A DNA stretch of 64,000 nt from Psychrobacter submarinus (lineage in GTDB: Bacteria > Pseudomonadota > Gammaproteobacteria > Pseudomonadales > Moraxellaceae), in assembly GCF_904846685.1 (NCBI RefSeq), contig NZ_CAJHBQ010000002.1:62001-126000 (forward strand), written 5' to 3'. Of the stretch, positions 1 through 64,000 are shown piece after piece (positions within the stretch are counted from its first letter, which is position 1; every line of letters starts with the position of its first letter). The notes below the pieces were generated by a model, which was not told the DNA's origin, made no database searches, and saw only the letters and a list, made by a program, of their open reading frames with translations. The position numbers were made by a program, and so were the translations under genes.

Positions 1-800
1 TCTTTACCATCGGGTAGTTCAGTCGCGTTATATTGCGAGACAAGGCCGCAAACAGGAATACGCGCATGGGCGTTCAATAACGGCATGACCGCATCAAAGA
101 CTTTACCGCCGACGTTTTCATAATAGATATCGATACCATTAGGGCAAGCGGCTTTTAGCTGCTCAGCGAAATCATCGGCATAGTGATCGATACACACATC
201 AAAGCCAAGCTCATTGACAGCAAACTCACACTTTTCTTTACCGCCTGCGACACCGACAGTGCGTGTGCCATAGGTATTACCAACTTGTCCGACTGTCGCG
301 CCAACTGGGCCTGTAGCGGCAGCAACGACTAGAGTCTCGCCTTTTTGCGGTTTACCGATGTCAGTCAAACCCATATAACCGGTAAAACCTGGCATACCTA
401 AAACGCCTAAGCCATAAGAAGGATTGGCCATGTCTTTATCAAGTTTTAGTACGTCTTCGCCATCACTGACGCTATAATCTTGCCAGCCTGAGTTGGCGAC
501 TACCAAATCGCCTTCGCTAAATTTATCGATATTGGACTCGACCACTTGCGCCACCGTCGCGCCCATAATGACATCACCGACTTCTAGCGGATCAGCATAG
601 CTTTTTGCATCGCTCATACGACCGCGCATATAAGGATCAAGCGATAAATAGACGGTACGCAGTAGCATCTCATTGCTACCTGCTTTTGGCATCTCACTTG
701 TTGCCATCTCGAAGTTATCGGCGTTCGGCTCACCCGTAGGGCGACTGGCTAACTTAATTTGACGGTTCTGTTGTTTGTTTTGTTGTTTGTCAAAACTCAT
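1..800 (-). CDS. NADP-dependent MDR-family oxidoreductase (CurA/YncB-like), partial
   Basis: Zinc-independent medium-chain reductase of the kind that reduces enones and other alpha,beta-unsaturated carbonyls with NADPH in the cytoplasm. The C-terminal end lies beyond base 1; about 266 residues are visible of the roughly 335-345 usual. The N-terminal region shows SLDPYMRGRM, then FTGYMGL and the nucleotide-binding stretch VVAAATGPVGATVGQ, then YYENVGGKVFDAV, all typical of this family, and no zinc ligand set. The ATG at 798-800 follows AGGAG by seven bases. It is the first gene of a leftward redox group with the YqhD-like dehydrogenase. Family is secure; substrate is unknown. Confidence 0.85.
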   Translation of the reverse strand, partial: MSFDKQQNKQQNRQIKLASRPTGEPNADNFEMATSEMPKAGSNEMLLRTVYLSLDPYMRGRMSDAKSYADPLEVGDVIMGATVAQVVESNIDKFSEGDLVVANSGWQDYSVSDGEDVLKLDKDMANPSYGLGVLGMPGFTGYMGLTDIGKPQKGETLVVAAATGPVGATVGQVGNTYGTRTVGVAGGKEKCEFAVNELGFDVCIDHYADDFAEQLKAACPNGIDIYYENVGGKVFDAVMPLLNAHARIPVCGLVSQYNATELPDGK

Positions 801-975
801 GAATGATCTCCTATTTTATTTATTATTGATCAACTGCATATCTACAACACTAAAACTCATGGTCGTAGACAAAAACTGATACATACACGGCTTAATAAGT
901 AGCAAAAATTGATCCCAATAACCCATATTAGCAATTCACAGCGTATTACTCGTATGGGCTATTGAGGGTAAAGCG

Positions 976-2190
976 TTACGAAGCTTTACTGGTTGTTGCC
1001 CGCTCTAGAATACGGCGTGAGACTGTTAAGTCATTCTTATCATGCTCACCTAATTTGACCATCTTATGCGCCTCTAACTGCTCAATGATAGGATCGATAG
1101 CAGAGTCATCAAGATCGACGTCAGCTAGGCTTACGGGGAGACCTAAATCACGGAAGAAATCTTCGGTGCGAACAACAGCAGCTTCTATAACCTCATCATC
1201 GCTTTGGTTATTATTCGCTTCAATATTCCAGACATTACGCGCGTACTGTAGGAGCTTGTCTTTTTTGCTGTCTTTAAGCTCGCGCATGACTGACGGCAAT
1301 ACAATCGTCAAGGTGCGGGCATGATCGATAGCGTGTAATGAGGTCAGCTCATGACCTATCATGTGCGTGGTCCAATCTTGCGGCACGCCCGTACCAATCA
1401 AGCCGTTCAGCGCCATCGTCGCCGTCCACATGATATTTTTACGCGTTTCCATATTGTTAGGATCAGCTTTTACCGCATGGCCTTCTTCGATAAGTATTTT
1501 TAGCAGACTCTCAGCAAAAGCGTCTTGTACTTTGGCGTTAACTGGATAAGTAAGGTACTGCTCCATCACATGTACAAACGCATCTGCAACGCCATTCATG
1601 ACTTGGCTATCGGGTAGGGTAAGGGTTTTGGCAGGGTCTAAGATGGAGAACTTAGGGAAAGCTAGCGGATTGCCAAAAGGCAGTTTGGCCTGACGTTCGC
1701 TATAGTTGACTACGCCGCCTGAATTCATCTCAGAGCCTGTGGCTGGAATGGTCAATACCGCACCAAGATCCACCGCTGAATCTAGTTTTTTGGTATAACC
1801 AATCAGGGCGTCCCATGCTTTTTCACGTGAGACTGTGCCTTCGTCTTCTTTGAGTGAAGACACTAAGGCGACAAACTTACTACCGTCGATAACTGAACCG
1901 CCGCCGACCGCTAAGATAAAGTCGATATTATGCTCATTCACTTGATCCGCAGCTTTTAACAAAGTAACAAATTCTGGATTGGGTTCTATACCGCCAAACT
2001 CAAAAACCTCGCGATTACCGTTCGCTGATAAGGCAGTTCTAACCTCGTCCAAAGTACCCGTACGCTCAGCTGAGCCGCCGCCATATGTGATAAGGACACG
2101 AGCATCAGTCGGCACAAGATCTGAGAGTTGTTCGATTTGGCCTTCGCCAAAGACGATACGGACAGGGTTGTAGTATTGAAAGTTATTCAT
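976..2190 (-). CDS. yqhD: Iron-containing alcohol dehydrogenase, YqhD-like
   Basis: NADPH-dependent reduction of aldehydes to alcohols is the known role of this family in aldehyde detoxification. The 404 residues hold the GGGSVIDGSK nucleotide-binding loop (about 96-105) and the metal ligands expected by alignment with E. coli YqhD: D203 and H207 in VADAFVH, H276 in HMIGHEL and H290 in AIDHARTL. Length is close to the 387 of E. coli YqhD. ATG is preceded by AGGA. The TetR gene lies upstream on the same strand and a palindromic operator candidate sits at 2338-2352, so control by that regulator is likely. The symbol is by similarity; orthology is not proven. Confidence 0.85.
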   Translation of the reverse strand: MNNFQYYNPVRIVFGEGQIEQLSDLVPTDARVLITYGGGSAERTGTLDEVRTALSANGNREVFEFGGIEPNPEFVTLLKAADQVNEHNIDFILAVGGGSVIDGSKFVALVSSLKEDEGTVSREKAWDALIGYTKKLDSAVDLGAVLTIPATGSEMNSGGVVNYSERQAKLPFGNPLAFPKFSILDPAKTLTLPDSQVMNGVADAFVHVMEQYLTYPVNAKVQDAFAESLLKILIEEGHAVKADPNNMETRKNIMWTATMALNGLIGTGVPQDWTTHMIGHELTSLHAIDHARTLTIVLPSVMRELKDSKKDKLLQYARNVWNIEANNNQSDDEVIEAAVVRTEDFFRDLGLPVSLADVDLDDSAIDPIIEQLEAHKMVKLGEHDKNDLTVSRRILERATTSKAS

Positions 2191-2337
2191 AAAAATCCTA
2201 AATGATTAGCGTGATGATTTAATGTGAGCTGAGTAGTGATTAGCAGTGCTTTGTTAAAAGCTTTGACTAACCGCTATTTGATAAGTAGCGATAAGTAGCC
2301 ATTAACTATCTTTTGATGAATAGCATTGTACAGAAAT

Positions 2338-2352
2338 TAGACCAGTCGTCTA
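2338..2352. promoter_or_regulatory. Candidate TetR operator, copy 1
   Basis: Palindrome TAGACCAGTCGTCTA (5-bp perfect outer arms TAGAC/GTCTA) in the 265-bp gap between the yqhD-like gene and the tetR gene. The identical 15 bases recur at 3290-3304 upstream of tetR, and the match extends one base (T/G) on each side. An identical palindrome on both sides of a TetR-family gene is the usual layout for self-regulation plus control of the neighbouring operon. Binding is inferred. Confidence 0.65.
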
Positions 2353-2455
2353 GTAAGTAAAGTAAAAAAATAGGCCTTAGTTACAAAACAACGTAAGAAA
2401 GAGAGCCCTATGAGATAGTTAGAGAATGCCAGTCGCCATAGTTAACGACTAATGA

Positions 2456-3097
2456 CTAACGACCCAATTGGACCGTTGTCATCTGCCACACCTCTGCTAA
2501 CGAAGTGTTGGACTGACTGATTTTGGCAATCAAGCTGGCGCCAAGCCAGGAAAAATACCAACGCTTAGCGATACTTTCAGCGGAGACATTGTCAAGCTTC
2601 GGAATAGATTGATCGCTCCATCCTGCCTTGATAAGCTCAGTTAACCAGTTAATCGTTTGTTGATAGCCGTTATTCAGAGCTTCTCGCATCGGCTCCGAGA
2701 TATCAGCAACTTCAGCGCTGAGTTTAACGACTAAACACTTTTCAAGGTCACAGCCGTTTTGTTGGGTGTCGTACCAGTTCTGAAAATAGTCATAGATCTT
2801 TTGCTGAGCGCTACTGTTTTCGTCTGCAATAAGCTCTAAGCGTCTTTTATAACGAGTAAAGTAGTGGGTGATAATCTCTTCGCCAAAAGCTTCTTTGGAG
2901 GCGAAATAATGATAAAAAGAGCCTTTAGGCACCCCTGCTGTGTCTAGTATTTGCTTGATACCTACGGCAGTAAAGCCTTTAGAGGCAATAAGCCGATAAC
3001 CCGTATCTAGCAGATGGGTCTTAGTGTTAGATAACGTTGTATCAGAGTGTCCACTATCTAAAGAAGGTAGTGAGTCAAAAGTAGCAGCGGTAGACAT
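2456..3097 (-). CDS. TetR/AcrR-family transcriptional repressor
   Basis: DNA-binding repressor, 213 residues. The N-terminal helix-turn-helix is clear: DTGYRLIASKGF, then IKQILDTAGVPKGSFYHYF (about residues 45-65) and SKEAFGEE. The remainder is the helical ligand-binding domain with cysteines in NGCDLEKCLVV that could sense electrophiles, as in NemR-type regulators; that is inference. It sits between two copies of the same palindrome and next to aldehyde and alcohol redox genes, so it probably controls aldehyde or enone detoxification. ATG at 3095-3097 is preceded by AGGAGAAC. Confidence 0.88.
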   Translation of the reverse strand: MSTAATFDSLPSLDSGHSDTTLSNTKTHLLDTGYRLIASKGFTAVGIKQILDTAGVPKGSFYHYFASKEAFGEEIITHYFTRYKRRLELIADENSSAQQKIYDYFQNWYDTQQNGCDLEKCLVVKLSAEVADISEPMREALNNGYQQTINWLTELIKAGWSDQSIPKLDNVSAESIAKRWYFSWLGASLIAKISQSNTSLAEVWQMTTVQLGR

Positions 3098-3289
3098 AAA
3101 AGTTATGTTCTCCTAATTTTATAATTTTGCTTATATTAGCGTTATCTCTTTAATTTATAGTCATTGTATTTTACTGAACTTGGTTACTCAAAGCACTGAA
3201 GACAGAATAAAATAAAGAGGCATCAGTTACGTTCAGTCAACAAACTTTAATGCAAAATAGTCTGAGTTTTAAAGCAGCTATGTTAGCAT

Positions 3290-3304
3290 TAGACCAGTCG
3301 TCTA
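3290..3304. promoter_or_regulatory. Candidate TetR operator, copy 2
   Basis: Second copy of TAGACCAGTCGTCTA, about 190 bases upstream of the tetR start and 450 bases upstream of the aldehyde dehydrogenase start. It could serve tetR itself, the rightward aldehyde dehydrogenase, or both. The rest of 3098-3466 is AT-rich, with no gene I can support. Confidence 0.65.
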
Positions 3305-3466
3305 GCAAGCTGACTTTCAATGGTTGAGTAGTTATTGAGCTAAGAGAAGTGAGTTTAAACTCGTCCCAATACTACGAGTACAGCTACTAAAAATGTTAAT
3401 AAAAGAGCCACTAGTAATTTATAAAGTTACTGAGCTACTGAGCTGCTTACAGATACCATGTCATTA

Positions 3467-3731
3467 GGGCGTGTTGAACATTCAAATATTAGGACTGCTG
3501 ATAGATAAAATCGCACCAAACTAGGCGTAAACCGACGATAATGTCGAGGCCTTAGCTAGGTTTACAACACCGTTTGGGGTGATTTTAGCATCAGCCCTTT
3601 GGGGCGGGGCTCTTTTTTGCCAATACATGGCGAAATTGTCTATCCTAGAATGACTAGGCTTCGAAAATTTCACTGCGTATTGCCTGAAAAATAGCCGCCG
3701 CCAGTGCCACATTTGAATGTTCAACACGCCC
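3467..3731 (+). mobile_element. TA-flanked palindromic MITE, copy 1 (divergent, 265 bp)
   Basis: Terminal inverted repeats GGGCGTGTTGAACATTC and its complement, flanked by TA on both sides. Two internal stem lobes are present: one closed by GCTGAT... / ...GCATCAGC, the other by GGGGCGGGGCT... / ...AGCCGCCGCC. The sequence differs from the other seven copies over most of both lobes, but the arms still pair. It ends 27 bases before the aldehyde dehydrogenase ATG. A 68-residue open frame inside it on the minus strand is a by-product of the palindrome. Confidence 0.9.
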
Positions 3732-3758
3732 TAACCTAATAAATAAAAAGGAAAAGTT

Positions 3759-5246
3759 ATGTCAAATAATACTGAAACTAAAAAAAACGCTTATAGTGAC
3801 TTTGACTTGCAGTACATTGCAGGCGAGTGGCAACAAGGGCAGGATGATAGCGTCAATACGAATACCAACCCTTTTACTGGTGAGACTTTAGTTAATATTC
3901 AGCAAGCGACAGAAGGTCAGCTTGATGAAGCCTTTAAGGCGGCGCAAAAAGCACAGCAACAGTGGGCACAAACGATGCCTACTGAGCGCTCAAGCCTACT
4001 ATATAAGGTAGTTGAGATTTTAGATCAGCGCCAAGAGGAGATTGTCGATTGGCTGGTGAAAGAGTCGGGCAGTACTCGTATAAAGGCAATGGTGGAGTTT
4101 GGTAGTGCGCGCGCTATCACGGTAGAGGCAGCAACTTTTCCTAATCGTATGCATGGTGAGATTCGTCCGTCTAACATACCAGGTAAAGAAAACTTCGCTT
4201 ATCGCGAGCCTATCGGCGTGATTGCGGTGATTAGTCCTTGGAATTTCCCACTGCACTTGACCCAGCGCTCTATTGCCCCTGCAATAGCCTTGGGTAATGC
4301 GGTGGTGCTAAAACCTGCTAGCGATACACCTATCACCGGCGGTCTGCTACTCGCCAAGATCTTTGAAGAGGCAGGCTTGCCAAAAGGCTTGCTCAACGTA
4401 GTCGTCGGCGCAGGTAGCGAGATTGGCGATGCTATCGTCACGCACGACATTCCAAGCTTTGTCTCCTTCACTGGCTCCACCGCAGTTGGCAAACACATCG
4501 GCGAGCTTGCTAATGGCGGCGATACTATCAAACCTGTCGCATTAGAGCTTGGCGGTAACAATCCGTTTGTGGTATTAGCAGACGCCGATCTAGAGAATGC
4601 GGCAAAAGCGGCAGTCTTCGGTAAGTTCTTGCATCAAGGTCAAATCTGTATTGCTATCAACCGCATCATCGTTGAAGATGCTATCTATGATGAATTCGTT
4701 GAGCGTTTCGTTGAACATGTAAAAACCATCAAAGTCGGTGATCCTAATGATAAAGATACGGCTGTTGGTCCTATCATTAATCAAGATCAGCTCGACTCTT
4801 TAAAAGATAAAATCGCTAAAGCTCAAGAGGAAGGCGCTAAGACATTACTCAGCGGTGAGATTGAAGGTCAAGTTGTGCCGCCTCATGTCTTCACTGAGGT
4901 AACTGCTGATATGGACTTATTCCGTAATGAGATCTTTGGGCCCTTAGTTGGCATTATTCGCGCACAAGATGAGGATGAGGCGTTGAAGCTTGCCAATGAT
5001 ACTGAGTATGGATTATCAAGTTCGGTGTTTACGACAGATATGGAGAAAGGCTTACGTTTTGCCCGTGGTATCAGAGCTGGGATGACTCATGTCAATGACA
5101 TCACCGTCAATGACGAGAGCGTAGTACCATTCGGTGGTGAGAAAAACTCAGGTATTGGCCGCTTTAATGGCGAGTGGGTGCTAGAGGAGATGACGCGTCT
5201 GCACTGGGTGTCTTATCAGCACAAACCGCGTGACTATTCGTTCTGA
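3759..5246 (+). CDS. NAD(P)-dependent aldehyde dehydrogenase
   Basis: Oxidises an aldehyde to the acid in the cytoplasm. The 495 residues carry the whole ALDH signature: PWNF with N162, LKPAS with K185, FTGSTAVG (238-245), ELGGNNP with general base E263, and GQIC with nucleophile C297. The [10 protein letters not shown] region follows near the C-terminus. It resembles the benzaldehyde/vanillin-type branch, but the substrate cannot be fixed. ATG is preceded by AAGGA. It follows MITE copy 1 directly, so its mRNA either starts in the 27-base gap or carries the element as a leader. Its stop codon lies in a 9-bp tandem repeat. Confidence 0.92.
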
Positions 5247-5273
5247 TCGTTCTGATCGTTCTGATCGTTCTGA
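5238..5273 (+). repeat. 9-bp tandem repeat TCGTTCTGA x4 over the ALDH stop codon
   Basis: Four perfect copies of TCGTTCTGA. The first encodes the last two residues (Ser-Phe) and the TGA stop of the aldehyde dehydrogenase. The next three copies are in frame and each adds another Ser-Phe-stop, giving four consecutive in-frame UGA codons. Confidence 0.95.
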
Positions 5274-5320
5274 TGCTTTCTAATGCGTTCTAATTCATTT
5301 TCATAAATATTTTAACTCGT

Positions 5321-5351
5321 AAAAAGACTGCTCTAGTAGCAGTCTTTTTTT
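5321..5351 (+). terminator. Rho-independent terminator after the aldehyde dehydrogenase
   Basis: Hairpin AAAGACTGCT / AGCAGTCTTT with a 5-base loop (CTAGT), followed by a run of T. The A-run on the left arm means it could also act on the leftward strand for the convergent small gene at 5399-5629. Confidence 0.85.
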
Positions 5352-5398
5352 GTACCTAAGAGGGTTAATTTCACTCATAAACGAATGGGTTGAGTCTA

Positions 5399-5629
5399 CT
5401 ATTTTAGATTAAAGCCCAAAATAGATTGGATCTCCTCGACTGACATATTTCTGACTAACGCTTGCTCTTCGACATCTAAGCGGTTGCTGTGCTCTTTAAT
5501 CAAAGTATAGATACTGCGGGAAATCTCAGCAGTAGAAGCATAGTACATTTGCGGTTCTTCACGGGTGAGCTGAGTCAAAAACCTATTGATGATTTTACGT
5601 TTTTCTGCCGAAGCATTGTCTTCACTCAC
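5399..5629 (-). CDS. Small conserved-looking hypothetical protein
   Basis: A 76-residue, highly charged, probably all-helical protein with no membrane segment or signal. The start is GTG at 5627-5629, supported by AGGAG seven bases upstream, a strong ribosome site that argues for real expression. I do not recognise a family. It sits convergent with the aldehyde dehydrogenase and divergent from the cryptochrome gene. Confidence 0.65.
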   Translation of the reverse strand: MSEDNASAEKRKIINRFLTQLTREEPQMYYASTAEISRSIYTLIKEHSNRLDVEEQALVRNMSVEEIQSILGFNLK

Positions 5630-5874
5630 AGTTATCTCCTTTAATTATAGTTATCAAGATCTGTTTGATGATTGACCATTTAAGCAGGCTGCTTGTTTGT
5701 AGTCAATGTTTATTCTAGTCGTTATATTTAAGACTATTCGCCAATACTAAGCCCGCTTTTAACACGCCATATACTGTATCTTATTTTTTATCACATTATA
5801 GTTACTCTCAACAGTAACTATGATTAGTTAAGGTTTAGTAATAGCTAAGCACAATTACAAATGGCAGATAAGAC

Positions 5875-7242
5875 ATGACTAATGAGCAAAATAAAAACGT
5901 AGTAATGGTGCTATTTCACAACGATTTGCGTATTCATGACAATGCGACATTGAGTAAAGCGGCTGAGCAGGCCAAATCAGGTAACCTTAAGTCAGGTTAT
6001 CTACTGCCGGTATATGCTGTCGATTTGACTGAGGCGCTCAATCAAGAGGCTTGGGGTCAGGCTTATCATTTCGATAAGCTTGGGCATGCCCGCCAGCAGT
6101 TTATCAATGAAAGCTTGATCGATTTAGACAGGTCTTTGCAGAGTCTTGGGAGTCGATTGCTGTATTTGCGACAAGTGGATAAAGAATCAAGCGCCAATAC
6201 TTTTAATCAGTTATGCCAGCTCATAGAGCAGCAGCAAGTGAGCGATATTTTTGTCAGTGATAGTGCCGATTATGCGCAGTTAAACGTTTATAATTTGTTG
6301 CGCGCTAAGTATGCTAATATTGCTTGGCATAGTGAGTCGATCAATACCTTGTATCCTATAATGCCGACCAAAGAGCTACCGCAAAGCTTTACTCAGTTTC
6401 GTAAAAAAGTCGAATATGCTCAAGATTTACTCAAAGCTGAAACAGATTTAGTAATAACCGAAACCCTAAGATCGCTGTCACCATTGCCTGCAGCACTGAT
6501 TAATGAGTCAAAGTATGCTCTGCAATTACCCTCAGTTGACAAACCAAATCCTAATGACGAAAAAGATAAACCCAAATATCAAGGCGGTGAAAGTGCTGCG
6601 CTGAATCATCTAAAAAGCTATTTTGCTTCTAACGCCCCAAGCAGCTATAAAACCACCCGTAACGCTTTGGATGAGTGGACGCATTCAACGAAGTTCTCAG
6701 CTTGGCTTGCTAATGGCACACTATCAGTAAAGGTATTGCTCAATCGTCTGCGTCAGTACGAGCGCGAAGTCGTGACCAATGGCTCAACTTATTGGATCTG
6801 GTTTGAGCTATTGTGGCGTGAGTATTTTTACTGGTATGCCATAAAGCATCAAGAAGATTTATTTTTATTTAAAGGTATTGGCGATTATAGACCTTCGACG
6901 CGTCATGATGATCAGCGTTTAGCGCAGTGGCAAAATGGTGAGACTAAATATCCAATTATTAATGCTTGTATGTGCCAGCTCAATCATACTGGTTATATGT
7001 CGAATCGTGGTCGGCAGCTGGTGGCGAGCTGTTTTATTCATGAGCTAGATCTTGATTGGCGTTATGGCGCAGCCTACTTTGAGCAGCAGCTGATCGATTA
7101 TGATGTTGGGAGCAATTGGGGCAACTGGCAATACTTAGCAGGAGTAGGGGCGGATCCTCGCGGCTCTAGGCAGTTCAATCTAAAAAAACAAACCCAGCAG
7201 CATGATCCTAACGGCGAGTTTATGGATAAATGGCTGTCATAA
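5875..7242 (+). CDS. Cryptochrome/photolyase, DASH-type
   Basis: FAD-containing blue-light protein. DASH cryptochromes repair cyclobutane dimers in single-stranded or looped DNA. The 455 residues show the N-terminal photolyase alpha/beta domain (LFHNDLRIHDN near the start) and the C-terminal FAD domain with FELLWREYFYWYA, RGRQLVASCF, DWRYGAAYFE and DVGSNWGNWQYLAGVGADPR, the last being characteristic of the DASH branch. Weak ribosome site. A UV-defence role suits a surface-dwelling cold-adapted bacterium (inference). The DUF3429 gene follows after 32 bases, so they may be co-transcribed. Confidence 0.88.
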   Translation: MTNEQNKNVVMVLFHNDLRIHDNATLSKAAEQAKSGNLKSGYLLPVYAVDLTEALNQEAWGQAYHFDKLGHARQQFINESLIDLDRSLQSLGSRLLYLRQVDKESSANTFNQLCQLIEQQQVSDIFVSDSADYAQLNVYNLLRAKYANIAWHSESINTLYPIMPTKELPQSFTQFRKKVEYAQDLLKAETDLVITETLRSLSPLPAALINESKYALQLPSVDKPNPNDEKDKPKYQGGESAALNHLKSYFASNAPSSYKTTRNALDEWTHSTKFSAWLANGTLSVKVLLNRLRQYEREVVTNGSTYWIWFELLWREYFYWYAIKHQEDLFLFKGIGDYRPSTRHDDQRLAQWQNGETKYPIINACMCQLNHTGYMSNRGRQLVASCFIHELDLDWRYGAAYFEQQLIDYDVGSNWGNWQYLAGVGADPRGSRQFNLKKQTQQHDPNGEFMDKWLS

Positions 7243-7274
7243 TGAATTCTAATATGTAGTGTGAGTTGTCAATC

Positions 7275-7712
7275 ATGAAAAAACTCAGTCCTTATCTAAC
7301 CTTTGCCGGTAGCATTCCCTTTATCGCTTGCGCCATCTTACTCATAGTAGGAGTCGATAGTGTTTTAGCTTTAGGAAAAACTAGCAATATTCTAGCGACT
7401 TACGGCTTAGTGATTGCCACCTTTATGGCTGGGGCGCAGTGGGGTAATCATTTGGCTTTAGCGGACGATAACCCTTGGGCTGCAAGGTTGCCTATCTTGA
7501 GTAACCTGATAACTTTGGTATTATGGTTTGGCTTTTTACTGTTATCGACAGCGGCTTTTATTTGGCTGTTAGTGATAGGGTTTATCAGCTTACTACTCAT
7601 TGATTATGGACTTAATCAAGCGAGTATCATCAACACTAAATACTTTAGCGTTAGAAAGTATGTGACTTTGATTGTTGTTATCTCATTGATAATTTCTGTA
7701 GTACAAATATAA
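7275..7712 (+). CDS. DUF3429 family membrane protein
   Basis: A 145-residue integral membrane protein with four to five hydrophobic segments and the family motif AGAQWGNH (about residues 55-62). Function is unknown. I prefer the ATG at 7275; an in-frame TTG nine bases upstream would add three residues. It lies 32 bases after the cryptochrome gene on the same strand. DUF3429 proteins are often found near photolyase-type genes, as I recall, but that is not shown here. Its stop is seven bases from MITE copy 2. Confidence 0.75.
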   Translation: MKKLSPYLTFAGSIPFIACAILLIVGVDSVLALGKTSNILATYGLVIATFMAGAQWGNHLALADDNPWAARLPILSNLITLVLWFGFLLLSTAAFIWLLVIGFISLLLIDYGLNQASIINTKYFSVRKYVTLIVVISLIISVVQI

Positions 7713-7719
7713 ATAATTA

Positions 7720-8022
7720 GGGCGTGTTGAACATTCACAAATGCGCACTGCTGATCGCTACTAGTTAATCAAAGCTGTGTTCTAGTCGTCGTTAAAATTG
7801 CAGATAATGCTTATTGCATTGGCTAGCTGATTTTATTTAAACAGTCGCAACGACTAGGGCGATTTTAGCATCAGCCCTCACGACAACAACAGGGACAGGA
7901 CTATTTTTTGCCGCTTTATTGATAAAAATAGACGCTTAGAACGACTAAACTTACCATTTTTATCTGCAAATCGCCTAAAAAATAGTCTCTGTCAGTGCTA
8001 TGGTCGAATGTTCAACACGCCC
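7720..8022 (+). mobile_element. TA-flanked palindromic MITE, copy 2 (303 bp)
   Basis: Starts GGGCGTGTTGAACATTC and ends with its complement, with TA on both flanks. Long-lobe variant: the left lobe contains TCTAGTCGTCGTTAAAATTGC and ACGACTAGGGCGATTTTAGC, the right lobe GACAGGACTATTTTTTGCC and AAAAAATAGTCTCTGTC. It begins seven bases after the DUF3429 stop. Confidence 0.95.
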
Positions 8023-8051
8023 TAAGAATATTTCATTGAGTGCTATATATG

Positions 8052-8077
8052 AGCTACCATTTAGGTGGCTTTTTTTT
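8052..8077 (+). terminator. Terminator downstream of MITE copy 2
   Basis: Hairpin AGCTACC / GGTGGCT (one A-G mismatch) with an ATTTA loop and an eight-base T run. It probably terminates the cryptochrome-DUF3429 transcript after it has read through the MITE. Confidence 0.65.
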
Positions 8078-8141
8078 GTGATTTAAAAATTCTAGCTAGC
8101 TTCTCACATATTAAAAGAATGACAGATATTGAATAACTTAT

Positions 8142-8164
8142 AACATTCATTTAAAATGAACCTT
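8142..8164. promoter_or_regulatory. Candidate NsrR operator upstream of nnrS
   Basis: Two 11-base arms, AACATTCATTT and AAATGAACCTT, separated by one base; 9 of 11 positions are complementary. The 11-1-11 layout matches the known NsrR consensus (AAGATGCATTT-N-AAATGCATCTT type). It lies 45 bases before the nnrS start, and nsrR follows nnrS, so self-controlled nitric-oxide-responsive expression is likely. A weaker similar sequence follows at about 8171-8188. Confidence 0.7.
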
Positions 8165-8209
8165 AAATAACAGTTATTTAAATGAATCACTAATCATAAG
8201 CTGAACGCT

Positions 8210-9439
8210 ATGCAAGCAATCAAATTACCGACGCAGCCACCAAGCTCACCGCACCCTATTCTCAATTTGAGCTTTCGCGTTTTCTTTAGTGGGGCGGCAG
8301 TCTTTGCAGTACTTATCATGACTTTATGGGCGTTCGTTTTTACCAGTCATACTGATATCGCCGCGCAGACATTGAATCCGCTGTATTGGCATGGTCATGA
8401 GATGATTTATGGTTATGCTTTAGCCGTGGTCGCAGGTTTTTCATTGACCGCTGTGCAGACTTGGACTGGGGTGAAGATGCCTCATGGCTATAAGCTGCTA
8501 GCTATTTTTAGCTATTGGTTAATTGCGCGCTTAAGCTGGCTAGCCTTTGGTTTAGGTCTAGATGTTGGTGCGGGGCTACTACTATTAGCGGCTATATTTG
8601 ATATGTTGTTTGTCGCCTCAATGGCGTGGGTAGTGTTTCGAGCCGTACTGCAAGTTAAGCAATACAAGCAAATGGGGATTTTGGCCAAACTTGCGCTACT
8701 CACCTTAGGCAACGGACTGTGCTATTGGGGCATTTTTGCTAATGATATGACTGTCACTAAGATAGGGGTGTATTTAGGGTTTTATCTAATTATCGGCTTA
8801 GTGTTGACGATTGGCCGGCGCGTGGTACCGTTTTTTATTGAGCGCGGATTGGCCCATGATGGTATTGATGTCAAAGTACGCAATAGCAAATGGCAAGATG
8901 TCTTGAGTCTGGTTTTTTTCTTGACTTTTTTTATCATTGATCTATTTTATCCTAATAAATATCTGCTCACTATCACTGCTCTTGGCGTCGCTATAGTCAA
9001 TCTCATACGTTTAGCCGGTTGGTATCACCCAAAGATTTGGCAAAAGCCTTTACTTTGGTCCTTGTATTTAGCGTTTTTGGGCATGTGTTTAAGCTTCGTC
9101 TTATATGCTTTGCAGCCTTGGCTTGGCTTTAGTCACAGTCTGGCGGTACACGCTTTATCTATCGCTGGCGTTGGTATGATGACACTGGCGATGATGGCGC
9201 GAGTATCATTAGGGCATACAGGGCGCAATATTCATCAGCCGCCAAAGATGGTCAATGTGATGTTTGCGCTCATGGTATTAGTATTTGTCAGCCGCGCATT
9301 TTTACCTATTATCGCTGTCGAACATTACTTATTATGGGTGATGATTGCGCAAGGCGCTTGGATTAGCTGCTTTGTACTATTTTGCATCAGCTATTTACCG
9401 ATATTGTCCAAGCCCAGACCAGATGGTTTGTTTGGTTAA
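8210..9439 (+). CDS. nnrS: NnrS family heme-copper membrane protein
   Basis: NnrS proteins are twelve-helix membrane proteins with heme and copper that protect against nitric oxide stress. The 409 residues are almost all membrane-spanning and contain the family's histidine motifs: WHGHEMIYGYA (about residues 61-71), VAGFSLTAVQTWTG, and MMARVSLGHTGR. Length is normal for the family. An NsrR-type operator lies upstream and nsrR begins 27 bases after the stop, so the two form a small nitric-oxide response unit. No hmp, norB or nirK gene is in the window. Confidence 0.9.
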   Translation: MQAIKLPTQPPSSPHPILNLSFRVFFSGAAVFAVLIMTLWAFVFTSHTDIAAQTLNPLYWHGHEMIYGYALAVVAGFSLTAVQTWTGVKMPHGYKLLAIFSYWLIARLSWLAFGLGLDVGAGLLLLAAIFDMLFVASMAWVVFRAVLQVKQYKQMGILAKLALLTLGNGLCYWGIFANDMTVTKIGVYLGFYLIIGLVLTIGRRVVPFFIERGLAHDGIDVKVRNSKWQDVLSLVFFLTFFIIDLFYPNKYLLTITALGVAIVNLIRLAGWYHPKIWQKPLLWSLYLAFLGMCLSFVLYALQPWLGFSHSLAVHALSIAGVGMMTLAMMARVSLGHTGRNIHQPPKMVNVMFALMVLVFVSRAFLPIIAVEHYLLWVMIAQGAWISCFVLFCISYLPILSKPRPDGLFG

Positions 9440-9466
9440 ATTTGAATTGTTAAGGAGCATCTGCCC

Positions 9467-9997
9467 ATGAAGTTGACGAACTATAGTGATTATGCGCTGC
9501 GCTCCTTAATCTATCTCGCCGTAAAGCCTGAGCCGCAGGCTTTAGCGAACATCAGTGATATTGCTAACAGCTATGATATCTCGAGAAGCCATCTGACAAA
9601 GATTATTCATCAATTAGGTCAATTGGGTTATATAGAGACGATTCGCGGTAAAAATGGCGGTATCAGGCTCGCCCGTGCGCCTGAAAATATCAATTTAGGT
9701 ATACTCATTAAGCAGATAGAGCCGGACTTTGCGTTGGTTGAGTGCTTTGCGGCAACTGTACCTAAGACTGATGCCACGACGCAACAAGGCTTACCGATAA
9801 CCTTGATTGATGAAACGGCTGATGAGACAGCTAACAAGGCCTCATCAGTTATAAAGCAAGGCTGCGTCATCAGTCCTGTATGCCGATTAAAGGGGGTGTT
9901 TTTTGAAGCCCTTACTGCTTTTGTGAGCGTTTTAGAGGGCTATACTTTAGCTGATATCATTAATAATAAAATTGAATTAAAGGCTTTGTTATCTTAA
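9467..9997 (+). CDS. nsrR: Rrf2-family nitric-oxide-sensing repressor NsrR, with an insertion in the Fe-S loop
   Basis: Iron-sulfur repressor that releases DNA when nitric oxide attacks its cluster. The N-terminal winged helix is clear: KLTNYSDYALRSLIYLA, then SRSHLTKIIHQLGQLGYI, then RGKNGGIRLA. The three cluster cysteines are C93 (VECF), C133 and C139 (GCVISPVCRLK). In E. coli NsrR the first two are separated by four residues; here 39 residues separate them, an insertion of about 35 residues rich in T, D, A and K. The rest aligns without gaps to the end, for a total of 176 residues instead of about 141. ATG is preceded by AAGGAG. Operon with nnrS. Confidence 0.88.
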   Translation: MKLTNYSDYALRSLIYLAVKPEPQALANISDIANSYDISRSHLTKIIHQLGQLGYIETIRGKNGGIRLARAPENINLGILIKQIEPDFALVECFAATVPKTDATTQQGLPITLIDETADETANKASSVIKQGCVISPVCRLKGVFFEALTAFVSVLEGYTLADIINNKIELKALLS

Positions 9998-10155
9998 TTC
10001 AGTATTCGTGCTAAACATCAGAAGCGATAAAACATCTGGCTCGGATGCATATAAGCAGCGATATCATGTAATAGCGTACTGCTTTATAGTAAAAGTTGTG
10101 CTATAACAATATATAACTAGCCTAAATATAGTCGATGCACTCTAAAAAGCGCATA

Positions 10156-10225
10156 GCGCTACTGGGATGAATTTTGCGCAGCCTCTGGGAACGCAGCACG
10201 CAAGTAAAATTTATACCAGTAGCGC
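10156..10225. repeat. Imperfect 70-bp inverted repeat
   Basis: The arms GCGCTACTGG-GATGAATTTT-GCG and CGC-AAGTAAAATTTATA-CCAGTAGCGC pair over about 23 bases, enclosing a central CAGCCTCTGGGAACGCAGCA. It fills much of the 299-base gap between nsrR and the SRPBCC gene. There is no T tract, so it is not a standard terminator. I found no second copy in this window. Confidence 0.6.
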
Positions 10226-10296
10226 GTTTAAATTTATATAACAGTTTTATTTTCAACTGACTATAGCTTCTCATTTCCCATAAAAGAGATAATCCG

Positions 10297-10740
10297 ATGT
10301 TTAAAATAAAAGTAGAGCGTACCGTAAATAAACCGATTGATGAGGTGTTTGAAGCCATAAGCGATCATGCCAGTTATGGATTATTCAAAGCGGTAGGGAC
10401 GGCTAAGCTACTAACAAAAGGCGATAACGAGCGTAACGGCGTTGGTGCTTTACGTACCATTCAGACGGGGCCAGTCAAATTTTGGGAGCGAATTACGGCG
10501 TTTGAGCGTCCGACTCATATGCAGTACAAGATTGAAAAAGCCAGACCTGTTAAAGTGGATCACCGCAAAGGGAGCATAGATTTAAAAGATTTAGGCGATG
10601 GTACTACGCAGGTAACATGGATATCTGAAGGTCGATTAGTGATACCATTACCCCTGATCGGCCGCTTGCTTGATCGCAAGATGCAAAAACAAGGTACGGT
10701 AGGATTTAGTAGTATACTCAAATCCGTAGAAAGCCGCTAA
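10297..10740 (+). CDS. SRPBCC (START/Bet v 1-like) family protein
   Basis: A 147-residue single-domain protein with the helix-grip ligand-binding pattern: VERTVNKPIDEVFEAISDH at the N-terminus, a central FWERITAFERPTHMQY and a C-terminal helix. Family members bind hydrophobic ligands; the ligand here is unknown. No signal peptide, so it should be cytoplasmic. GAGATAATCCG before the ATG gives only a weak ribosome site. Convergent with the DUF1244 gene. Confidence 0.78.
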   Translation: MFKIKVERTVNKPIDEVFEAISDHASYGLFKAVGTAKLLTKGDNERNGVGALRTIQTGPVKFWERITAFERPTHMQYKIEKARPVKVDHRKGSIDLKDLGDGTTQVTWISEGRLVIPLPLIGRLLDRKMQKQGTVGFSSILKSVESR

Positions 10741-10751
10741 TTTAGCGGCTT
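10731..10751. terminator. Short perfect hairpin over the SRPBCC stop codon
   Basis: AAGCCGCTAA-T-TTAGCGGCTT: 10-base arms, with the TAA stop inside the left arm. No T tract follows, so termination would be weak or Rho-assisted. It lies between two convergent genes. Confidence 0.4.
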
Positions 10752-10786
10752 CGTCTATTTTAAATTTTGAGCTTTATCTCGTAATC

Positions 10787-11098
10787 TTATTCTGCTTTGT
10801 TCTTAGCCGCTTCAAGCTCATTGAAGCGCGCTAACTGCTCAGGTGTGGCTGGCTGTTGATACTTCTGCTTCCACTCAGAGTAGGGCATACCATAGATCAG
10901 CTCACGAGCGTCTTCATAGTCGATGTCGATACCACGCTCCTCGCCAGCCGCTTTATACCACTTGGACAAGCAGTTGCGACAAAAGTCAGCAAGGTTCATC
11001 AGCTCGATATTTTGTACATCTTTACGCTCGTCTAGATGAGCCAATAAGCGACGAAATGCCGCAGCTTCTAGTTCGATATTGGACTCTAGTTTTGCCAT
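10787..11098 (-). CDS. DUF1244 family protein
   Basis: A 103-residue soluble helical protein with the family signature NLADFCRNCLSKWY (about residues 35-48) followed by YEDARELIYGMPYSEWK. The CxxC could bind metal, but this is not shown. Function is unknown. The C-terminus is longer and more charged than the core domain. ATG is preceded by AAGGA. It lies just downstream of the two metallo-beta-lactamase-like paralogues on the same strand, 63 bases away, and could be their last operon member. Confidence 0.82.
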   Translation of the reverse strand: MAKLESNIELEAAAFRRLLAHLDERKDVQNIELMNLADFCRNCLSKWYKAAGEERGIDIDYEDARELIYGMPYSEWKQKYQQPATPEQLARFNELEAAKNKAE

Positions 11099-11161
11099 AG
11101 TTTTTCCTTATCTTTACTGTGCATCTATAAATGCAGAGGCTTTTATTAAACTTAATCTTCC

Positions 11162-11905
11162 TTAAGCATTTTCAAGCTTAGGGCGAGCCTTATTTACGGC
11201 TTTAAGTAACGCTTCTTCAAACTCGCCTTGTTTAAATTTGACTAAGTAAGAGTGCGCGGCGCAGAAGTTACGTACGTCCCAGTCATGAGCAATTTGAGTC
11301 GCCCAGTCACAGTACTCTTTACCTGCATTCGGCGCGTCCTTCAGCGCTTTTTTGGTTGTGGGATGCAGCATCACCTCTGGCAACATTTTTTCGAGCAATT
11401 TAGAAGGAGGGCTCATAAAGGTATCATCAACGTGCAAGCTTTTACTAGCAGGATGATAGGCTAATAACGAGCCTGCATGAATCATCTCATTAGCATGGAT
11501 ATAATCGATGCCTTGGGACATAGAGAACTCAAGCTCAGGATAGCGCTTAGCGACCACATCACTCTCGACCAAGTCTTCACTCCAGTCCACCTCAGGCACT
11601 TGTTTGGCGTGGCGAGTACTGCCGTAAAAGGTAGCTTGCGGGAAATCTTGTGCCATCTGTGCGCAGTGAACCGTGTGGAATGGATGTACGTTCAATACCG
11701 CTTCGACGTCTTGACCGTTATTAGTCAATGCCATCACTTTATCGCGCACTTCACCTGTCAGCTTATAGCTGTCTAAGAAGATAAACTTGCCGGACTCTAA
11801 TTTGACAAGCGAGCACTGCGTACCGATATTGATAACGCCGCCGATGCGAAACTCGCCGCGTATGTTCCAAAACCCTGACCCTAGATCATGTATTTTTTCT
11901 GACAT
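11162..11905 (-). CDS. Metallo-beta-lactamase-fold-like hydrolase, paralogue A
   Basis: A 247-residue soluble protein. The pattern fits a metallo-beta-lactamase fold: LDSY early, NVHPFHTVHC (an HxxHxxH cluster where the family has HxHxDH), AGSLLAYHPASKSLHVDDTF (like the GS...L...GD strand), and CAAHSYLV with a late histidine. Substrate and activity are unknown. The start is the ATG at 11905, backed by AAGGAG; the frame stays open to 11992, but that extension reads through the adjacent MITE end. It is clearly paralogous to the gene at 12386-13159. Confidence 0.75.
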   Translation of the reverse strand: MSEKIHDLGSGFWNIRGEFRIGGVINIGTQCSLVKLESGKFIFLDSYKLTGEVRDKVMALTNNGQDVEAVLNVHPFHTVHCAQMAQDFPQATFYGSTRHAKQVPEVDWSEDLVESDVVAKRYPELEFSMSQGIDYIHANEMIHAGSLLAYHPASKSLHVDDTFMSPPSKLLEKMLPEVMLHPTTKKALKDAPNAGKEYCDWATQIAHDWDVRNFCAAHSYLVKFKQGEFEEALLKAVNKARPKLENA

Positions 11906-11928
11906 GGTTATTCTCCTTAATGATGTTA

Positions 11929-12204
11929 AGGCGTGTTGAACATTCGCAAATAGGCACTGCTGATCGCTAAAATTTTTCCAGACAAGGCACAAAGCGACGA
12001 TAATGCAGATGCCTTAGCGAGATTTGTAACGCAGTATGGGGCAATTTTAGCATCAGACCTCACGACAACAACAGGGACAGGACTCTTTTTTGCCGCTTCA
12101 TCGTTAAAAATAAGCGCTTAGAATGACTAAACTTATTATTTTTAACATCGAATCGCCTAAAAAATAGTCGCTGTCAGTGCCATGGTCGAATGTTCAACAC
12201 GCCC
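11929..12204 (+). mobile_element. TA-flanked palindromic MITE, copy 3 (276 bp)
   Basis: Same terminal repeats, with the first base changed (AGGCGTG instead of GGGCGTG). The left lobe is the short variant (CTGATCGCTAAAATTTTTCC ... GGGGCAATTTTAGCATCAG). In the right lobe the stem reads GTTAAAAATAA / TTATTTTTAAC, where the left arm of copy 2 has GATAAAAAT paired with ATTTTTATC. It lies between the two metallo-beta-lactamase-like paralogues and ends 23 bases upstream of paralogue A. Confidence 0.92.
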
Positions 12205-12240
12205 TAATAATTTTAATTGTAAACTCTATGATAGTACATC

Positions 12241-12286
12241 ATTTGATAAACAAGTCACTAGTAATTTGATAAACAAGTCACTAGTA
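12241..12286. repeat. 23-bp perfect tandem duplication
   Basis: ATTTGATAAACAAGTCACTAGTA occurs twice head to tail (12241-12263 and 12264-12286), followed by a degenerate continuation. It lies between MITE copy 3 and the stop of paralogue B. Confidence 0.95.
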
Positions 12287-12385
12287 AATAGTAATGGATT
12301 CAAGCCGCTAGTATCGTTACACAACTTTTGTAACTTGTCCCAAGCTTTACAGTTGCCGTAACTGCATATCGATTAGGCCTTTCGA

Positions 12386-13159
12386 TTAAGTCTGGCTAGA
12401 GGCCGCTTCTAAATCAGCGCGCGCGTTATCAATTCTCGATAGCAATGCAGCTTCAAACTCACCTTCTGCAAAGACGACTAGACCAGAATGGGCCCCGCAA
12501 AAGTTACGCACCTCTCGCCACTCGTGAGCAAGCTTTGTCGCCCAGTCGCAGTACGCTTTGCCAGCGTCAGGCTCATCTTTTAATGCTTTAAGTGTGGTCG
12601 CATGTAGGTTGATACCGGCTTGCACATCATTAAACTTCTTTGATGGCGGTATCTCAAAGGTATCGTCGACATAGATGCTTTGACTAGCAGGGTGATAAAC
12701 CAATAGTGAGCCTGAATGTACGGAGTCGTCTGGGGCGATGTAATAGATACCTTTTGGTTGTGAAAACTGTAGCTCAGGGTAGCGCTTAGCGACAGCGTCG
12801 CTTTCTACGTAATCCTTGCTCCAGTTGACCTCGGGTACCTGCTCATGATGGCGAGCGCTACCATAAAAAGTAGCGTGCGGAAAATCCTTGGCAACGCGCG
12901 CACAGTGTACGGTGTGAAAAGGATGTACATTGAGCACGGCTTCAATATCTTTACCATTATTGGTCAGCGCCAGCACTTGCTCGCGCACCTCACCAGTTAA
13001 AGTATAGCTATCTAGCAAAATAAACTTCCCTGATGCTAGCTTAACGAGCGCTGATTGATTACCGATATCGACCATACCATTTCTGACAAAAGAGCCTCTA
13101 ATGTTCCAAAACCCAGCGCCTAGGTCATGTATCTGATCTTTTTTAAATTCTTCTGACAT
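12386..13159 (-). CDS. Metallo-beta-lactamase-fold-like hydrolase, paralogue B
   Basis: A 257-residue paralogue of the gene at 11162-11905, matching along its whole length: IHDLGAGFWNIRG, LDSYTLTGEVREQVLALTNN, NVHPFHTVHC, the GSLLVYHPASQSIYVDDTF strand and FCGAHSGLV. The shared HxxHxxH cluster and the late GAH histidine support a metal site in both. The copies differ mostly in the central and C-terminal surface. The ATG at 13159 has GAGG upstream. Tandem duplication followed by MITE insertion explains the present arrangement. Function is not assigned. Confidence 0.75.
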   Translation of the reverse strand: MSEEFKKDQIHDLGAGFWNIRGSFVRNGMVDIGNQSALVKLASGKFILLDSYTLTGEVREQVLALTNNGKDIEAVLNVHPFHTVHCARVAKDFPHATFYGSARHHEQVPEVNWSKDYVESDAVAKRYPELQFSQPKGIYYIAPDDSVHSGSLLVYHPASQSIYVDDTFEIPPSKKFNDVQAGINLHATTLKALKDEPDAGKAYCDWATKLAHEWREVRNFCGAHSGLVVFAEGEFEAALLSRIDNARADLEAASSQT

Positions 13160-13330
13160 ATAAGCCTCTATAGTGAATGACGTTCACGAATGTATAAACG
13201 TAGTTTTTTAAGTGGTTTTTGAATAATTCTTTTTATTCATTCGGGAACCATAATACGCTTAATTAGTTAGACTTATCCCTACAGTAACTTTTGTTGTACA
13301 GGGAACATACAAGCCAAGTATGTAAGTCAG

Positions 13331-14278
13331 TTACGGACAGTCAGCGTAATCATAATTCGATATACGCGGGCTTATGCTATAGTCTTCTCGACCACATAAG
13401 AACTGATCAAAGCGGGTATCGCCATTGATATGGCGCTGCATCCACGCGATACTAGGCTTGCTTAGTAGCTTTTCATTCAAGCGGTAACTTGGACAGAGAT
13501 GGCTGGCGTTATTGACCTCAATCTTCATCTTAGGCCCTGTCGCTTGTTTATAAAACAAATTGGTATACTTGTTATTAGCCGCAATAACATCGTACTCACA
13601 GGAGATAACAAAAGTCGGCGTTGTTACTTCACCATAGCTTCTATCATGATAAGGGGCGAGTGGCATAATGGCGCGTACGTTGCTACGCGTAGATGCCAGT
13701 TTGAGCGCGCCGCCCCCGCCCATGGACCAACCAATTGCCCCTAAGCGATCAGGATCTACTATATTGCCTACGGTATTATCGCTGATTACATAATCTAAAG
13801 CGTGGCTTAGCTGCTTAGCGCGGCTATCGGGTCTATCATAAATAGAGTTGGTATTCATTGTAATCACGACAAAGCCCCAAGCAGCTAGGCGGGGTCCCAA
13901 CCATTTAATCGATGATTCATAAGAGACGTAGCCAGGTATCACAGCAATTGCGCCCAAACGTCCGCAGTTGCCAGCGTTAGTCGGATAGTAAATAGTGCCA
14001 CCGCCAAAGCCGTCTACTAACTCACGTGGTACTTTTTTGCTAGCAATGTTAAAGGGTCCGTTATTTTTTGTTTGACTTAAATTATCAGCGCTAATTGCAC
14101 TGTCAGTAATACAAGTGACATCTTGGTTGAGCGATGCTACCGACGTTGAGGTTGGCGTTGGCACTATGTGTGTCGTTTCTGTTAGTGCAATCTTAGCTGA
14201 AGCAGGCGCTGTAGACAGTAGCGCGTAGGTAGCTATTGTGATTGTAGCTATACTCAAACGCGTTAGGCAATTTATCAT
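13331..14278 (-). CDS. Secreted PETase-like polyester hydrolase / cold-type lipase
   Basis: Alpha/beta hydrolase of the cutinase-like polyesterase family that includes Ideonella PETase and the Moraxella cold lipase. The ATG at 14278 gives 315 residues and a clean signal peptide (cleavage after APASA, residue 28). The active site aligns with PETase: oxyanion Y117 (IPGY), G-W-S-M with S185 (GWSMGGGG), D230 (CEYD) and H260 (ASHLC). C227 and C262 correspond to the extra active-site disulfide seen in PETase; C295 and C314 match its C-terminal disulfide. The position of the PETase mobile Trp is Y210 (APYH). Two more cysteines (C56, C105) may pair. An upstream TTG at 14317 would only lengthen the leader. 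Confidence 0.88.
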   Translation of the reverse strand: MINCLTRLSIATITIATYALLSTAPASAKIALTETTHIVPTPTSTSVASLNQDVTCITDSAISADNLSQTKNNGPFNIASKKVPRELVDGFGGGTIYYPTNAGNCGRLGAIAVIPGYVSYESSIKWLGPRLAAWGFVVITMNTNSIYDRPDSRAKQLSHALDYVISDNTVGNIVDPDRLGAIGWSMGGGGALKLASTRSNVRAIMPLAPYHDRSYGEVTTPTFVISCEYDVIAANNKYTNLFYKQATGPKMKIEVNNASHLCPSYRLNEKLLSKPSIAWMQRHINGDTRFDQFLCGREDYSISPRISNYDYADCP

Positions 14279-14280
14279 AG

Positions 14281-14308
14281 TAGTTGTCTTTTGATAGTTG
14301 TCTTTTAA
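14281..14308. repeat. 14-bp tandem repeat upstream of the PETase-like gene
   Basis: TAGTTGTCTTTTGA followed by TAGTTGTCTTTTAA, immediately before the ATG at 14278 on the minus strand, where a ribosome site would be expected. No clear purine-rich ribosome site is visible there. Confidence 0.8.
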
Positions 14309-14549
14309 AAAGTTCAATGCATTGCTTAATAGTCAATCTTAACAAGAGAGTAAGCTGATAAAAGCCGATTTATAATAGGTTTTAATAGTTAATATGTCAA
14401 AGAGAGCGATGTATAAGCTTAGGACTTGTTGGACGTTGTTTTTGCTGGACGTTTAAGAATGTCCATACTCAGATAGAACACCGAGCCACTTGAGAGCCTA
14501 GGTGATAAGTATCAATAACATTTTGTGCCCTTAAAACCGATATCGCTTG

Positions 14550-14558
14550 TGCTATAGT
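14550..14558 (+). promoter_or_regulatory. Candidate extended -10 promoter for the MFS gene
   Basis: TGCTATAGT (TGn plus TATAGT), with no good -35 box. It is followed at 14575-14615 by an inverted repeat. The rest of the 385-base gap 14279-14663 shows no gene. Confidence 0.4.
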
Positions 14559-14574
14559 GCTTCATTAATTAATA

Positions 14575-14615
14575 AGCGCTAAGGGTTAGTAGGTAATTAA
14601 AATACCTAGAGCGCT
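14575..14615. repeat. Nested inverted repeat in the MFS leader
   Basis: The inner stem TAGGTA / TACCTA (loop ATTAAAA) is flanked on each side by the self-complementary hexamer AGCGCT. It lies between the candidate promoter and the GTG start, so it could be an operator or an mRNA hairpin. Confidence 0.5.
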
Positions 14616-14663
14616 ACTTTCTTTTTACTTACGCTTTTTAGCGTCCAATATAGTCAGTACTTT

Positions 14664-15881
14664 GTGAATCATTCTCTTAATCAAATACGAAATAGCTCGT
14701 CATCACTCAGCAACGCGCCCTCACTCATCCTAAAAATAACCATTGGTCTGATCGGAGTGTTTGCTTTTTTGCAAGTGTATTCTATCCAAGCGATTTTGCC
14801 TGTATTGATGGCAGATTTTTCGGCGACTGAGGTACAAGCAGGCATGGTTGTGGGCGCAACAATCTTAGCTATCGCTATTATGTCGCCGTTTTTGGGTATG
14901 TTGTCGGACGCAGTAGGGCGCAAGTCGTTTGTCGTTGGCGCTTTATTGTTTTTGACGCTACCTACTGCGCTGATTGCTCAGAGTACGACTATCGAGTGGA
15001 TAGGGCTATGGCGTTTTATCCAAGGCTTGTCGGTGCCAGGTATTACTGTGGTCATCATAGCTTATATCGGCGAGGAGTTTGAGGGTTCAAGTGTGACTGA
15101 GCTGATGTCTTTTTATGTCTCAGGCTCGGTGCTTGGCGGCTTTATGGGCCGGTTTTTATTAGGCCACTTGCATGAGTTTTTTGGTTGGCGACAGGCATAT
15201 TATGTGTTGGCTATATTGACGTTGATTAGTGCGCTTTGGGTAGCAAAGACGCTACCAAGCTCGAAGCATTTTGTAGCCAATCCAAACTTTCGCTCTGCCA
15301 TAAAAACGCTCGGCTCGCATCTCGTCAATCGCTACGTGGTCACCGCCTGCTTACTTGGCGCTTGTGTGCTATTTTCACTGGTGGGCTGTTTTACCTTTAT
15401 TAATCTATATCTCGCTGATACACCATACCACTTAGGTACCGGCGCACTTGCGAATATTTTTGCCGTTTATCTGATAGGGGTGATCATTACGCCGCTCTCG
15501 ACTATTCTATTGCGCCGCTTTGGCTCAGCGCGCACGATTATAGTGGCGGTCATTATCTCGATGCTTGGAGTGCTGTTGACGCTAGCGACGCCTTTATGGC
15601 TGATCGTTATCGGCCTAGGGGTGATGTCCTCAGGGGTGTTTGTGACTCAATCGGCGACCATCAGCTATATCGCGGTCAATGTCAAACAAGGCCGCTCGCT
15701 AGCCTCAGGGCTATATTATTTGTTCTATTACGCAGGCGGCACGGTAGGCGCTTGGCTTTGCGGTCTAGCTTATGCTTATGGGCAATGGCAATTTACGGTA
15801 TGGCTGCTATTATTCGTACAAGTATTAGCGCTGCTGATTGCAAGTTTTGGCATGATAAAAACCAAGTCAAAAGCTGCTTAG
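14664..15881 (+). CDS. MFS transporter, YnfM/AraJ-like efflux family
   Basis: Inner-membrane proton-linked transporter with 405 residues and twelve predicted hydrophobic segments. The loop 2-3 signature GMLSDAVGRK (about residues 78-87) and the motif-C-like ISGSVLGG-type stretch VSGSVLGGFMGR are visible, and the overall pattern matches E. coli YnfM. Substrate is unknown; drug or metabolite efflux is the family norm. The start is tentative: a GTG at 14664 without a clear ribosome site. The N-terminal 24 residues are serine-rich and cytoplasmic. Confidence 0.85.
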   Translation: MNHSLNQIRNSSSSLSNAPSLILKITIGLIGVFAFLQVYSIQAILPVLMADFSATEVQAGMVVGATILAIAIMSPFLGMLSDAVGRKSFVVGALLFLTLPTALIAQSTTIEWIGLWRFIQGLSVPGITVVIIAYIGEEFEGSSVTELMSFYVSGSVLGGFMGRFLLGHLHEFFGWRQAYYVLAILTLISALWVAKTLPSSKHFVANPNFRSAIKTLGSHLVNRYVVTACLLGACVLFSLVGCFTFINLYLADTPYHLGTGALANIFAVYLIGVIITPLSTILLRRFGSARTIIVAVIISMLGVLLTLATPLWLIVIGLGVMSSGVFVTQSATISYIAVNVKQGRSLASGLYYLFYYAGGTVGAWLCGLAYAYGQWQFTVWLLLFVQVLALLIASFGMIKTKSKAA

Positions 15882-16073
15882 CTTGTACAGCTATGATCGC
15901 TTGTTAGCCTACCACTTACGCAAGCTCACTTTACAGCGCATTTAAATTTTTTTAGTATTAAGCGTATCTTGATTTGAAATTATTAGTATTCAAATGGCTA
16001 AAACCTGCAAACTGAATTACTAAGCCATGTTAAGACACGAAAATAACGAACACCCTCAAAGGAAATGAGATTT

Positions 16074-17744
16074 ATGTCAAATGCTTATCATAGCGCCCCG
16101 TCTGCTTACGATTATCCGCTGATTATCAAGCAGCTATTGAACCGTGCTAAGACGGTCTCGCAAGCCCAAGAAATCATCTATGCTGACAAAAAACGCTTTA
16201 CTTATAGCGAGTTCTTTACCCGTATTAACCGCCTAGCCAATGTCTTAGATAGTCTTAACCTGGACGCAGGGGACGTCATCGCTGTTATGGACTGGGACAG
16301 TCATCGCTATCTTGAGTCCTACTTCGCGATTCCGATGTCTGAATATGTGCTGCAAACGGTGAATATTCGTCTGTCGCCTGAAAAGGTGTTATATACGGTT
16401 AATCACGCCAAACCAAAAGTGCTGATGCTTAATTCTGAATTTGCGCCTTTAGTCAAAGACTATCAGTTTGAGAACTCCAGTATCGAGCACATTATCTGGC
16501 TTGATGATAATGGCACCACAGTTGAAGGGGTGTTCGGTGATAATCAAAGCCGCGTCATTGGTGAGTATGAGACGCTATTAGCAGATGCCAGTGATGAGTT
16601 TGAGTTTCCAGATTTTGATGAAAATACTATCGCCACTACCTTTTATACTTCAGGTACCACAGGTAATCCTAAAGGCGTTTTCTTTAGCCATCGTCAGCTA
16701 GTACTGCACAGCATGGCGGAGGCGGCAACCTTAGGAATGCTCCCAGATAAGCAAGGCGTCAGCTATGGCGACGTCTATATGCCGATGACGCCGATGTTCC
16801 ATGTGCATGCGTGGGGCTTTCCTTATACTGCGACGATGACAGGCCTCAAGCAAGTTTATCCAGGTCGTTATGCGCCTGATACTTTGCTCGATCTCATCAT
16901 CAATGAAAAGGTCAGCATTACGCATTGTGTTCCGACGATACTACAAATGGTGCTAAAAGAAGCCCAAGATCGTGATAAGAGCTTTGACGGTCTAAAAATG
17001 ATCATCGGCGGCTCGCGATTGACCGAAGGATTAGCCAAAGCGGCTCTCGCGCAAGATATCGAGGTCTACACCGGTTACGGTATGTCAGAGACTGCGCCGC
17101 TCATTGGTCTGACCGAGTTCACTATCGATGAGCCTGAGATGAGTGTTGATGAAGATATCACCCGCCGCTGCATGTCAGGCAAGCCTGTAATGATGGTCGA
17201 TGCGCAAGTGTGGAGTACCGATAATAAATCAGTTGGTACAGGCGCAGACAATACTGGTGAGCTGGTGCTACGTGCGCCTTGGCTGACGCAAAGCTACTTC
17301 AAAAACGACGATGCCGGTACTGAGCTGTGGGAAAACGGCTACATGCACACTCAAGATATCGCTTATATGACCAAAGACGGCTACTTCAAAATCACTGATC
17401 GTCTCAAAGACGTGATCAAATCAGGCGGCGAGTGGATATCCTCGCTCGAGATTGAGACTATCTTGTCGCTGCACCCAGCAGTAGCCGATGTCTCGGTCAT
17501 TGGCGTCCCTGATAAAAAATGGGGCGAGCGTCCGGTAGCTCTGATCGTTCTCAAACCGAGCCATCAAGACACCACTGCTGATGATATTATAGCGGTTGCT
17601 GAGCAAGCGGTTGCTAAAGGTATCATTCCTAAATATGGCATCCCGAGTGAGTTTCAATTCTTAGATGATCTGCCTAAAACCTCAGTCGGTAAACACGATA
17701 AAAAAGTCATGCGTGACGAGTATAACGAGCAGAATAAAGGCTAA
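16074..17744 (+). CDS. AMP-dependent acyl-CoA ligase
   Basis: Activates a carboxylic acid to acyl-AMP and then acyl-CoA. The 556 residues hold the P-loop YTSGTTGNPKGV (about 193-204), YGMSETAP, the hinge DRLKDVIKSGGEWIS and the C-terminal lysine in PKTSVGKHDKK. The sequence is of the medium/long-chain fatty acid type. I take the ATG at 16074; AAAGGA sits at a fitting distance, and the ATG at 16065 overlaps that site. It precedes the valine-degradation genes but is separated by a terminator, so it is a neighbour rather than an operon member. Confidence 0.88.
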   Translation: MSNAYHSAPSAYDYPLIIKQLLNRAKTVSQAQEIIYADKKRFTYSEFFTRINRLANVLDSLNLDAGDVIAVMDWDSHRYLESYFAIPMSEYVLQTVNIRLSPEKVLYTVNHAKPKVLMLNSEFAPLVKDYQFENSSIEHIIWLDDNGTTVEGVFGDNQSRVIGEYETLLADASDEFEFPDFDENTIATTFYTSGTTGNPKGVFFSHRQLVLHSMAEAATLGMLPDKQGVSYGDVYMPMTPMFHVHAWGFPYTATMTGLKQVYPGRYAPDTLLDLIINEKVSITHCVPTILQMVLKEAQDRDKSFDGLKMIIGGSRLTEGLAKAALAQDIEVYTGYGMSETAPLIGLTEFTIDEPEMSVDEDITRRCMSGKPVMMVDAQVWSTDNKSVGTGADNTGELVLRAPWLTQSYFKNDDAGTELWENGYMHTQDIAYMTKDGYFKITDRLKDVIKSGGEWISSLEIETILSLHPAVADVSVIGVPDKKWGERPVALIVLKPSHQDTTADDIIAVAEQAVAKGIIPKYGIPSEFQFLDDLPKTSVGKHDKKVMRDEYNEQNKG

Positions 17745-17807
17745 TCGGCTTGCTTTAAGTGGCTGTGTTTATTTTATCAATGAATGATAAGTTTATTATC
17801 AGCTCGT

Positions 17808-17838
17808 AAAAAGCTCATGAGTATTCATGGGCTTTTTT
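17808..17838 (+). terminator. Rho-independent terminator after the acyl-CoA ligase
   Basis: Hairpin AAAAAGCTCATGA / TCATGGGCTTTTT (one G-T pair) with loop GTAT, followed by a T run. Separates the ligase from mmsA. Confidence 0.85.
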
Positions 17839-18016
17839 TAGTTTAACAAGCGATTTGTATTCACTCACAGCCAGATGCCCTAAAGCGCTTGACCCTAATT
17901 TGACATTGTTGTTATAGTCGATGACCATCAAATTGTTAATCTACTCTTCACTGACAGCTCAATCGCTATCTTTCATAACATATTTTGTGATGACTCAAAC
18001 AAGATAAGGATATCTT

Positions 18017-19504
18017 ATGCATCATGTTCAACAGCTCATCAATGGTGAGTTCAGCCAATCTAACACTAGCGAATGGATTAACATTACTGATCCTGCCACC
18101 CAAGATATCATTGCTAAAGTACCACAAAGCACCGATGATGAGATCAATGAAGCCGTCGCCACTGCCAAAGCTGCATTTGCGACTTGGCGCAAAACGCCTA
18201 TCACCACTCGTGCGCGTATCTTCTTAAAGTATCAAGCACTCATTCGTGAGCATATGGATGAGCTTGCGCAAATTCTAACCGCCGAGCAAGGCAAAACCCT
18301 TGCTGATGCGCGCGGTGATGTCTTTCGCGGTTTAGAAGTGGTCGAACATGCGGCGGGCATTGCTAACCTGCAAATGGGCGACTTTGTCGAAAACGTCGCC
18401 TCAGATGTCGATACTTATAGCATTTGGCAGCCGCTTGGCGTATGTGCTGGTATCACGCCGTTTAACTTTCCAGCGATGATTCCGCTATGGATGTTCCCGA
18501 TGGCCATTGCCACGGGCAACACCTTTATCCTAAAGCCTTCTGAGCAAGATCCGATGGTGACTATGCGTTTAGTCGAGCTAGCAGTAGAGGCGGGCGTGCC
18601 AGAAGGGGTATTGAACGTAGTCCATGGTGGTAAACCAACCGTTGACGCTATCTGCGATCATCCTGACATCAAGGCGGTGTCTTTTGTCGGTTCTACCGCA
18701 GTTGGCAAACATGTCTATGAGCGCGCAAGTCGGTCAGGTAAACGCGCTCAGTGTATGATGGGCGCCAAAAATCATGGCGTCATCTTGCCTGATGCCAATA
18801 AAGAGCAAACGCTAAACCAGCTGGCAGGCGCGTCCTTCGGTGCAGCAGGACAGCGCTGTATGGCTTTGTCAGTTGTGGTGTTGGTCGGCGCAGCAGGCGA
18901 GTGGATCGATGATATCAAAGCCAAAGCTGAAACTTTAGTGGTCTCTGCAGGTAAGAACGACAAAGATCTAGGCCCGCTCATCTCGCCTGCGGCAAAAGCT
19001 CGCGTTGAGCATTTAATTAATACAGGAGTTGAGGAAGGCGCAAGCTTACTTTTGGATGGTCGCAGTATTCAGGTCGAAGGATTTGAGAAAGGCAACTTCG
19101 TTGGGCCGACGATCTTTGATCATGTCACCAGTGACATGCAGATCTATCAGCAAGAAATCTTTGGTCCGGTGCTTTGTATCATGCGCGTGGATAGCTTAGA
19201 TGAAGCTATTGAGCTGATTAATAATAATCCTAACGGTAATGGCACTGCTATTTTTACTCAGTCAGGAGCGGCGGCGCATAAATTCCAGCAGGACGTCATG
19301 GTCGGTCAAATCGGTATTAACTTACCGATTCCTGTACCGCTACCTATGTTTTCGTTCTCAGGCTCACGCGCCAGCAAGCTTGGCGATTTAGGACCTTATG
19401 GCAAGCAAGCCGTGCAGTTCTATACGCAAACCAAAACAGTCACCGCGCGCTGGTTCGATGATGAAGCAAGCCGCGGCAAAGTCAATACCACCATCTCAAT
19501 GTAA
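18017..19504 (+). CDS. mmsA: CoA-acylating methylmalonate-semialdehyde dehydrogenase
   Basis: Converts methylmalonate semialdehyde to propionyl-CoA in valine catabolism. The 495 residues show [13 protein letters not shown] (about 149-161), [18 protein letters not shown], and GQRCM with nucleophile C281. The usual ALDH general-base glutamate motif is replaced by GAKNH, as expected for the CoA-dependent MmsA branch. ATG is preceded by AAGGATATCTT. First gene of a run of four valine-pathway genes, all rightward with short gaps. Confidence 0.94.
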
Positions 19505-19550
19505 GCTGTATTGTAAGCTACATTTTGCCGCACTATTTAAGGATAACTGC

Positions 19551-20711
19551 ATGGATTTTTCACTAACCGACGATCAAGTAGCTTTTGAGCACAGCGCTCG
19601 TCAGTTCGCACTAAAAGAGCTAAGACCCAACGCCGCCGAATGGGATCGCAGCTTGTACTTTCCTATTGAGGTCATCAAAAAATCAGGAGAGCTTGGCTTT
19701 TTAGGCCTTTATACCAATCCTAATTATGAGGGTTTAGGATTGCCGAGACTGGACTCAGCGATGGTGTTTGAGGCGCTAGCTTGGGGCGACACTGCGGTGG
19801 CGTCTTATATGAGTATCCATAACATGGTGTCATGGATGATTGGGAAGTATGGTCATGACGCGCTATGCCAGCAGTATCTGCCGAAGATGGTCAATGGCGA
19901 GTGGTTAGGCAGCTATTGTCTGACAGAGCCTAATGCAGGCTCTGATGCGGCGTCCTTACGCACCAAGGCGGATAAACAAGGCGACTATTACGTCCTCAAT
20001 GGCGAGAAAACCTTTATCTCAGGGGCGGGGTCAACTGATGTGTTGGTCGTTATGGCGCGCACAGGTGATACAGGTGCTAAGGGCGTTTCTGCCTTTGTAG
20101 TCGATGCCCAAAGCGACGGCATTGAGTATGGTAAAAACGAGCATAAAATGGGTTGGAAAGCGCAGCCGACGCGTACGATTAGCTTTAACAATGTCAAAGT
20201 CCCTGCATCCAACTTATTAGGTGCTGAAGGTCAAGGCTTTAGCATCGCCATGAAAGGCCTTAATGGCGGGCGTATTAATATCGGTATCTGCGCGGTAGGC
20301 ACAGCGCAGGCCGCGCTTGAAACGGCGACGAGCTACGTCAAAGACCGCCAGCAGTTTGGCAAGCCCATAGCAGGCTTTCAATCCGTACAATTCAAGCTTG
20401 CCGACATGCTCACGCAAACCATAACCGCAAGACAAATGATCTATCTGGCCGCTAGTAAAGTTGATAACAACGACCCGCAAGCGGCAACTTATTGCGCCAT
20501 GGCAAAACGCTTGGCTACCGATTTGAGCTTTGAAGTCGCTAATGAAGCGTTACAACTGCATGGCGGCTACGGTTATCTCAACGAGTATCCGCTTGAGCGT
20601 CATGTGCGCGATCTGCGCGTGCATCAAATACTAGAAGGGACTAATGAGATCATGCGCGTCATCGTATCCCGGCAGCTGTTGCAAGACGACGGGCTTAGCT
20701 CTTTGCGTTAG
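19551..20711 (+). CDS. Acyl-CoA dehydrogenase, probably isobutyryl-CoA dehydrogenase
   Basis: FAD enzyme expected to oxidise isobutyryl-CoA to methacrylyl-CoA. The 386 residues contain CLTEPNAGSDAAS, the flavin-binding TFISGAGSTDV, LQLHGGYGYL near the C-terminus and EGTNEIMR, where the catalytic glutamate of this subfamily lies. The ATG at 19551 is preceded by AAGGA; the frame is open further upstream but overlaps mmsA. It begins 46 bases after mmsA. The substrate is inferred from the neighbours. Confidence 0.9.
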   Translation: MDFSLTDDQVAFEHSARQFALKELRPNAAEWDRSLYFPIEVIKKSGELGFLGLYTNPNYEGLGLPRLDSAMVFEALAWGDTAVASYMSIHNMVSWMIGKYGHDALCQQYLPKMVNGEWLGSYCLTEPNAGSDAASLRTKADKQGDYYVLNGEKTFISGAGSTDVLVVMARTGDTGAKGVSAFVVDAQSDGIEYGKNEHKMGWKAQPTRTISFNNVKVPASNLLGAEGQGFSIAMKGLNGGRINIGICAVGTAQAALETATSYVKDRQQFGKPIAGFQSVQFKLADMLTQTITARQMIYLAASKVDNNDPQAATYCAMAKRLATDLSFEVANEALQLHGGYGYLNEYPLERHVRDLRVHQILEGTNEIMRVIVSRQLLQDDGLSSLR

Positions 20712-20762
20712 TAGCCTTTTCTAGCCCGTTTTTAAATTCTATAAAGTTTCATAGGTCGTTTT

Positions 20763-22004
20763 ATGAGCACAAATAATCAATCTAATAATCAAAGCATTGC
20801 TTCTCCAGAGCAAGAAGCTGCAGTACTTTTTGAGACCGAAAAGACGCATTGCGGTCATCAGCTTGGCATTATGACTTTAAACAGCCCAAAGTCGCTTAAT
20901 GCTTTGAGCGTTGAGATGTGTCAACTGTTATCACAGCAGCTCGAAGCTTGGCAGACGGACAGCCAAATAGTCGCCATTATTCTTAAAGGCGCAGGTGACA
21001 AAGCCTTCTGCGCTGGCGGAGATATTCGCAAGCTTTACGACAGTATGTCAGAGTCTGCACCACTGCCCAATCCTTATGCAACTGAGTTTTTTGGGCATGA
21101 GTATCGCCTCTATCGGCAAATGCACTTTTATCCCAAACCGCTGATTTTATGGGGTGACGGGATTATTATGGGCGGCGGTATGGGACTGATGGCAGCTTGT
21201 AGCCATCGTATCGTCACCGAGCGTACTCGCTTTGCGATGCCTGAGATTACCATAGGTCTGTTCCCTGATGCTTCTGGTAGTTGGTTCTTGCAGCGTATGC
21301 CTGCTCATACAGGGTTGTTTTTGGGTCTGACCGGCGCTATGTGCCATGCCGGCGACGCCATCATTGGTAACTTGGCTGAATACTATGCCCAAAGTGGCGA
21401 CTATGAATCTATCATTGAGCGCCTAAAAGCTGCCGATTGGCGCGCGGAGATGGAGCAAGGCTTTGGTAGGTTGCCAAGTGTTGCCAGCCGCGCTTTAGCG
21501 GCTCAGCCAGCGACTGACCTGCCTGAGAGTCATTTGGCCAAATATTGGCAAACCATCAATAAGCTTATGAATAGTGGCGGGCTGGCTGAGATTGATCATC
21601 TGCTACAAAACGATGACGCTCTAGCTAAGATTGATGCTGACTTTGCCGCCGATAAATGGACACAAAAAGCACTGGCAACTTATCGTCACGGCTGCCCAGT
21701 AACCGCCGCTTTGACTTATGCGCTGTATTATAAAGTCAGCGCTTTATCACTAGAGCAAGTGCTGTATTTAGAAGCCAATGTCGCCGTGCACTGCGCAGCC
21801 AATCCTGACTTTAGAGAAGGGGTGCGCGCGCTGCTCATTGATAAGGATAAAGCGCCGCAGTGGTCACGCACATTGGCAGACTGCCTAAGCGCTGAGGGAC
21901 AAGCGTATATCGAGTCGCATTTTGACAACCCTTATGCCCCTTATCAGCATCCTTTACAAGACTGGCTTACCGCTGATGCTTTAGGCGCGCAGCATGTACG
22001 CTAG
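20763..22004 (+). CDS. Enoyl-CoA hydratase/isomerase family: 3-hydroxyisobutyryl-CoA hydrolase
   Basis: Crotonase-fold enzyme that hydrolyses 3-hydroxyisobutyryl-CoA, the step before mmsB. The 413-residue length and the motifs NSPKSLNALS, DKAFCAGGDIRKLYD and GDGIIMGGGMGL, with MPEITIGLFPDASGSWFL, fit the hydrolase branch rather than simple enoyl-CoA hydratases of about 260 residues. It starts 51 bases after the acyl-CoA dehydrogenase. The usual small hydratase (crotonase) gene for the preceding step is not in this cluster. Confidence 0.88.
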   Translation: MSTNNQSNNQSIASPEQEAAVLFETEKTHCGHQLGIMTLNSPKSLNALSVEMCQLLSQQLEAWQTDSQIVAIILKGAGDKAFCAGGDIRKLYDSMSESAPLPNPYATEFFGHEYRLYRQMHFYPKPLILWGDGIIMGGGMGLMAACSHRIVTERTRFAMPEITIGLFPDASGSWFLQRMPAHTGLFLGLTGAMCHAGDAIIGNLAEYYAQSGDYESIIERLKAADWRAEMEQGFGRLPSVASRALAAQPATDLPESHLAKYWQTINKLMNSGGLAEIDHLLQNDDALAKIDADFAADKWTQKALATYRHGCPVTAALTYALYYKVSALSLEQVLYLEANVAVHCAANPDFREGVRALLIDKDKAPQWSRTLADCLSAEGQAYIESHFDNPYAPYQHPLQDWLTADALGAQHVR

Positions 22005-22049
22005 ACTTTATTGAGTCAATAACCGATAACGACATCAAGGAATGATGGA

Positions 22050-23024
22050 ATGAATAAAACTGCAAATGCAAGTGAGTCAGTCAAGGACAAAAAGCCTAAC
22101 ATCGCTTTTATTGGCTTAGGTAATATGGGCGCGCCAATGGCACAGAACCTGCTAAGCGCAGGCTACGCGCTGAGCGTCTATGATTTATCTTTGGCTGCGA
22201 CCGAGCGTCTACAGCAAGCAGGCGCTAGGGTGGCAGATAGCCCGCAGCAAGCGGCTGCTAATGCGCAAGTAGTGATTAGTATGCTGCCCGCAGGCGAGCA
22301 TGTGCTATCAGTGTATTTAGGAAGTAGCGAGAATAATCAAGAGCAAGCAGGCGGCGAACAGAAACAAGGACTGCTATCTCATCTTGCTAAAGACACCTTA
22401 GTGATTGACAGTAGCACCATTGCTGCAGCAGACGCTAGGCAAGTCGCAGCTGCGGCAAGTGCGCTTGGTATAGACTTTTTGGATGCGCCAGTATCAGGGG
22501 GCACCGGCGGGGCGATAGCAGGTAGTTTGACTTTTATTGTAGGCGGCGAGGCTAAGGCTTTTGCTAGAGCCGAACCTATCCTTGCTGCCATGGGCAAAAA
22601 TATCTTTCATGCAGGCGAGCACGGCGCCGGACAAGTGGCTAAGATCTGCAACAATATGCTGCTTGGTGTCTTAATGACAGGCACGGCAGAGGCGATAAAC
22701 CTCGGCGTCAAAAACGGCTTAGACGCCAAAGTACTCTCGGATATTATGCTACAAAGCTCAGGGCGCAATTGGACACTAGAGGTCTACAACCCGTATCCGC
22801 AAGTGATGGATAATGTCCCCTCTAGCCATCACTATCAAGGCGGCTTTATGAGTAAGCTGATGCAAAAGGATTTAAACCTTGCGCTGCAAACGGCTAGGCA
22901 GACTGAGGTCGACACGCCAATGGCACAGCGAGCCGCGCAGCTGTATAGCGCTCATACTGGCGAGCATGGTGACAAGGACTTCTCGAGCATTATGGCTATT
23001 CATGATCCATCAGTACTGCCTTAA
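22050..23024 (+). CDS. mmsB: 3-hydroxyisobutyrate dehydrogenase
   Basis: NAD-dependent oxidation of 3-hydroxyisobutyrate to methylmalonate semialdehyde, which MmsA then uses. The 324 residues contain IAFIGLGNMGAPMAQNL (Rossmann loop), the substrate loop DAPVSGGTGGA and the catalytic lysine in GQVAKICNN. It carries a slightly longer N-terminus and an insert near EQAGGEQKQG relative to the roughly 300-residue norm. ATG follows AAGGAATGATGG. Last gene of the valine run. Confidence 0.92.
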   Translation: MNKTANASESVKDKKPNIAFIGLGNMGAPMAQNLLSAGYALSVYDLSLAATERLQQAGARVADSPQQAAANAQVVISMLPAGEHVLSVYLGSSENNQEQAGGEQKQGLLSHLAKDTLVIDSSTIAAADARQVAAAASALGIDFLDAPVSGGTGGAIAGSLTFIVGGEAKAFARAEPILAAMGKNIFHAGEHGAGQVAKICNNMLLGVLMTGTAEAINLGVKNGLDAKVLSDIMLQSSGRNWTLEVYNPYPQVMDNVPSSHHYQGGFMSKLMQKDLNLALQTARQTEVDTPMAQRAAQLYSAHTGEHGDKDFSSIMAIHDPSVLP

Positions 23025-23050
23025 TAGCGTAGAGACGTGAGCACATTTTA

Positions 23051-23066
23051 TTAGGGACACGCCCTA
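23051..23066. repeat. Possible solo remnant of the MITE terminal repeats
   Basis: TTAGGGACACGCCCTA: the outer bases of both MITE ends (TTAGGG... and ...ACACGCCCTA) joined with nothing between. It could be the scar of an internally deleted element or a chance hairpin (TAGGG/CCCTA). It lies between convergent mmsB and the iclR gene. Confidence 0.4.
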
Positions 23067-23101
23067 GAGTACCGCTACAGAGTGATAGCCACATCCGCTG
23101 A

Positions 23102-23893
23102 TTATTTCATTTCAAACTCATAGCACAGCGTTTGGATATCCTGCGCCGCGACTCTAAGTCTGGGTACGTGTGTCTGAAGCGCTTCTAAAGAGACGCGGAT
23201 AGTAGGTGCATTTACAAATAAAGACGCCAAATAGCGTGAGTCCTTATCGAGTATAGGCACGGCTACTGATACGGTCTCAGAGATAAACTCTTCGTTGTCT
23301 ATGCCGACGCCTGACTTCGCGATAGTGTCTAATTCAGCAGTTAAAGCATCAACATCGGTAAAGGTGTTTTCAGTAAACCTATCAAGTGGGAGCTGTCGCA
23401 GCATCTTCGCACGGGTTTGCGTAGGCAGAAGACTAAGATAGAGCTTACCCGTTGCGGTACACCACATCGGCGACTGAGAGCCGGCTGGTAAATAGATCTG
23501 GATAGGCAGATCATTCTGTACGCGATTGGTATGTAGCATGCTCATCTGATGCGGTACAGCGATGCCGCAGCTCTCCTTTATATCATCCACCAATCCTTGT
23601 AGTATCAACTGCCGCTCCTGAAAGAACTGCTTTTGTTGCCACAGCTCTATACTCAGATTACGTACGCGCTTGCCTGGTATTATTCCGCCTCCTATATCTA
23701 CGCCAATAAACCCTTCTTCGACCAAAGTCTGTATCAACCGGTGAATAGTAGGTTTTGGAATGTCTAAATCCTTTGACAGCTCAAGGGGTGAGAGCGGTCT
23801 TTGGGCATAAGACACGGCTTCTACAATCTCTAATACACGAGTAATAGATGATACTTTAGGCATAATATTGGCTCGATAGTTAAGGGGTGTCAT
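23102..23893 (-). CDS. IclR-family transcriptional regulator
   Basis: 263 residues: an N-terminal winged helix (SSITRVLEIVEAV, then LSKDLDIPKPTIHRLIQTLVEEGF) followed by the IclR effector domain with ATGKLYLSLLP and GVGIDNEEFISETVSVAVPI. It lies convergent to, and 77 bases from, the valine-degradation genes, so it may control them; this rests on location only. Two ATG starts are possible, at 23893 and 23863. Neither has a strong ribosome site, and the shorter product begins at MPKVSS. Confidence 0.87.
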   Translation of the reverse strand: MTPLNYRANIMPKVSSITRVLEIVEAVSYAQRPLSPLELSKDLDIPKPTIHRLIQTLVEEGFIGVDIGGGIIPGKRVRNLSIELWQQKQFFQERQLILQGLVDDIKESCGIAVPHQMSMLHTNRVQNDLPIQIYLPAGSQSPMWCTATGKLYLSLLPTQTRAKMLRQLPLDRFTENTFTDVDALTAELDTIAKSGVGIDNEEFISETVSVAVPILDKDSRYLASLFVNAPTIRVSLEALQTHVPRLRVAAQDIQTLCYEFEMK

Positions 23894-24481
23894 TCATGCG
23901 ATTGCTCAGCAGGCAACTCACTAATCTAGTGTTGCATAAAGAGTGTGGCTAGCTATTTCATCATCCAATTAGGGTATTATCAGCAAGCCATACTACTCAT
24001 TTTGTCTCTCTGCCTCGCTAAGATACATCATTTCACATAACACAACAAACCGTAGTAATTAGTTATATAAGCTACACTGTTTAAAATCTTATAATAAGCC
24101 AAAATAGTATTCAGTTACTTAGATATGTCATTAAGAGTTTTTAGCTTACCGATACCACGTTTATTTACGCTTTTAAACGTTGTTCTCATTAGCGAGGTTA
24201 CTCGCTTTGTAATGATGAGTTATTATTTACTAGATATATTGATACGCTAATTATTCTGTCTTGACATATCTTGTAACACTAATGCGTTTTATGACAGAGT
24301 GTAACGGCAATAATTACAATACCTACGTAATCTTTACATAATGGCAAACAAAAAGCGCTTCTTAGGGGGTGACTTTTAGAGTCAAAATTGTTTTAATCTG
24401 CTCAACAAAATGATGGTTTGTAAAAACGCTAAGTCATCATTCACTGTGGGCAAGCTACTTCATATTTTTAGGAGATTAATG
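23894..24481. other. 588-base AT-rich intergenic region
   Basis: No gene I can support. It holds a 35-base hairpin at 24185-24219 (inner stem GCGAG-gtta-CTCGC, outer CTCAT/ATGAG), a TTGACA at 24261 that could be a -35 box without a good -10 at normal spacing, and a small TGACT/AGTCA hairpin at 24370-24384. A long leader or a small RNA before the outer-membrane protein gene is possible. Confidence 0.4.
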
Positions 24482-25330
24482 ATGAAACTTATTAAATTTA
24501 CGGCAGTATCTGCCGCTATTCTAGGCTCAACTGCTGCTATGGCTGCCGATCCTATCGTTGTTGTAGATGATAATGATACGGTTGCTTACCCAGTAGCTGC
24601 TCCTGCGTATCAGTATAACCGAGATGCGGGTATCGTCCGCAATACTACTGGCGCAGTCGTTGGTACAACTAAGACTCTATTTAACACAGCAATCAACCCT
24701 GCTGCTGTTAGTGCAGAGATTGGTAGCTTAGGTTATGGCGCAAACCTCGCGTGGAGCATGAACGAGACTACTGAACTACAAGCCGGTTGGGCAGGTGGCG
24801 ATGTATCTGATATCAAAGATGATTTCGACGTAGATGATGTTGAATATGAAATTAAAGATGCTGATTTTAGCAACCCATACTTAGGCGTACAGATGCGCCC
24901 TGCAGCGAACTGGTTTACTGTGGGTGCTGGTATCATTGTTCCTGATAACGATCTCGATGTTGAAGCTAGAGGTGAAGGCAATGACTTTGAAATTGGTGAT
25001 ATAAGCTACAATACAGACGAGGTAGGTACATTGGCTGGTACTGTAGAGCATCGTAATGATTTGGCTCCATACCTAACCATTGGTTTCCGTCCAAATATCT
25101 CTGATAGATGGGGTGTGTTCGGTGAAATTGGTGCAGCCTACATGGGTAAAACCGATGCCACAGTACGCGCTGTTGGTAACGGTGCTGAACTAGTCGGTTA
25201 CATAGACGGTGCTGAAGAAGGTCAGGTTACGCGTGATGAAGTTGCAAGACGTGCTGAGCGTGAGCTTGAAGATGATGATTTGTTAGAGTGGTTCCCAATT
25301 GTTAAACTAGGTGCAACTTACCGCTTCTAA
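24482..25330 (+). CDS. Outer-membrane beta-barrel protein
   Basis: 282 residues with a signal peptide (MKLIKFTAVSAAILGSTAAMA, cut before ADP) and a C-terminal ...KLGATYRF ending in aromatic phenylalanine, as needed for barrel assembly. The alternating pattern and acidic loops fit an eight-stranded barrel. I cannot name the family with certainty. AGGAG precedes ATGATG; the second ATG (24482) has the better spacing. Strong terminator downstream and a long leader suggest high, regulated expression. Confidence 0.82.
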   Translation: MKLIKFTAVSAAILGSTAAMAADPIVVVDDNDTVAYPVAAPAYQYNRDAGIVRNTTGAVVGTTKTLFNTAINPAAVSAEIGSLGYGANLAWSMNETTELQAGWAGGDVSDIKDDFDVDDVEYEIKDADFSNPYLGVQMRPAANWFTVGAGIIVPDNDLDVEARGEGNDFEIGDISYNTDEVGTLAGTVEHRNDLAPYLTIGFRPNISDRWGVFGEIGAAYMGKTDATVRAVGNGAELVGYIDGAEEGQVTRDEVARRAERELEDDDLLEWFPIVKLGATYRF

Positions 25331-25360
25331 TTTAAATACTGAATCTTTCTAATAGTTGAT

Positions 25361-25389
25361 AAAAAAAGCGATCTTCGGATCGCTTTTTT
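25361..25389. terminator. Bidirectional terminator with TTCG loop
   Basis: AAAAAAGCGATC-TTCG-GATCGCTTTTTT: near-perfect stem with a UUCG tetraloop and T runs on both strands, between two convergent genes. Confidence 0.92.
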
Positions 25390-25459
25390 GTGTTTTAAGT
25401 TTGCTTAAATGCTATAAGAGCGTTAGTTAAACTGAATATTACGCTAAATACTATTTATA

Positions 25460-26245
25460 TCAGAATACTACTATCGTCTGATAGTTTGAAATATAAGCTA
25501 CTCTACGCTGAGCGTCCTGGCTCAGCTCTATAAATAGCTCACGAGTAGAACTATTATTCTTAATAGTATCATCAGCACTATCATATTCGATAAGCATCTG
25601 AACTAGCGGTAGATCAGCGCGACCTAAACCTGCTGCAAGTGTTGTTTGATTGATTTTGATCAAACTCTCTTTGATTTGCCATATTAACCTGACCAGATAA
25701 TCGCGTTTATCGAGTGACAGCTGCTCGAGCATAGCGATTTCACTGGGATGATAGAAGCGTTTGGCGACCTGCCATGCCACGCTATTTACCTCAATATCTA
25801 TACCAATAGCGCTGTCAAAGCTCAGAGCGACGGCTACTCTATCTGCCGAATGACTGAAGCACACATAGTGGCGATGGTTTTTGAGTCGATAGGGGAACGC
25901 CGACTCATCTAAAGTATCTGCTATGCCAAGCTCAGCGAGTAATCTATTTAAGAGTATGCGTACGCCAGTACGTTGGCTTTGACGCTTAATTTTTTTATTT
26001 AATAAATCTTGCTTTGTAGCACCTAACGAAGAGAAGTCACTGGCTGGGTTATAACAGGGCGGCACGACACAAAATGTCTGCGAAGATAATGAGTCATGAT
26101 CAAAGCCGCTAGTAGATAGAGTAATAGGCGTGAGGGCAGTCGAATGATCTCTCCATAATCGAGTGCCAATAGGCTGCAAGCGAGCAATAGCACAATGATG
26201 AGTCGCCGTAAGCTGCGTATAGTGGATGTCATTCAGTAAGATCAT
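25460..26245 (-). CDS. 4'-phosphopantetheinyl transferase, Sfp-type
   Basis: Transfers phosphopantetheine from CoA to carrier proteins. The 261 residues have the superfamily motifs: FSHSADRVAVAL, IGIDIEV with the magnesium-binding aspartate and glutamate, and WQIKESLIK (WxxKES). The length fits the Sfp/EntD class rather than the roughly 125-residue AcpS. No polyketide or peptide synthetase lies in the window, so its carrier partner is elsewhere. The start ATG at 26245 has only weak ribosome-site support. Confidence 0.82.
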   Translation of the reverse strand: MILLNDIHYTQLTATHHCAIARLQPIGTRLWRDHSTALTPITLSTSGFDHDSLSSQTFCVVPPCYNPASDFSSLGATKQDLLNKKIKRQSQRTGVRILLNRLLAELGIADTLDESAFPYRLKNHRHYVCFSHSADRVAVALSFDSAIGIDIEVNSVAWQVAKRFYHPSEIAMLEQLSLDKRDYLVRLIWQIKESLIKINQTTLAAGLGRADLPLVQMLIEYDSADDTIKNNSSTRELFIELSQDAQRRVAYISNYQTIVVF

Positions 26246-26343
26246 AAGGGCGAGTTAATACTATTAATAATCATAAGCGTATTATTATGGCAGGTATGAA
26301 GGATTAAGCGCAAAAATCCTTAGCTAATCTTATTGTAGAATAC

Positions 26344-26375
26344 AAAAAAACCCAGTAATACTGATATTACTGGGT
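26344..26375 (-). terminator. Rho-independent terminator of pal
   Basis: On the minus strand: ACCCAGTAATA-TCAG-TATTACTGGGT followed by seven T. 11-base perfect stem, 56 bases after the pal stop. Confidence 0.92.
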
Positions 26376-26430
26376 CAAAGTCAAAATACGAAATGAGATG
26401 AGAATAGGTTAATAACCAGTAAGCTGGCTA

Positions 26431-26967
26431 TTAGTACGACAGCTCAGCACGGCGGTTTAAGGCGTAAGCCTCTTCAGTGTTACCAGCTGCTGCAGGACGC
26501 TCTTCACCGTAGCTAATAATACGGATATTATTGGCAGCGACGCCTTGCGCTGCTAGATAATTACGCGCAGCTTGTGCACGGCGCTCACCCAAAGCGATAT
26601 TGTACTCGCGGCTGCCGCGCTCATCAGTGTGACCTGCGATTAGCACTTGTGTAGCTGGGTTTGCGTTTAGTAAGCCGACGTGTTGATTCAGTACGCTGGC
26701 AGACTGAGCAGTGATCTCACTACTATCAAATGCAAAATAAACCACAGCTTCCAGGTTCTCTGCAGCGTTGACAACGCCTACTTGGTTATCAACTACGACC
26801 GCGCCTGTATAAGCTCCTTGACCACCAGGGATACCTAAAGGCGCGACGACGACTTCAGAGGTAGCGCGTTTGGTGGCACAACCTGTAGTTAGGGCCACCG
26901 CACTAGACAAGACAGCTAGCGCAGTCATTTTGGCAAAACGGTTACTAAAAGAAGAAAGTTGTGACAT
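26431..26967 (-). CDS. pal: Peptidoglycan-associated lipoprotein Pal
   Basis: Outer-membrane lipoprotein that binds peptidoglycan and works with the Tol system. 178 residues: signal peptide with lipobox LTTGC (cysteine about residue 30), then an OmpA-like C-terminal domain with VYFAFDSSEIT, GHTDERGSREYN, ALGERRAQAARNYL and SYGEERP. AGGAG precedes the ATG. tolQ, tolR, tolA and tolB are not adjacent here, unlike the usual tol-pal cluster, and its own terminator makes it a single-gene unit. Confidence 0.93.
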   Translation of the reverse strand: MSQLSSFSNRFAKMTALAVLSSAVALTTGCATKRATSEVVVAPLGIPGGQGAYTGAVVVDNQVGVVNAAENLEAVVYFAFDSSEITAQSASVLNQHVGLLNANPATQVLIAGHTDERGSREYNIALGERRAQAARNYLAAQGVAANNIRIISYGEERPAAAGNTEEAYALNRRAELSY

Positions 26968-27206
26968 TTGAAGCTCCTAAATAGGTAATTTATTTGTTGT
27001 TTTATATATCGCACAATAAACTTAGGTCATTGAGCTCTATCATAAAATCAATGTTACGTTGTGTAAGTAGCATTACTGTAAATAATACCAAGGTTCGGTA
27101 AATATTACAGTATGTGTCAGATAACTTATTCGTATAAGCTTTTATCTCTTAATTTTAGCGAAATTATCGACAACGCGTATAGATAAACTTGAGCCAGTGT
27201 TATTTA

Positions 27207-27911
27207 TTACCAGCGATACTTATCCCAGTTTTCGGGATTGGCCCAGTATTTACTATTTAGCCAATTGGGCAGGCGTTTATAATCGTACAGATTAAACTGC
27301 CAAAGGGTTAAAGAAGAGGCTGATGGTAGCAGATGATCAGCCGTAGGAGAGTCTATGGCTGTGATAGCCGTGTCAACTGCTTGATCGCCTAAGATATCGA
27401 ACGGCATAAAGCCGTACGCTCGCAGGTCTATCTTATCCTTGACAGCGATTAACAAATGAGCGGCGTACAGATCCCTATAACGCATTATAGTCGGTATAAA
27501 TTGCTGCAACTGCTCGGCTGACATCGTAGGTAGCCAAAAGCAGGCAAGCTCAAAACGCTGAGGACTATACTGATGACTAAGCTTGGCTAAAGTGCTTATC
27601 TCAATATCTGGTTTTATACTATTTTCAACTCTGTTCTTTTTAGCCTTATTCTCTTCAGTCTTGTTCTCTTCATTTTCCTCTTTATCAGCATGACCATTCA
27701 TAGCAAAGACCTCTTGCTCGTCTTGTTTTTGCAGCAGTAGGCTGAGACTATCAGCTTGCTGGCTATCTTCAACTGCCCAGAGTAGTTTGGGTAGCTTGAG
27801 TAGCTTGGGCGATGGGGTTGCCTCTTTTGTAACCTCTAATAAAGAGGGTAGAAGGGCTTGAGTGTAAGCTATCAGCAAGGCTGGGGTAAGAGGAGGAGAG
27901 TTAGGATTCAT
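27207..27911 (-). CDS. Hypothetical protein
   Basis: A 234-residue soluble protein from the ATG at 27911; the frame is open to a TTG at 27998, but that extension has no ribosome site. A low-complexity stretch rich in E, N and K in the middle splits an N-terminal part (PLTPALLIAYTQALLPSLL) from a C-terminal part with FELACFWLPT, FMPFDILG and a Trp/Asn-rich tail (NWLNSKYWANPENWDKYRW). No catalytic motif recognised. It is divergent from pepN by about 180 bases. Confidence 0.7.
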   Translation of the reverse strand: MNPNSPPLTPALLIAYTQALLPSLLEVTKEATPSPKLLKLPKLLWAVEDSQQADSLSLLLQKQDEQEVFAMNGHADKEENEENKTEENKAKKNRVENSIKPDIEISTLAKLSHQYSPQRFELACFWLPTMSAEQLQQFIPTIMRYRDLYAAHLLIAVKDKIDLRAYGFMPFDILGDQAVDTAITAIDSPTADHLLPSASSLTLWQFNLYDYKRLPNWLNSKYWANPENWDKYRW

Positions 27912-28091
27912 AAAAGGCGCCAAAGTGGTTAAATCGCGAGGTTGCTCTTGAAATTTACTTATTGAGGCCAATGTAGCGTTAAAGCTTAGCAGAATCAAAC
28001 TTAATTTAATGAGCGCGTTTAAATAAGCGGCAATGACGCCGTATAAAAATAATAGACTCTAGCCTTCTTTAGAAAAACAATAGGATTATCA

Positions 28092-30743
28092 ATGTCAACG
28101 ACTCAAACTGATGCCAATATTATCAATGCAGACATGCCGGATGTTCCTACGCATATGCCCAGCAAAATCCATCTAAAAGACTATAAGCTGCCAAGCTTCG
28201 ATGTTGATACCGTTGATTTAGATATTCAGCTGTTCGATGACCATGCTATCGTCGATAGTACTTTGGTGATGCAGCGGCAGAGCGATGGTGACTTAGTCCT
28301 CGATGGCGAGGAGCTTGAGCTGATAGCTATCACACTTAACGATGAGGTACTGTCTAATGATCGCTATCAGCAAGCTGATGGTAAGCTTATTATTAGTGAT
28401 GCGCCAGATAAGCTGACTTTGCAGCTGCAAGTACGTATTTATCCGCATACCAATACTGCGCTTGAAGGTCTGTATATAGCCGGTAGTGGTAGCGATACGA
28501 TGTTTGTCACTCAATGTGAGCCTGAGGGCTTTCGCAAGATTACCTTTTATCCTGATCGCCCTGATGTGCTATCTGTTTTTACTACCCGTATTGAGGCCGA
28601 CAAGCGCTTTCCGACTTTACTTGCCAATGGTAATTTGATCGAAGCGGGTGAAGTTGCCGACGACAACACCCGTCACTATGCAATTTGGCACGACCCAACC
28701 AACAAGCCCAGCTATTTATTCGCGAGCGTCATCGCCGATTTAGAAGTATTGAGTGATAGCTATACCACTAGTGAGGGGCGCGAGGTCTTGCTTGAGCTCT
28801 ACGCCAAGAGTGATGATATCGATAAGTGTCATGTGGGTATGCAGGCGCTCAAAGACTCGATGCGCTGGGATGAGGTCAATTATGGCCGTGCGTATGATTT
28901 GGATCGCTACATGATAGTGGCGGTCAGTCAGTTCAATATGGGCGCGATGGAGAATAAAGGTCTCAATATCTTTAACACTGCTTGTGTGCTCTCAAGTCCT
29001 GAGACGACGACGGACGCGCGCAGCTTCAGTGTCAAATCCATCATTGCTCATGAGTACTTTCATAACTGGACTGGTAATCGTATTACCTGCCGTGATTGGT
29101 TTCAGCTGTGTCTAAAAGAAGGGCTTACCGTCTACCGCGATCAATCCTTTTCTGCCGATCAGCAGTCAAGCGCGGTGCAGCGTATCGATGATGTTGCCAC
29201 TTTGCGCGCGCATCAATTCAGCGAGGACGCAGGGCCACTGGCGCATCCGGTACGTCCTGAGAGCTTCGTTGAGATTAATAATTTTTATACCACGACGGTA
29301 TATGAAAAAGGCGCTGAAATCGTGCGGATGATAGCCAATACTTTAGGCCCTAAAGATTTTCGAAAAGGTACTGATGAGTACTTCCGTCGTTATGACGGCC
29401 AAGCGGTCACAGTTGAGGATTTTTTATCTGCGCTTAGCATTACCGATAGTAAGATTGAGGACTTTATCGATTGGTATCGTCAGCCGGGTACGCCCGTAGT
29501 ATCTGGTCATCAAAGCTATGATAGTAATTCACAGACTTTGACAATCACTCTTAAGCAGCAGACGCGCCACGTACCAGGGTTTGATGCACCAAAGCCGCTA
29601 CCAATACCAGTGGCGACCGCGTTATTTGACAAAGATTCCGGCGCTATCATTGATGAGCGTATGCTGATGCTTGATCAGGCAGAGCAGACCTTTAGTTTTG
29701 ATAATATTACGCAAGAGCCAGTGGTTTCTTTGCTGCGTGATTTTAGTGCGCCGGTGCAGCTCAATTATGATTATCAAGATGAAGACTTAGCGTTTTTGCT
29801 TGAGCATGAGACCAATGGCTTTAACCAATGGCAAGTGACACAGATGCTTGTCAATCGTATCTTGCTTACTACTCAAGGCAATAAAAAAAGCAGTCCTGAT
29901 ATCTATCTGCAGTCTTTAGCGAAGACCCTGCCTAAGCTTGCGGTCACTGATGCTATGCTCGCGGCGCGTCTGCTCGATATTCCATCGGTGCAGGAGCTGG
30001 CCTCAGCCATACACCAAGACTACGATCCTAAAGTGGTGAAACAGCAGCGCAATGGCTTATATAAGCAAGTGGCGCAGACGCTTAAACATGAGTGGACGGC
30101 TTTATATAATCAGTTGCCATTGCAGCCTTATTCAGATACGCCAGAAGCCCTTGGTAAGCGTGCCCTGCGTAATGTGGTCTTAGACATGGCATTGACTGCC
30201 GAAGTGGCTGGTGCAAAGGAGTGGGCACAGCAGCAATATGAGAATGCTAGCTGTATGACTGAACGCTTCGGCGCGTTAAAGGCGATGGTGAATCATCGAG
30301 TTGCTGGTGCAGATAAGTGTTTAGCGGACTTTTATCAGCGCTTCTATGGTAATGATTTGGTCATTGATTTGTGGTTTAGCGTACAAGCCTCGAGCGCTCA
30401 TGTCACCACACAAGATATCAAAGCTTTACTCGTGCATGATGATTTTGACTGGAACACGCCTAATCGGATACGCTCAGTGATTAGCGCTTTCACCTCGCAG
30501 CCGACCGTACTTTGGACCGCTGAGGGCTTGTCTCTCTTTACAGGGGTAATCAAGACGTTAGATGGCACCAATCCGGTATTGGCATCTCGCTTGCTACAAG
30601 TGCTAGCGCGCTGGTATACGCTAGCAGAGCCGACTCGGCAGATGGCGCAAGATGAGCTTGTCGCTTTGCAGCAGCAAGTCTCCTCTAAAAACGTAATAGA
30701 GACGCTAGATAGTGTGCTCAGTGCCGCAGAGGCTTCTGCTTAA
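28092..30743 (+). CDS. pepN: Aminopeptidase N (M1 zinc metallopeptidase)
   Basis: Cytoplasmic broad-specificity aminopeptidase, 883 residues, close to the 870 of E. coli PepN. The exopeptidase loop GAMEN is at 284-288. The zinc site is HEYFH with H320, E321 and H324, and the third ligand E343. An N-terminal sheet domain and a long C-terminal helical domain flank it. Single gene with its own terminator, convergent with the DAHP synthase. Confidence 0.95.
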   Translation: MSTTQTDANIINADMPDVPTHMPSKIHLKDYKLPSFDVDTVDLDIQLFDDHAIVDSTLVMQRQSDGDLVLDGEELELIAITLNDEVLSNDRYQQADGKLIISDAPDKLTLQLQVRIYPHTNTALEGLYIAGSGSDTMFVTQCEPEGFRKITFYPDRPDVLSVFTTRIEADKRFPTLLANGNLIEAGEVADDNTRHYAIWHDPTNKPSYLFASVIADLEVLSDSYTTSEGREVLLELYAKSDDIDKCHVGMQALKDSMRWDEVNYGRAYDLDRYMIVAVSQFNMGAMENKGLNIFNTACVLSSPETTTDARSFSVKSIIAHEYFHNWTGNRITCRDWFQLCLKEGLTVYRDQSFSADQQSSAVQRIDDVATLRAHQFSEDAGPLAHPVRPESFVEINNFYTTTVYEKGAEIVRMIANTLGPKDFRKGTDEYFRRYDGQAVTVEDFLSALSITDSKIEDFIDWYRQPGTPVVSGHQSYDSNSQTLTITLKQQTRHVPGFDAPKPLPIPVATALFDKDSGAIIDERMLMLDQAEQTFSFDNITQEPVVSLLRDFSAPVQLNYDYQDEDLAFLLEHETNGFNQWQVTQMLVNRILLTTQGNKKSSPDIYLQSLAKTLPKLAVTDAMLAARLLDIPSVQELASAIHQDYDPKVVKQQRNGLYKQVAQTLKHEWTALYNQLPLQPYSDTPEALGKRALRNVVLDMALTAEVAGAKEWAQQQYENASCMTERFGALKAMVNHRVAGADKCLADFYQRFYGNDLVIDLWFSVQASSAHVTTQDIKALLVHDDFDWNTPNRIRSVISAFTSQPTVLWTAEGLSLFTGVIKTLDGTNPVLASRLLQVLARWYTLAEPTRQMAQDELVALQQQVSSKNVIETLDSVLSAAEASA

Positions 30744-30765
30744 TAGCTCAGAGCTGGTAGAACAC

Positions 30766-30797
30766 AAAAAGCTCATCTTAATAGATGAGCTTTTTTC
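30766..30797. terminator. Bidirectional terminator between pepN and DAHP synthase
   Basis: AAAAAGCTCATCT-TAAT-AGATGAGCTTTTTT: 13-base stem with T runs on both strands. Confidence 0.92.
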
Positions 30798-30830
30798 GTT
30801 AAGCAATACAACTAGCGATAATGTCAGCAA

Positions 30831-31913
30831 CTATCGATTCGGCAGAATGTCTTTTACCGCGTCACGCAGCTCATGAAGAGCAGTCACTGTGCTGTCCCAG
30901 TCTAGGCAACCGTCAGTGATAGACTTGCCATACTCAAGCTGACTAAGATCAGCGGTGAGCTTTTGATTACCGCCTTTTAGGTGACTCTCAATCATCATAC
31001 CGATGATGGATTTATTGCCATTTCGAATTTGCTCAGCGACGTTGTTGATGACCATTGGCTGCAAATACGGATCTTTGCCTGAGTTGGCATGGCTTGAGTC
31101 AATCATAATCTTCGTGCTGGTTTTGCCTTTTTTTAGCTCGTTTTCTGCAGCTGCGACAGCGGTTTCATCATAGTTTGGCTTACCATTGCCGCCGCGCAGT
31201 ACGACATGGGCATAAGGATTGCCTTTAGATCTAATAATCGACACTTGACCATCAGCAGATAGACCTAAGAAGCTATGACCTGCTTTGACCGCTTGCATAG
31301 CGTTGACAGCGACAGTCATACCGCCATCGGTGCCGTTTTTGAAGCCGACAGGGCAGGACAAGCCTGAGCTCATCTCGCGATGCGTCTGACTCTCAGTGGT
31401 ACGAGCGCCAATCGCTGACCAGCTGATAAGATCTTGCATGTACTGCGGCGTATTCGGATCGAGCGCTTCGGTCGCACAAGGCAAGCCTTTTTCGTTCAAA
31501 TCGATCAAAAGCTTACGAGCACTGCGCAGACCTTTTTCGATATCGAAGCTGTCATTCATATCTGGATCGTTGATCATGCCTTTCCAGCCCACAGTGGTAC
31601 GCGGCTTCTCAAAATAGACTCTCATCACCACAAAGATGCTGTCTTCGACTTCTTTGGCCAATACAGCCAAACGATCTGCGTATTCGTGAGCGGCCTTTAT
31701 ATCGTGAATAGAGCAAGGGCCAATAACCACAAATAAGCGCTTGTCTTTACCATCCAAGATGTCTTGAATCGTATGACGGCCTTTGAGTACGGTTTGATAG
31801 GCGGCATCGGTAAGAGGTAGCTCAGTTTTTAGCTCAGCGGGGGTGACTAAAGGGATGAATTGGTCAATGTTCACGTCATCAATGTCTGCATTGTGGATAA
31901 CTGTTGTTGTCAT
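30831..31913 (-). CDS. 3-deoxy-7-phosphoheptulonate synthase (class I DAHP synthase)
   Basis: First step of aromatic amino acid synthesis: phosphoenolpyruvate plus erythrose 4-phosphate. The 360 residues contain VVIGPCSIHD, MRVYFEKPRTTVGWKG, IGARTTESQTHRE, GFKNGTDGG, MIDSSHANS and GMMIESHL, the complete AroF/G/H set. ATEALDP and the surrounding region look closer to the tyrosine-sensitive AroF than to AroG, so I give no symbol. The N-terminal extension needed for feedback control is present. No leader peptide is evident upstream. Confidence 0.93.
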   Translation of the reverse strand: MTTTVIHNADIDDVNIDQFIPLVTPAELKTELPLTDAAYQTVLKGRHTIQDILDGKDKRLFVVIGPCSIHDIKAAHEYADRLAVLAKEVEDSIFVVMRVYFEKPRTTVGWKGMINDPDMNDSFDIEKGLRSARKLLIDLNEKGLPCATEALDPNTPQYMQDLISWSAIGARTTESQTHREMSSGLSCPVGFKNGTDGGMTVAVNAMQAVKAGHSFLGLSADGQVSIIRSKGNPYAHVVLRGGNGKPNYDETAVAAAENELKKGKTSTKIMIDSSHANSGKDPYLQPMVINNVAEQIRNGNKSIIGMMIESHLKGGNQKLTADLSQLEYGKSITDGCLDWDSTVTALHELRDAVKDILPNR

Positions 31914-32060
31914 GGGTATCTATCATTTAGCTGATTAGTGGGAATAATCATTATGAGGACAAAAGTGTGCGTTGACAAGGGTAGCTGTGCAGTTAATTGA
32001 CTGATAACTGGAATGTGAAAACCAAAATTTTGTTATACTTGTTATTTTATGATTATATTA

Positions 32061-32335
32061 GGGCGTGTTGAACATTCACAAATGCGCACTGCTGATCGCT
32101 AAAATAGTTCTAGTCTAAGTGAAAATTGCAGGTAATGCAGATGCCTTAGCTAAATTTTTACAACGACTAGGGCGATTTTAGCATCAGCCCTAACTACAAC
32201 AACAGGGACAGGACTATTTTTTACCGCTTTATTGATAAAAATAGACGTTTAGAACGACTAAACTTACCATTTTTATCTGCAAATCGCCTAAAAAATAGTC
32301 TCTGTCAGTGCCATGGTCGAATGTTCAACACGCCC
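32061..32335 (+). mobile_element. TA-flanked palindromic MITE, copy 4 (275 bp)
   Basis: Perfect 17-base terminal repeats with TA flanks. The left lobe is the short variant (GCTGATCGCTAAAAT ... ATTTTAGCATCAGC; arms nearly perfect); the right lobe matches copy 2. It ends 34 bases before the lpxB ATG. A TTGTTA / TATATT promoter-like pair at 32030-32059 stops exactly at its left edge, which would place the element in the lpxB leader. Confidence 0.95.
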
Positions 32336-32369
32336 TATTCTTTATTTCTATCATTATTGAAGGTTTGTC

Positions 32370-33725
32370 ATGACTCGTTTTGCTAAGCCTACTCAAGCGG
32401 ATGAACAGCGTGCACCCTTAGGTGAACAGGCATTATCTTCAGTGCCATCAAAAATGCCATCAAAAGCACAATTAACACCGCCATTGGTCATAGGGATAGT
32501 CGCCGGCGAGGTATCGGGGGATAGCTTAGGGGCAGACTTTATGCAGCAGATGAATAATCTGCGTGATGATATTGTTTGGGTGGGAGTGGGCGGACCCAAG
32601 ATGCAAGCGCAGGGGCTACAAAGCCTGTTTCCTTTATCTCGGCTAGCCGTCATGGGTTTGGTTGAAGTAGTCGCGCAATTATCTGACCTTTTTAAAGCGC
32701 GCCGCGAGCTTTTAACTGCTTTTATGGATGCTCAGATAGATTGGTTTATTGGTATCGATGCGCCTGATTTTAATTTACGCGTCGCTAAGAAGCTCAAGCC
32801 CAAAGGCGTGTTCTGTGTCCAGTACGTCAGCCCTTCTATTTGGGCGTGGCGTGAGTCGCGTATCCACGGTATCAAAGAGGCGACTCATTTGGTGCTGTGC
32901 TTGTTTCCATTCGAGCTGCCCGTTTATGAGCGCTACAACCATCCGGCGATATGTGTGGGCCATCCGCTACTTAGAACGCTTGATGCTGAGCTGACTGAGA
33001 CGCCGACCAATCAGCTACGCAGTGAGCTGGTTTGGCAAAACGATGGCTTGCAGCAGTTTTTTAGAGAGCGTTTTGAGGCAGTCAGTCAGCTTATCTGCGT
33101 CATGCCAGGCTCGCGCCGCAGTGAGATTACCGCTATTTTACCTTTGATGCTCGATGGTATGCAAAAACTGTTGTTAGTCGATCCCAAGCTGTGTTTTATT
33201 ATCCCAACAGTCGATCAAAATCATCAATATATCGTGCAAGACGTGATAGATAAACGCTCTGAACCCCTGCGCGATGCTATTGCTGTAGTCTATGATGAGA
33301 GTCAGCCGAGTTTTAGTCAGCAAGCGATGGCGGCCTCCGATATGGTTATGCTCGCTTCGGGCACTGCAACGCTTGAAGCTATGCTGCTTGAGCGGCCTAT
33401 GGTAGTTATTTATCAGCTTAATCAGCTGACTTATCAGATCGCTAAGCGCTTGGTCAAAGTTCCTTATGTGGCACTACCTAATATCTTAGCTGGAGAGAGG
33501 ATAGTCACTGAGCTCATTCAAGAGCAGGCAACGGGCGAGAATATTTGCCGCACGCTGACTAAGCTTTTACAGCCGCGGGCCTATAATGAACAGCTACAGC
33601 ATTTACTAGCGACTAAGCGCAATCTGCAGCAGCAGAGCAACCATGATCCCGCCAATAGCGTGGTCGAGCAATGGTTTGCCCAAATGAGAGCACGTACGCG
33701 TACCGCTCGCGATGCAACGTTCTAA
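32370..33725 (+). CDS. lpxB: Lipid-A-disaccharide synthase
   Basis: Joins UDP-2,3-diacylglucosamine and lipid X to make the lipid A disaccharide at the inner membrane. The 451 residues show AGEVSGDSLGADFM, GVGGPKMQAQGL, GIDAPDFNLRVAKKLK, YVSPSIWAWRESR, GHPLL, MPGSRRSEI and ASGTATLEAML. It is longer than the 382 residues of E. coli LpxB because of an N-terminal extension of about 40 residues and an internal insert. MITE copy 4 is directly upstream; rnhB follows, as in many gammaproteobacteria. Confidence 0.94.
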   Translation: MTRFAKPTQADEQRAPLGEQALSSVPSKMPSKAQLTPPLVIGIVAGEVSGDSLGADFMQQMNNLRDDIVWVGVGGPKMQAQGLQSLFPLSRLAVMGLVEVVAQLSDLFKARRELLTAFMDAQIDWFIGIDAPDFNLRVAKKLKPKGVFCVQYVSPSIWAWRESRIHGIKEATHLVLCLFPFELPVYERYNHPAICVGHPLLRTLDAELTETPTNQLRSELVWQNDGLQQFFRERFEAVSQLICVMPGSRRSEITAILPLMLDGMQKLLLVDPKLCFIIPTVDQNHQYIVQDVIDKRSEPLRDAIAVVYDESQPSFSQQAMAASDMVMLASGTATLEAMLLERPMVVIYQLNQLTYQIAKRLVKVPYVALPNILAGERIVTELIQEQATGENICRTLTKLLQPRAYNEQLQHLLATKRNLQQQSNHDPANSVVEQWFAQMRARTRTARDATF

Positions 33726-33770
33726 CAACCTCTCCAATCCTTATGATATAAAATAATTCCAGTGATAAAA

Positions 33771-34601
33771 ATGAGTATTAATCCCCAAGTTTTGCCTATC
33801 GACACTTGTATTGAGCACATCACTATCAAAGGTCAATACACGTCCTTAGCCGCCCCTATAACATTAACTGGACAGTTACTTCTGTCGCAGCTCACAGCTG
33901 AGTATCCGCCGAGAGCGGTGCAAAGTGGCAGCTTACCCACATTACAGATAGGTATTGATGAAGCAGGGCGTGGGCCTTTGTTAGGGAGTGTCCATGTTGC
34001 GGCAGCTATTTTACCGAAGACTTGGTCAGATCTTATCGAAAACCAGCCGCTAAAAGACACACCTTTATCCATCTTGACTGACTCCAAAAAGCTCAGTGAA
34101 AAAAAGCGCGATACTCTTTATCCTTTAATACAACAGCACGCGCTTGGATATATTATCGCAGATATTCCAGCAGCGGTTATCGATCAGCTAAATATCTTGC
34201 AAGCGACAATGCTCGGAATGCGCTTATGCACGGAAGAACTGCTAGAGGCATTGGTTAGCAATGCTGCGAATATTCAAACAAGCCAAGTTGAGGTGTTAAT
34301 CGATGGCAATCGCTGCCCTGAACTGAATTATGTTAAGTTGTCTGAATTTGGACTGTCCTCATCTGCTATTGATTGCCAAGCTTGGGTAAAAGGGGACGCG
34401 CGGCATACTAGTATAGCGGCAGCTAGTGTCTTGGCTAAAGTTAGCCGCGATCAGACGATGTACGCTTTAGATAGCAAGCATCCTGAGTATGCTATTGCTA
34501 AGCATAAAGGCTATCCGACTAAGGCGCACCTGCAAGCTATTGAGACTCATGGCGTGCTAGATGAGCACAGACGTAGTTTTTCGCCCATAAAACAAAGGTA
34601 G
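33771..34601 (+). CDS. rnhB: Ribonuclease HII
   Basis: Removes ribonucleotides from RNA-DNA hybrids. The core has [13 protein letters not shown] (catalytic Asp-Glu), [16 protein letters not shown] and [22 protein letters not shown]. The protein is 276 residues, about 75 longer than usual; some 60 extra residues precede the catalytic core and have no recognised domain. The ATG at 33771 is preferred over a GTG nine bases upstream. It begins 45 bases after lpxB and is probably co-transcribed. Confidence 0.92.
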
Positions 34602-34833
34602 AGTATGTGAGTACTCCATCTACACTGATATATTTACCCTATAGTTATGCCACCACTATCATGTGAAATAGCCTAAGCGTGATGAGACAAATGTTTGAAA
34701 TATAACATATTTTGGATATAATTAATTTAACAGAAAATGTCTCGTCACTATTGAAAACTGTTTGTCTTACGTTTATAGTTTGTAACTAGAGTCTAAACAG
34801 TATTCTAGTATTATCAAACATTAAGGACTGATG

Positions 34834-36150
34834 ATGGTTTCAACATTGGCAGCGAAGCGCCTAAGCGCACTACTTTTTTCTGTTTTATTTCTAGCAGCAT
34901 GTGGCGGCGGCGGGGGCAGCGATTCAGACACGAGTTCTGGCGCAGATGAATCTATTGAGCCTGAAGTAGAGAGTGATATTATAGTTTCAGACCCAATTGT
35001 TTCAGACTCAGATACGCCTAACACTGATAAGCCAGAGGACGAACAAGATGAATCAGTAGATCCCGCCCTACCAATCCCACCTACAGCAGATGATAAAGAC
35101 CCGACTACCCCTCCAGCGACTCCGCCAGTAAGTAATAACCCTCAAGCGGTTTTGATCGCAAATAATGAGTTTAGTATTGCTCGTACCAGCTGTGGCCTTG
35201 GCGGACTGCAAATGGATAAGGAACTCGCTAGTATCGCCAGTCAGCATAGTCGCTATATCCAGCATGTGTTTGCGAATAGCACCCCAACCGTTTTTAATCC
35301 TCATTATGAAAATAAGATCAGTAATAACACTGATGTCACCGGCCAGAACAATCCATTTTTTGGCGGGGTTAGTTTTTCTGAGCGACTCGCAAACGCCCAG
35401 TACGAGAATCTAAAATACGGTGCGACTGAAAATATTGCCCAGACGATTTACTACAGCTCTTTAGGGACGCTTATCAGCGCTGATAACGCTGCCAGCTCGA
35501 TGGCAAAGTCATTATTGGCAGCGCCTTACCATCTGCGTTCATTGATGCGAGCAAGCTCAAGCGTAGTCGGAACTGAGGTGGTCAGTTACAAGCCTTTTAA
35601 TAAGGATCCCGAAAAAAATCAGGGTTATGTATTAGTCACTCATGCAGCAGCGACCGCGGCAAGTGTAAATGATACGGCGCAGGGGATTTTTACTTATCCT
35701 TGTGATGGCGTCACTGGCACAGTTACTGCACTATACAACGAAAGTCCTAATCCATTTAGAAATCCAAATGGTGGGCCTCCTACTCGAGATTTGAAAATCA
35801 ATCCAATTGGCCAGCCTGTTTATATCAACATGCCTTCAGCTCAAAGCATCGAAGTGCGTAATGTTGAATTCCGTGATTTGAAACGTAAAACGAATGTATT
35901 GGTCAAACTGTTGGATAGTAATGATGATCCGTTTAAAGGGACTAATTTTGAACTACCAGCAAATGAGGCCTTTATCATGCCGCTCACAGACAGCCTAAAA
36001 AGCTGTGAGGCTAAACGTACTCAGAATCAAAGTCAGCAGTGTGGACTGTACGGTAATACTGAGTACCGCGTCAGCTTCGATGTGTTAGTCGATAATAAAG
36101 ATCTACAAAGCAAATCATTTACCTTTAAAACCGGCGCTGTCAATTATTAG
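34834..36150 (+). CDS. CAP-domain lipoprotein
   Basis: A 438-residue secreted lipoprotein: signal peptide ending in lipobox LAACG, a GGGGGS linker and a long acidic, Pro/Thr-rich spacer to about residue 105. A CAP/SCP-like domain follows with HSRYIQHVFANS, ENKI, YGATENIAQ, and HLRSLMRASSSVVGTEVV near QGYVLVTHAA. A C-terminal beta-rich part ends with QCGLYGNTEYRVSFDV. CAP domains in bacteria are poorly characterised. AAGGA precedes ATGATG; I take the second. Paralogue of the next gene. Confidence 0.82.
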   Translation: MVSTLAAKRLSALLFSVLFLAACGGGGGSDSDTSSGADESIEPEVESDIIVSDPIVSDSDTPNTDKPEDEQDESVDPALPIPPTADDKDPTTPPATPPVSNNPQAVLIANNEFSIARTSCGLGGLQMDKELASIASQHSRYIQHVFANSTPTVFNPHYENKISNNTDVTGQNNPFFGGVSFSERLANAQYENLKYGATENIAQTIYYSSLGTLISADNAASSMAKSLLAAPYHLRSLMRASSSVVGTEVVSYKPFNKDPEKNQGYVLVTHAAATAASVNDTAQGIFTYPCDGVTGTVTALYNESPNPFRNPNGGPPTRDLKINPIGQPVYINMPSAQSIEVRNVEFRDLKRKTNVLVKLLDSNDDPFKGTNFELPANEAFIMPLTDSLKSCEAKRTQNQSQQCGLYGNTEYRVSFDVLVDNKDLQSKSFTFKTGAVNY

Positions 36151-36286
36151 TCGCTATGGTTAAAATAAGCAGCAATAAGCAACGCTGAGATCCATTGGCT
36201 TTATAGCGTTAAGCTTGATGGCCAAACGCACTATTACAATGCACCGTCAATATTAACGACAAAACTTATGACTAAAAGGGGAGTCA

Positions 36287-37606
36287 GTGAGCGCTAGATC
36301 TTCTGCTATCATGCCGGTGTTATTATTGGCTTTGCTATTGCTAATACCTGCCGATGACGGAGTAAAAAGAGCCTATCTACCAGCACTTTATCTACAAGAT
36401 GTAAAAGCGGCGATAGCACACTTGCAGTTAGAGGAGGCGTTTGCAGTCTTAGGTATAGAGATCGATGAGCAAGTTGATACGAGTATTTTAGCCCAAAAGG
36501 ATAATAAGTTAAGCTCAGGTGAAAAGACTCAAAACCATGACAATAATGATAGTAATGACGATAATAACAGTAACGAAAGTATTAACGTCGATAATGATGA
36601 TAATGCATCGGCTATAGCTAATAAGGTGTTTAATGACGCTAGAAGCCGCTGTGGCCTTGACACTTTATCGCCAGATGCTGAGCTTAAACAAGTCGCGTTA
36701 GGCCATGCGAACTATATTAAATACATTTTTGCTCATTCGCAGCCCTCGCTATTTTATCCGCACTATCAAAACGAGATTAAAGATATTAAAGCGGTTACTA
36801 GCAGCAATAACCCGCACTATAGCGGCCTAGATATCAAAAACCGCTTATTCAATGCCAGCTACGCCAATCTAAAGTATGGCTTCACAGAAAACATCGCACA
36901 GAGTATGTATTACCATTCTGCAGGCGAGCTACTCTCCGCAGAAGCGATAACCACTTCGATGGCTAGATCCTTGCTTGCCGCGCCTTATCATCTGCGCTCG
37001 CTGATGCAGCCAAGCTCGAAAGTAGTAGGGACGGCGGTCGTCGCCTACAAGCCCTATAATAAAGACACGCGCAATAATCAAGGCTATGTGCTAGTCAGCA
37101 ACGCCGCTGCTACAGCTGACACGGTAGATGCTAACTATGCTGGTGTTTTAACTTATCCGTGCCAAGGCGTAACCAGCACAGTAACGGCTCTTTATAACGA
37201 AACCCCAGATCCAGTAAAGCATACCGGCCGCGACTTAAGTACCGATCCTATAGGTCAGCCTATCTATATCAAAGTGGCAGCAGCCGACACTATTCAGATT
37301 ATCAACATTCGCTTTTATGATGAGCTGCGCAGAACAGCGATACCGACGCAAGTACTTGACTATCAATCAGATCCTTACCTAAATACAGACTATAAACTGC
37401 CCAAAAACGAAGCTTTTATCTTACCTATCACAGACGCAGTCGATAGCTGTAAGGCTAGCATAAAGCAGACAATGATAAAAAAAGCAAACAACTGCGGCTT
37501 GCAGGGCAACACTGAATATAAAGTAAGCTTCGATGTCATCATAAATGACCAACGCCTGATCAGTAAGTCGTTTAGCTTTATGACAGGCGAGGTGAACTAC
37601 TCATAA
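36287..37606 (+). CDS. CAP-domain protein, second tandem paralogue
   Basis: 439 residues from a GTG with GGGGAG upstream. The N-terminus MPVLLLALLLLIP could be a signal or membrane anchor, but the lipobox cysteine of its neighbour is absent. A linker rich in Asn and Asp (about residues 75-110) precedes the CAP domain: HANYIKYIFAHS, YGFTENIAQSMYYHS, HLRSLMQPSSKVVGTAVV and NQGYVLVSNAAATA. The C-terminus ends NCGLQGNTEYKVSFDV, like the first copy. The two genes are 136 bases apart and arose by duplication; localisation has probably diverged. Confidence 0.8.
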   Translation: MSARSSAIMPVLLLALLLLIPADDGVKRAYLPALYLQDVKAAIAHLQLEEAFAVLGIEIDEQVDTSILAQKDNKLSSGEKTQNHDNNDSNDDNNSNESINVDNDDNASAIANKVFNDARSRCGLDTLSPDAELKQVALGHANYIKYIFAHSQPSLFYPHYQNEIKDIKAVTSSNNPHYSGLDIKNRLFNASYANLKYGFTENIAQSMYYHSAGELLSAEAITTSMARSLLAAPYHLRSLMQPSSKVVGTAVVAYKPYNKDTRNNQGYVLVSNAAATADTVDANYAGVLTYPCQGVTSTVTALYNETPDPVKHTGRDLSTDPIGQPIYIKVAAADTIQIINIRFYDELRRTAIPTQVLDYQSDPYLNTDYKLPKNEAFILPITDAVDSCKASIKQTMIKKANNCGLQGNTEYKVSFDVIINDQRLISKSFSFMTGEVNYS

Positions 37607-37652
37607 ATGAGCAGTCATCGAAAACTGAGTCGTCAGCATAGCCTTTTAATTA

Positions 37653-37957
37653 GGGCGTGTTGAACATTCACAAATGCGCACTGCTGATCGCTACTAGTTT
37701 ATCAAAGCTGTGTTCTAGTCGTCGTTAAAATTGCAGGTAATGCTTATTGCATTGGCTAGCTGATTTTATTTAAACAGTCACAACGACTAGGGCGATTTTA
37801 GCATCAGCCCTTACTACAACAATAGGGACAGGACTATTTTTTGCCGCTTTATTGATAAAAATAGACGCTTAGAACGACTAAACTTACCATTTTTATCTGC
37901 AAATCGCCTAAAAAATAGTCTCTGTCAGTGCCATGGTCGAATGTTCAACACGCCCTA
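37653..37957 (+). mobile_element. TA-flanked palindromic MITE, copy 5 (305 bp)
   Basis: Perfect terminal repeats and TA flanks; long-lobe variant nearly identical to copy 2. It lies between the convergent CAP-domain and DUF924 genes, 46 bases after one stop and 32 after the other, so it could form a 3' hairpin for both transcripts. Confidence 0.95.
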
Positions 37958-37989
37958 TAATCCTTTAAGTATAGACCTCTAATCTGCGC

Positions 37990-38655
37990 CTAAAATGAAG
38001 AGCCCGGCTGCTGCAAAAACTCTTTTTCTTTGTCAGTCGACTCTCGGCCCAAAGTCTCATTACGATGCGGATAGCGACCAAATTGCTCAATAATATCTTT
38101 ATGACGATGCTCAAACCCTAATGTACTTTCATCATTAAGCTGCTCAAATAATGGCAAATACTGCTCATGAATGGCTAAGGATTCAGAATGCATAAATGGC
38201 ATGATAGTAAAGCGTCGCCATTCCATCGGTAAGCTATCAAAATGCGGCTGCTTGATCGCTTCTTGCGCAAGCACTACTGCCATGCCGTCTTGTGAAAAAG
38301 CACAAGGCTTGCCGCGGCATAAATTACGCGAGAACTGATCTAAGACAATAATCTCCGCCAAGCGTCCGGCGAGATTGGTAATGGAGCTATTGGCGTCGGC
38401 TTTATTGTCGCCGCGGCGCCAGTGAGCGCACTCACCATGTATAGCTGCTTGCCAAATTTTGCCAAACTTTGACTCAATACGCTGATCAAAATCGTCGTTT
38501 TTCTCAAACCAGTAAGGCTCGTTGTCTTCATTAAACCAAAATTCTAATACGGCACGCGCATCAGCATTGATATGTTGTAGATTAATATCTTCAGCATTTA
38601 TTTTATTATGATTCGCTTGACTAGCGCTGGTAGAATAACCGGTTGAGAGTGACAT
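37990..38655 (-). CDS. DUF924 family protein
   Basis: A 221-residue soluble protein with the family signature: VLEFWFNEDNEPYWFEKND, then IIVLDQFSRNLCRG, then FTIMPFMHSESLAIHEQ and QFGRYPHRNETLGRES at the C-terminus. The fold is TPR-like helical; biochemical role unknown. AGGAGAATAGCTT before ATG supports the start. The first 30 residues are outside the domain and look disordered. Confidence 0.88.
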   Translation of the reverse strand: MSLSTGYSTSASQANHNKINAEDINLQHINADARAVLEFWFNEDNEPYWFEKNDDFDQRIESKFGKIWQAAIHGECAHWRRGDNKADANSSITNLAGRLAEIIVLDQFSRNLCRGKPCAFSQDGMAVVLAQEAIKQPHFDSLPMEWRRFTIMPFMHSESLAIHEQYLPLFEQLNDESTLGFEHRHKDIIEQFGRYPHRNETLGRESTDKEKEFLQQPGSSF

Positions 38656-38859
38656 AAGCTATTCTCCTAGTAATGAATTTAGCTTACTATAACTTAAATA
38701 GTAGCTACGGTCATGATGTTAAAATGTAGTATCCCTTGTGCTTGCAAAAGCGAATATAAACCTTATTATTAATCGCTACGAATGACCATCTGCCATCTGC
38801 TTCGACTCTTTAACCTATACTATTCCACTTTTTTGCTTATCTGATTTAGGCTGCTTTAT

Positions 38860-40071
38860 ATGAATTCAGTAAACCCATCCTTAAAGGCTTCCAAAGTGTC
38901 GTCTCAATTACCAGCGACTCCTTATTATTTACTCGATGAGGCGGCAATCGTCAGCAATATGCAGATTATCGCGCGTCTATGTGAGCTATCAGGAGCCAAG
39001 GCGTTACTCGCGCTTAAGTGCTTTGCAACTTGGGGAGTCTTTGACACGATGCAGCCCTATTTGCACGGTACAACTTCATCGTCACTCAATGAGGTGCGTT
39101 TAGGTTTTGAGACGTTTGGCGGCGCGCAAGATAAAGAGACGCATGCTTATAGTGTGGCTTATAGCAGTGATGAGATAGATGAGGTATTGAGCTATGCCGA
39201 TAAGATTATCTTTAATTCTATCTCGCAGCTCACCGCTTTTAAAGAGCAAGCCTATGCACAAAACATTCCTGTAGGCTTGCGTCTGAACCCTAAGACCAGT
39301 AATTCTTCTTTTATCATTGCTGATCCAGCGCGCCCGTTCAGTCGTTTGGGCGAGCATGACAAAGATAAAATTGCAGCGGTGCTTGCTGATATTAGTGGCG
39401 TGATGATTCACAATAACTGCGAGAACGATAGCTTTGAGGCGTTCAGCGATAGTTTGGCAGATATCGAAGCGAAGTTTGGTGATGTTTTAGCTGAGCTCGA
39501 GTGGGTAAGTCTCGGCGGCGGTATTCACTTTATTGCGCCTGATTATCCATTAGAAAAACTGGCCGATAGGCTAAAAAGCTTTAGCGAAAAATACGGCGTG
39601 CAAGTCTATCTTGAGCCAGGCGAGGCGAGTATCCATAGCGCGGGCACGCTCGTAACAACGGTGCTCGATACGCTGCACAATGAAAAAAACATCGCAGTGG
39701 TTGATGCTTCTATCGAAGCACATATGCTCGATTTGCTTATTTACCAAGAGTCGGCAGCTATCGCGGCTATCAATGACGAGGCCGTCGATATCTTGCCCGC
39801 TGCAGAAATCTGTAATCAGCAGGCGCTAGACAATACCATCGTTTGTGGTCGTTCTTGCCTAGCGGGTGATATTTTTGGCGAATATGCGCTAGCGGATAAA
39901 CTCAAGGTAGGCGACCAAATAAGCTTTGCTAATGCCGCAGGCTATACTATGGTGAAAAAAAACTGGTTCAATGGCGTCAACATGCCAGCCATTGTAATTC
40001 GCCGTTTAGATGGCAGCATTGATATCCAGCGTGAGTTTGATTATCAAGATTATAAAGCGAGCTTGTCTTAA
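38860..40071 (+). CDS. nspC: Carboxynorspermidine decarboxylase
   Basis: PLP enzyme that decarboxylates carboxy(nor)spermidine to (nor)spermidine. The 403 residues contain LLALKCFATWGVF (PLP lysine in ALKCF), GTTSSSLNEVRLG, SLGGGIHF, YLEPGEA and CGRSCLAGDIFGEY. It belongs to the alternative polyamine route from aspartate semialdehyde, together with the next gene, which supplies its substrate. The first 15 residues are variable. No strong ribosome site before the ATG. Confidence 0.92.
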   Translation: MNSVNPSLKASKVSSQLPATPYYLLDEAAIVSNMQIIARLCELSGAKALLALKCFATWGVFDTMQPYLHGTTSSSLNEVRLGFETFGGAQDKETHAYSVAYSSDEIDEVLSYADKIIFNSISQLTAFKEQAYAQNIPVGLRLNPKTSNSSFIIADPARPFSRLGEHDKDKIAAVLADISGVMIHNNCENDSFEAFSDSLADIEAKFGDVLAELEWVSLGGGIHFIAPDYPLEKLADRLKSFSEKYGVQVYLEPGEASIHSAGTLVTTVLDTLHNEKNIAVVDASIEAHMLDLLIYQESAAIAAINDEAVDILPAAEICNQQALDNTIVCGRSCLAGDIFGEYALADKLKVGDQISFANAAGYTMVKKNWFNGVNMPAIVIRRLDGSIDIQREFDYQDYKASLS

Positions 40072-40112
40072 TTTTTACTCGCTAGATAGTGCTAAAAAAA
40101 GGATAAAATTGT

Positions 40113-40277
40113 TATAATTGCACTAGGTAAAGGTTATAAGACAAATAATAGTTTTTGCCCGACGGGTGTATGGGTTTTCCTCGGTCTTCCTTTTTAATTC
40201 ATACACATCATTCATCTGTTACTGTTTTGCATAGCCACCTCTGTGGCATCGGCAGGAACACAAAGGAGGATTGTTCA
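40113..40277 (+). promoter_or_regulatory. Structured leader before carboxynorspermidine dehydrogenase
   Basis: Begins near a TATAAT (40113-40118). It then holds a GTGTATG / CATACAC stem (40166-40172 with 40200-40206) enclosing a pyrimidine-rich loop, a GCCAC-ctct-GTGGC hairpin (40234-40247), and AAAGGAGG (40262-40269) followed by a TTG start. The layout could be a cis-acting control element; no known riboswitch recognised. Confidence 0.45.
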
Positions 40278-41543
40278 TTGAACATAAGTCAAACCAAGCT
40301 TAATAAAAAAGACGTTCTTATTATCGGCGCAGGCGGCGTGGCGCAAGTGGTCGCGCATAAATGTGCCATGCATAATGACGTACTCGGCGAGATTCATATT
40401 GCCTCGCGTACTAAGGCCAAATGTGATGAGATAGCGCAAAGCGTCCATGACAAAAACAGCTTTAAACGTCCAGCGACGTTGCACACTCATCAAGTCGATG
40501 CGATGGACAGTGCAGCGCTGATCAAACTTATCAACGACACGGGTATTGAGATCCTTATCAATGTCGGCTCAGCCTTTATTAATATGAGTGTACTAGAAGC
40601 TTGTATTGAGACAGGAGTGGCTTATATCGACACTGCTATACACGAAGATCCGCGCAAGATTTGTGAAACCCCGCCTTGGTATAACAATTATGAGTGGCAA
40701 CGCAAGCAGCGCTGCGCTGATAATAATGTCACTGCTATCTTGGGCGCAGGGTTTGATCCGGGCGTGGTCAACGCTTACGCGCGCCTCGGCTATGACATGA
40801 TGGATAAAGGTTCAGTCACTGATATCGACATCATCGATATTAACGCTGGCAGCCATGGTAAATACTTTGCAACCAACTTCGACCCTGAGATTAACTTTCG
40901 CGAGTTCACCGGCACGGTTTACTCTTGGCAAGATAGCCAATGGCAAACCAACGATATGTTCGAGGTCAAGCGTACCGATGATCTGCCTGTCGTTGGCGTG
41001 CAAAACAGCTATTTAAGCGGACATGACGAGATTCATTCGCTATCAGCCAATCTAGATGTACCGAATATTCGCTTTTGGATGGGTTTTGGTGAGCACTACA
41101 TTAATGTCTTTACCGTCCTACAAAGTCTGGGCTTGCTCTCTGAGCAGCCAGTGACGACTGCCGAAGGTCAAGAAGTGATTCCGCTCAAAGTAGTCAAAGC
41201 GGTATTGCCAGATCCTAGCTCGCTTGCACCTAATTATACAGGCAAGACTTGTATTGGTGATAAAGTCAAAGGACAGATAGACGGTGTTGATTCTGAGGTG
41301 TTTATCTACAACGTCTCTGACCATAAAGAGGCCTATAATGAAGTGGGTAGCCAAGGTATCTCCTATACTGCAGGCGTGCCACCCGTCGCAGCCGCTATGC
41401 TTGTCGCGACTGGGGAGTGGGACACCGGCAAGATGGTCAATGTCGAGGAGCTAGACGCTAAGCCATTCATTAATCTACTTAATAAGATAGGTCTGCCAAC
41501 GCGTATTCAAGACGCCAACGGAGACAGAGCGCTCGAATTTTAG
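40278..41543 (+). CDS. Carboxynorspermidine (carboxyspermidine) dehydrogenase, saccharopine dehydrogenase family
   Basis: Condenses aspartate semialdehyde with a diamine and reduces the product to carboxy(nor)spermidine, the NspC substrate. The 421 residues open with VLIIGAGGVAQVVAHKCA (Rossmann) and contain ASRTKAKCDEIA, GAGFDPGVVNAYAR and NFDPEINFREF. The start I choose is TTG at 40278-40280 because AAAGGAGG lies eight bases upstream. The frame is open back to 40155, but that stretch overlaps the structured leader and has no ribosome site. Forms a pathway pair with nspC, 206 bases upstream. Confidence 0.9.
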   Translation: MNISQTKLNKKDVLIIGAGGVAQVVAHKCAMHNDVLGEIHIASRTKAKCDEIAQSVHDKNSFKRPATLHTHQVDAMDSAALIKLINDTGIEILINVGSAFINMSVLEACIETGVAYIDTAIHEDPRKICETPPWYNNYEWQRKQRCADNNVTAILGAGFDPGVVNAYARLGYDMMDKGSVTDIDIIDINAGSHGKYFATNFDPEINFREFTGTVYSWQDSQWQTNDMFEVKRTDDLPVVGVQNSYLSGHDEIHSLSANLDVPNIRFWMGFGEHYINVFTVLQSLGLLSEQPVTTAEGQEVIPLKVVKAVLPDPSSLAPNYTGKTCIGDKVKGQIDGVDSEVFIYNVSDHKEAYNEVGSQGISYTAGVPPVAAAMLVATGEWDTGKMVNVEELDAKPFINLLNKIGLPTRIQDANGDRALEF

Positions 41544-41561
41544 GTTAAATATTAGTTTTAT

Positions 41562-41595
41562 AAAAAAGCTTATCTGTTATAGATAGGCTTTTTTT
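41562..41595 (+). terminator. Rho-independent terminator after the polyamine genes
   Basis: Hairpin AAAAAGC(T)TATCT-GTTAT-AGATA(G)GCTTTTT with a T run. Confidence 0.85.
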
Positions 41596-41660
41596 GTAGA
41601 CGCTGATATAGTTGATTAAGCTGATATATTTAATTAAAAAATATTAATAAGGACTAACCA

Positions 41661-41867
41661 ATGGCAAAAATCCTAATTATTTTGGGAGCTATATTAGTAG
41701 TAATAGGGGCTATTTGGCTAGTGTTTCCAAGCCTGTTTTCGTGGATAGGCAATCTACCAGGCGACATCAAGCACAGCTCTGGCAATACCAAAATTTACTT
41801 TCCAATAATGACAATGATTGTGATAAGCGTTGTAGCAAGCATTCTGCTGAATCTATTTAATCGCTAA
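41661..41867 (+). CDS. DUF2905 family small membrane protein
   Basis: 68 residues: an N-terminal membrane helix (ILIILGAILVVIGAIWLV), the family motif WIGNLPGDIKH, then YFPIMTMIVISVVASILLNL as a second helix. Function is unknown in all bacteria. AAGGA precedes the ATG. It stands between a terminator and the GMC oxidoreductase gene as a separate unit. Confidence 0.88.
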   Translation: MAKILIILGAILVVIGAIWLVFPSLFSWIGNLPGDIKHSSGNTKIYFPIMTMIVISVVASILLNLFNR

Positions 41868-42007
41868 AAAGTCATGTCAGTTTTAGCCTAGAGTTTTGTT
41901 AAATTTTCTAAGCAGCGCTAGCTAATTCTGCTATAGTGAAATGACTGTATCGCGTTATATGATCGGTACTATCTATTAGTAAGCTATTAGCAAGGAGCGC
42001 TTTTCTC

Positions 42008-43684
42008 ATGGAATTTGACTATGTCATTATCGGCGGCGGCTCAGCAGGATGCGTGATGGCCAGCCGCTTATCAGAAGATCCAACTATCTCAGTGTGCCTA
42101 TTAGAGTTTGGCGGCGACGGCAAAGATTTGGCCGTACGTGTGCCTGCAGGCGTCATCATGATGATGCGCGACAAGCCAGTAAAGATCAACAACTGGGCAT
42201 TCAATACTGTACCGCAAACCCAGCTCAATAATCGCATAGGATATCAGCCGCGCGGACAGTGTTTGGGCGGCTCATCCGCTATTAATGCGATGGTCTATAC
42301 TCGCGGTAGTGCCAAAGACTATAATCGCTGGGCAGATAACGGCTGCGAGGGTTGGGGCTTTGATGATATGCTGCCTTTTTTCAAAAAAGCCGAAAACAAT
42401 ATTCGTGGTGGCGACGAGCATCACGGCGACTCAGGTCCCCTGCATGTGTCTGAGTTATTGAGCCCGCGGCCTATCTCTAAAGCCTTTGTTGATGCTTGTG
42501 TGGCTAATGGTCTCGACGCCAACGACGACTTTAATGGTACAAAGCAAGACGGCGCGGGCCTATATCAAGTCACCCACTTCCATGGCGATAAGCAGGGCCA
42601 GCGCTGTTCAGCCGCCGCCGCTTACTTGCACCCTATTGAAGAGCGTCCGAACCTCACCATCATCACCGGCGCTATGGTATCCAAGGTTATCATAGAAGAT
42701 AAGCGCGCCACGGGTGTCGCTTACGTCAAGCATGGTGAAGAATATACGGTCAGCGCTCTCGAAGAGGTGCTACTATGCGCGGGCGCGTTCGGCTCTCCAA
42801 AGACGTTGATGCTATCAGGTATTGGTCCAAAAGAGCACTTAGAGCAGCACGGTATCGAGGTGATTCAGGAGTCGCCGGATGTTGGCGGTAACTTGCAAGA
42901 TCACTTAGATGTGGTGTTCGATTATAAGGTCAATACCAAAGACATCATCGGTATCGGCCTAAGCACGGTTGCGCAGATGACGTCCGCCTTAGGACAATGG
43001 CGCAAAGATGGGACGGGCATACTATCGACCAATTATGCCGAAGGCGGCGCTTTTTATAGCGCTACGGATAAGACGCCAAAAGACTGGCCTGACACTCAGC
43101 TGCATTTTGTCATCTCGCGTGTGATTAATCACGGACGTGAGCTGAAGTGGGGTTACGGCGTTTCAGTACACAGCTGCTATTTGCGCCCTGAGAGCCGTGG
43201 CACAGTGAGACTGGCGTCAACCGATCCTAGCGAGCCGCCACTGATTGATCCCAATTATTTGTCAAACGACAAAGATGTAGAGTTTATGGTCGCGGGCGCC
43301 GAGCGTGCTCGCGCTATTATGGAAGAAGCGCCTCTTGCCAAGTTCATCACCGAGGACTATGCCGCGCCTTATATCAAAAAAGATGGCTTGCTTGGTTATA
43401 TTCGCAATAAGTCCGACACCATTTATCATCCTGTCGGTACTTGCCGTATGGGCACAGATGAGCTGTCGGTTGTCGATACGGATCTGAAGGTGCGCGGTAT
43501 TGAGGGCTTACGGGTGATTGATGCGTCGATTATGCCGACACTGATTAGCGCTAATACCAACGCACCAACCATTGCTATCGCCGAAAAGATAGCCGAACAA
43601 ATGAAATCAGAACGTTATAGCAGTGGAAGCGTGCCGACGCAGATCACTAACTATGCCAAAGCTGAGCACGTAGCAGCAGGGTAA
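42008..43684 (+). CDS. GMC-family FAD-dependent alcohol/choline dehydrogenase
   Basis: FAD oxidoreductase, 558 residues. [19 protein letters not shown] near residue 3 binds [21 protein letters not shown] and [16 protein letters not shown] are the two GMC signature regions, and [10 protein letters not shown] plus [14 protein letters not shown] close the C-terminus. It resembles AlkJ-type alcohol dehydrogenases at least as much as choline dehydrogenase (BetA), and no bet genes are adjacent. AAGGAG precedes the ATG. Confidence 0.9.
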
Positions 43685-43728
43685 TCAAGCTTTTGAAGCT
43701 AAACAAGCTATTAGAGTTTAAATAAAGT

Positions 43729-43758
43729 TTTCTAGTGTTTTAATACTAGAAGGCTTTT
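43729..43758 (+). terminator. Terminator after the GMC dehydrogenase
   Basis: Hairpin TTCTAGT-GTTTTAAT-ACTAGAA followed by GGCTTTTT. The remaining bases to 44004 are AT-rich with no gene I can support. Confidence 0.75.
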
Positions 43759-44004
43759 TAAGTAATCACAATTTTATCTTAATAGTTTTTATCATCTGCT
43801 TAAAAGGGCAATATAACGCTTTAACCGTAGGTGATATGAAGCTACAAACCGTCATAAAGCATGATTCGTTTTACAAAAAGCTAAGGCATGACTAGCAAGG
43901 GAGTATAGAGTTGTGCACTAAGAAGATGTAACAAAGTGATTTTGCAAGTGATATTTTAGACCTTGCAAACAACATTGAGTTTATGAGATATCAATTGGGG
44001 GTTT

Positions 44005-44523
44005 ATGAAAATAGGTGATAGCAAAGAAAATAGGTTTGCAAATATAGAGCAGAGCAGCATGAACGGTTATGCACCAGAATATACAAAAAAAGAAAAAATA
44101 GTATTATTAGCTAAATATCTTACTATTGCAGCCGGTTCGATAGCTTTGATTGAGTGGTACTTACTACCCAAATTTAGCTTGTATATTGATAACATCAGTT
44201 GCTACGATTATAAATGGTTCACAGGTTTTGAGATTATGTTCTATGGATTGTTTGTAGGATTCCCTTTAGGGCTAGCAATAATATTGTTTTGTTTAGAAGG
44301 ATTCAGAAATCTTAAAGTACTCCAACTAAATCAAAACCCTCTACCTAATGAGAAGGTTTGGAAACCGACCAAGTATAGTTACGGTTTAAAAGCAAAAGTA
44401 AAACCAATTGGTTTCTTTACTCTACTGACTTTACTGGTGCTGTTGAGTATTCTTGGCGCATATAAAGCAAGTCAGCTCCTCGCTAATGATACTCTCACAG
44501 ACGATGCACCCTGTTTAGTCTAA
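44005..44523 (+). CDS. Hypothetical membrane protein
   Basis: 172 residues with three hydrophobic segments (about 33-54, 72-98 and 137-160) and a basic, soluble N-terminus. The segment between the second and third helices (LNQNPLPNEKVWKPTKYSYG) is polar. Lower GC and more AAA/ATA codons than its neighbours suggest it may have been acquired. No family recognised. GGGGGTTT before the ATG could serve as a weak ribosome site. Confidence 0.65.
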   Translation: MKIGDSKENRFANIEQSSMNGYAPEYTKKEKIVLLAKYLTIAAGSIALIEWYLLPKFSLYIDNISCYDYKWFTGFEIMFYGLFVGFPLGLAIILFCLEGFRNLKVLQLNQNPLPNEKVWKPTKYSYGLKAKVKPIGFFTLLTLLVLLSILGAYKASQLLANDTLTDDAPCLV

Positions 44524-44608
44524 CTATAGTGATAATGCTCAAAGCAAGAGCCTAAATATAGCAGTTCAAGTAGAATGATTTAGCTCAAGCGCTATCGAAT
44601 TAAAACTA

Positions 44609-44787
44609 TCAATCCTCAACCTGCCTTTTATTACTCAAATAAATCAAATAAAGCGCGCCCGTCAGCCGAATCCCAAAAATACTGCTAATCACCTGATTTT
44701 CTCTCCTAAAGGCCCTAGAAATGCCGCTTCAGTGGCGAGCGCCATACCGCCCGATACTACGAATAACAATACCAAGATCTGCTTCAT
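44609..44787 (-). pseudogene. Possible frameshifted remnant of a small membrane protein
   Basis: Minus strand: ATG at 44787 opens MKQILVLLFVVSGGMALA... for 32 residues to a TGA. After a two-base shift, translation continues ISSIFGIRLTGALYLIYLSN to a TGA at 44609. Both halves look like hydrophobic membrane segments with a loop between, so a frameshift in a once continuous gene is plausible. No family assigned. Confidence 0.35.
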
Positions 44788-45066
44788 AGGCTGCCTTTAT
44801 GAATCTTAGGGTTGAACGTTTTAAATCGTGCAATTGATAGTTTAAGTTTAAAAGCATTTCATAGTTTCGACGCATGTATTGTAGGGAGGGCGCGGGGTAA
44901 AGACAATAGTAACCGCGAGTGTTCATTTCCAATTAGCGATATAGAAAAATCAGTGACTGCGTAAACTGAGTATGAGATTCTATATAGTTCATGTTTTTGT
45001 TTCTGGTTTGGTATCGCTAGTAGATGTCAGCGTTAATAAGTGCTTACTTACGAATGAGAAGCGATT

Positions 45067-45075
45067 TGCTATAAT
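45067..45075 (+). promoter_or_regulatory. Extended -10 promoter candidate upstream of the queD-like gene
   Basis: TGCTATAAT (TGn plus perfect TATAAT), 86 bases before the ATG at 45161. No good -35, which extended -10 promoters do not need. Confidence 0.55.
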
Positions 45076-45160
45076 TAGCCATAAACCGATTCATAAACGC
45101 GGCAAACTCTTATTTATTAACATTTAGCACCATCGTGCTCACTGTTTTGGTCACCTTATT

Positions 45161-45763
45161 ATGCGTATACGTAAACTATTCAAATTTGAAAACGCTCACA
45201 TCGTTCGTAACTGTAGCTCTGAGCGCTGCAAACACTCCATCCATGGTCACAGCTATCAGATTGAGCTGATTTTAGAAGCCACCCGTCTAGACCATGGGCA
45301 AATGGTTTATGACTTTGGGCTACTAAAATCTTCGATCAAAGATATTATCGACAGCTTTGATCATGCCATTTGTTTTTGGAACAAAGACGATCCTGAATAT
45401 GTCGCAGCGTGTAAGAAATTTAGCGCACGTTGGATCAGCCTACCAGTCTCACCATCGGCAGAACAGTTTTCACGGGTGATATTTTTCTGGGCACAAGAAA
45501 TACTGCGCCAGACGCAAATGCAAAATGGTGAAGCAGATGTCAGTGTGTATTCAGTGATTGCCCATGAGACCGCGACGGGTTACGCGCAGTGTTTCGCCGA
45601 TGATGTGGCAAACGAGCAAATGGGTAAGCTGGTTTTAGAGGATTTTGAATTTAGTGAACAAGTTCGTGCTGAGTGGACGGACTCTGATCTGTATGCCAAG
45701 CTGATTCGCGGTGAAAGCTTCACCAACCCAACGGTGACTATGCAGGTTCAGACTGATGCATAA
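45161..45763 (+). CDS. queD: 6-carboxytetrahydropterin synthase family (QueD-like)
   Basis: T-fold enzyme of pterin/queuosine precursor synthesis. The zinc histidines are in FENAH (first) and HSIHGHSY (second and third); the CSSERCKH segment holds the catalytic cysteine region, and YDFG and FDHAI are conserved. HETATGYAQ resembles the late catalytic Glu motif. The protein is 200 residues against about 120 for E. coli QueD, with extra sequence mainly at the C-terminus. It overlaps tsaE by eight bases and so is coupled to it. No other que genes are in the window. Confidence 0.82.
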   Translation: MRIRKLFKFENAHIVRNCSSERCKHSIHGHSYQIELILEATRLDHGQMVYDFGLLKSSIKDIIDSFDHAICFWNKDDPEYVAACKKFSARWISLPVSPSAEQFSRVIFFWAQEILRQTQMQNGEADVSVYSVIAHETATGYAQCFADDVANEQMGKLVLEDFEFSEQVRAEWTDSDLYAKLIRGESFTNPTVTMQVQTDA

Positions 45764-46271
45764 TGATCAATCAATAGAAAACAGTGACACTGTGCAAACT
45801 TTGATACTGAACTCTGAGCAAGACACTCAGTCACTGGCTGAGCAATTAGCGACATTGCCGCTGACGGGCAGTGTATGGCTATCCGGGGATTTGGGCGCAG
45901 GCAAGACCACTTTGACACGTTATTGGCTACAAGCGTTAGGTCATAAAGGCGCGGTTAAAAGTCCGACTTACACCTTAGTGGAGCCTTATAGCATTGAGCA
46001 AAGCAATGGCACGATTAAGCCTGTTTATCATGCAGACCTATATCGTCTCCAAGATCCAGAAGAGCTATCTTTTATTGGTTTTGATGAGTATCTTGATGAG
46101 CCAAATGCGCTAGCTATTATAGAATGGGCGAGTCGCGCCGATAGCTATTTGCCGCCACCGGCTATATTTATCGATATGACGGAAGCCGATGACGGCGCGC
46201 GGCAGATTGAGTGTCGTCTCTCAAAAATAGGTCAAGCCCAAGGCTTAGACTTATCCACTTTGCACTTATAA
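45756..46271 (+). CDS. tsaE: tRNA threonylcarbamoyladenosine biosynthesis ATPase TsaE
   Basis: Small ATPase that partners TsaB and TsaD in making t6A in tRNA. The 171 residues have GDLGAGKTTLTR (Walker A), SPTYTLVEPY, HADLYRL and IIEWASRA. Its ATG overlaps the end of the queD-like gene by eight bases, which suggests translational coupling. mutL starts 21 bases downstream. In E. coli an amiB gene lies between tsaE and mutL; here it is absent. Confidence 0.92.
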   Translation: MHNDQSIENSDTVQTLILNSEQDTQSLAEQLATLPLTGSVWLSGDLGAGKTTLTRYWLQALGHKGAVKSPTYTLVEPYSIEQSNGTIKPVYHADLYRLQDPEELSFIGFDEYLDEPNALAIIEWASRADSYLPPPAIFIDMTEADDGARQIECRLSKIGQAQGLDLSTLHL

Positions 46272-46292
46272 CTCTGCACTCATAATTCTGTT

Positions 46293-48083
46293 ATGCTAGA
46301 AAATACCGCCATTAGTCGTATAAAAAAACTCTCGCCGCTACTGATCAATCAATTGGCGGCAGGCGAGGTGGTGACGCGTCCGGCCGCTGTGGTCAAAGAG
46401 CTGCTCGAGAACGCTATCGATGCCAAAGCCACACATATCGAGGTACATATCACTCAAGGCGGTATGGGAATGATACAGGTCGCGGACAATGGCGCGGGTA
46501 TCCATCCAGATGATATGGTAATGGCCATTACTCGCCACGCTACTAGCAAGGTCGCTGATGTGGCTAACCTACAAGGTATCCGTACGTTAGGGTTTCGCGG
46601 TGAGGCCTTAGCCGCTACGGCTGCAGTCTCACGCCTGACTTTGATCAGTAGTCATGATGACAATGGTATAGGTCGACAGCTGCAAGTCTCAGGTGTACTT
46701 GCTGAGGAGCCGCCCTTGACGCCAGTGGTGCACAACCGCGGCACCACAGTCACGATTAAAGATTTGTATTTTAATGTGCCTGCTAGGCGCGGCAATCTAA
46801 AGTCTATCGCTACTGAATTTGCTCATATTGAAACCATAGTCCGTGAGGTTGCTTTAGCGCGTGCTGATGTGACGCTCGTTCTTTTCCATGATAATAAAAA
46901 ACGTATCACCCTATCAGCAGATCGAGACGATGATACGACTAGCAGCGCCTCAGTAGCTAATATCCGCCAACATCTCCCTATCTCTCGACTAGAGCAAGCG
47001 CTAGGTTTAGCGCTACAAGAGAATGCTGTAGAAGTTGCTGTAGATTTATCAGGTCTACAGCAGCAGTACGCTGACTCGAGCAAGACAAGTCCATCAGCAA
47101 TGACGCCAGCGCAAGTTAGCGGTTGGTTGTGGCCAGCTATGCAGCCGCAGCCCAATCTCCCAAAGCTAATCTATGTCAATGGACGCTTAGTCAAAGAGGC
47201 CATTATCAGCAATCAGCTCCGGCAATTAGCAGCAAGTGCTGAGATTGCGGCGCTGGGGTACGCGTTATACTTTGAGCTGCCATTATCTTGGTTGAATGTT
47301 AATGTGCATCCTAGCAAACAGCGCATCAAAATCAGCTCTCTCAATAACATCGTGGCGCATCTGAGTTATGCTATCAGCAACAAGCTCAAAAGCGCAGTGA
47401 TAGACTATCCTTCGTTAGCATCATCAAGCCCAGAATTATTAGAGGACGAGATAAACGAAAATCAGCCTGATGACAGTGGGCATAATTTTTCGGCTTTTAA
47501 GCCGCAAGTACAGTCTGTTAAGCACTCTTATCAGCGCTCACAAGAGCCAGATACAGTTGCCAGTGGTGCCAATCAGGTAAATGACAACGCTGCGATAACG
47601 ACAGCAAGCGATAAACAGTCCAGTACTCCCTCAGTATTACCTACAATAAGTGGCAAGCGTTCAATGCCTTTGCCATACTGTTTAGAAGTGATTACTGACT
47701 TGTCAGAGTATGAGCTTGGAGCTTCAGAAGATCTTGTGGGCGCAGTGAACGATAATGTCCCTAGCGCTTTGTCACCTTGGCTATTGTTTTATGCTTTAGT
47801 GCACAATCAAGGACAATTAATGGTGATAACAGAAGCGGAGTGGCATCAGCGGTTCGCTCGGTTATTTACAGCCAATGATTATCGGCAGTCTCATAAATCA
47901 GCCAGTCAGTTGACAATAAACCAAGAGATTAATGCGCAGATTAGCCATTACGCGGCACAAATGTCGACGCCAGATTTGCAAGCTTTTACCTCAGATATTA
48001 TAGAGATACTCACGACCAAAGCCATTGTACGGACAGATAGCAAACCGTTAATTGGCTTATTATTATCGTCCGCTTTAGCTTAA
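46293..48083 (+). CDS. mutL: DNA mismatch repair protein MutL
   Basis: Couples MutS recognition to strand incision. The GHKL ATPase core is clear: INQLAAGEVVTRPAAVVKEL, LENAIDA, QVADNGAGI, TLGFRGEAL and GTTVTIKDLYFNVPARR within the first 170 residues. The C-terminal dimerisation part starts after a variable Ser/Gln/Asn-rich linker (about 375-450). Length 596 is within family range. No endonuclease motif DQHAxxER is seen near the C-terminus, consistent with a methyl-directed-type MutL, though this is inferred by eye. Confidence 0.94.
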   Translation: MLENTAISRIKKLSPLLINQLAAGEVVTRPAAVVKELLENAIDAKATHIEVHITQGGMGMIQVADNGAGIHPDDMVMAITRHATSKVADVANLQGIRTLGFRGEALAATAAVSRLTLISSHDDNGIGRQLQVSGVLAEEPPLTPVVHNRGTTVTIKDLYFNVPARRGNLKSIATEFAHIETIVREVALARADVTLVLFHDNKKRITLSADRDDDTTSSASVANIRQHLPISRLEQALGLALQENAVEVAVDLSGLQQQYADSSKTSPSAMTPAQVSGWLWPAMQPQPNLPKLIYVNGRLVKEAIISNQLRQLAASAEIAALGYALYFELPLSWLNVNVHPSKQRIKISSLNNIVAHLSYAISNKLKSAVIDYPSLASSSPELLEDEINENQPDDSGHNFSAFKPQVQSVKHSYQRSQEPDTVASGANQVNDNAAITTASDKQSSTPSVLPTISGKRSMPLPYCLEVITDLSEYELGASEDLVGAVNDNVPSALSPWLLFYALVHNQGQLMVITEAEWHQRFARLFTANDYRQSHKSASQLTINQEINAQISHYAAQMSTPDLQAFTSDIIEILTTKAIVRTDSKPLIGLLLSSALA

Positions 48084-48118
48084 TCGTATTTAGCTTTATG
48101 CTGTCACACTCTTTATTA

Positions 48119-48421
48119 GGGCGTGTTGAACATTCGACCATGGCACTGACAGAGACTATTTTTTAGGCGATTTGCAGATAAAAATTATAAGTTTAGTCGT
48201 TCTAAGCGTCTATTTTTAACGATGAAGCGGCAAAAAATAGTCCTGTCCCTGTTGTTGTCGTGAGGGCTGATGCTAAAATCGCCCTAGTCGTTGCGACTGT
48301 TTAAATAAAATCAGCTAGCCAATGCAATAAGCATTACCTGCAATTTTAACGACGACTAGAACACAGCTTTGATTAACTAGTAGCTATCAGCAGTGCGCAC
48401 TTGTGAATGTTCAACACGCCC
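48119..48421 (-). mobile_element. TA-flanked palindromic MITE, copy 6 (303 bp)
   Basis: Opposite orientation to copies 1-5 and 8 (the right lobe comes first). Perfect terminal repeats and TA flanks. It ends 32 bases before the miaA ATG and starts 35 bases after mutL, splitting the usual mutL-miaA contact. Confidence 0.95.
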
Positions 48422-48453
48422 TAAATGGTTAAACTCTTTTTATAGGCAACTTT

Positions 48454-49596
48454 ATGTCAGACGCTCCTCATCCTATGTCAGATAATAGCGTCATTTGCTT
48501 AATGGCGCCAACGGCGAGTGGCAAGACCGCTTTAGCTTATGAGCTTTATGATAGTGGTCGTTATGAGCTTATCTCAGTAGATTCTGCGCTTATTTATCGT
48601 GGGATGGATATTGGCACCGCTAAACCTACGGCTGCAGAATTACAGCGTTATCCGCATCATTTAGTCGATATTATTGATCCAACACAAAGCTATAGCGTCG
48701 CGGAGTTTGTCAGCGATGTTGAGTGCCTGATTGATGAGTATCATGCAAAAGGTAAAATCCCGTTGTTAGTGGGCGGTACGATGATGTACTACATGGCACT
48801 AATAGAAGGCCTGTCGCCTGTTCCGGATAGCGATGAGCAGGTACGCAGGCAAGTCGAGCAGTGGCGACAAACAGCAGGTATTGGCGCTTTATACGATTAT
48901 TTGGCTGACGTCGATCCTCAGAGCCATCAACGGTTAGCGCCTGCTGATACGCAGCGAATCACGCGAGCCGTCGAGGTATATAAACAAACCAATGTTCCAA
49001 TAAGCGACTGGCAACATCAACCCAAACAAGCATTGGCCCATAATCCTAACCAGCAGTGGCATGTCTTATCCGTGCTACCGGAGCGTTCTTGGTTACATGA
49101 GCGCATTCATCAACGTTTAGATATTATGTGGCAAGAAGGCTTAGTGGATGAGGTAATCGGTTTACTTGAGCGCTATCCGCTGACCCCAAATATGCCTGCC
49201 ATGCGCTGCGTGGGCTATCGTCAAGTGCTTGAATATTTAGTGCATATCGACCATCCAGTCTTTGAGCGCGCGCATTTAGATAAGTCGCTGTTTTATGAGG
49301 CTTTTGCTAATAGTACAGATGACAAGGTTAAGGTGTCTAATAACTCTGCAAAACCGATGCAGTCTCAGCAGCAGCATCTCGCTTGTGAAGCGATGCAAAA
49401 TAAGGCATTATATGCTACCAGACAGCTGGCTAAGCGCCAGTACACTTGGCTGCGTAAGTTGTCCAAAGGCTTAGCGGTAGCAAATCAGTCCGCTATAGCG
49501 CCTGCACAAATTGATACAAGCATTACTGATACGCAACACAACATAGTCATAAGCTCATTTACTTCTATCGAGCAAGTGAGAGATTATTTAGGGTAG
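48454..49596 (+). CDS. miaA: tRNA dimethylallyltransferase
   Basis: Adds the isopentenyl group to A37 of tRNAs reading UNN codons. The 380 residues show MAPTASGKTALA (P-loop), SVDSALIYRGMDIGTAKP, PLLVGGTMMYY, TQRITRAVEVYK and GYRQVLEYL. It is about 60 residues longer than E. coli MiaA, with a Lys/Gln-rich insert before ATRQLAKRQYTWLRKL and a C-terminal extension. hfq follows, the conserved miaA-hfq order. MITE copy 6 is directly upstream; the ribosome site is weak. Confidence 0.94.
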   Translation: MSDAPHPMSDNSVICLMAPTASGKTALAYELYDSGRYELISVDSALIYRGMDIGTAKPTAAELQRYPHHLVDIIDPTQSYSVAEFVSDVECLIDEYHAKGKIPLLVGGTMMYYMALIEGLSPVPDSDEQVRRQVEQWRQTAGIGALYDYLADVDPQSHQRLAPADTQRITRAVEVYKQTNVPISDWQHQPKQALAHNPNQQWHVLSVLPERSWLHERIHQRLDIMWQEGLVDEVIGLLERYPLTPNMPAMRCVGYRQVLEYLVHIDHPVFERAHLDKSLFYEAFANSTDDKVKVSNNSAKPMQSQQQHLACEAMQNKALYATRQLAKRQYTWLRKLSKGLAVANQSAIAPAQIDTSITDTQHNIVISSFTSIEQVRDYLG

Positions 49597-49650
49597 CCGC
49601 TACAGTACATTTATATAGCATCGCTATTTTGTATAGATAGATTAGTACAA

Positions 49651-49684
49651 ATAGAATTAGCTAAAGAATAGAATTAGCTAAAGA
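49651..49684. repeat. 17-bp perfect tandem duplication in the miaA-hfq gap
   Basis: ATAGAATTAGCTAAAGA occurs twice head to tail. It lies 180 bases upstream of hfq. Confidence 0.92.
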
Positions 49685-49784
49685 GTAGTATGGTTGAATC
49701 GTTTTTATAACATTACGTAAGAAATGATGTGTAAGAAACGATTATATTAAATAACGATAAACGACAATAGAGCAGGGTGTTAAC

Positions 49785-49793
49785 TGTTATAAT
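49785..49793 (+). promoter_or_regulatory. Candidate extended -10 promoter for hfq
   Basis: TGTTATAAT (TGn plus TATAAT), about 70 bases before the hfq ATG. A further TATAAA occurs near 49813. No matching -35 seen. Confidence 0.45.
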
Positions 49794-49863
49794 TTAGACT
49801 GATTTTTCTTAGTATAAAATCACAGTACATTACAATAAAATAATAACTATTAGGAGAATTTTT

Positions 49864-50412
49864 ATGTCAAAAGGACAGACTCTACAAGATCCATTTTTGA
49901 ACTCATTGCGCAAAGACCGTATTCCAGTGTCCATTTTTCTAGTGAATGGCATTAAGCTACAAGGCCAGATTGAGTCTTTTGACCAATATGTGGTGTTATT
50001 AAAAAATACCGTTAGCCAAATGGTCTATAAGCATGCCATATCGACAGTAGTACCAGCGCGAAACCCTCGTAGCAGTACAGCGTCATCTTCTAGTAGCAGC
50101 GCACAATCCTCAGGCTCGGCTAGTGGCTACCAAGGCGGCGGCTTTGACCGAGGTAATCAAGCGGGCGGTATGAGTAGTGGCTACGAAGAGCGCGGCTTCC
50201 CTGCAAATCGTAGCGGCTTTAATCGTAGCGGTTTTGGACAAGATCGCGGGTTTGAGCGCGGCGGCTTTGGCCAAGACTCTAATCGTAGCGGCTTTGGAGC
50301 AAGCTCTGATCGAACGGGCTTTGGTCAGGATCGCGGCTTTGAAAACCCAGGCGAGAATACCGGCCTAAATGATACGCCAAAAGAGGACTTTAACGATAGC
50401 GACAATCATTAA
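49864..50412 (+). CDS. hfq: RNA chaperone Hfq with long glycine-rich tail
   Basis: Hexameric Sm-like protein that pairs small RNAs with mRNAs. The Sm core (residues 1-65) has [31 protein letters not shown] and [11 protein letters not shown] tail of about 115 residues follows, first Ser-rich, then repeats of the type [13 protein letters not shown] and GGFGQD. This tail is typical of Moraxellaceae and about three times longer than in E. coli. AGGAG precedes the ATG at a normal distance, and a terminator follows. Confidence 0.95.
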
Positions 50413-50485
50413 TCGCCATTATTCTTTCAAGTTTCCTAGGTCAGTTGGTATGGCCGATAGTTTCATGAAGCTGTTGTAGTAAATG

Positions 50486-50515
50486 AAGACCTACTCACGC
50501 AGTGGGTCTTTTTTG
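50486..50515 (+). terminator. Rho-independent terminator of hfq
   Basis: AGACCTACT-CACGC-AGTGGGTCT with a T run; one G-T pair. Confidence 0.88.
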
Positions 50516-50615
50516 TATTTGCTCAACACATTATTGATCCCATTTAGAGCGCGGTTACTAAAGTAGTCGATAATATAGTAAAATAGGCCATCAAATAATC
50601 AATAATGAGTTATAT

Positions 50616-51608
50616 ATGAATAGCGGTAAAAGTCATCTCACTCATGAGCAGTTTATAGCGACTGCTATTGAAGCTATCAACACAGAAAAAACCGCCTTAG
50701 CGCTACTAACCGAGCAAATAGACGATCGGTTTGCTCAGGCTTGCGATATTATTTTGGCCTGCCAAGGACGCTTAGTGGTCACTGGCATGGGTAAGTCAGG
50801 ACTGATCGGTCGCAAAATAGCCGCAACCTTTGCTTCTACGGGCACGCCGGCATTTTTTATGCATCCAGGAGAGGCCGGACATGGCGACCTAGGAATGCTA
50901 GTGCGCGGTGATGTGTTATTGGCCATCTCCAACTCGGGTGAGTCTGATGAGATCAAAACCCTACTCCCTGTCGTCAAGCGCCTTGGCATACCGCTCATTA
51001 GCATCAGCCGCGACAAGCGGGGGATGTTGCCTCGAGCGGCTGATGTCGTATTGACCTTAGGTCAGTCGCAAGAGGCGTGCCCGCTTAATTTAGCGCCAAC
51101 CTCGAGTACGACCGCAACGCTCGCTTTGGGCGATGCATTAGCAGTGGCTTTAGTGCATGCGCGTAATTTCACTTCAGAGGATTTTGCGCTATCGCATCCT
51201 GCCGGTGCCCTTGGGCGTCAGCTATTAACGCGGGTTGAGGATCTGATGCACACCAGTAGTGAAAACCTGCCTTTAGTCAATCAGCAGGCGGTTCTCAACG
51301 AAGCGCTGTTTACCATGACTAATGGTCGTTTAGGTATGACGGTAGTCGTCGATGATAAAGATAAAGTAGTTGGGGTGTTTACCGATGGCGACTTACGCCG
51401 AGTACTTGAAAAAGGCATCGATTTGGCCACGCCGATGCGCGAGATTATGACTACAAATCCGCGTCATGTCAGTAAAACCATGCGCGCCTCTGATGCCTTA
51501 AGTGTGATGAATGAAAATGCGATCAGTCAGCTATTGGTAATGGATGAACAAGGTCATCTAGATGCTATTATTACCGTTCATGACTTATTGCAAGCAGGGG
51601 TAAAATAA
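50616..51608 (+). CDS. kdsD: Arabinose-5-phosphate isomerase
   Basis: Makes D-arabinose 5-phosphate for Kdo. The 330 residues comprise a SIS domain (VTGMGKSGLIGRKIAATFAS, ISNSGESDEIK, SATA-like TSSTTATLALGDALAVAL) and two C-terminal CBS repeats (EDLMHTSSENLP, REIMTTNPRHVS). Length equals E. coli KdsD. It heads the kds-lpt group but is separated from kdsC by MITE copy 7. Confidence 0.93.
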   Translation: MNSGKSHLTHEQFIATAIEAINTEKTALALLTEQIDDRFAQACDIILACQGRLVVTGMGKSGLIGRKIAATFASTGTPAFFMHPGEAGHGDLGMLVRGDVLLAISNSGESDEIKTLLPVVKRLGIPLISISRDKRGMLPRAADVVLTLGQSQEACPLNLAPTSSTTATLALGDALAVALVHARNFTSEDFALSHPAGALGRQLLTRVEDLMHTSSENLPLVNQQAVLNEALFTMTNGRLGMTVVVDDKDKVVGVFTDGDLRRVLEKGIDLATPMREIMTTNPRHVSKTMRASDALSVMNENAISQLLVMDEQGHLDAIITVHDLLQAGVK

Positions 51609-51645
51609 CCCCCTCTCACTGAGCATAAATTATAAATAAAAACTA

Positions 51646-51948
51646 GGGCGTGTTGAACCTTCGACCATGGCACTGACAGCGACTATTTTTTAGGCGATTT
51701 GCAGATAAAAATGGTAAGTTTAGTCATTCTAAGCGTCTATTTTTAACGATGAAGCGGCAAAAAAGAGTCCTGTCCCTGTTGTTGTCGTGAGGGCTGATGC
51801 TAAAATCGCCCTAGTCGTTGTGACTGTTTAAATAAAATCAGCTAGCCAATGCAATAAGCATTACCTGCAATTTTAACGACGACTAGAACACAGCTTTGAT
51901 AAACTAGTAGCGATCAGCAGTGCGCATTTGTGAATGTTCAACACGCCC
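51646..51948 (-). mobile_element. TA-flanked palindromic MITE, copy 7 (303 bp)
   Basis: Same orientation as copy 6. One base differs in the left terminal repeat (GAACC for GAACA). TA flanks. It lies inside the kdsD-kdsC gap, starting 38 bases after kdsD and ending 19 bases before the kdsC ATG. Confidence 0.95.
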
Positions 51949-51967
51949 TAATAATAAGAGGTAGCCT

Positions 51968-52543
51968 ATGCAAGATTTAATCGAAAAAGCCGGTAAAGTT
52001 AAAATGCTAGTGTTAGATGTCGATGGTATTTTGTCCAATGGGCAGATTATTTATGATGCAAACGGGGTTGAAATCAAAGCTTTTTCGGTACAAGATGGCG
52101 TAGGTATCAAGGCATTAGCACGTTATGGTATTTTGACCGCGATTATCACCGGTCGTCGTAGTCCTATGGTAGACAAACGCGCCAAAGAGATAGGTATCGA
52201 TTATGTAGTGCAAGGCCGAGATGATAAAGTTGTGGCGCTAAAAGAGCTGATGACTATGGTGGATAAAGCTGCTGATATCACCACAGCAGACTGTGCTTAT
52301 ATGGGGGATGACTTGCCAGATATAAAGGCGATGCAAACAGTCGGGTTTGCGGCCACAGTACCTAATGCGCATTCCGAAGTTATCAATCGCAGTGATATGG
52401 TCACTACGCGCGCGGGCGGTTACGGTGCGGTGCGTGAGATATGTGACCTTATTTTGAAAGGTCACGGGCATTACGAAGCGTACATTGCAGGCTATACCTT
52501 AGAGGGTAGTGCTCCCCACAGTGCAGTGTCATCAGTAGGATAA
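51968..52543 (+). CDS. kdsC: 3-deoxy-D-manno-octulosonate 8-phosphate phosphatase
   Basis: HAD-type phosphatase releasing Kdo. The 191 residues show LDVDGILSNGQIIY (motif I with nucleophile Asp), ITGRRSPMVDKRAKEIGIDYVVQG (motif II) and YMGDDLPDIKAM (motif IV). No cap domain, as expected. AGAGGTAGCC precedes the ATG. lptC begins six bases after the stop, so the two are coupled. Confidence 0.94.
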   Translation: MQDLIEKAGKVKMLVLDVDGILSNGQIIYDANGVEIKAFSVQDGVGIKALARYGILTAIITGRRSPMVDKRAKEIGIDYVVQGRDDKVVALKELMTMVDKAADITTADCAYMGDDLPDIKAMQTVGFAATVPNAHSEVINRSDMVTTRAGGYGAVREICDLILKGHGHYEAYIAGYTLEGSAPHSAVSSVG

Positions 52544-52549
52544 ATTATA

Positions 52550-53146
52550 GTGAATACTCGTGTCTTAATCATCTTGGCCCTAATCATCGCTGGTATCGCA
52601 GGATGGTTTTTTCAGCAGCAAGCAGAAGTAACGCCGCCAGTGAGTGTGGGTCCCTCAGAAGTGGACTACGAAGCTACTGATATTAAGGCGGTACAGACTA
52701 ATGAGCAAGGCGAAACAGAGTATGAGCTCAACGCTGAATCGCTAAGGCATGATCCTAATACTAATCAGGACATAATGTCCGGTATTACTATGAACTGGGA
52801 GCCATCAGCTAAGCAGCTGTACCGTATTGAGTCAGGAACAGCAACGGTCAATCAAGAAACCGGTGAGCTACATCTGTACGGCGGCTTTAGTTTAGCTAGC
52901 CAAGATCAGCAAAAAACCACCAAAAATGGTGAGAAAATAGCGCCTATAACCGTGACAGGTGAAGCATTAAAAGGTAATACCCAATCAAAGCAAGTTTATA
53001 GTGAGCAGCCCGTACAAGTCGTCCAAGGCGCCAATCGTTTTGAAGCGGCTAGCATGACAGCCAATCTAGAAACGGGCGAGTATGAGTTTGAGCAAGTGGC
53101 CGTAATGTTTACTCCTGCTGAGCGTCAGGATAAGGCGCTTTTTTAA
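52550..53146 (+). CDS. lptC: LPS export ABC system protein LptC
   Basis: Single-pass inner-membrane protein linking LptB2FG to LptA. The start GTG lies six bases after kdsC. One N-terminal membrane helix (VLIILALIIAGIAGWFF) precedes a periplasmic beta-jellyroll of about 165 residues with IKAVQTNEQGETEYELNAESL, HLYGGF and EAASMTANLETGEY, typical of LptC. Length 198 against 191 in E. coli. Confidence 0.9.
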   Translation: MNTRVLIILALIIAGIAGWFFQQQAEVTPPVSVGPSEVDYEATDIKAVQTNEQGETEYELNAESLRHDPNTNQDIMSGITMNWEPSAKQLYRIESGTATVNQETGELHLYGGFSLASQDQQKTTKNGEKIAPITVTGEALKGNTQSKQVYSEQPVQVVQGANRFEAASMTANLETGEYEFEQVAVMFTPAERQDKALF

Positions 53147-53324
53147 CTCAGTATATTTAATTTTAAAGCGCTTTAACTATAAGTTATGAAATGTAAGTTG
53201 TTAACTATAAACTACCTTTCATTATAAAAATTTTAAAGTATAAAACGTCTAAAGTATAAAACCGTTATTGAATAATCACGACTACTGCTGCTTTTCATAC
53301 CTATCATAAAAAGAGTATCCAAAC

Positions 53325-53891
53325 ATGAAATCAAGTCTTTTGCCTATAGTTCGTGCGCTAGCGCCCAAGCTATCAGCAGCATCTCATATAAGCGCCCTTC
53401 CAGTAGTTATGCTGCTAGCTCTGCCTATCTATAGCCATGCGCTACCTTCTGATGCCAATCAGCCTATCAAGCTACTTGCCGATCGTGCCACGTATAGCGA
53501 GAGTACTGGCGTAACGAGCTATTCAGGAACAGTGGTTATTACCCAAGGCACGCTCAAATTAACAGCGGATAATATTACGGTCAATCTCTCAGAGCAGCGC
53601 AGCATCCAATCAGCTGTGGCAACCGGTCGACCGGCGACGATGCAGCAAGTGGTGACCGCCGAAAAAGGCTTAGCAAAAGGCCGCGCTAATAAGATTGATT
53701 ATAATGCGGTCACTGGCATCATGACTTTGACCGGCAATGCAAAATTAACGCAAAACGGTGCAAGCTTTGCAGGTAATGTGATTCGTTATAGTCTCAAAGC
53801 AGGGGATGTCGAGGCGACAGCGGGCGGTAATCAGCGCGTAGAATTGATCTTCCCGCCTAATAATAATACCAATCAGACGGGCATACGTTAG
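53325..53891 (+). CDS. lptA: LPS transport periplasmic protein LptA
   Basis: Forms the periplasmic bridge that carries LPS to the outer membrane. 188 residues with a long signal peptide (cut after SHA, about residue 39), then QPIKLLADRATYSESTGVTSYSGTV, ADNITV, KGRANKIDYN and GNAKLTQNGASFAGNVIRY, the repeated strands of the jellyroll. It lies 178 bases after lptC; that gap is AT-rich, and a separate promoter is possible. Confidence 0.92.
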   Translation: MKSSLLPIVRALAPKLSAASHISALPVVMLLALPIYSHALPSDANQPIKLLADRATYSESTGVTSYSGTVVITQGTLKLTADNITVNLSEQRSIQSAVATGRPATMQQVVTAEKGLAKGRANKIDYNAVTGIMTLTGNAKLTQNGASFAGNVIRYSLKAGDVEATAGGNQRVELIFPPNNNTNQTGIR

Positions 53892-54045
53892 TTTACAGCC
53901 ATTATTAAAACAGCCACTACTAAAATAACCACTACCTAAGACAAGTAGCGCATTATATTACGCCGGTAGCCTAATTATCGTTTTAAATTGACGCGTCTAG
54001 ATAAGCGCTAAAGTGTATAAGACTTAAATAGAGCATGAGTAAGTT

Positions 54046-54828
54046 ATGATAGACAATAATGAGAGCAGCACCTCATCAGCAGTGAGCCCTGCAGCGCCAG
54101 TACCCCTACGCTTATCGATGCAGAACTTAGGCAAGCGCTACGGTAAGCGCTGGGTCGTCAAAGACGTGTCGTTCTCTGTTGAACAAGGACAAGTGGTTGG
54201 CCTGTTAGGTCCAAATGGCGCGGGTAAGACCACTAGTTTTTATATGGTAGTTGGCCTCGTCAATATGGATAAAGGCCGCGTTAGCCTAGGAAAAATAGAT
54301 CTATCTAAATATGCCATGCATGAGCGGGCGCGGGCAGGGATAGGCTATCTGCCGCAAGAGGCTTCCATCTTTCGTAAGCTGTCTATCGAAGATAATATAC
54401 TAGCTATTTTGCAAACGCGCAGCGAGCTGTCTGCAAATGAGCAGCGCCAAGAGCTTGAAAAACTGATCGCTGAGTTCCATCTAGAGCATGTCCGTAGCTC
54501 TTTGGGCATGAGCGTCTCAGGGGGCGAGCGGCGCCGCTGCGAGATTGCTCGAGCTTTGGCTGCAGATCCAAAGTTTGTGCTATTAGATGAGCCGTTCGCT
54601 GGCGTTGATCCTATATCCGTGGGGGATATCAAAGAGGTGATACTCACCTTAAAAAATCGCGGTATTGGCGTGCTGATTACTGACCATAATGTTCGTGAGA
54701 CGCTAGCGATTTGCGAAAAGGCGTATATTGTCTCAGAAGGCGCTATCATCGCTGAGGGCACTTCTCGTGAAGTGCTAGAGAACGAGTTGGTTAAGTCCGT
54801 CTATTTGGGTAAAGACTTTCAGGTTTAA
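54046..54828 (+). CDS. lptB: LPS export ABC transporter ATPase LptB
   Basis: Cytoplasmic ATPase of the LptB2FG extractor. The 260 residues contain [20 protein letters not shown] (Walker A), [14 protein letters not shown] (Q-loop), [15 protein letters not shown] (signature), [11 protein letters not shown] (Walker B) and [10 protein letters not shown] (switch His). An N-terminal extension of about 20 Ser/Pro-rich residues precedes the core compared with the 241 of E. coli. Last lpt gene of the cluster; rpoN, which often follows, is replaced by radA. Confidence 0.95.
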
Positions 54829-54920
54829 AGTTTATTTCTGTTGATGAACTAGTATTTTATTTGTCATATCTTTCTTTTATGACGACTTTATTTTAATCGT
54901 TTATTAAACGACGTCAATTA

Positions 54921-54944
54921 GGTAGCCAAGTGGTCTTGGCTATC
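54921..54944. terminator. Stem-loop after lptB without T tract
   Basis: GGTAGCCAAG-TGGT-CTTGGCTATC: 10-base stem with one G-T pair. A T-rich but interrupted stretch follows. It may be a weak terminator or an mRNA-stabilising hairpin. Confidence 0.4.
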
Positions 54945-55060
54945 ATCTCCTATCCTTTATTTTTACTACCTCCTTATTTAATACACTATATCTTCTTTTA
55001 TTCCTAGACTTTTGAGCTTATATTCGTTTGAGCTCATAATTCACTTAAGGTGCATATACT

Positions 55061-56503
55061 ATGGCAAAAAATAAAAGCAGCTACGTCTGCCAAAATTGTG
55101 GCGCTCACTTTGGTAAGTGGGCGGGGCAGTGCAGCGACTGCGGCGAATGGAATACCTTAGTCGAAGCGCCAGATGTTAGTATGCCGCATCATAATAAAAG
55201 CTCAGCTAAGTCGGCATCTAGCCGTGTTACGCCGCGTGCTAGCAGCGCCCCTGCAGGGAACTATTCGGGAACGCATAGCGCAGTGATGCCGCTAAATGCA
55301 GTGAGCGTCACTTTAGATACCCGCCTGCCAACTGGCATCAGTGAGTTTGACCGCGTATTAGGCGGCGGCTTAGTAGCAGGCTCGGTTGTGCTTATCGGCG
55401 GAGACCCTGGTATCGGTAAATCCACTATCTTGCTACAGACAGCGACCAATATGGCAAGAGCGGACTCATTAGCGGGTAGCGCGCTATATGTCACCGGTGA
55501 GGAGTCATTAGCGCAAGTTGCTATGCGCGCCAAGCGTTTAGAATTACCAGCAGACAGACTGCGAGTTTTGGCTGAGACTAATGTAGAGACCATTTGCGCC
55601 GCGTTGACTCAAGAGCAGCCCGCTATTGCCATTATTGACTCTATTCAGACGATCTACACTGATGCTATCAATTCAGCTCCTGGCGGTGTCAGTCAAATTC
55701 GTGAGTCAGCAGCGATTTTGACTCGTTATGCCAAGCAGACGGGGACTGCGCTGTTTTTAGTGGGTCATGTGACCAAGGAAGGTACCTTAGCAGGCCCTAG
55801 AGTGCTTGAGCACATGGTGGATACGGTACTGTATTTCGAGGGTCAGTCTGACTCGCGCTTTCGCATGATTCGCGCCGTCAAAAACCGTTTTGGTGCGGTG
55901 AATGAGTTAGGCATTTTTGGTATGACGGATATGGGGCTCAAGGAAGTCGCTAACCCATCAGCGATATTTTTAAGCCGTTATGATAAGCCCGTGGCAGGGT
56001 CGGTGGTCATGGTGAGCCGAGAGGGCACACGGCCACTATTAGTGGAGGTGCAAGCCTTAGTTGATGACTCACAAGGGCAGCCAAGGCGTATGGCACTAGG
56101 GCTTGATTATCAAAGAATGTCTATGCTGCTTGCGGTGATGCACCGGCATGGCGGTATCCATACGAGTGGGCAGGATGTCTACGTCAACGTCGTGGGCGGC
56201 GTAAAGGTGATTGAGACCGGCTCTGATCTAGCAGTGCTGCTCGCTTGTGCCTCTAGTATAAAGGAAAAACCGCTACCTTCGTCATTAGCGGTATTCGGTG
56301 AGGTTGGGTTGTCAGGTGAGATACGTCCTGTGCCGAACGGACAAGAGCGCCTAAAAGAAGCGATGAAGCATGGCTTTAAGCATGCCATCATCCCTAAGTC
56401 CAATGCACCCGCTGCCAACTCAGCTCAGTTTAAGGGCATCAATGTCATAGCCGTAGAGCGTCTTGACGATGCTATTGAAAGCGCCTTTGAGATAGACTTT
56501 TAG
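55061..56503 (+). CDS. radA: DNA repair protein RadA
   Basis: Branch-migration helicase of recombination. The 480 residues have the N-terminal C4 zinc finger (CQNCG and CSDCGEWNT), the RecA-like ATPase with GGDPGIGKSTILLQ (about 112-125) and IIDSIQTIY, the KNRFG motif and a C-terminal Lon-like domain (GGVKVIETGSDLAVLLA, LPSSLAVFGEVGLSGEIRPV). A Ser-rich insert follows the zinc finger. Single gene with its own terminator. Confidence 0.95.
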   Translation: MAKNKSSYVCQNCGAHFGKWAGQCSDCGEWNTLVEAPDVSMPHHNKSSAKSASSRVTPRASSAPAGNYSGTHSAVMPLNAVSVTLDTRLPTGISEFDRVLGGGLVAGSVVLIGGDPGIGKSTILLQTATNMARADSLAGSALYVTGEESLAQVAMRAKRLELPADRLRVLAETNVETICAALTQEQPAIAIIDSIQTIYTDAINSAPGGVSQIRESAAILTRYAKQTGTALFLVGHVTKEGTLAGPRVLEHMVDTVLYFEGQSDSRFRMIRAVKNRFGAVNELGIFGMTDMGLKEVANPSAIFLSRYDKPVAGSVVMVSREGTRPLLVEVQALVDDSQGQPRRMALGLDYQRMSMLLAVMHRHGGIHTSGQDVYVNVVGGVKVIETGSDLAVLLACASSIKEKPLPSSLAVFGEVGLSGEIRPVPNGQERLKEAMKHGFKHAIIPKSNAPAANSAQFKGINVIAVERLDDAIESAFEIDF

Positions 56504-56537
56504 CTATTAATTGCTGTATCCGTTTATTATGCGCATC

Positions 56538-56575
56538 AAAAAGAGCGCCTAGTTCGTTAAACTAGGCGCTCTTTT
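56538..56575. terminator. Bidirectional terminator between radA and the RlpA-like gene
   Basis: AAAAAGAGCGCCTAGT-TCGTTA-AACTAGGCGCTCTTTTT: 16-base stem with T runs on both strands. Confidence 0.93.
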
Positions 56576-56620
56576 TAGCTTAATAAAGCTATCCTTTGCA
56601 ATAATAACAGCCAATCAAGA

Positions 56621-57235
56621 TTAGGGACCAGCAACGCGTTCGATTGAGACGTTACCGACGCCTTTACTGGTGATGCCCAACTGCTTAGCTGCACCGTAAG
56701 ATAAGTCTAAGACTCGCTTACCATGGAAAGGGCCACGATCATTGACTTTTACTACCACGCTTTTACCATTGTTTTTGTTGGTCACCTTTACATAGCAGTT
56801 CAGTGGTAGTGAGCGGTGAGCAGCGGTTAGGGCGTTCATATCGAAGGTTTCACCGCTGGCTGTTTTACGACCATGAAACTTACGACCGTACCATGATGCC
56901 AGACCCGTTTGCTTAAATTTGCCTACAGAATTGGAAGCCACAGCGGTCAAACGCTCTAGCACATCTTCGTCATTACTCGCCTGCGAGCTGTCGGCAGCTA
57001 GTAACGGGCTGTTTAATGCCAGTGAAGTTGGCTTGCGGGCTGATTTGACTAGGCTTGATGCACCATCGTGCTGGCGAGTTAACTCACCTAATACGCGATC
57101 AATATGGGAGGCGTTATCTTGAGATATTGCAGACAGCGCAGGACTCGTCTCTGCTGCTTGAGCATTAGAGATAACAGCAGAACCAGTAAATAGAACCACT
57201 GACATTGTCAGTAAACCAGATAGACGCTTATTCAT
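56621..57235 (-). CDS. RlpA-like septal ring lytic transglycosylase family protein
   Basis: 204 residues with a signal peptide (cut after AQA, about residue 27), a variable linker, then the double-psi beta-barrel domain: GLASWYGRKFHGRKTASGE, AAHRSLPLNCYVKVTN, VVKVNDRGPFHGKRVLDLSYGAAKQLG. The conserved His and Asp of the RlpA active site (KFHG, NDRGPF) are present. No lipobox and no SPOR domain, so it is a shorter, soluble version of RlpA. rodA, often linked to rlpA, is the next gene upstream on the same strand. Confidence 0.88.
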   Translation of the reverse strand: MNKRLSGLLTMSVVLFTGSAVISNAQAAETSPALSAISQDNASHIDRVLGELTRQHDGASSLVKSARKPTSLALNSPLLAADSSQASNDEDVLERLTAVASNSVGKFKQTGLASWYGRKFHGRKTASGETFDMNALTAAHRSLPLNCYVKVTNKNNGKSVVVKVNDRGPFHGKRVLDLSYGAAKQLGITSKGVGNVSIERVAGP

Positions 57236-57768
57236 ATATACCTCTTTGACTTGTACTCTAAAACTTGAGCGCAGAAATATTAAATCATAATAACTTATGC
57301 CGATTACCAGTAGACCGGCTTTAATCGCGCTGGCTGTTTAGAGTGATACTGCTATGTATGCTAGTACTAGCAGATAAAAGCCATTATTTTTAAAGTAGAG
57401 TAAGTTTATCTTTATATAAACAATTCAATAACAAATAACATAATCAATGTCGGACTATACTTGCAAGTTATGGCTTCACTATATACTTATGAAAAGTTGC
57501 TTAGCAGCTCTGTATAAGTTATGTACCATATTACGATTTAAACAGGTTATCGTAATTGAACCGTAATGACAAGTAAAAAACCTTGCAATGTTATACAAAT
57601 TACAGCTCTAGTTAAGTTTAGCTAATTAAAGCAACCTTTTTATAAAGTTACTCTGTTCTCAGCTAGTTTATATCTAGCGTCTATATAAGGACAAGGGACA
57701 TAAAAATAAAGCTATTAAAGCACTGTAACTATAACTAAGACGTTAACTAAGACGTTGAATAAAAAGCG
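57236..57768. other. 533-base AT-rich intergenic region
   Basis: No gene I can support. A 12-bp tandem duplication (AACTAAGACGTT, 57733-57744 and 57745-57756) lies close to the end of rodA. Confidence 0.5.
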
Positions 57769-58911
57769 CTAGGCGGCTCTATGCGTATGGATAGACATTA
57801 GCAAACCGAAGCCTGCCATCAAAGTGACAATTGCCGTACCCCCATAGCTGATAAAGGGTAGCGGAACACCAACTACAGGCAGGATACCGCCGACCATGCC
57901 CACATTGACAAATATATAGACGAAAAATGACATGGCGATAGCCCCTGCCAATAGCCGACTGTAATTGTCTGGATGAGTAAAAGCGATGAATAGAGCACGG
58001 CTTAATAAACAGGCATAAATAAACATCAATAACATGACGCCGACTAAGCCAAACTCTTCTGAGAATGCCGCGATAATAAAATCTGTATGACCCTCAGGCA
58101 AAAAATGCAGGTGCGATTGCGTGCCGTCTAAGTAGCCTTTACCTGTTATACCACCAGAGCCAATAGCGGTCTTCGACTGTATAATATTCCAGCCCGCGCC
58201 TTGAGCATCTGCGTCTGGATTAAGCAAAGTCAAAACTCGCGTGCGCTGATAATCATGTAATAAAAAATACCAAGCAAAGGTCACAAGCGGTATTGATAGT
58301 GCGACAGCGCCAGCGATCATCCACCATGATAGACCCGCCAAAAATAACACAAAAATACCACTAGCTGCGACCAACAGCGACGTCCCCAAATCAGGCTCTT
58401 TGGCGATTAATAGAACAGGGATCATAATAAGCGCTAGTGTACCGACGATGCTCGTCCACGATGGCGGTAGCTCACGTCTAGAGAGAAACCAAGCGCACAT
58501 CATCGGCATGCCAAGCTTCATAAATTCAGAAGGTTGTACGCTACCAAAGCCTGGTAAGTTGATCCAGCGCTGCGCCCCCATACGCACCTCGCCAATGAGC
58601 TCGACTAGTACTAATAAAAACAGCCCTAATACATAAAATATAGGTGTAAAGCTACGGTATATAGTTGGCGGTATCTGCGCCATAGTAAACATCACGGCAA
58701 AGGCTACCACGTAACTGACCATTTGACGCATGACCATACTTACGTTCTGAGTCGATGCGCTATATAAAATCGTCAGGCCGATACAGCACAACGCTAGCAG
58801 CAGTAAGGTGAGCCAAGGATCAATGTGGATGCGCTGCCAAATGTTAGGCTCATGACGCTGGCCGAGGTGATGGCTTTGACGTGAAAAACGATATTGCAAA
58901 TTAGAGGACAT
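57769..58911 (-). CDS. rodA: Rod shape-determining glycosyltransferase RodA
   Basis: SEDS-family peptidoglycan polymerase of the elongasome. The 380 residues have about ten membrane segments and the SEDS motifs: GAQRWINLPGFGSVQPSEFMK, KEPDLGTSLLV, GKGYLDGTQSHLHFLPEGHTDFI, AFSEEFGLVG and FISYGGTAIV. The SHLHFLPEGHTDFI wording identifies RodA rather than FtsW. Length matches E. coli RodA (370). Its partner PBP2 gene (mrdA) is not in the window. Confidence 0.94.
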   Translation of the reverse strand: MSSNLQYRFSRQSHHLGQRHEPNIWQRIHIDPWLTLLLLALCCIGLTILYSASTQNVSMVMRQMVSYVVAFAVMFTMAQIPPTIYRSFTPIFYVLGLFLLVLVELIGEVRMGAQRWINLPGFGSVQPSEFMKLGMPMMCAWFLSRRELPPSWTSIVGTLALIMIPVLLIAKEPDLGTSLLVAASGIFVLFLAGLSWWMIAGAVALSIPLVTFAWYFLLHDYQRTRVLTLLNPDADAQGAGWNIIQSKTAIGSGGITGKGYLDGTQSHLHFLPEGHTDFIIAAFSEEFGLVGVMLLMFIYACLLSRALFIAFTHPDNYSRLLAGAIAMSFFVYIFVNVGMVGGILPVVGVPLPFISYGGTAIVTLMAGFGLLMSIHTHRAA

Positions 58912-59245
58912 AGATAGAGTCGATACTAAAGAGAGAAGGTCAATGAGACGTTACGGATAACGCTAAACTATAAAGAGGGCGCAAAAACACATGATTGTAA
59001 ATGATTATAAAAAGTCACGTGATTATAAAGATTATGATAATAAATGTTAAAAGCGAAGCTATTGCTTATTATGATAGACGATATTTTAGCCTGCTTACTC
59101 AAAATTTGATAGTATCCATAGATTATACTACAGCTATAGACTCAATACTCTTTGTGAGTGCTTGCAAGCGATATTGACTTGATCATCTAGCGATAGGCGC
59201 TGTGTCTTAATAAATTCGATAAATATCTAGTGGTAATAATTGCAT
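58912..59245. other. 334-base intergenic region between divergent rodA and the M15 peptidase gene
   Basis: AT-rich with GATTATAAA-like near repeats around 58990-59040. It must hold both promoters, but I see no convincing pair of boxes. Confidence 0.4.
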
Positions 59246-60163
59246 ATGATAAACACAAAAAATATGGCAGCGCTTAGTAAGCTGATGTTATTAACGCTGG
59301 CGTGCACGACTAGTATCTATACGAATGCTGCTATCTTAAATGATAGTAGCGAGCGCCGTATTCAAGTACGTCAGGGCAGTAGTACGACTACTGGTCAGGT
59401 TTATATCTCCCCTGCCAATACCAGTGTCATCAGAGGCGACAGTATGCAAGGACTGATTGCCCAAAAAAACCGGCAGTACAATTTCGATGCCAAGCTCTCT
59501 ATCGAAGAGAATCAGCGGGTTATCACGCCTAGCCGCTCACCGCGTTATAACACCTCTTATAATACTCAGTACGGCAGTCCGAATAACAACCACGACAGCT
59601 ACTATGGTGATAGGAGTGCGGACTTCAATACTTGGTTAAACAGTAATCGCTTCCGCGCGCAGCAAGTCGCTGACTATCAGCGTTATCTCAGCTCACAGTT
59701 AGGGACACGAAACGTACCTCCGATGGAGCAGTTACTGACTACCGCTCGCAGCTGGGATCGCTGTGGTTATGAGCCTTTTCAGTTGCCGCCGCGGGAGCTT
59801 TGGTCAAATATGGTACCGACGCTAAGCTTATATAGTCAGCTAAAAAACCAAGGCGTGCTGCCTGCTAGTACCGAGATTCGTTCTGCCTATCGCAGTCCTA
59901 GCCTCAACTCCTGTGCAGGCGGTGCCAGAAATAGCAAGCACATGACGGCGAGCGCGATAGATGTTTGGGTGCCTGAATATGACGGAAATCTGTGGCAGCT
60001 GAGCCGTATGCAAGATAGCTTATGTCAGTTTTGGCAATATCAAGGTCAAGCTATGGACTTTGGTTTAGGATTATATTCGACAGGAGCGGTACATTTAGAC
60101 TCGCAAGGTTACCGCAAATGGGGCTTTGGTAACACCAGTAGTAGCTCTTCTTGCCGCTACTAG
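59246..60163 (+). CDS. M15-family D-Ala-D-Ala carboxypeptidase-like protein
   Basis: 305 residues from the ATG at 59246, with a signal peptide (LMLLTLACTTSIYTNA). The N-terminal half is Ser/Asn/Tyr-rich and probably disordered. The C-terminal half is an M15-type zinc domain: EIRSAYRSPSLNSCAGGARNSK, then HMTASAIDVWVPEYDG (His and Asp zinc ligands) and GAVHLD (third ligand). Likely trims peptidoglycan peptides in the periplasm, in keeping with nearby rodA and the RlpA-like gene. The C-terminus is a Ser run ending in CRY. Confidence 0.82.
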   Translation: MINTKNMAALSKLMLLTLACTTSIYTNAAILNDSSERRIQVRQGSSTTTGQVYISPANTSVIRGDSMQGLIAQKNRQYNFDAKLSIEENQRVITPSRSPRYNTSYNTQYGSPNNNHDSYYGDRSADFNTWLNSNRFRAQQVADYQRYLSSQLGTRNVPPMEQLLTTARSWDRCGYEPFQLPPRELWSNMVPTLSLYSQLKNQGVLPASTEIRSAYRSPSLNSCAGGARNSKHMTASAIDVWVPEYDGNLWQLSRMQDSLCQFWQYQGQAMDFGLGLYSTGAVHLDSQGYRKWGFGNTSSSSSCRY

Positions 60164-60386
60164 TAAACCATTCTGAATAATTGTTTACCCTTTAGACCTA
60201 TAGGTCATTTAATAATGTTTAATAAAAGCCTATAGTATGTTTTAATGCCTAGCCTGTTTTTGCAGAGAGGATAAGTTATTCCTCTGCTGTCATTGGGTAG
60301 TACTATCAAATATCAGAACTTACTATAAAATATTTTATTTTAAGGTTGAAGCGCTTAAAAAGGCTAAAAAAGCAAAGGGTATAACA

Positions 60387-60941
60387 GTGTCAGATAGACA
60401 ATTGCCTCGAGTAGCGAACCGCTATTCAGCTCAGAGTAATCCGGTAGGGCTCACTAAAAAACACTCAAGCTTTTTGGCTCTAACAGTCAGTACAGGATTG
60501 CTCTTTATCTCTGCTTGTACTTCTGATAAGGCGAATTCGCCTATAGCAGATGAGCCAGCTGTAGTAAGAGAGCAAGTCCAGTCTGATATCGAAGATAAAA
60601 TTGTGAACTCATACGCCCGTGTTGCTGCTAAAAAACCGGATCTATGCCCAAAGCTCGTTCAAAAAGAGGTAGATAATACTGTAATCGAACGCAAAGCTGA
60701 GGTTATGGTAAATAACAGCTGTGATTACTTCTTATATCCTAAAGTAGGCGAACACATAGCGGTCAGTCTTAATAACGATCAGATAGAAGCGTTATTGGTT
60801 ACCCCAAAGATTTACAACTTTGCCAATGGCGACTACGAAGTGCTGTCTTACGACAAGCACGTGATACGCCTGTCTTATGATGGCGCAGGCTACAAGCCTG
60901 AGCAATTTAGTTATGATGTGACGATAGCCATTACAGAATAA
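60387..60941 (+). CDS. Hypothetical lipoprotein
   Basis: 184 residues from a GTG. A 28-residue basic stretch precedes a hydrophobic segment ending in the lipobox FISACT (about residues 39-44), so the true start may be further downstream or the leader is long. The mature part has two cysteines (DLCPKL, NSCDYF) and predicted beta strands. No family recognised. It is convergent with the M16 peptidase genes; MITE copy 8 begins 13 bases after its stop. Confidence 0.65.
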   Translation: MSDRQLPRVANRYSAQSNPVGLTKKHSSFLALTVSTGLLFISACTSDKANSPIADEPAVVREQVQSDIEDKIVNSYARVAAKKPDLCPKLVQKEVDNTVIERKAEVMVNNSCDYFLYPKVGEHIAVSLNNDQIEALLVTPKIYNFANGDYEVLSYDKHVIRLSYDGAGYKPEQFSYDVTIAITE

Positions 60942-60953
60942 GCTGTCTTGTTA

Positions 60954-61256
60954 GGGCGTGTTGAACATTCACAAATGCGCACTGCTGATCGCTACTAGTT
61001 AATCAAAGCTGTGTTCTAGTCGTCGTTAAAATTGCAGGTAACGCTTATTGCATTGGCTAGCTGATTTTATTTAAACAGTCGCAACGACTAGGGCGATTTT
61101 AGCATCAGCCCTCACGACAACAACAGGGACAGGACTATTTTTTGCCGCTTCATCGTTAAAAATAGACGCTTAGAATGACTAAACTTACCATTTTTATCTG
61201 CAAATCGCCTAAAAAATAGTCTCTGTCAGTGCCATGGTCGAATGTTCAACACGCCC
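60954..61256 (+). mobile_element. TA-flanked palindromic MITE, copy 8 (303 bp)
   Basis: Perfect terminal repeats and TA flanks; long-lobe variant like copies 2 and 5. The right lobe carries ATCGTTAAAAAT on one arm (as in copy 3) and ATTTTTATC on the other (as in copy 2). It lies between convergent genes. Confidence 0.95.
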
Positions 61257-61300
61257 TAATAAAAAATCAGCACAGCGCGTTTAAAGTTAAATGGCTATAC

Positions 61301-61314
61301 GTTCAAACGCCCTA
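61301..61314. repeat. Possible solo MITE terminal repeat
   Basis: GTTCAAACGCCCTA differs by one missing base from the end GTTCAACACGCCCTA of the MITE. It lies 45 bases beyond copy 8 in the same orientation and may be the scar of an older element. Confidence 0.45.
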
Positions 61315-61353
61315 CTAGGATTGTTTTTATCTTCCTGTCTTTTTATTCGCGCT

Positions 61354-62898
61354 TTACTCTTTAGCGCTATCGCCTTTATCCTGCCAAGGGTCATCCGCTC
61401 CCACAGTCACAATCAAAAACTTATTAGTATCTAATGTGCTGCGTAACGTTTCGTTGACTTCAGCGAGCTTGACGCTATCAATACGGCTCACATAATCCTT
61501 CAGATAGCTGTCAGGTAAGTGATAAAAATTCATCATCCCAAGCAAGCCGTTGATGCCTGCATTACTGGCGAAGCTCATAGGAAAGCTATTCTTTAGATTA
61601 TCAGTGGTTAGGCGCATCTCATCTTTCGTAATTCCTTCCTCTAAAGTATCGTTAATCACGCCTAAGCTGGCATCGATAGCCGCGCGCGCTTTATCGTTGC
61701 GCGTTGAGAAGCCAATCTGATAGGGACCGCGCGCAAGCATTGGATTCATAGCGCCTGAGATACCATAAGTGTAGCCTAAGTTTTGGCGAATCTCAGTCAT
61801 TAATCGCGCATTAAAATTTCCGCCTGCTAACACATCATTACCCACCGCAAAGTTGGTTTGCTGCTGCTGGGCAATAGGGTCAGTGGCACGCTTAGTACCC
61901 AGTTGCCCCATTAACACAGTGGTCTGAGTGCTGGGGAAGTCAATATGAATGTTTTGTGACTGCGTTAATGGCTTAGGCTCAGGTAATATCGGCGCCGTTT
62001 TGCCTCTTGGCAAGTTATTGGTGATGTCATTTGCCAGCCGCTTCGCTTGCGCTAACGTCAAATGACCTGTCATCGCAAGAGAGGCGTTATTTGCGACCAA
62101 ATAGCGGTTCTGAAAGTCTTGCAAGTCTTTTTGGTTCAGAGTCGGCACCGTCTCAAGTGTACCAGAGGAGGGGTGAGCATAAGGGTGCGTGCCATAGAGC
62201 GCTTTGTTAAAAGCGAGACTGGCAAGGCTACCTGGATCTTGTTTTTGTTGCTGCAGACCGACTAGGAGTCTGGCTTTATTGCGGGCCAGTATTTGTTCAT
62301 TAAAAGTCGGCTCAGTGAGCATCTGGGTCATCAAGTCGATAGCGGGGAGCAGATGCTCATCATCAGACAAACTTCTGAGCGAGACGATAAACATATCCTT
62401 ATAAGCGCTACTATTTAGCGTAATACCTAGAGTCTCCACCGCGCGAGTGAAGTCATCTTCATCTCTGGTCTCAGTGCCCTGAGTGAGCATAGTGGCGACC
62501 ATGTTAGCGATACCAAAACCTTGCTTGCGAATACTGCCATCACGGGCGCTACCGGCGTTGAAACGCAAATCGATATCGACGATAGGGAGGGCAGTAGTAC
62601 GGACAAAGGAGACGGGTACGCCGGAGACAGTCGTGAAATGCTCAATATCAGGAACAGTCATTTTCAAAGGAGCAACGTTATCAAGGCTTGTGAGTTTTGA
62701 CAGGGCGGCAATAGGCGCACGGCTATCAACATTTGCAGCTGAACCTTTATAGTCTTCAGCAATATCAGTATCGGCAAGAGCAGTATTAGAGAGCGCAGCT
62801 AGTCCTAACAGGAGGCTACTGGTTAAAGTGGTGAGTAAGGCGCTTGGCGTAGCCTTTTTGGTAGTTGACTTAGTGACCAATGACGGTTTTTTATTCAT
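61354..62898 (-). CDS. M16-family peptidase, non-catalytic subunit
   Basis: 514 residues with a signal peptide (cut after ALA, about residue 42). Two M16 lobes are visible, but the zinc motif HxxEH is absent: GIANMVATMLTQGT stands where active subunits have GxAHxxEHMxxxGT. The second lobe keeps the R/Y substrate motif (LMTEIRQNLGYTYGISG). Such proteins pair with an active M16 subunit, here the upstream neighbour 45 bases away. Periplasmic location follows from the signal. Confidence 0.88.
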   Translation of the reverse strand: MNKKPSLVTKSTTKKATPSALLTTLTSSLLLGLAALSNTALADTDIAEDYKGSAANVDSRAPIAALSKLTSLDNVAPLKMTVPDIEHFTTVSGVPVSFVRTTALPIVDIDLRFNAGSARDGSIRKQGFGIANMVATMLTQGTETRDEDDFTRAVETLGITLNSSAYKDMFIVSLRSLSDDEHLLPAIDLMTQMLTEPTFNEQILARNKARLLVGLQQQKQDPGSLASLAFNKALYGTHPYAHPSSGTLETVPTLNQKDLQDFQNRYLVANNASLAMTGHLTLAQAKRLANDITNNLPRGKTAPILPEPKPLTQSQNIHIDFPSTQTTVLMGQLGTKRATDPIAQQQQTNFAVGNDVLAGGNFNARLMTEIRQNLGYTYGISGAMNPMLARGPYQIGFSTRNDKARAAIDASLGVINDTLEEGITKDEMRLTTDNLKNSFPMSFASNAGINGLLGMMNFYHLPDSYLKDYVSRIDSVKLAEVNETLRSTLDTNKFLIVTVGADDPWQDKGDSAKE

Positions 62899-62943
62899 AG
62901 CTCTTTCTTATTTGTAGTAGGCATTTGAGTAGCAGTGTGCTCA

Positions 62944-64000
62944 TTAGCGATGCTTTTTGACCGCATTATCAGTACTGGTGTTAGCCGTGCTGTTAGGCGG
63001 CACAATGTGCATAACGGTCAAATTGTCTTCGACGAGATACTTTTGACTGGCAGCCTGAATGTCAGCCACAGAGACTTCATCGAGCTTAGCTGGTAGGTTG
63101 GCGATTATTCGATCATCAATACCGATGGTCTGTAGCGAGCCAATCATACGCGCTTGTCCTGCCATGCTGTCTTGCGCGTAGACGAGACCGGTCACGGTAT
63201 TGGTTTTTGCCCGAGCAATCTCGTCCGCCTCGATAGGATCGCGCATGAGCTTATCGATCTCATTGCTAATAGCTTGCTGCGCTTGCTCTAAGCTGACGCC
63301 TTCGCGCGGCGTGGCCTGAATAAGAAACAGACCATCGCCGCGATCAAACAAATCATAAGAAGTACCGACGCTCGTCAGTAAGTTCTGCTCCCGAATGAGC
63401 CGGCTCTCAAGTCTGGCAGAGAGTCCGCCATCGAGGACGTCTTGCGCTAACGATAAAGCATAGGCTTGGTTTTCGTGACCTAAGCCTACGGTCAGTAAGC
63501 TTGGCACGTTAAAGCCCATCAGCAGTACTGGCACTTTTACCGCTTGCTCTGAGTCGACCTTTTGATAGCCGCGAAAGCCTTGTTGACGAACGGATGGACG
63601 CTCAGGCAGCGTGCTTGGTTTAAGCTCACCAAAGTAACGTTTGACTTGTGACAATACCGCTTCAGGCTGCACATCTCCTACGATGACTAACGTAGCATTA
63701 TTAGGCGCATACCAAGCCTGATACCAGTCTTTGAGCTCGCCTAGGGTGATAGATTCAAGCTCATCCATAGGCCCAATTACCGACTCGCCTTTAGGGCTAT
63801 CAGGTAGGGCGAGCAGACGAAACGACTCATAAGCTTTGGCTAGCGGGTTATCATCGGTGCGTTGGCGGCGCTCCTCCATGACCACTTGATGCTCTTTGGC
63901 AAACTCCTCTTCATTGAACAACAAATTTGTCATGCGATCGGCTTCAAGCTCTAATGCGAGCGGCAAGCGATTGACCGGAAACAGCTCGTAGTAGCCAGTG
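62944..64000 (-). CDS. M16-family zinc peptidase, catalytic subunit, partial
   Basis: The N-terminal part runs off the right edge of the window; the frame is open to 64000 and reads YYELFPVNRLPLALELEADR at the edge. The expected HxxEH lies outside, but the third zinc ligand region VVMEERRQRTDDNP is present, then the second lobe with SLAQDVLDGGLSARLESRLI. About 352 residues are seen. It precedes the inactive M16 gene on the same strand, so the two form an operon encoding a heterodimeric periplasmic protease (inference from family). Confidence 0.87.
   Translation of the reverse strand, partial: TGYYELFPVNRLPLALELEADRMTNLLFNEEEFAKEHQVVMEERRQRTDDNPLAKAYESFRLLALPDSPKGESVIGPMDELESITLGELKDWYQAWYAPNNATLVIVGDVQPEAVLSQVKRYFGELKPSTLPERPSVRQQGFRGYQKVDSEQAVKVPVLLMGFNVPSLLTVGLGHENQAYALSLAQDVLDGGLSARLESRLIREQNLLTSVGTSYDLFDRGDGLFLIQATPREGVSLEQAQQAISNEIDKLMRDPIEADEIARAKTNTVTGLVYAQDSMAGQARMIGSLQTIGIDDRIIANLPAKLDEVSVADIQAASQKYLVEDNLTVMHIVPPNSTANTSTDNAVKKHR

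Follow-up and report, generated by a model that had tools for sequence, protein, structure and literature searches.

Coupled arm changes in both lobes of a two-lobed Psychrobacter MITE, and a possible role for its fold in propagation

The 64-kb window (the whole stretch of DNA analysed) carries eight copies of a Psychrobacter MITE, and in all eight both ends lie within 4 mismatches of a 17-bp repeat. Copy 1 is 265 bp long, occupies positions 3467–3731 on the forward strand and ends 27 bp ahead of the start of an aldehyde dehydrogenase gene; it has 17-bp TIRs, TA target duplications and two palindromic lobes. A TIR scan placed GGGCGTGTTGAACATTC at 3467–3483 and its inverted copy at 3715–3731. 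By fold and sequence, the left terminal stem (3467–3487, forward strand) consists of the TIR plus 4 bp and pairs with the right terminal stem (3711–3731, reverse strand), the latter delimited by sequence, TIR scan and extraction, with TA lying just outside both ends of the element. Between the stems the fold places a left lobe, which is an imperfect palindrome (3497–3594, forward strand, helices 3–11), and a right lobe (3601–3702, forward strand, helices 13–17) with closing arms GGGGCGGGGCT/AGCCGCCGCC and the tip CTAG-AATGA-CTAG. The limits of both lobes are approximate, and each lobe carries compensatory changes in both clades of the family.

Copy 1 belongs to one of two subfamilies, here called A, and the other seven copies, which like copy 1 were located by TIR scan and extraction, belong to the other, B. 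Five are of a 303-bp type: copies 2 (7720–8022), 5 (37653–37955) and 8 (60954–61256) on the forward strand, and copies 6 (48119–48421) and 7 (51646–51948) on the reverse strand. Copy 3 (11929–12204, 276-bp type) and copy 4 (32061–32335, 275-bp type) are both on the forward strand. Two genes for similar proteins (11162–11992 and 12386–13159; MSEKIHDLGSGFWNIRG.. and MSEEFKKDQIHDLGAGFWNIRG..) neighbour each other, with copy 3 between them.

In the host genome (3.01 Mb in 6 contigs) the TIR has 87 forward and 88 reverse matches with at most 3 mismatches, and the reversed control has none. Our copy set comprised 272 MITEs, 223 of them distinct, after 12 short, long or rearranged TIR pairs had been set aside. 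TA flanks both ends in 198 of the 223 distinct copies, and the length of full copies is 255–336 bp, mostly 264–303 bp. Dropping L033_1786 and L036_536 left 221 distinct copies, of which a sequence rule assigned 82 to the subfamily of copy 1 and the remaining 139 to the other. At positions 4–5 of the TIR (columns 4/375 and 5/374) the variants GGGCGTG and GGGTCTG occur, and the two ends of a MITE nearly always agree. Several reduced forms were also seen. One 26-bp palindrome (L042:588–613; about 1204287 on contig C1 of the host genome, G000) consists of two fused TIRs with the whole interior deleted, and resembles the outcome of a deletion at the hairpin base; another 26-bp palindrome, of the GGGTCT type (L303:2957–2982), is without an adjoining TA. 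A 62-bp mini-element (L150:899–960) has TIRs and a sub-terminal stem without lobes, and a 43-bp part of it matches three Psychrobacter plasmid records and one plasmid record of Acinetobacter variabilis.

The fold of copy 1 is a TIR stem bearing the left and right lobes, and it is very stable both as DNA (−67.1 kcal/mol, z −9.8) and as RNA (−110.7 kcal/mol, z −8.5), none of 200 shuffles being as good in either case. RNAalifold lost the left lobe on the mixed alignment, so single-copy folds were used instead. A preliminary description of this DNA had proposed that the closing arms of the right lobe changed together, and this is what we find: GGGGCGGGGCT (3601–3611) and AGCCGCCGCC (3693–3702) stand where other copies have GACAGGACT and AGTCTCTGTC. 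Judged by eye, both arm pairs follow the same plan of 5 bp, a 1-nt bulge and 4 bp, and they differ by three double changes from A:T to G:C. The difference between copies 2 and 3, GATAAAAAT/ATTTTTATC against GTTAAAAATAA/TTATTTTTAAC, is likewise present as described. In the left lobe, GTAAACC (3527–3533) pairs perfectly with GGTTTAC (3559–3565), and CACCAAAC (3514–3521) also pairs with GTTTGGGGTG (3572–3581), but only with a 2-nt bulge. The statement that this left-lobe sequence is not shared with other copies holds inside the window and fails beyond it, where the 82 distinct copies of subfamily A are found. A coding left lobe was rejected on a stop noted by eye in the copy-1 type.

The MITE is gene-free, and its interior has no detectable similarity to the IS that matches its ends. 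This IS, 858–859 bp long, TA-flanked and found in sister species, shares 16-bp ends with the MITE; these are identical in L167, and one end of L055 has two mismatches. The L055 IS has one GGGCGTG-type and one GGGTCTG-type end, unlike nearly all of the MITEs. The 250-aa transposase of the IS matches NF033580 (IS5 family) at 257.7 bits, against a cut-off of 110, and also PF01609 and PF13340. An origin of the MITE by internal deletion of the IS (type I) was rejected, as local alignment scores of 4 MITE copies against 4 IS copies were at the level of shuffled sequence. In our reading the MITE is most likely moved in trans by the transposase of this IS. Its ends, together with the TA duplication, point to an IS5-type enzyme, not to a RAYT. 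A search of the host genome with the IS transposase returned no intact close partner: there is one truncated copy at 82% (aa 54–250 and 1–18), seven copies of a 54% relative whose ends differ, and some weaker relatives. The likely driver is therefore absent or broken in this genome. A 721-bp IS derivative (L062:1287–2007 and L178:1449–2169) has an additional internal TIR-like start (GGTTAGGGCGTGC) and is possibly the product of a nested insertion and a deletion.

The element is spread through Psychrobacter genomes. Its motif occurs in at least 106 stretches across named genomes, and 80 of the 80 titles among the matches listed are Psychrobacter. A match was present in 89 of 105 genomes of the genus. 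In a search of 199 genomes of the family, with 3 candidates scored per genome, 55 matched, 54 of them from the same genus and one, from another genus, weakly (E = 8e-4). Copy 1 had no match among phages or plasmids, and a subfamily-B query against plasmids returned 43-bp matches only, in 4 plasmid records. Among the open-access search results viewed, we found no description of this element. The preliminary description had spoken of a dead MITE, and here the copies say otherwise: copy 1 has four other copies at 99–100% identity in its own genome, plus one at 100% in the genome G003, and copy 6 is matched at 95–98% identity by 27 more places in its own genome, so the MITE moved recently. The best match to copy 6 in 12 other genomes reaches 79% over the length of the element, and the 303-bp type in the host genome is a burst of this lineage. 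At all 11 loci examined in other genomes the two flanking genes of copy 6 lie next to each other with no element in between, an insertion polymorphism at which the flanking proteins are 39–46% and 66–70% identical and the junction is not base-exact; unpaired single TIR-like matches (at most 4 mismatches) lie inside the left-gene stretch of two of these loci, L379 and L388. For copy 1 the search for empty sites returned only diverged flanks.

Coupled change in both lobes, the central proposal of the preliminary description, was confirmed in both subfamilies and in many copies, above the nulls used. When the fold derived from copy 1 alone was imposed on the other subfamily (139 copies), 82.3% of the pairs were Watson-Crick, compared with 22–31% when the partners were slid; among cells changed on both sides 1994 of 2458 were Watson-Crick, and 43 of the 90 pairs had at least one such cell. 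The reverse test, with the fold of the other subfamily imposed on that of copy 1, gave 82.2% Watson-Crick and 37 of 101 pairs.

Shuffling gave the same picture for a set of 59 copies, made up of 55 of 67 representatives and 4 window copies (left out were L002, L024, L146, L223, L240, L248, L265, L287, L307, L308, L309 and L330). Standard pairs made up 90.2% under the fold of copy 1, against 82.1% in shuffled alignments and 32–43% with slid partners. Changes on both sides were seen at 44 of 90 pairs (30.8 when shuffled) and in 492 cells (174.5 when shuffled), and the covariation score was 0.270, compared with 0.132 for shuffled and at most 0.083 for slid alignments. None of 500 shuffles reached the observed pairing, number of both-side pairs, number of both-side cells or score, subject to two limits: relatedness is not taken into account in the shuffles, and the unslid version is favoured when the fold comes from one of the included sequences. 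The number of further pair types was less striking (101 versus 95.1, reached by 14 of the 500 shuffles).

Nulls that keep the tree were exceeded as well. With substitutions also kept, 52 copies (55 less L033_1786, L036_536 and L152_1503) had 85.4% Watson-Crick pairs, compared with 59.6% under the null (55–66% in 300 runs), and the minimum free energy of 67 copies averaged −102.0 (sd 9.6), compared with −61.6 (sd 6.9) for neutral evolution on the same tree. Across 91 interior pairs we counted 27 changes from one Watson-Crick pair to another on the same terminal branch and 43 on the same internal branch, whereas the tree-preserving null gave 3.4 and 2.6, with a maximum of 7 each in 100 runs.

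Shared ancestry could in principle account for the coupling if two old subfamilies had simply been inherited whole, with nothing ongoing. The deep split between the two clades dominates the alignment and weakens a strict covariation test, which is to the advantage of this explanation. Accordingly, our own R-scape-like implementation (G-test, APC, simulated null), the kind of test that the preliminary description had called for, was weak when no structure was given, with 1 pair significant for 52 copies and 2 for 67 copies, where one lay outside the fold. With the fold given, it supported 9 of 98 pairs (52 copies) and 12 of 109 pairs (67 copies), with 8 of the latter 12 in the lobes and 2 each in the TIR and the linker, and 12 of the top 20 pairs of the structure-free ranking for 67 copies fall in the fold, where 0.06 were expected. 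Against simple inheritance, compensations recur in each clade and lobe, unless recombination between copies made them. With the two root branches omitted from the counts, the left lobe has 6.6 compensations within clade A (null 0.7) and 15.5 within clade B (null 1.6), and the right lobe 6.0 (null 0.7) and 21.8 (null 1.4). Arm changes are thus coupled beyond shared ancestry in every lobe and subfamily, and ancestry as the sole cause is extremely improbable.

Coupling beyond ancestry can also arise without any selection for structure. If hairpins that form during replication allowed template switching to copy one arm onto the other, paired changes would be single mutations, and template switching is documented and can mimic compensatory change (PMC8794818). 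The short branches on which compensations fall, terminal ones included, are in keeping with arm copying (28 of 52 compensation-bearing branches have at most 8 substitutions), and either template switching or recombination between copies could produce the 27 same-branch compensations on terminal branches. Neighbouring repairs cluster mildly (195 versus 131, sd 11), for which recombination between copies is also a possible source. But arm copying predicts multi-pair blocks and erased loops, and compensations are nearly all of single pairs, with 63.1 single runs against 3.6 runs of two. The template-switching study itself called 94.7% of its two-step compensations isolated, a class uninformative about mechanism (PMC8794818). 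Nor are the loops erased: at symmetric internal loops, defined as unpaired in two reference copies, only 35 of 131 events create a pair, fewer than the 46 expected, whereas stem mismatches are repaired in 193 of 336 cases (142 expected; slid controls 0.85–1.15 of expectation). One loop pair of eight, 49/112, is an exception, with 14 of 20 repaired where 9.8 were expected. The right-tip loop is inverted in 0 of 221 copies.

The distribution of changes over the tree, as counted by parsimony over one tree, bears on the same question. Pair breaks and unpaired substitutions stand at 185 to 201 on internal branches and at 366 to 214 on terminal ones (odds ratio 0.54, p = 3e-6), and compensations likewise lean toward internal branches (odds ratio 1.70, p = 0.05). 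On internal branches paired columns took 2.38 substitutions and unpaired columns 3.88 (p = 0.004), a slowing that unbiased copying would not predict; on terminal branches the values were 3.31 and 4.25, a difference that is not significant (p = 0.22). The rarity of pair breaks on internal relative to terminal branches and the open internal loops together argue against arm copying alone, which we regard as an unlikely account of the pairing. Selection on spreading copies predicts that internal branches carry fewer breaks. Against it, the raw number of terminal-branch breaks exceeds the null (366 versus 325, null maximum 362), as do the lobe breaks in clade A (100 and 88 versus 80 and 79); these counts are un-normalised, and the null has fewer intact pairs. 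Within-clade repairs show no clear excess over the null. Repair that lags behind the break could imitate the contrast between internal and terminal branches; delayed repair and recombination between copies could both contribute, and mosaics of copies are observed.

The preliminary description had left it open whether the structure serves DNA transposition or acts as RNA. A small-RNA gene, or a cis-regulator, present in dispersed copies and read from a single strand would fit the very stable RNA fold of copy 1, its position just ahead of the aldehyde dehydrogenase gene and the slight excess of GT over AC among all terminal-branch changes read on the reference strand (138 versus 110). That excess, however, runs in the same direction as the transitions at unpaired columns (117.8 versus 103.4), and GT and AC mismatch cells are otherwise near equal: 212 and 227 in the 52 copies, and 422 and 486 or 329 and 383 in the cross-subfamily tests. 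A lack of strand preference in mismatches is also what arm copying would allow. Relative to tandem genes no orientation is preferred (23 of 57, p = 0.18), and the 95 insertion sites, of which 57 are tandem, 24 divergent and 14 convergent, are spread over site types much as background gaps are (179, 72 and 65, respectively). A search of the window against Rfam 15 at gathering thresholds returned no match. With neither strand asymmetry beyond background nor orientation bias, a one-strand RNA gene is disfavoured; we rejected it as very unlikely, and of the two functions proposed DNA transposition is the one that fits best.

RNA could still matter if it folds in either orientation. Under this explanation the element, lying on either strand of transcribed intergenic DNA, would yield a compact RNA that evades Rho termination, decay or interference, so that the host tolerates the foldable copies and these survive. 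Bacterial MITE transcripts have been described as long stem-loops (PMC2229807, PMC10969869), none of the 95 sites is spanned by an ORF of at least 100 aa, 57 of the 95 lie between co-directional ORFs, and insertion both ways round would likewise yield strand symmetry. However, folding energy per base does not clearly differ among tandem, divergent and convergent sites (p = 0.07, with divergent sites the most stable), and private mismatches at tandem sites, read on the transcribed strand, are evenly divided between GT and AC (54 each). There is thus no sign of RNA selection after insertion, and we consider selection on RNA in either orientation improbable, to about the same degree as arm copying.

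The best reading of these data is that copies that fold propagate best, whether as DNA or as an RNA of one or the other orientation. The family has kept its shape through changes of sequence, which suggests that shape as such is important for spread. Pairing is kept equally for both strands and insertions occur both ways round, so what is selected is most likely a DNA fold; we infer that the pairing is maintained by selection and not by a bias of mutation, and that DNA is the level at which selection acts. The specific form of this reading, in which the two-lobed fold is selected at the DNA level via the foldability of propagating copies, we hold with middling confidence, as about evenly poised between right and wrong. 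An exposed single strand would fold on itself, the TIRs pairing into an 18–21-bp stem that carries the two linker-joined palindromic lobes. The 858–859-bp IS, which has the 16–17-bp ends and the TA target in common with the MITE, would supply the transposase that mobilises it in trans. Only copies with lobes that can still fold would leave descendants, so that breaks in pairing would be purged or compensated along propagating lineages. The DNA fold itself, whether single-stranded at replication or a cruciform, might keep both ends together for the transposase. To our knowledge, no fold-dependent step is known in IS5-type transposition. A bolder version, in which the folded single strand is itself the substrate, with a two-lobed hairpin extruded at the fork and an IS5-type DDE transposase acting on the pre-synapsed base of paired TIRs, appears to us quite unlikely. 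Were it true, a DDE-driven element would have arrived at a route that is coupled to replication and depends on structure, as is otherwise associated with tyrosine (HUH/Y1, RAYT) elements.

Bacterial MITEs are routinely depicted as hairpins, and whether selection, arm copying or descent keeps the hairpin of an IS-type MITE can rarely be separated. The hundreds of copies that this one family has in a single genus offer enough independent change to pose the question. In the Psychrobacter family both strands retain the pairing, breaks occur more often in resident copies than along lineages that spread, and loops are mostly left open. If confirmed, selection for foldability would turn the fold of a DDE-driven MITE into a fitness trait that can be measured.

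Several known systems share parts of this arrangement. The IS427 group of the IS5 family in Psychrobacter (e.g. ISPssp5, 837 bp, TA target) has in common with the partner IS the IS5-family transposase, the TA duplication and ends that begin GGGCGTGT or GGGTGTGT (PMC6514802). The ends of ISPssp5 continue differently (CATCAATTA; PMC6514802), and the IS that shares the MITE ends is another member. MITEAba12, from the same family, Moraxellaceae, resembles our element in that its identity to IS elements is restricted to the TIRs, but it is 113 bp long, with the TIR GGCTTTGTTGCACAAA and 9-bp duplications; the main text of that paper does not mention Psychrobacter (PMC6382973). RUP, Correia/NEMIS and ERIC are, like the present MITE, small, mostly intergenic elements with TIRs, terminal TA and a stable stem-loop, but they measure about 100–200 bp and form one long stem-loop, while the Psychrobacter MITE has 265–303 bp and two lobes (PMC2229807). 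The CIR repeats of Caulobacter and Brucella share two inverted-repeat arms joined by a linker and conservation across species; they are described without a stem that pairs the ends, whereas the ends of the Psychrobacter MITE do pair (PMC2229807).

Compensatory change in hairpin-forming mobile DNA is already known from Borrelia repeats (PMC2674063) and from REPINs (PMC3116915). The Borrelia repeats, intergenic and plasmid-borne, show base-pair compensatory changes, and a relation to MITEs has been considered; they differ in being stem-loops of 34–122 nt, and the available portion of the paper neither demonstrates transposability nor names a partner IS (PMC2674063). REPINs, in whose hairpins compensatory changes have been reported, are likewise miniature extragenic mobile DNA that folds as a single strand, and are REP doublets (for GI, 16-mers 71 bp apart) associated with tyrosine RAYT transposases (PMC3116915). 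Unlike REPINs, the Psychrobacter MITE has TIRs and TA duplications as in an IS5-type DDE element, and carries two lobes on a TIR stem.
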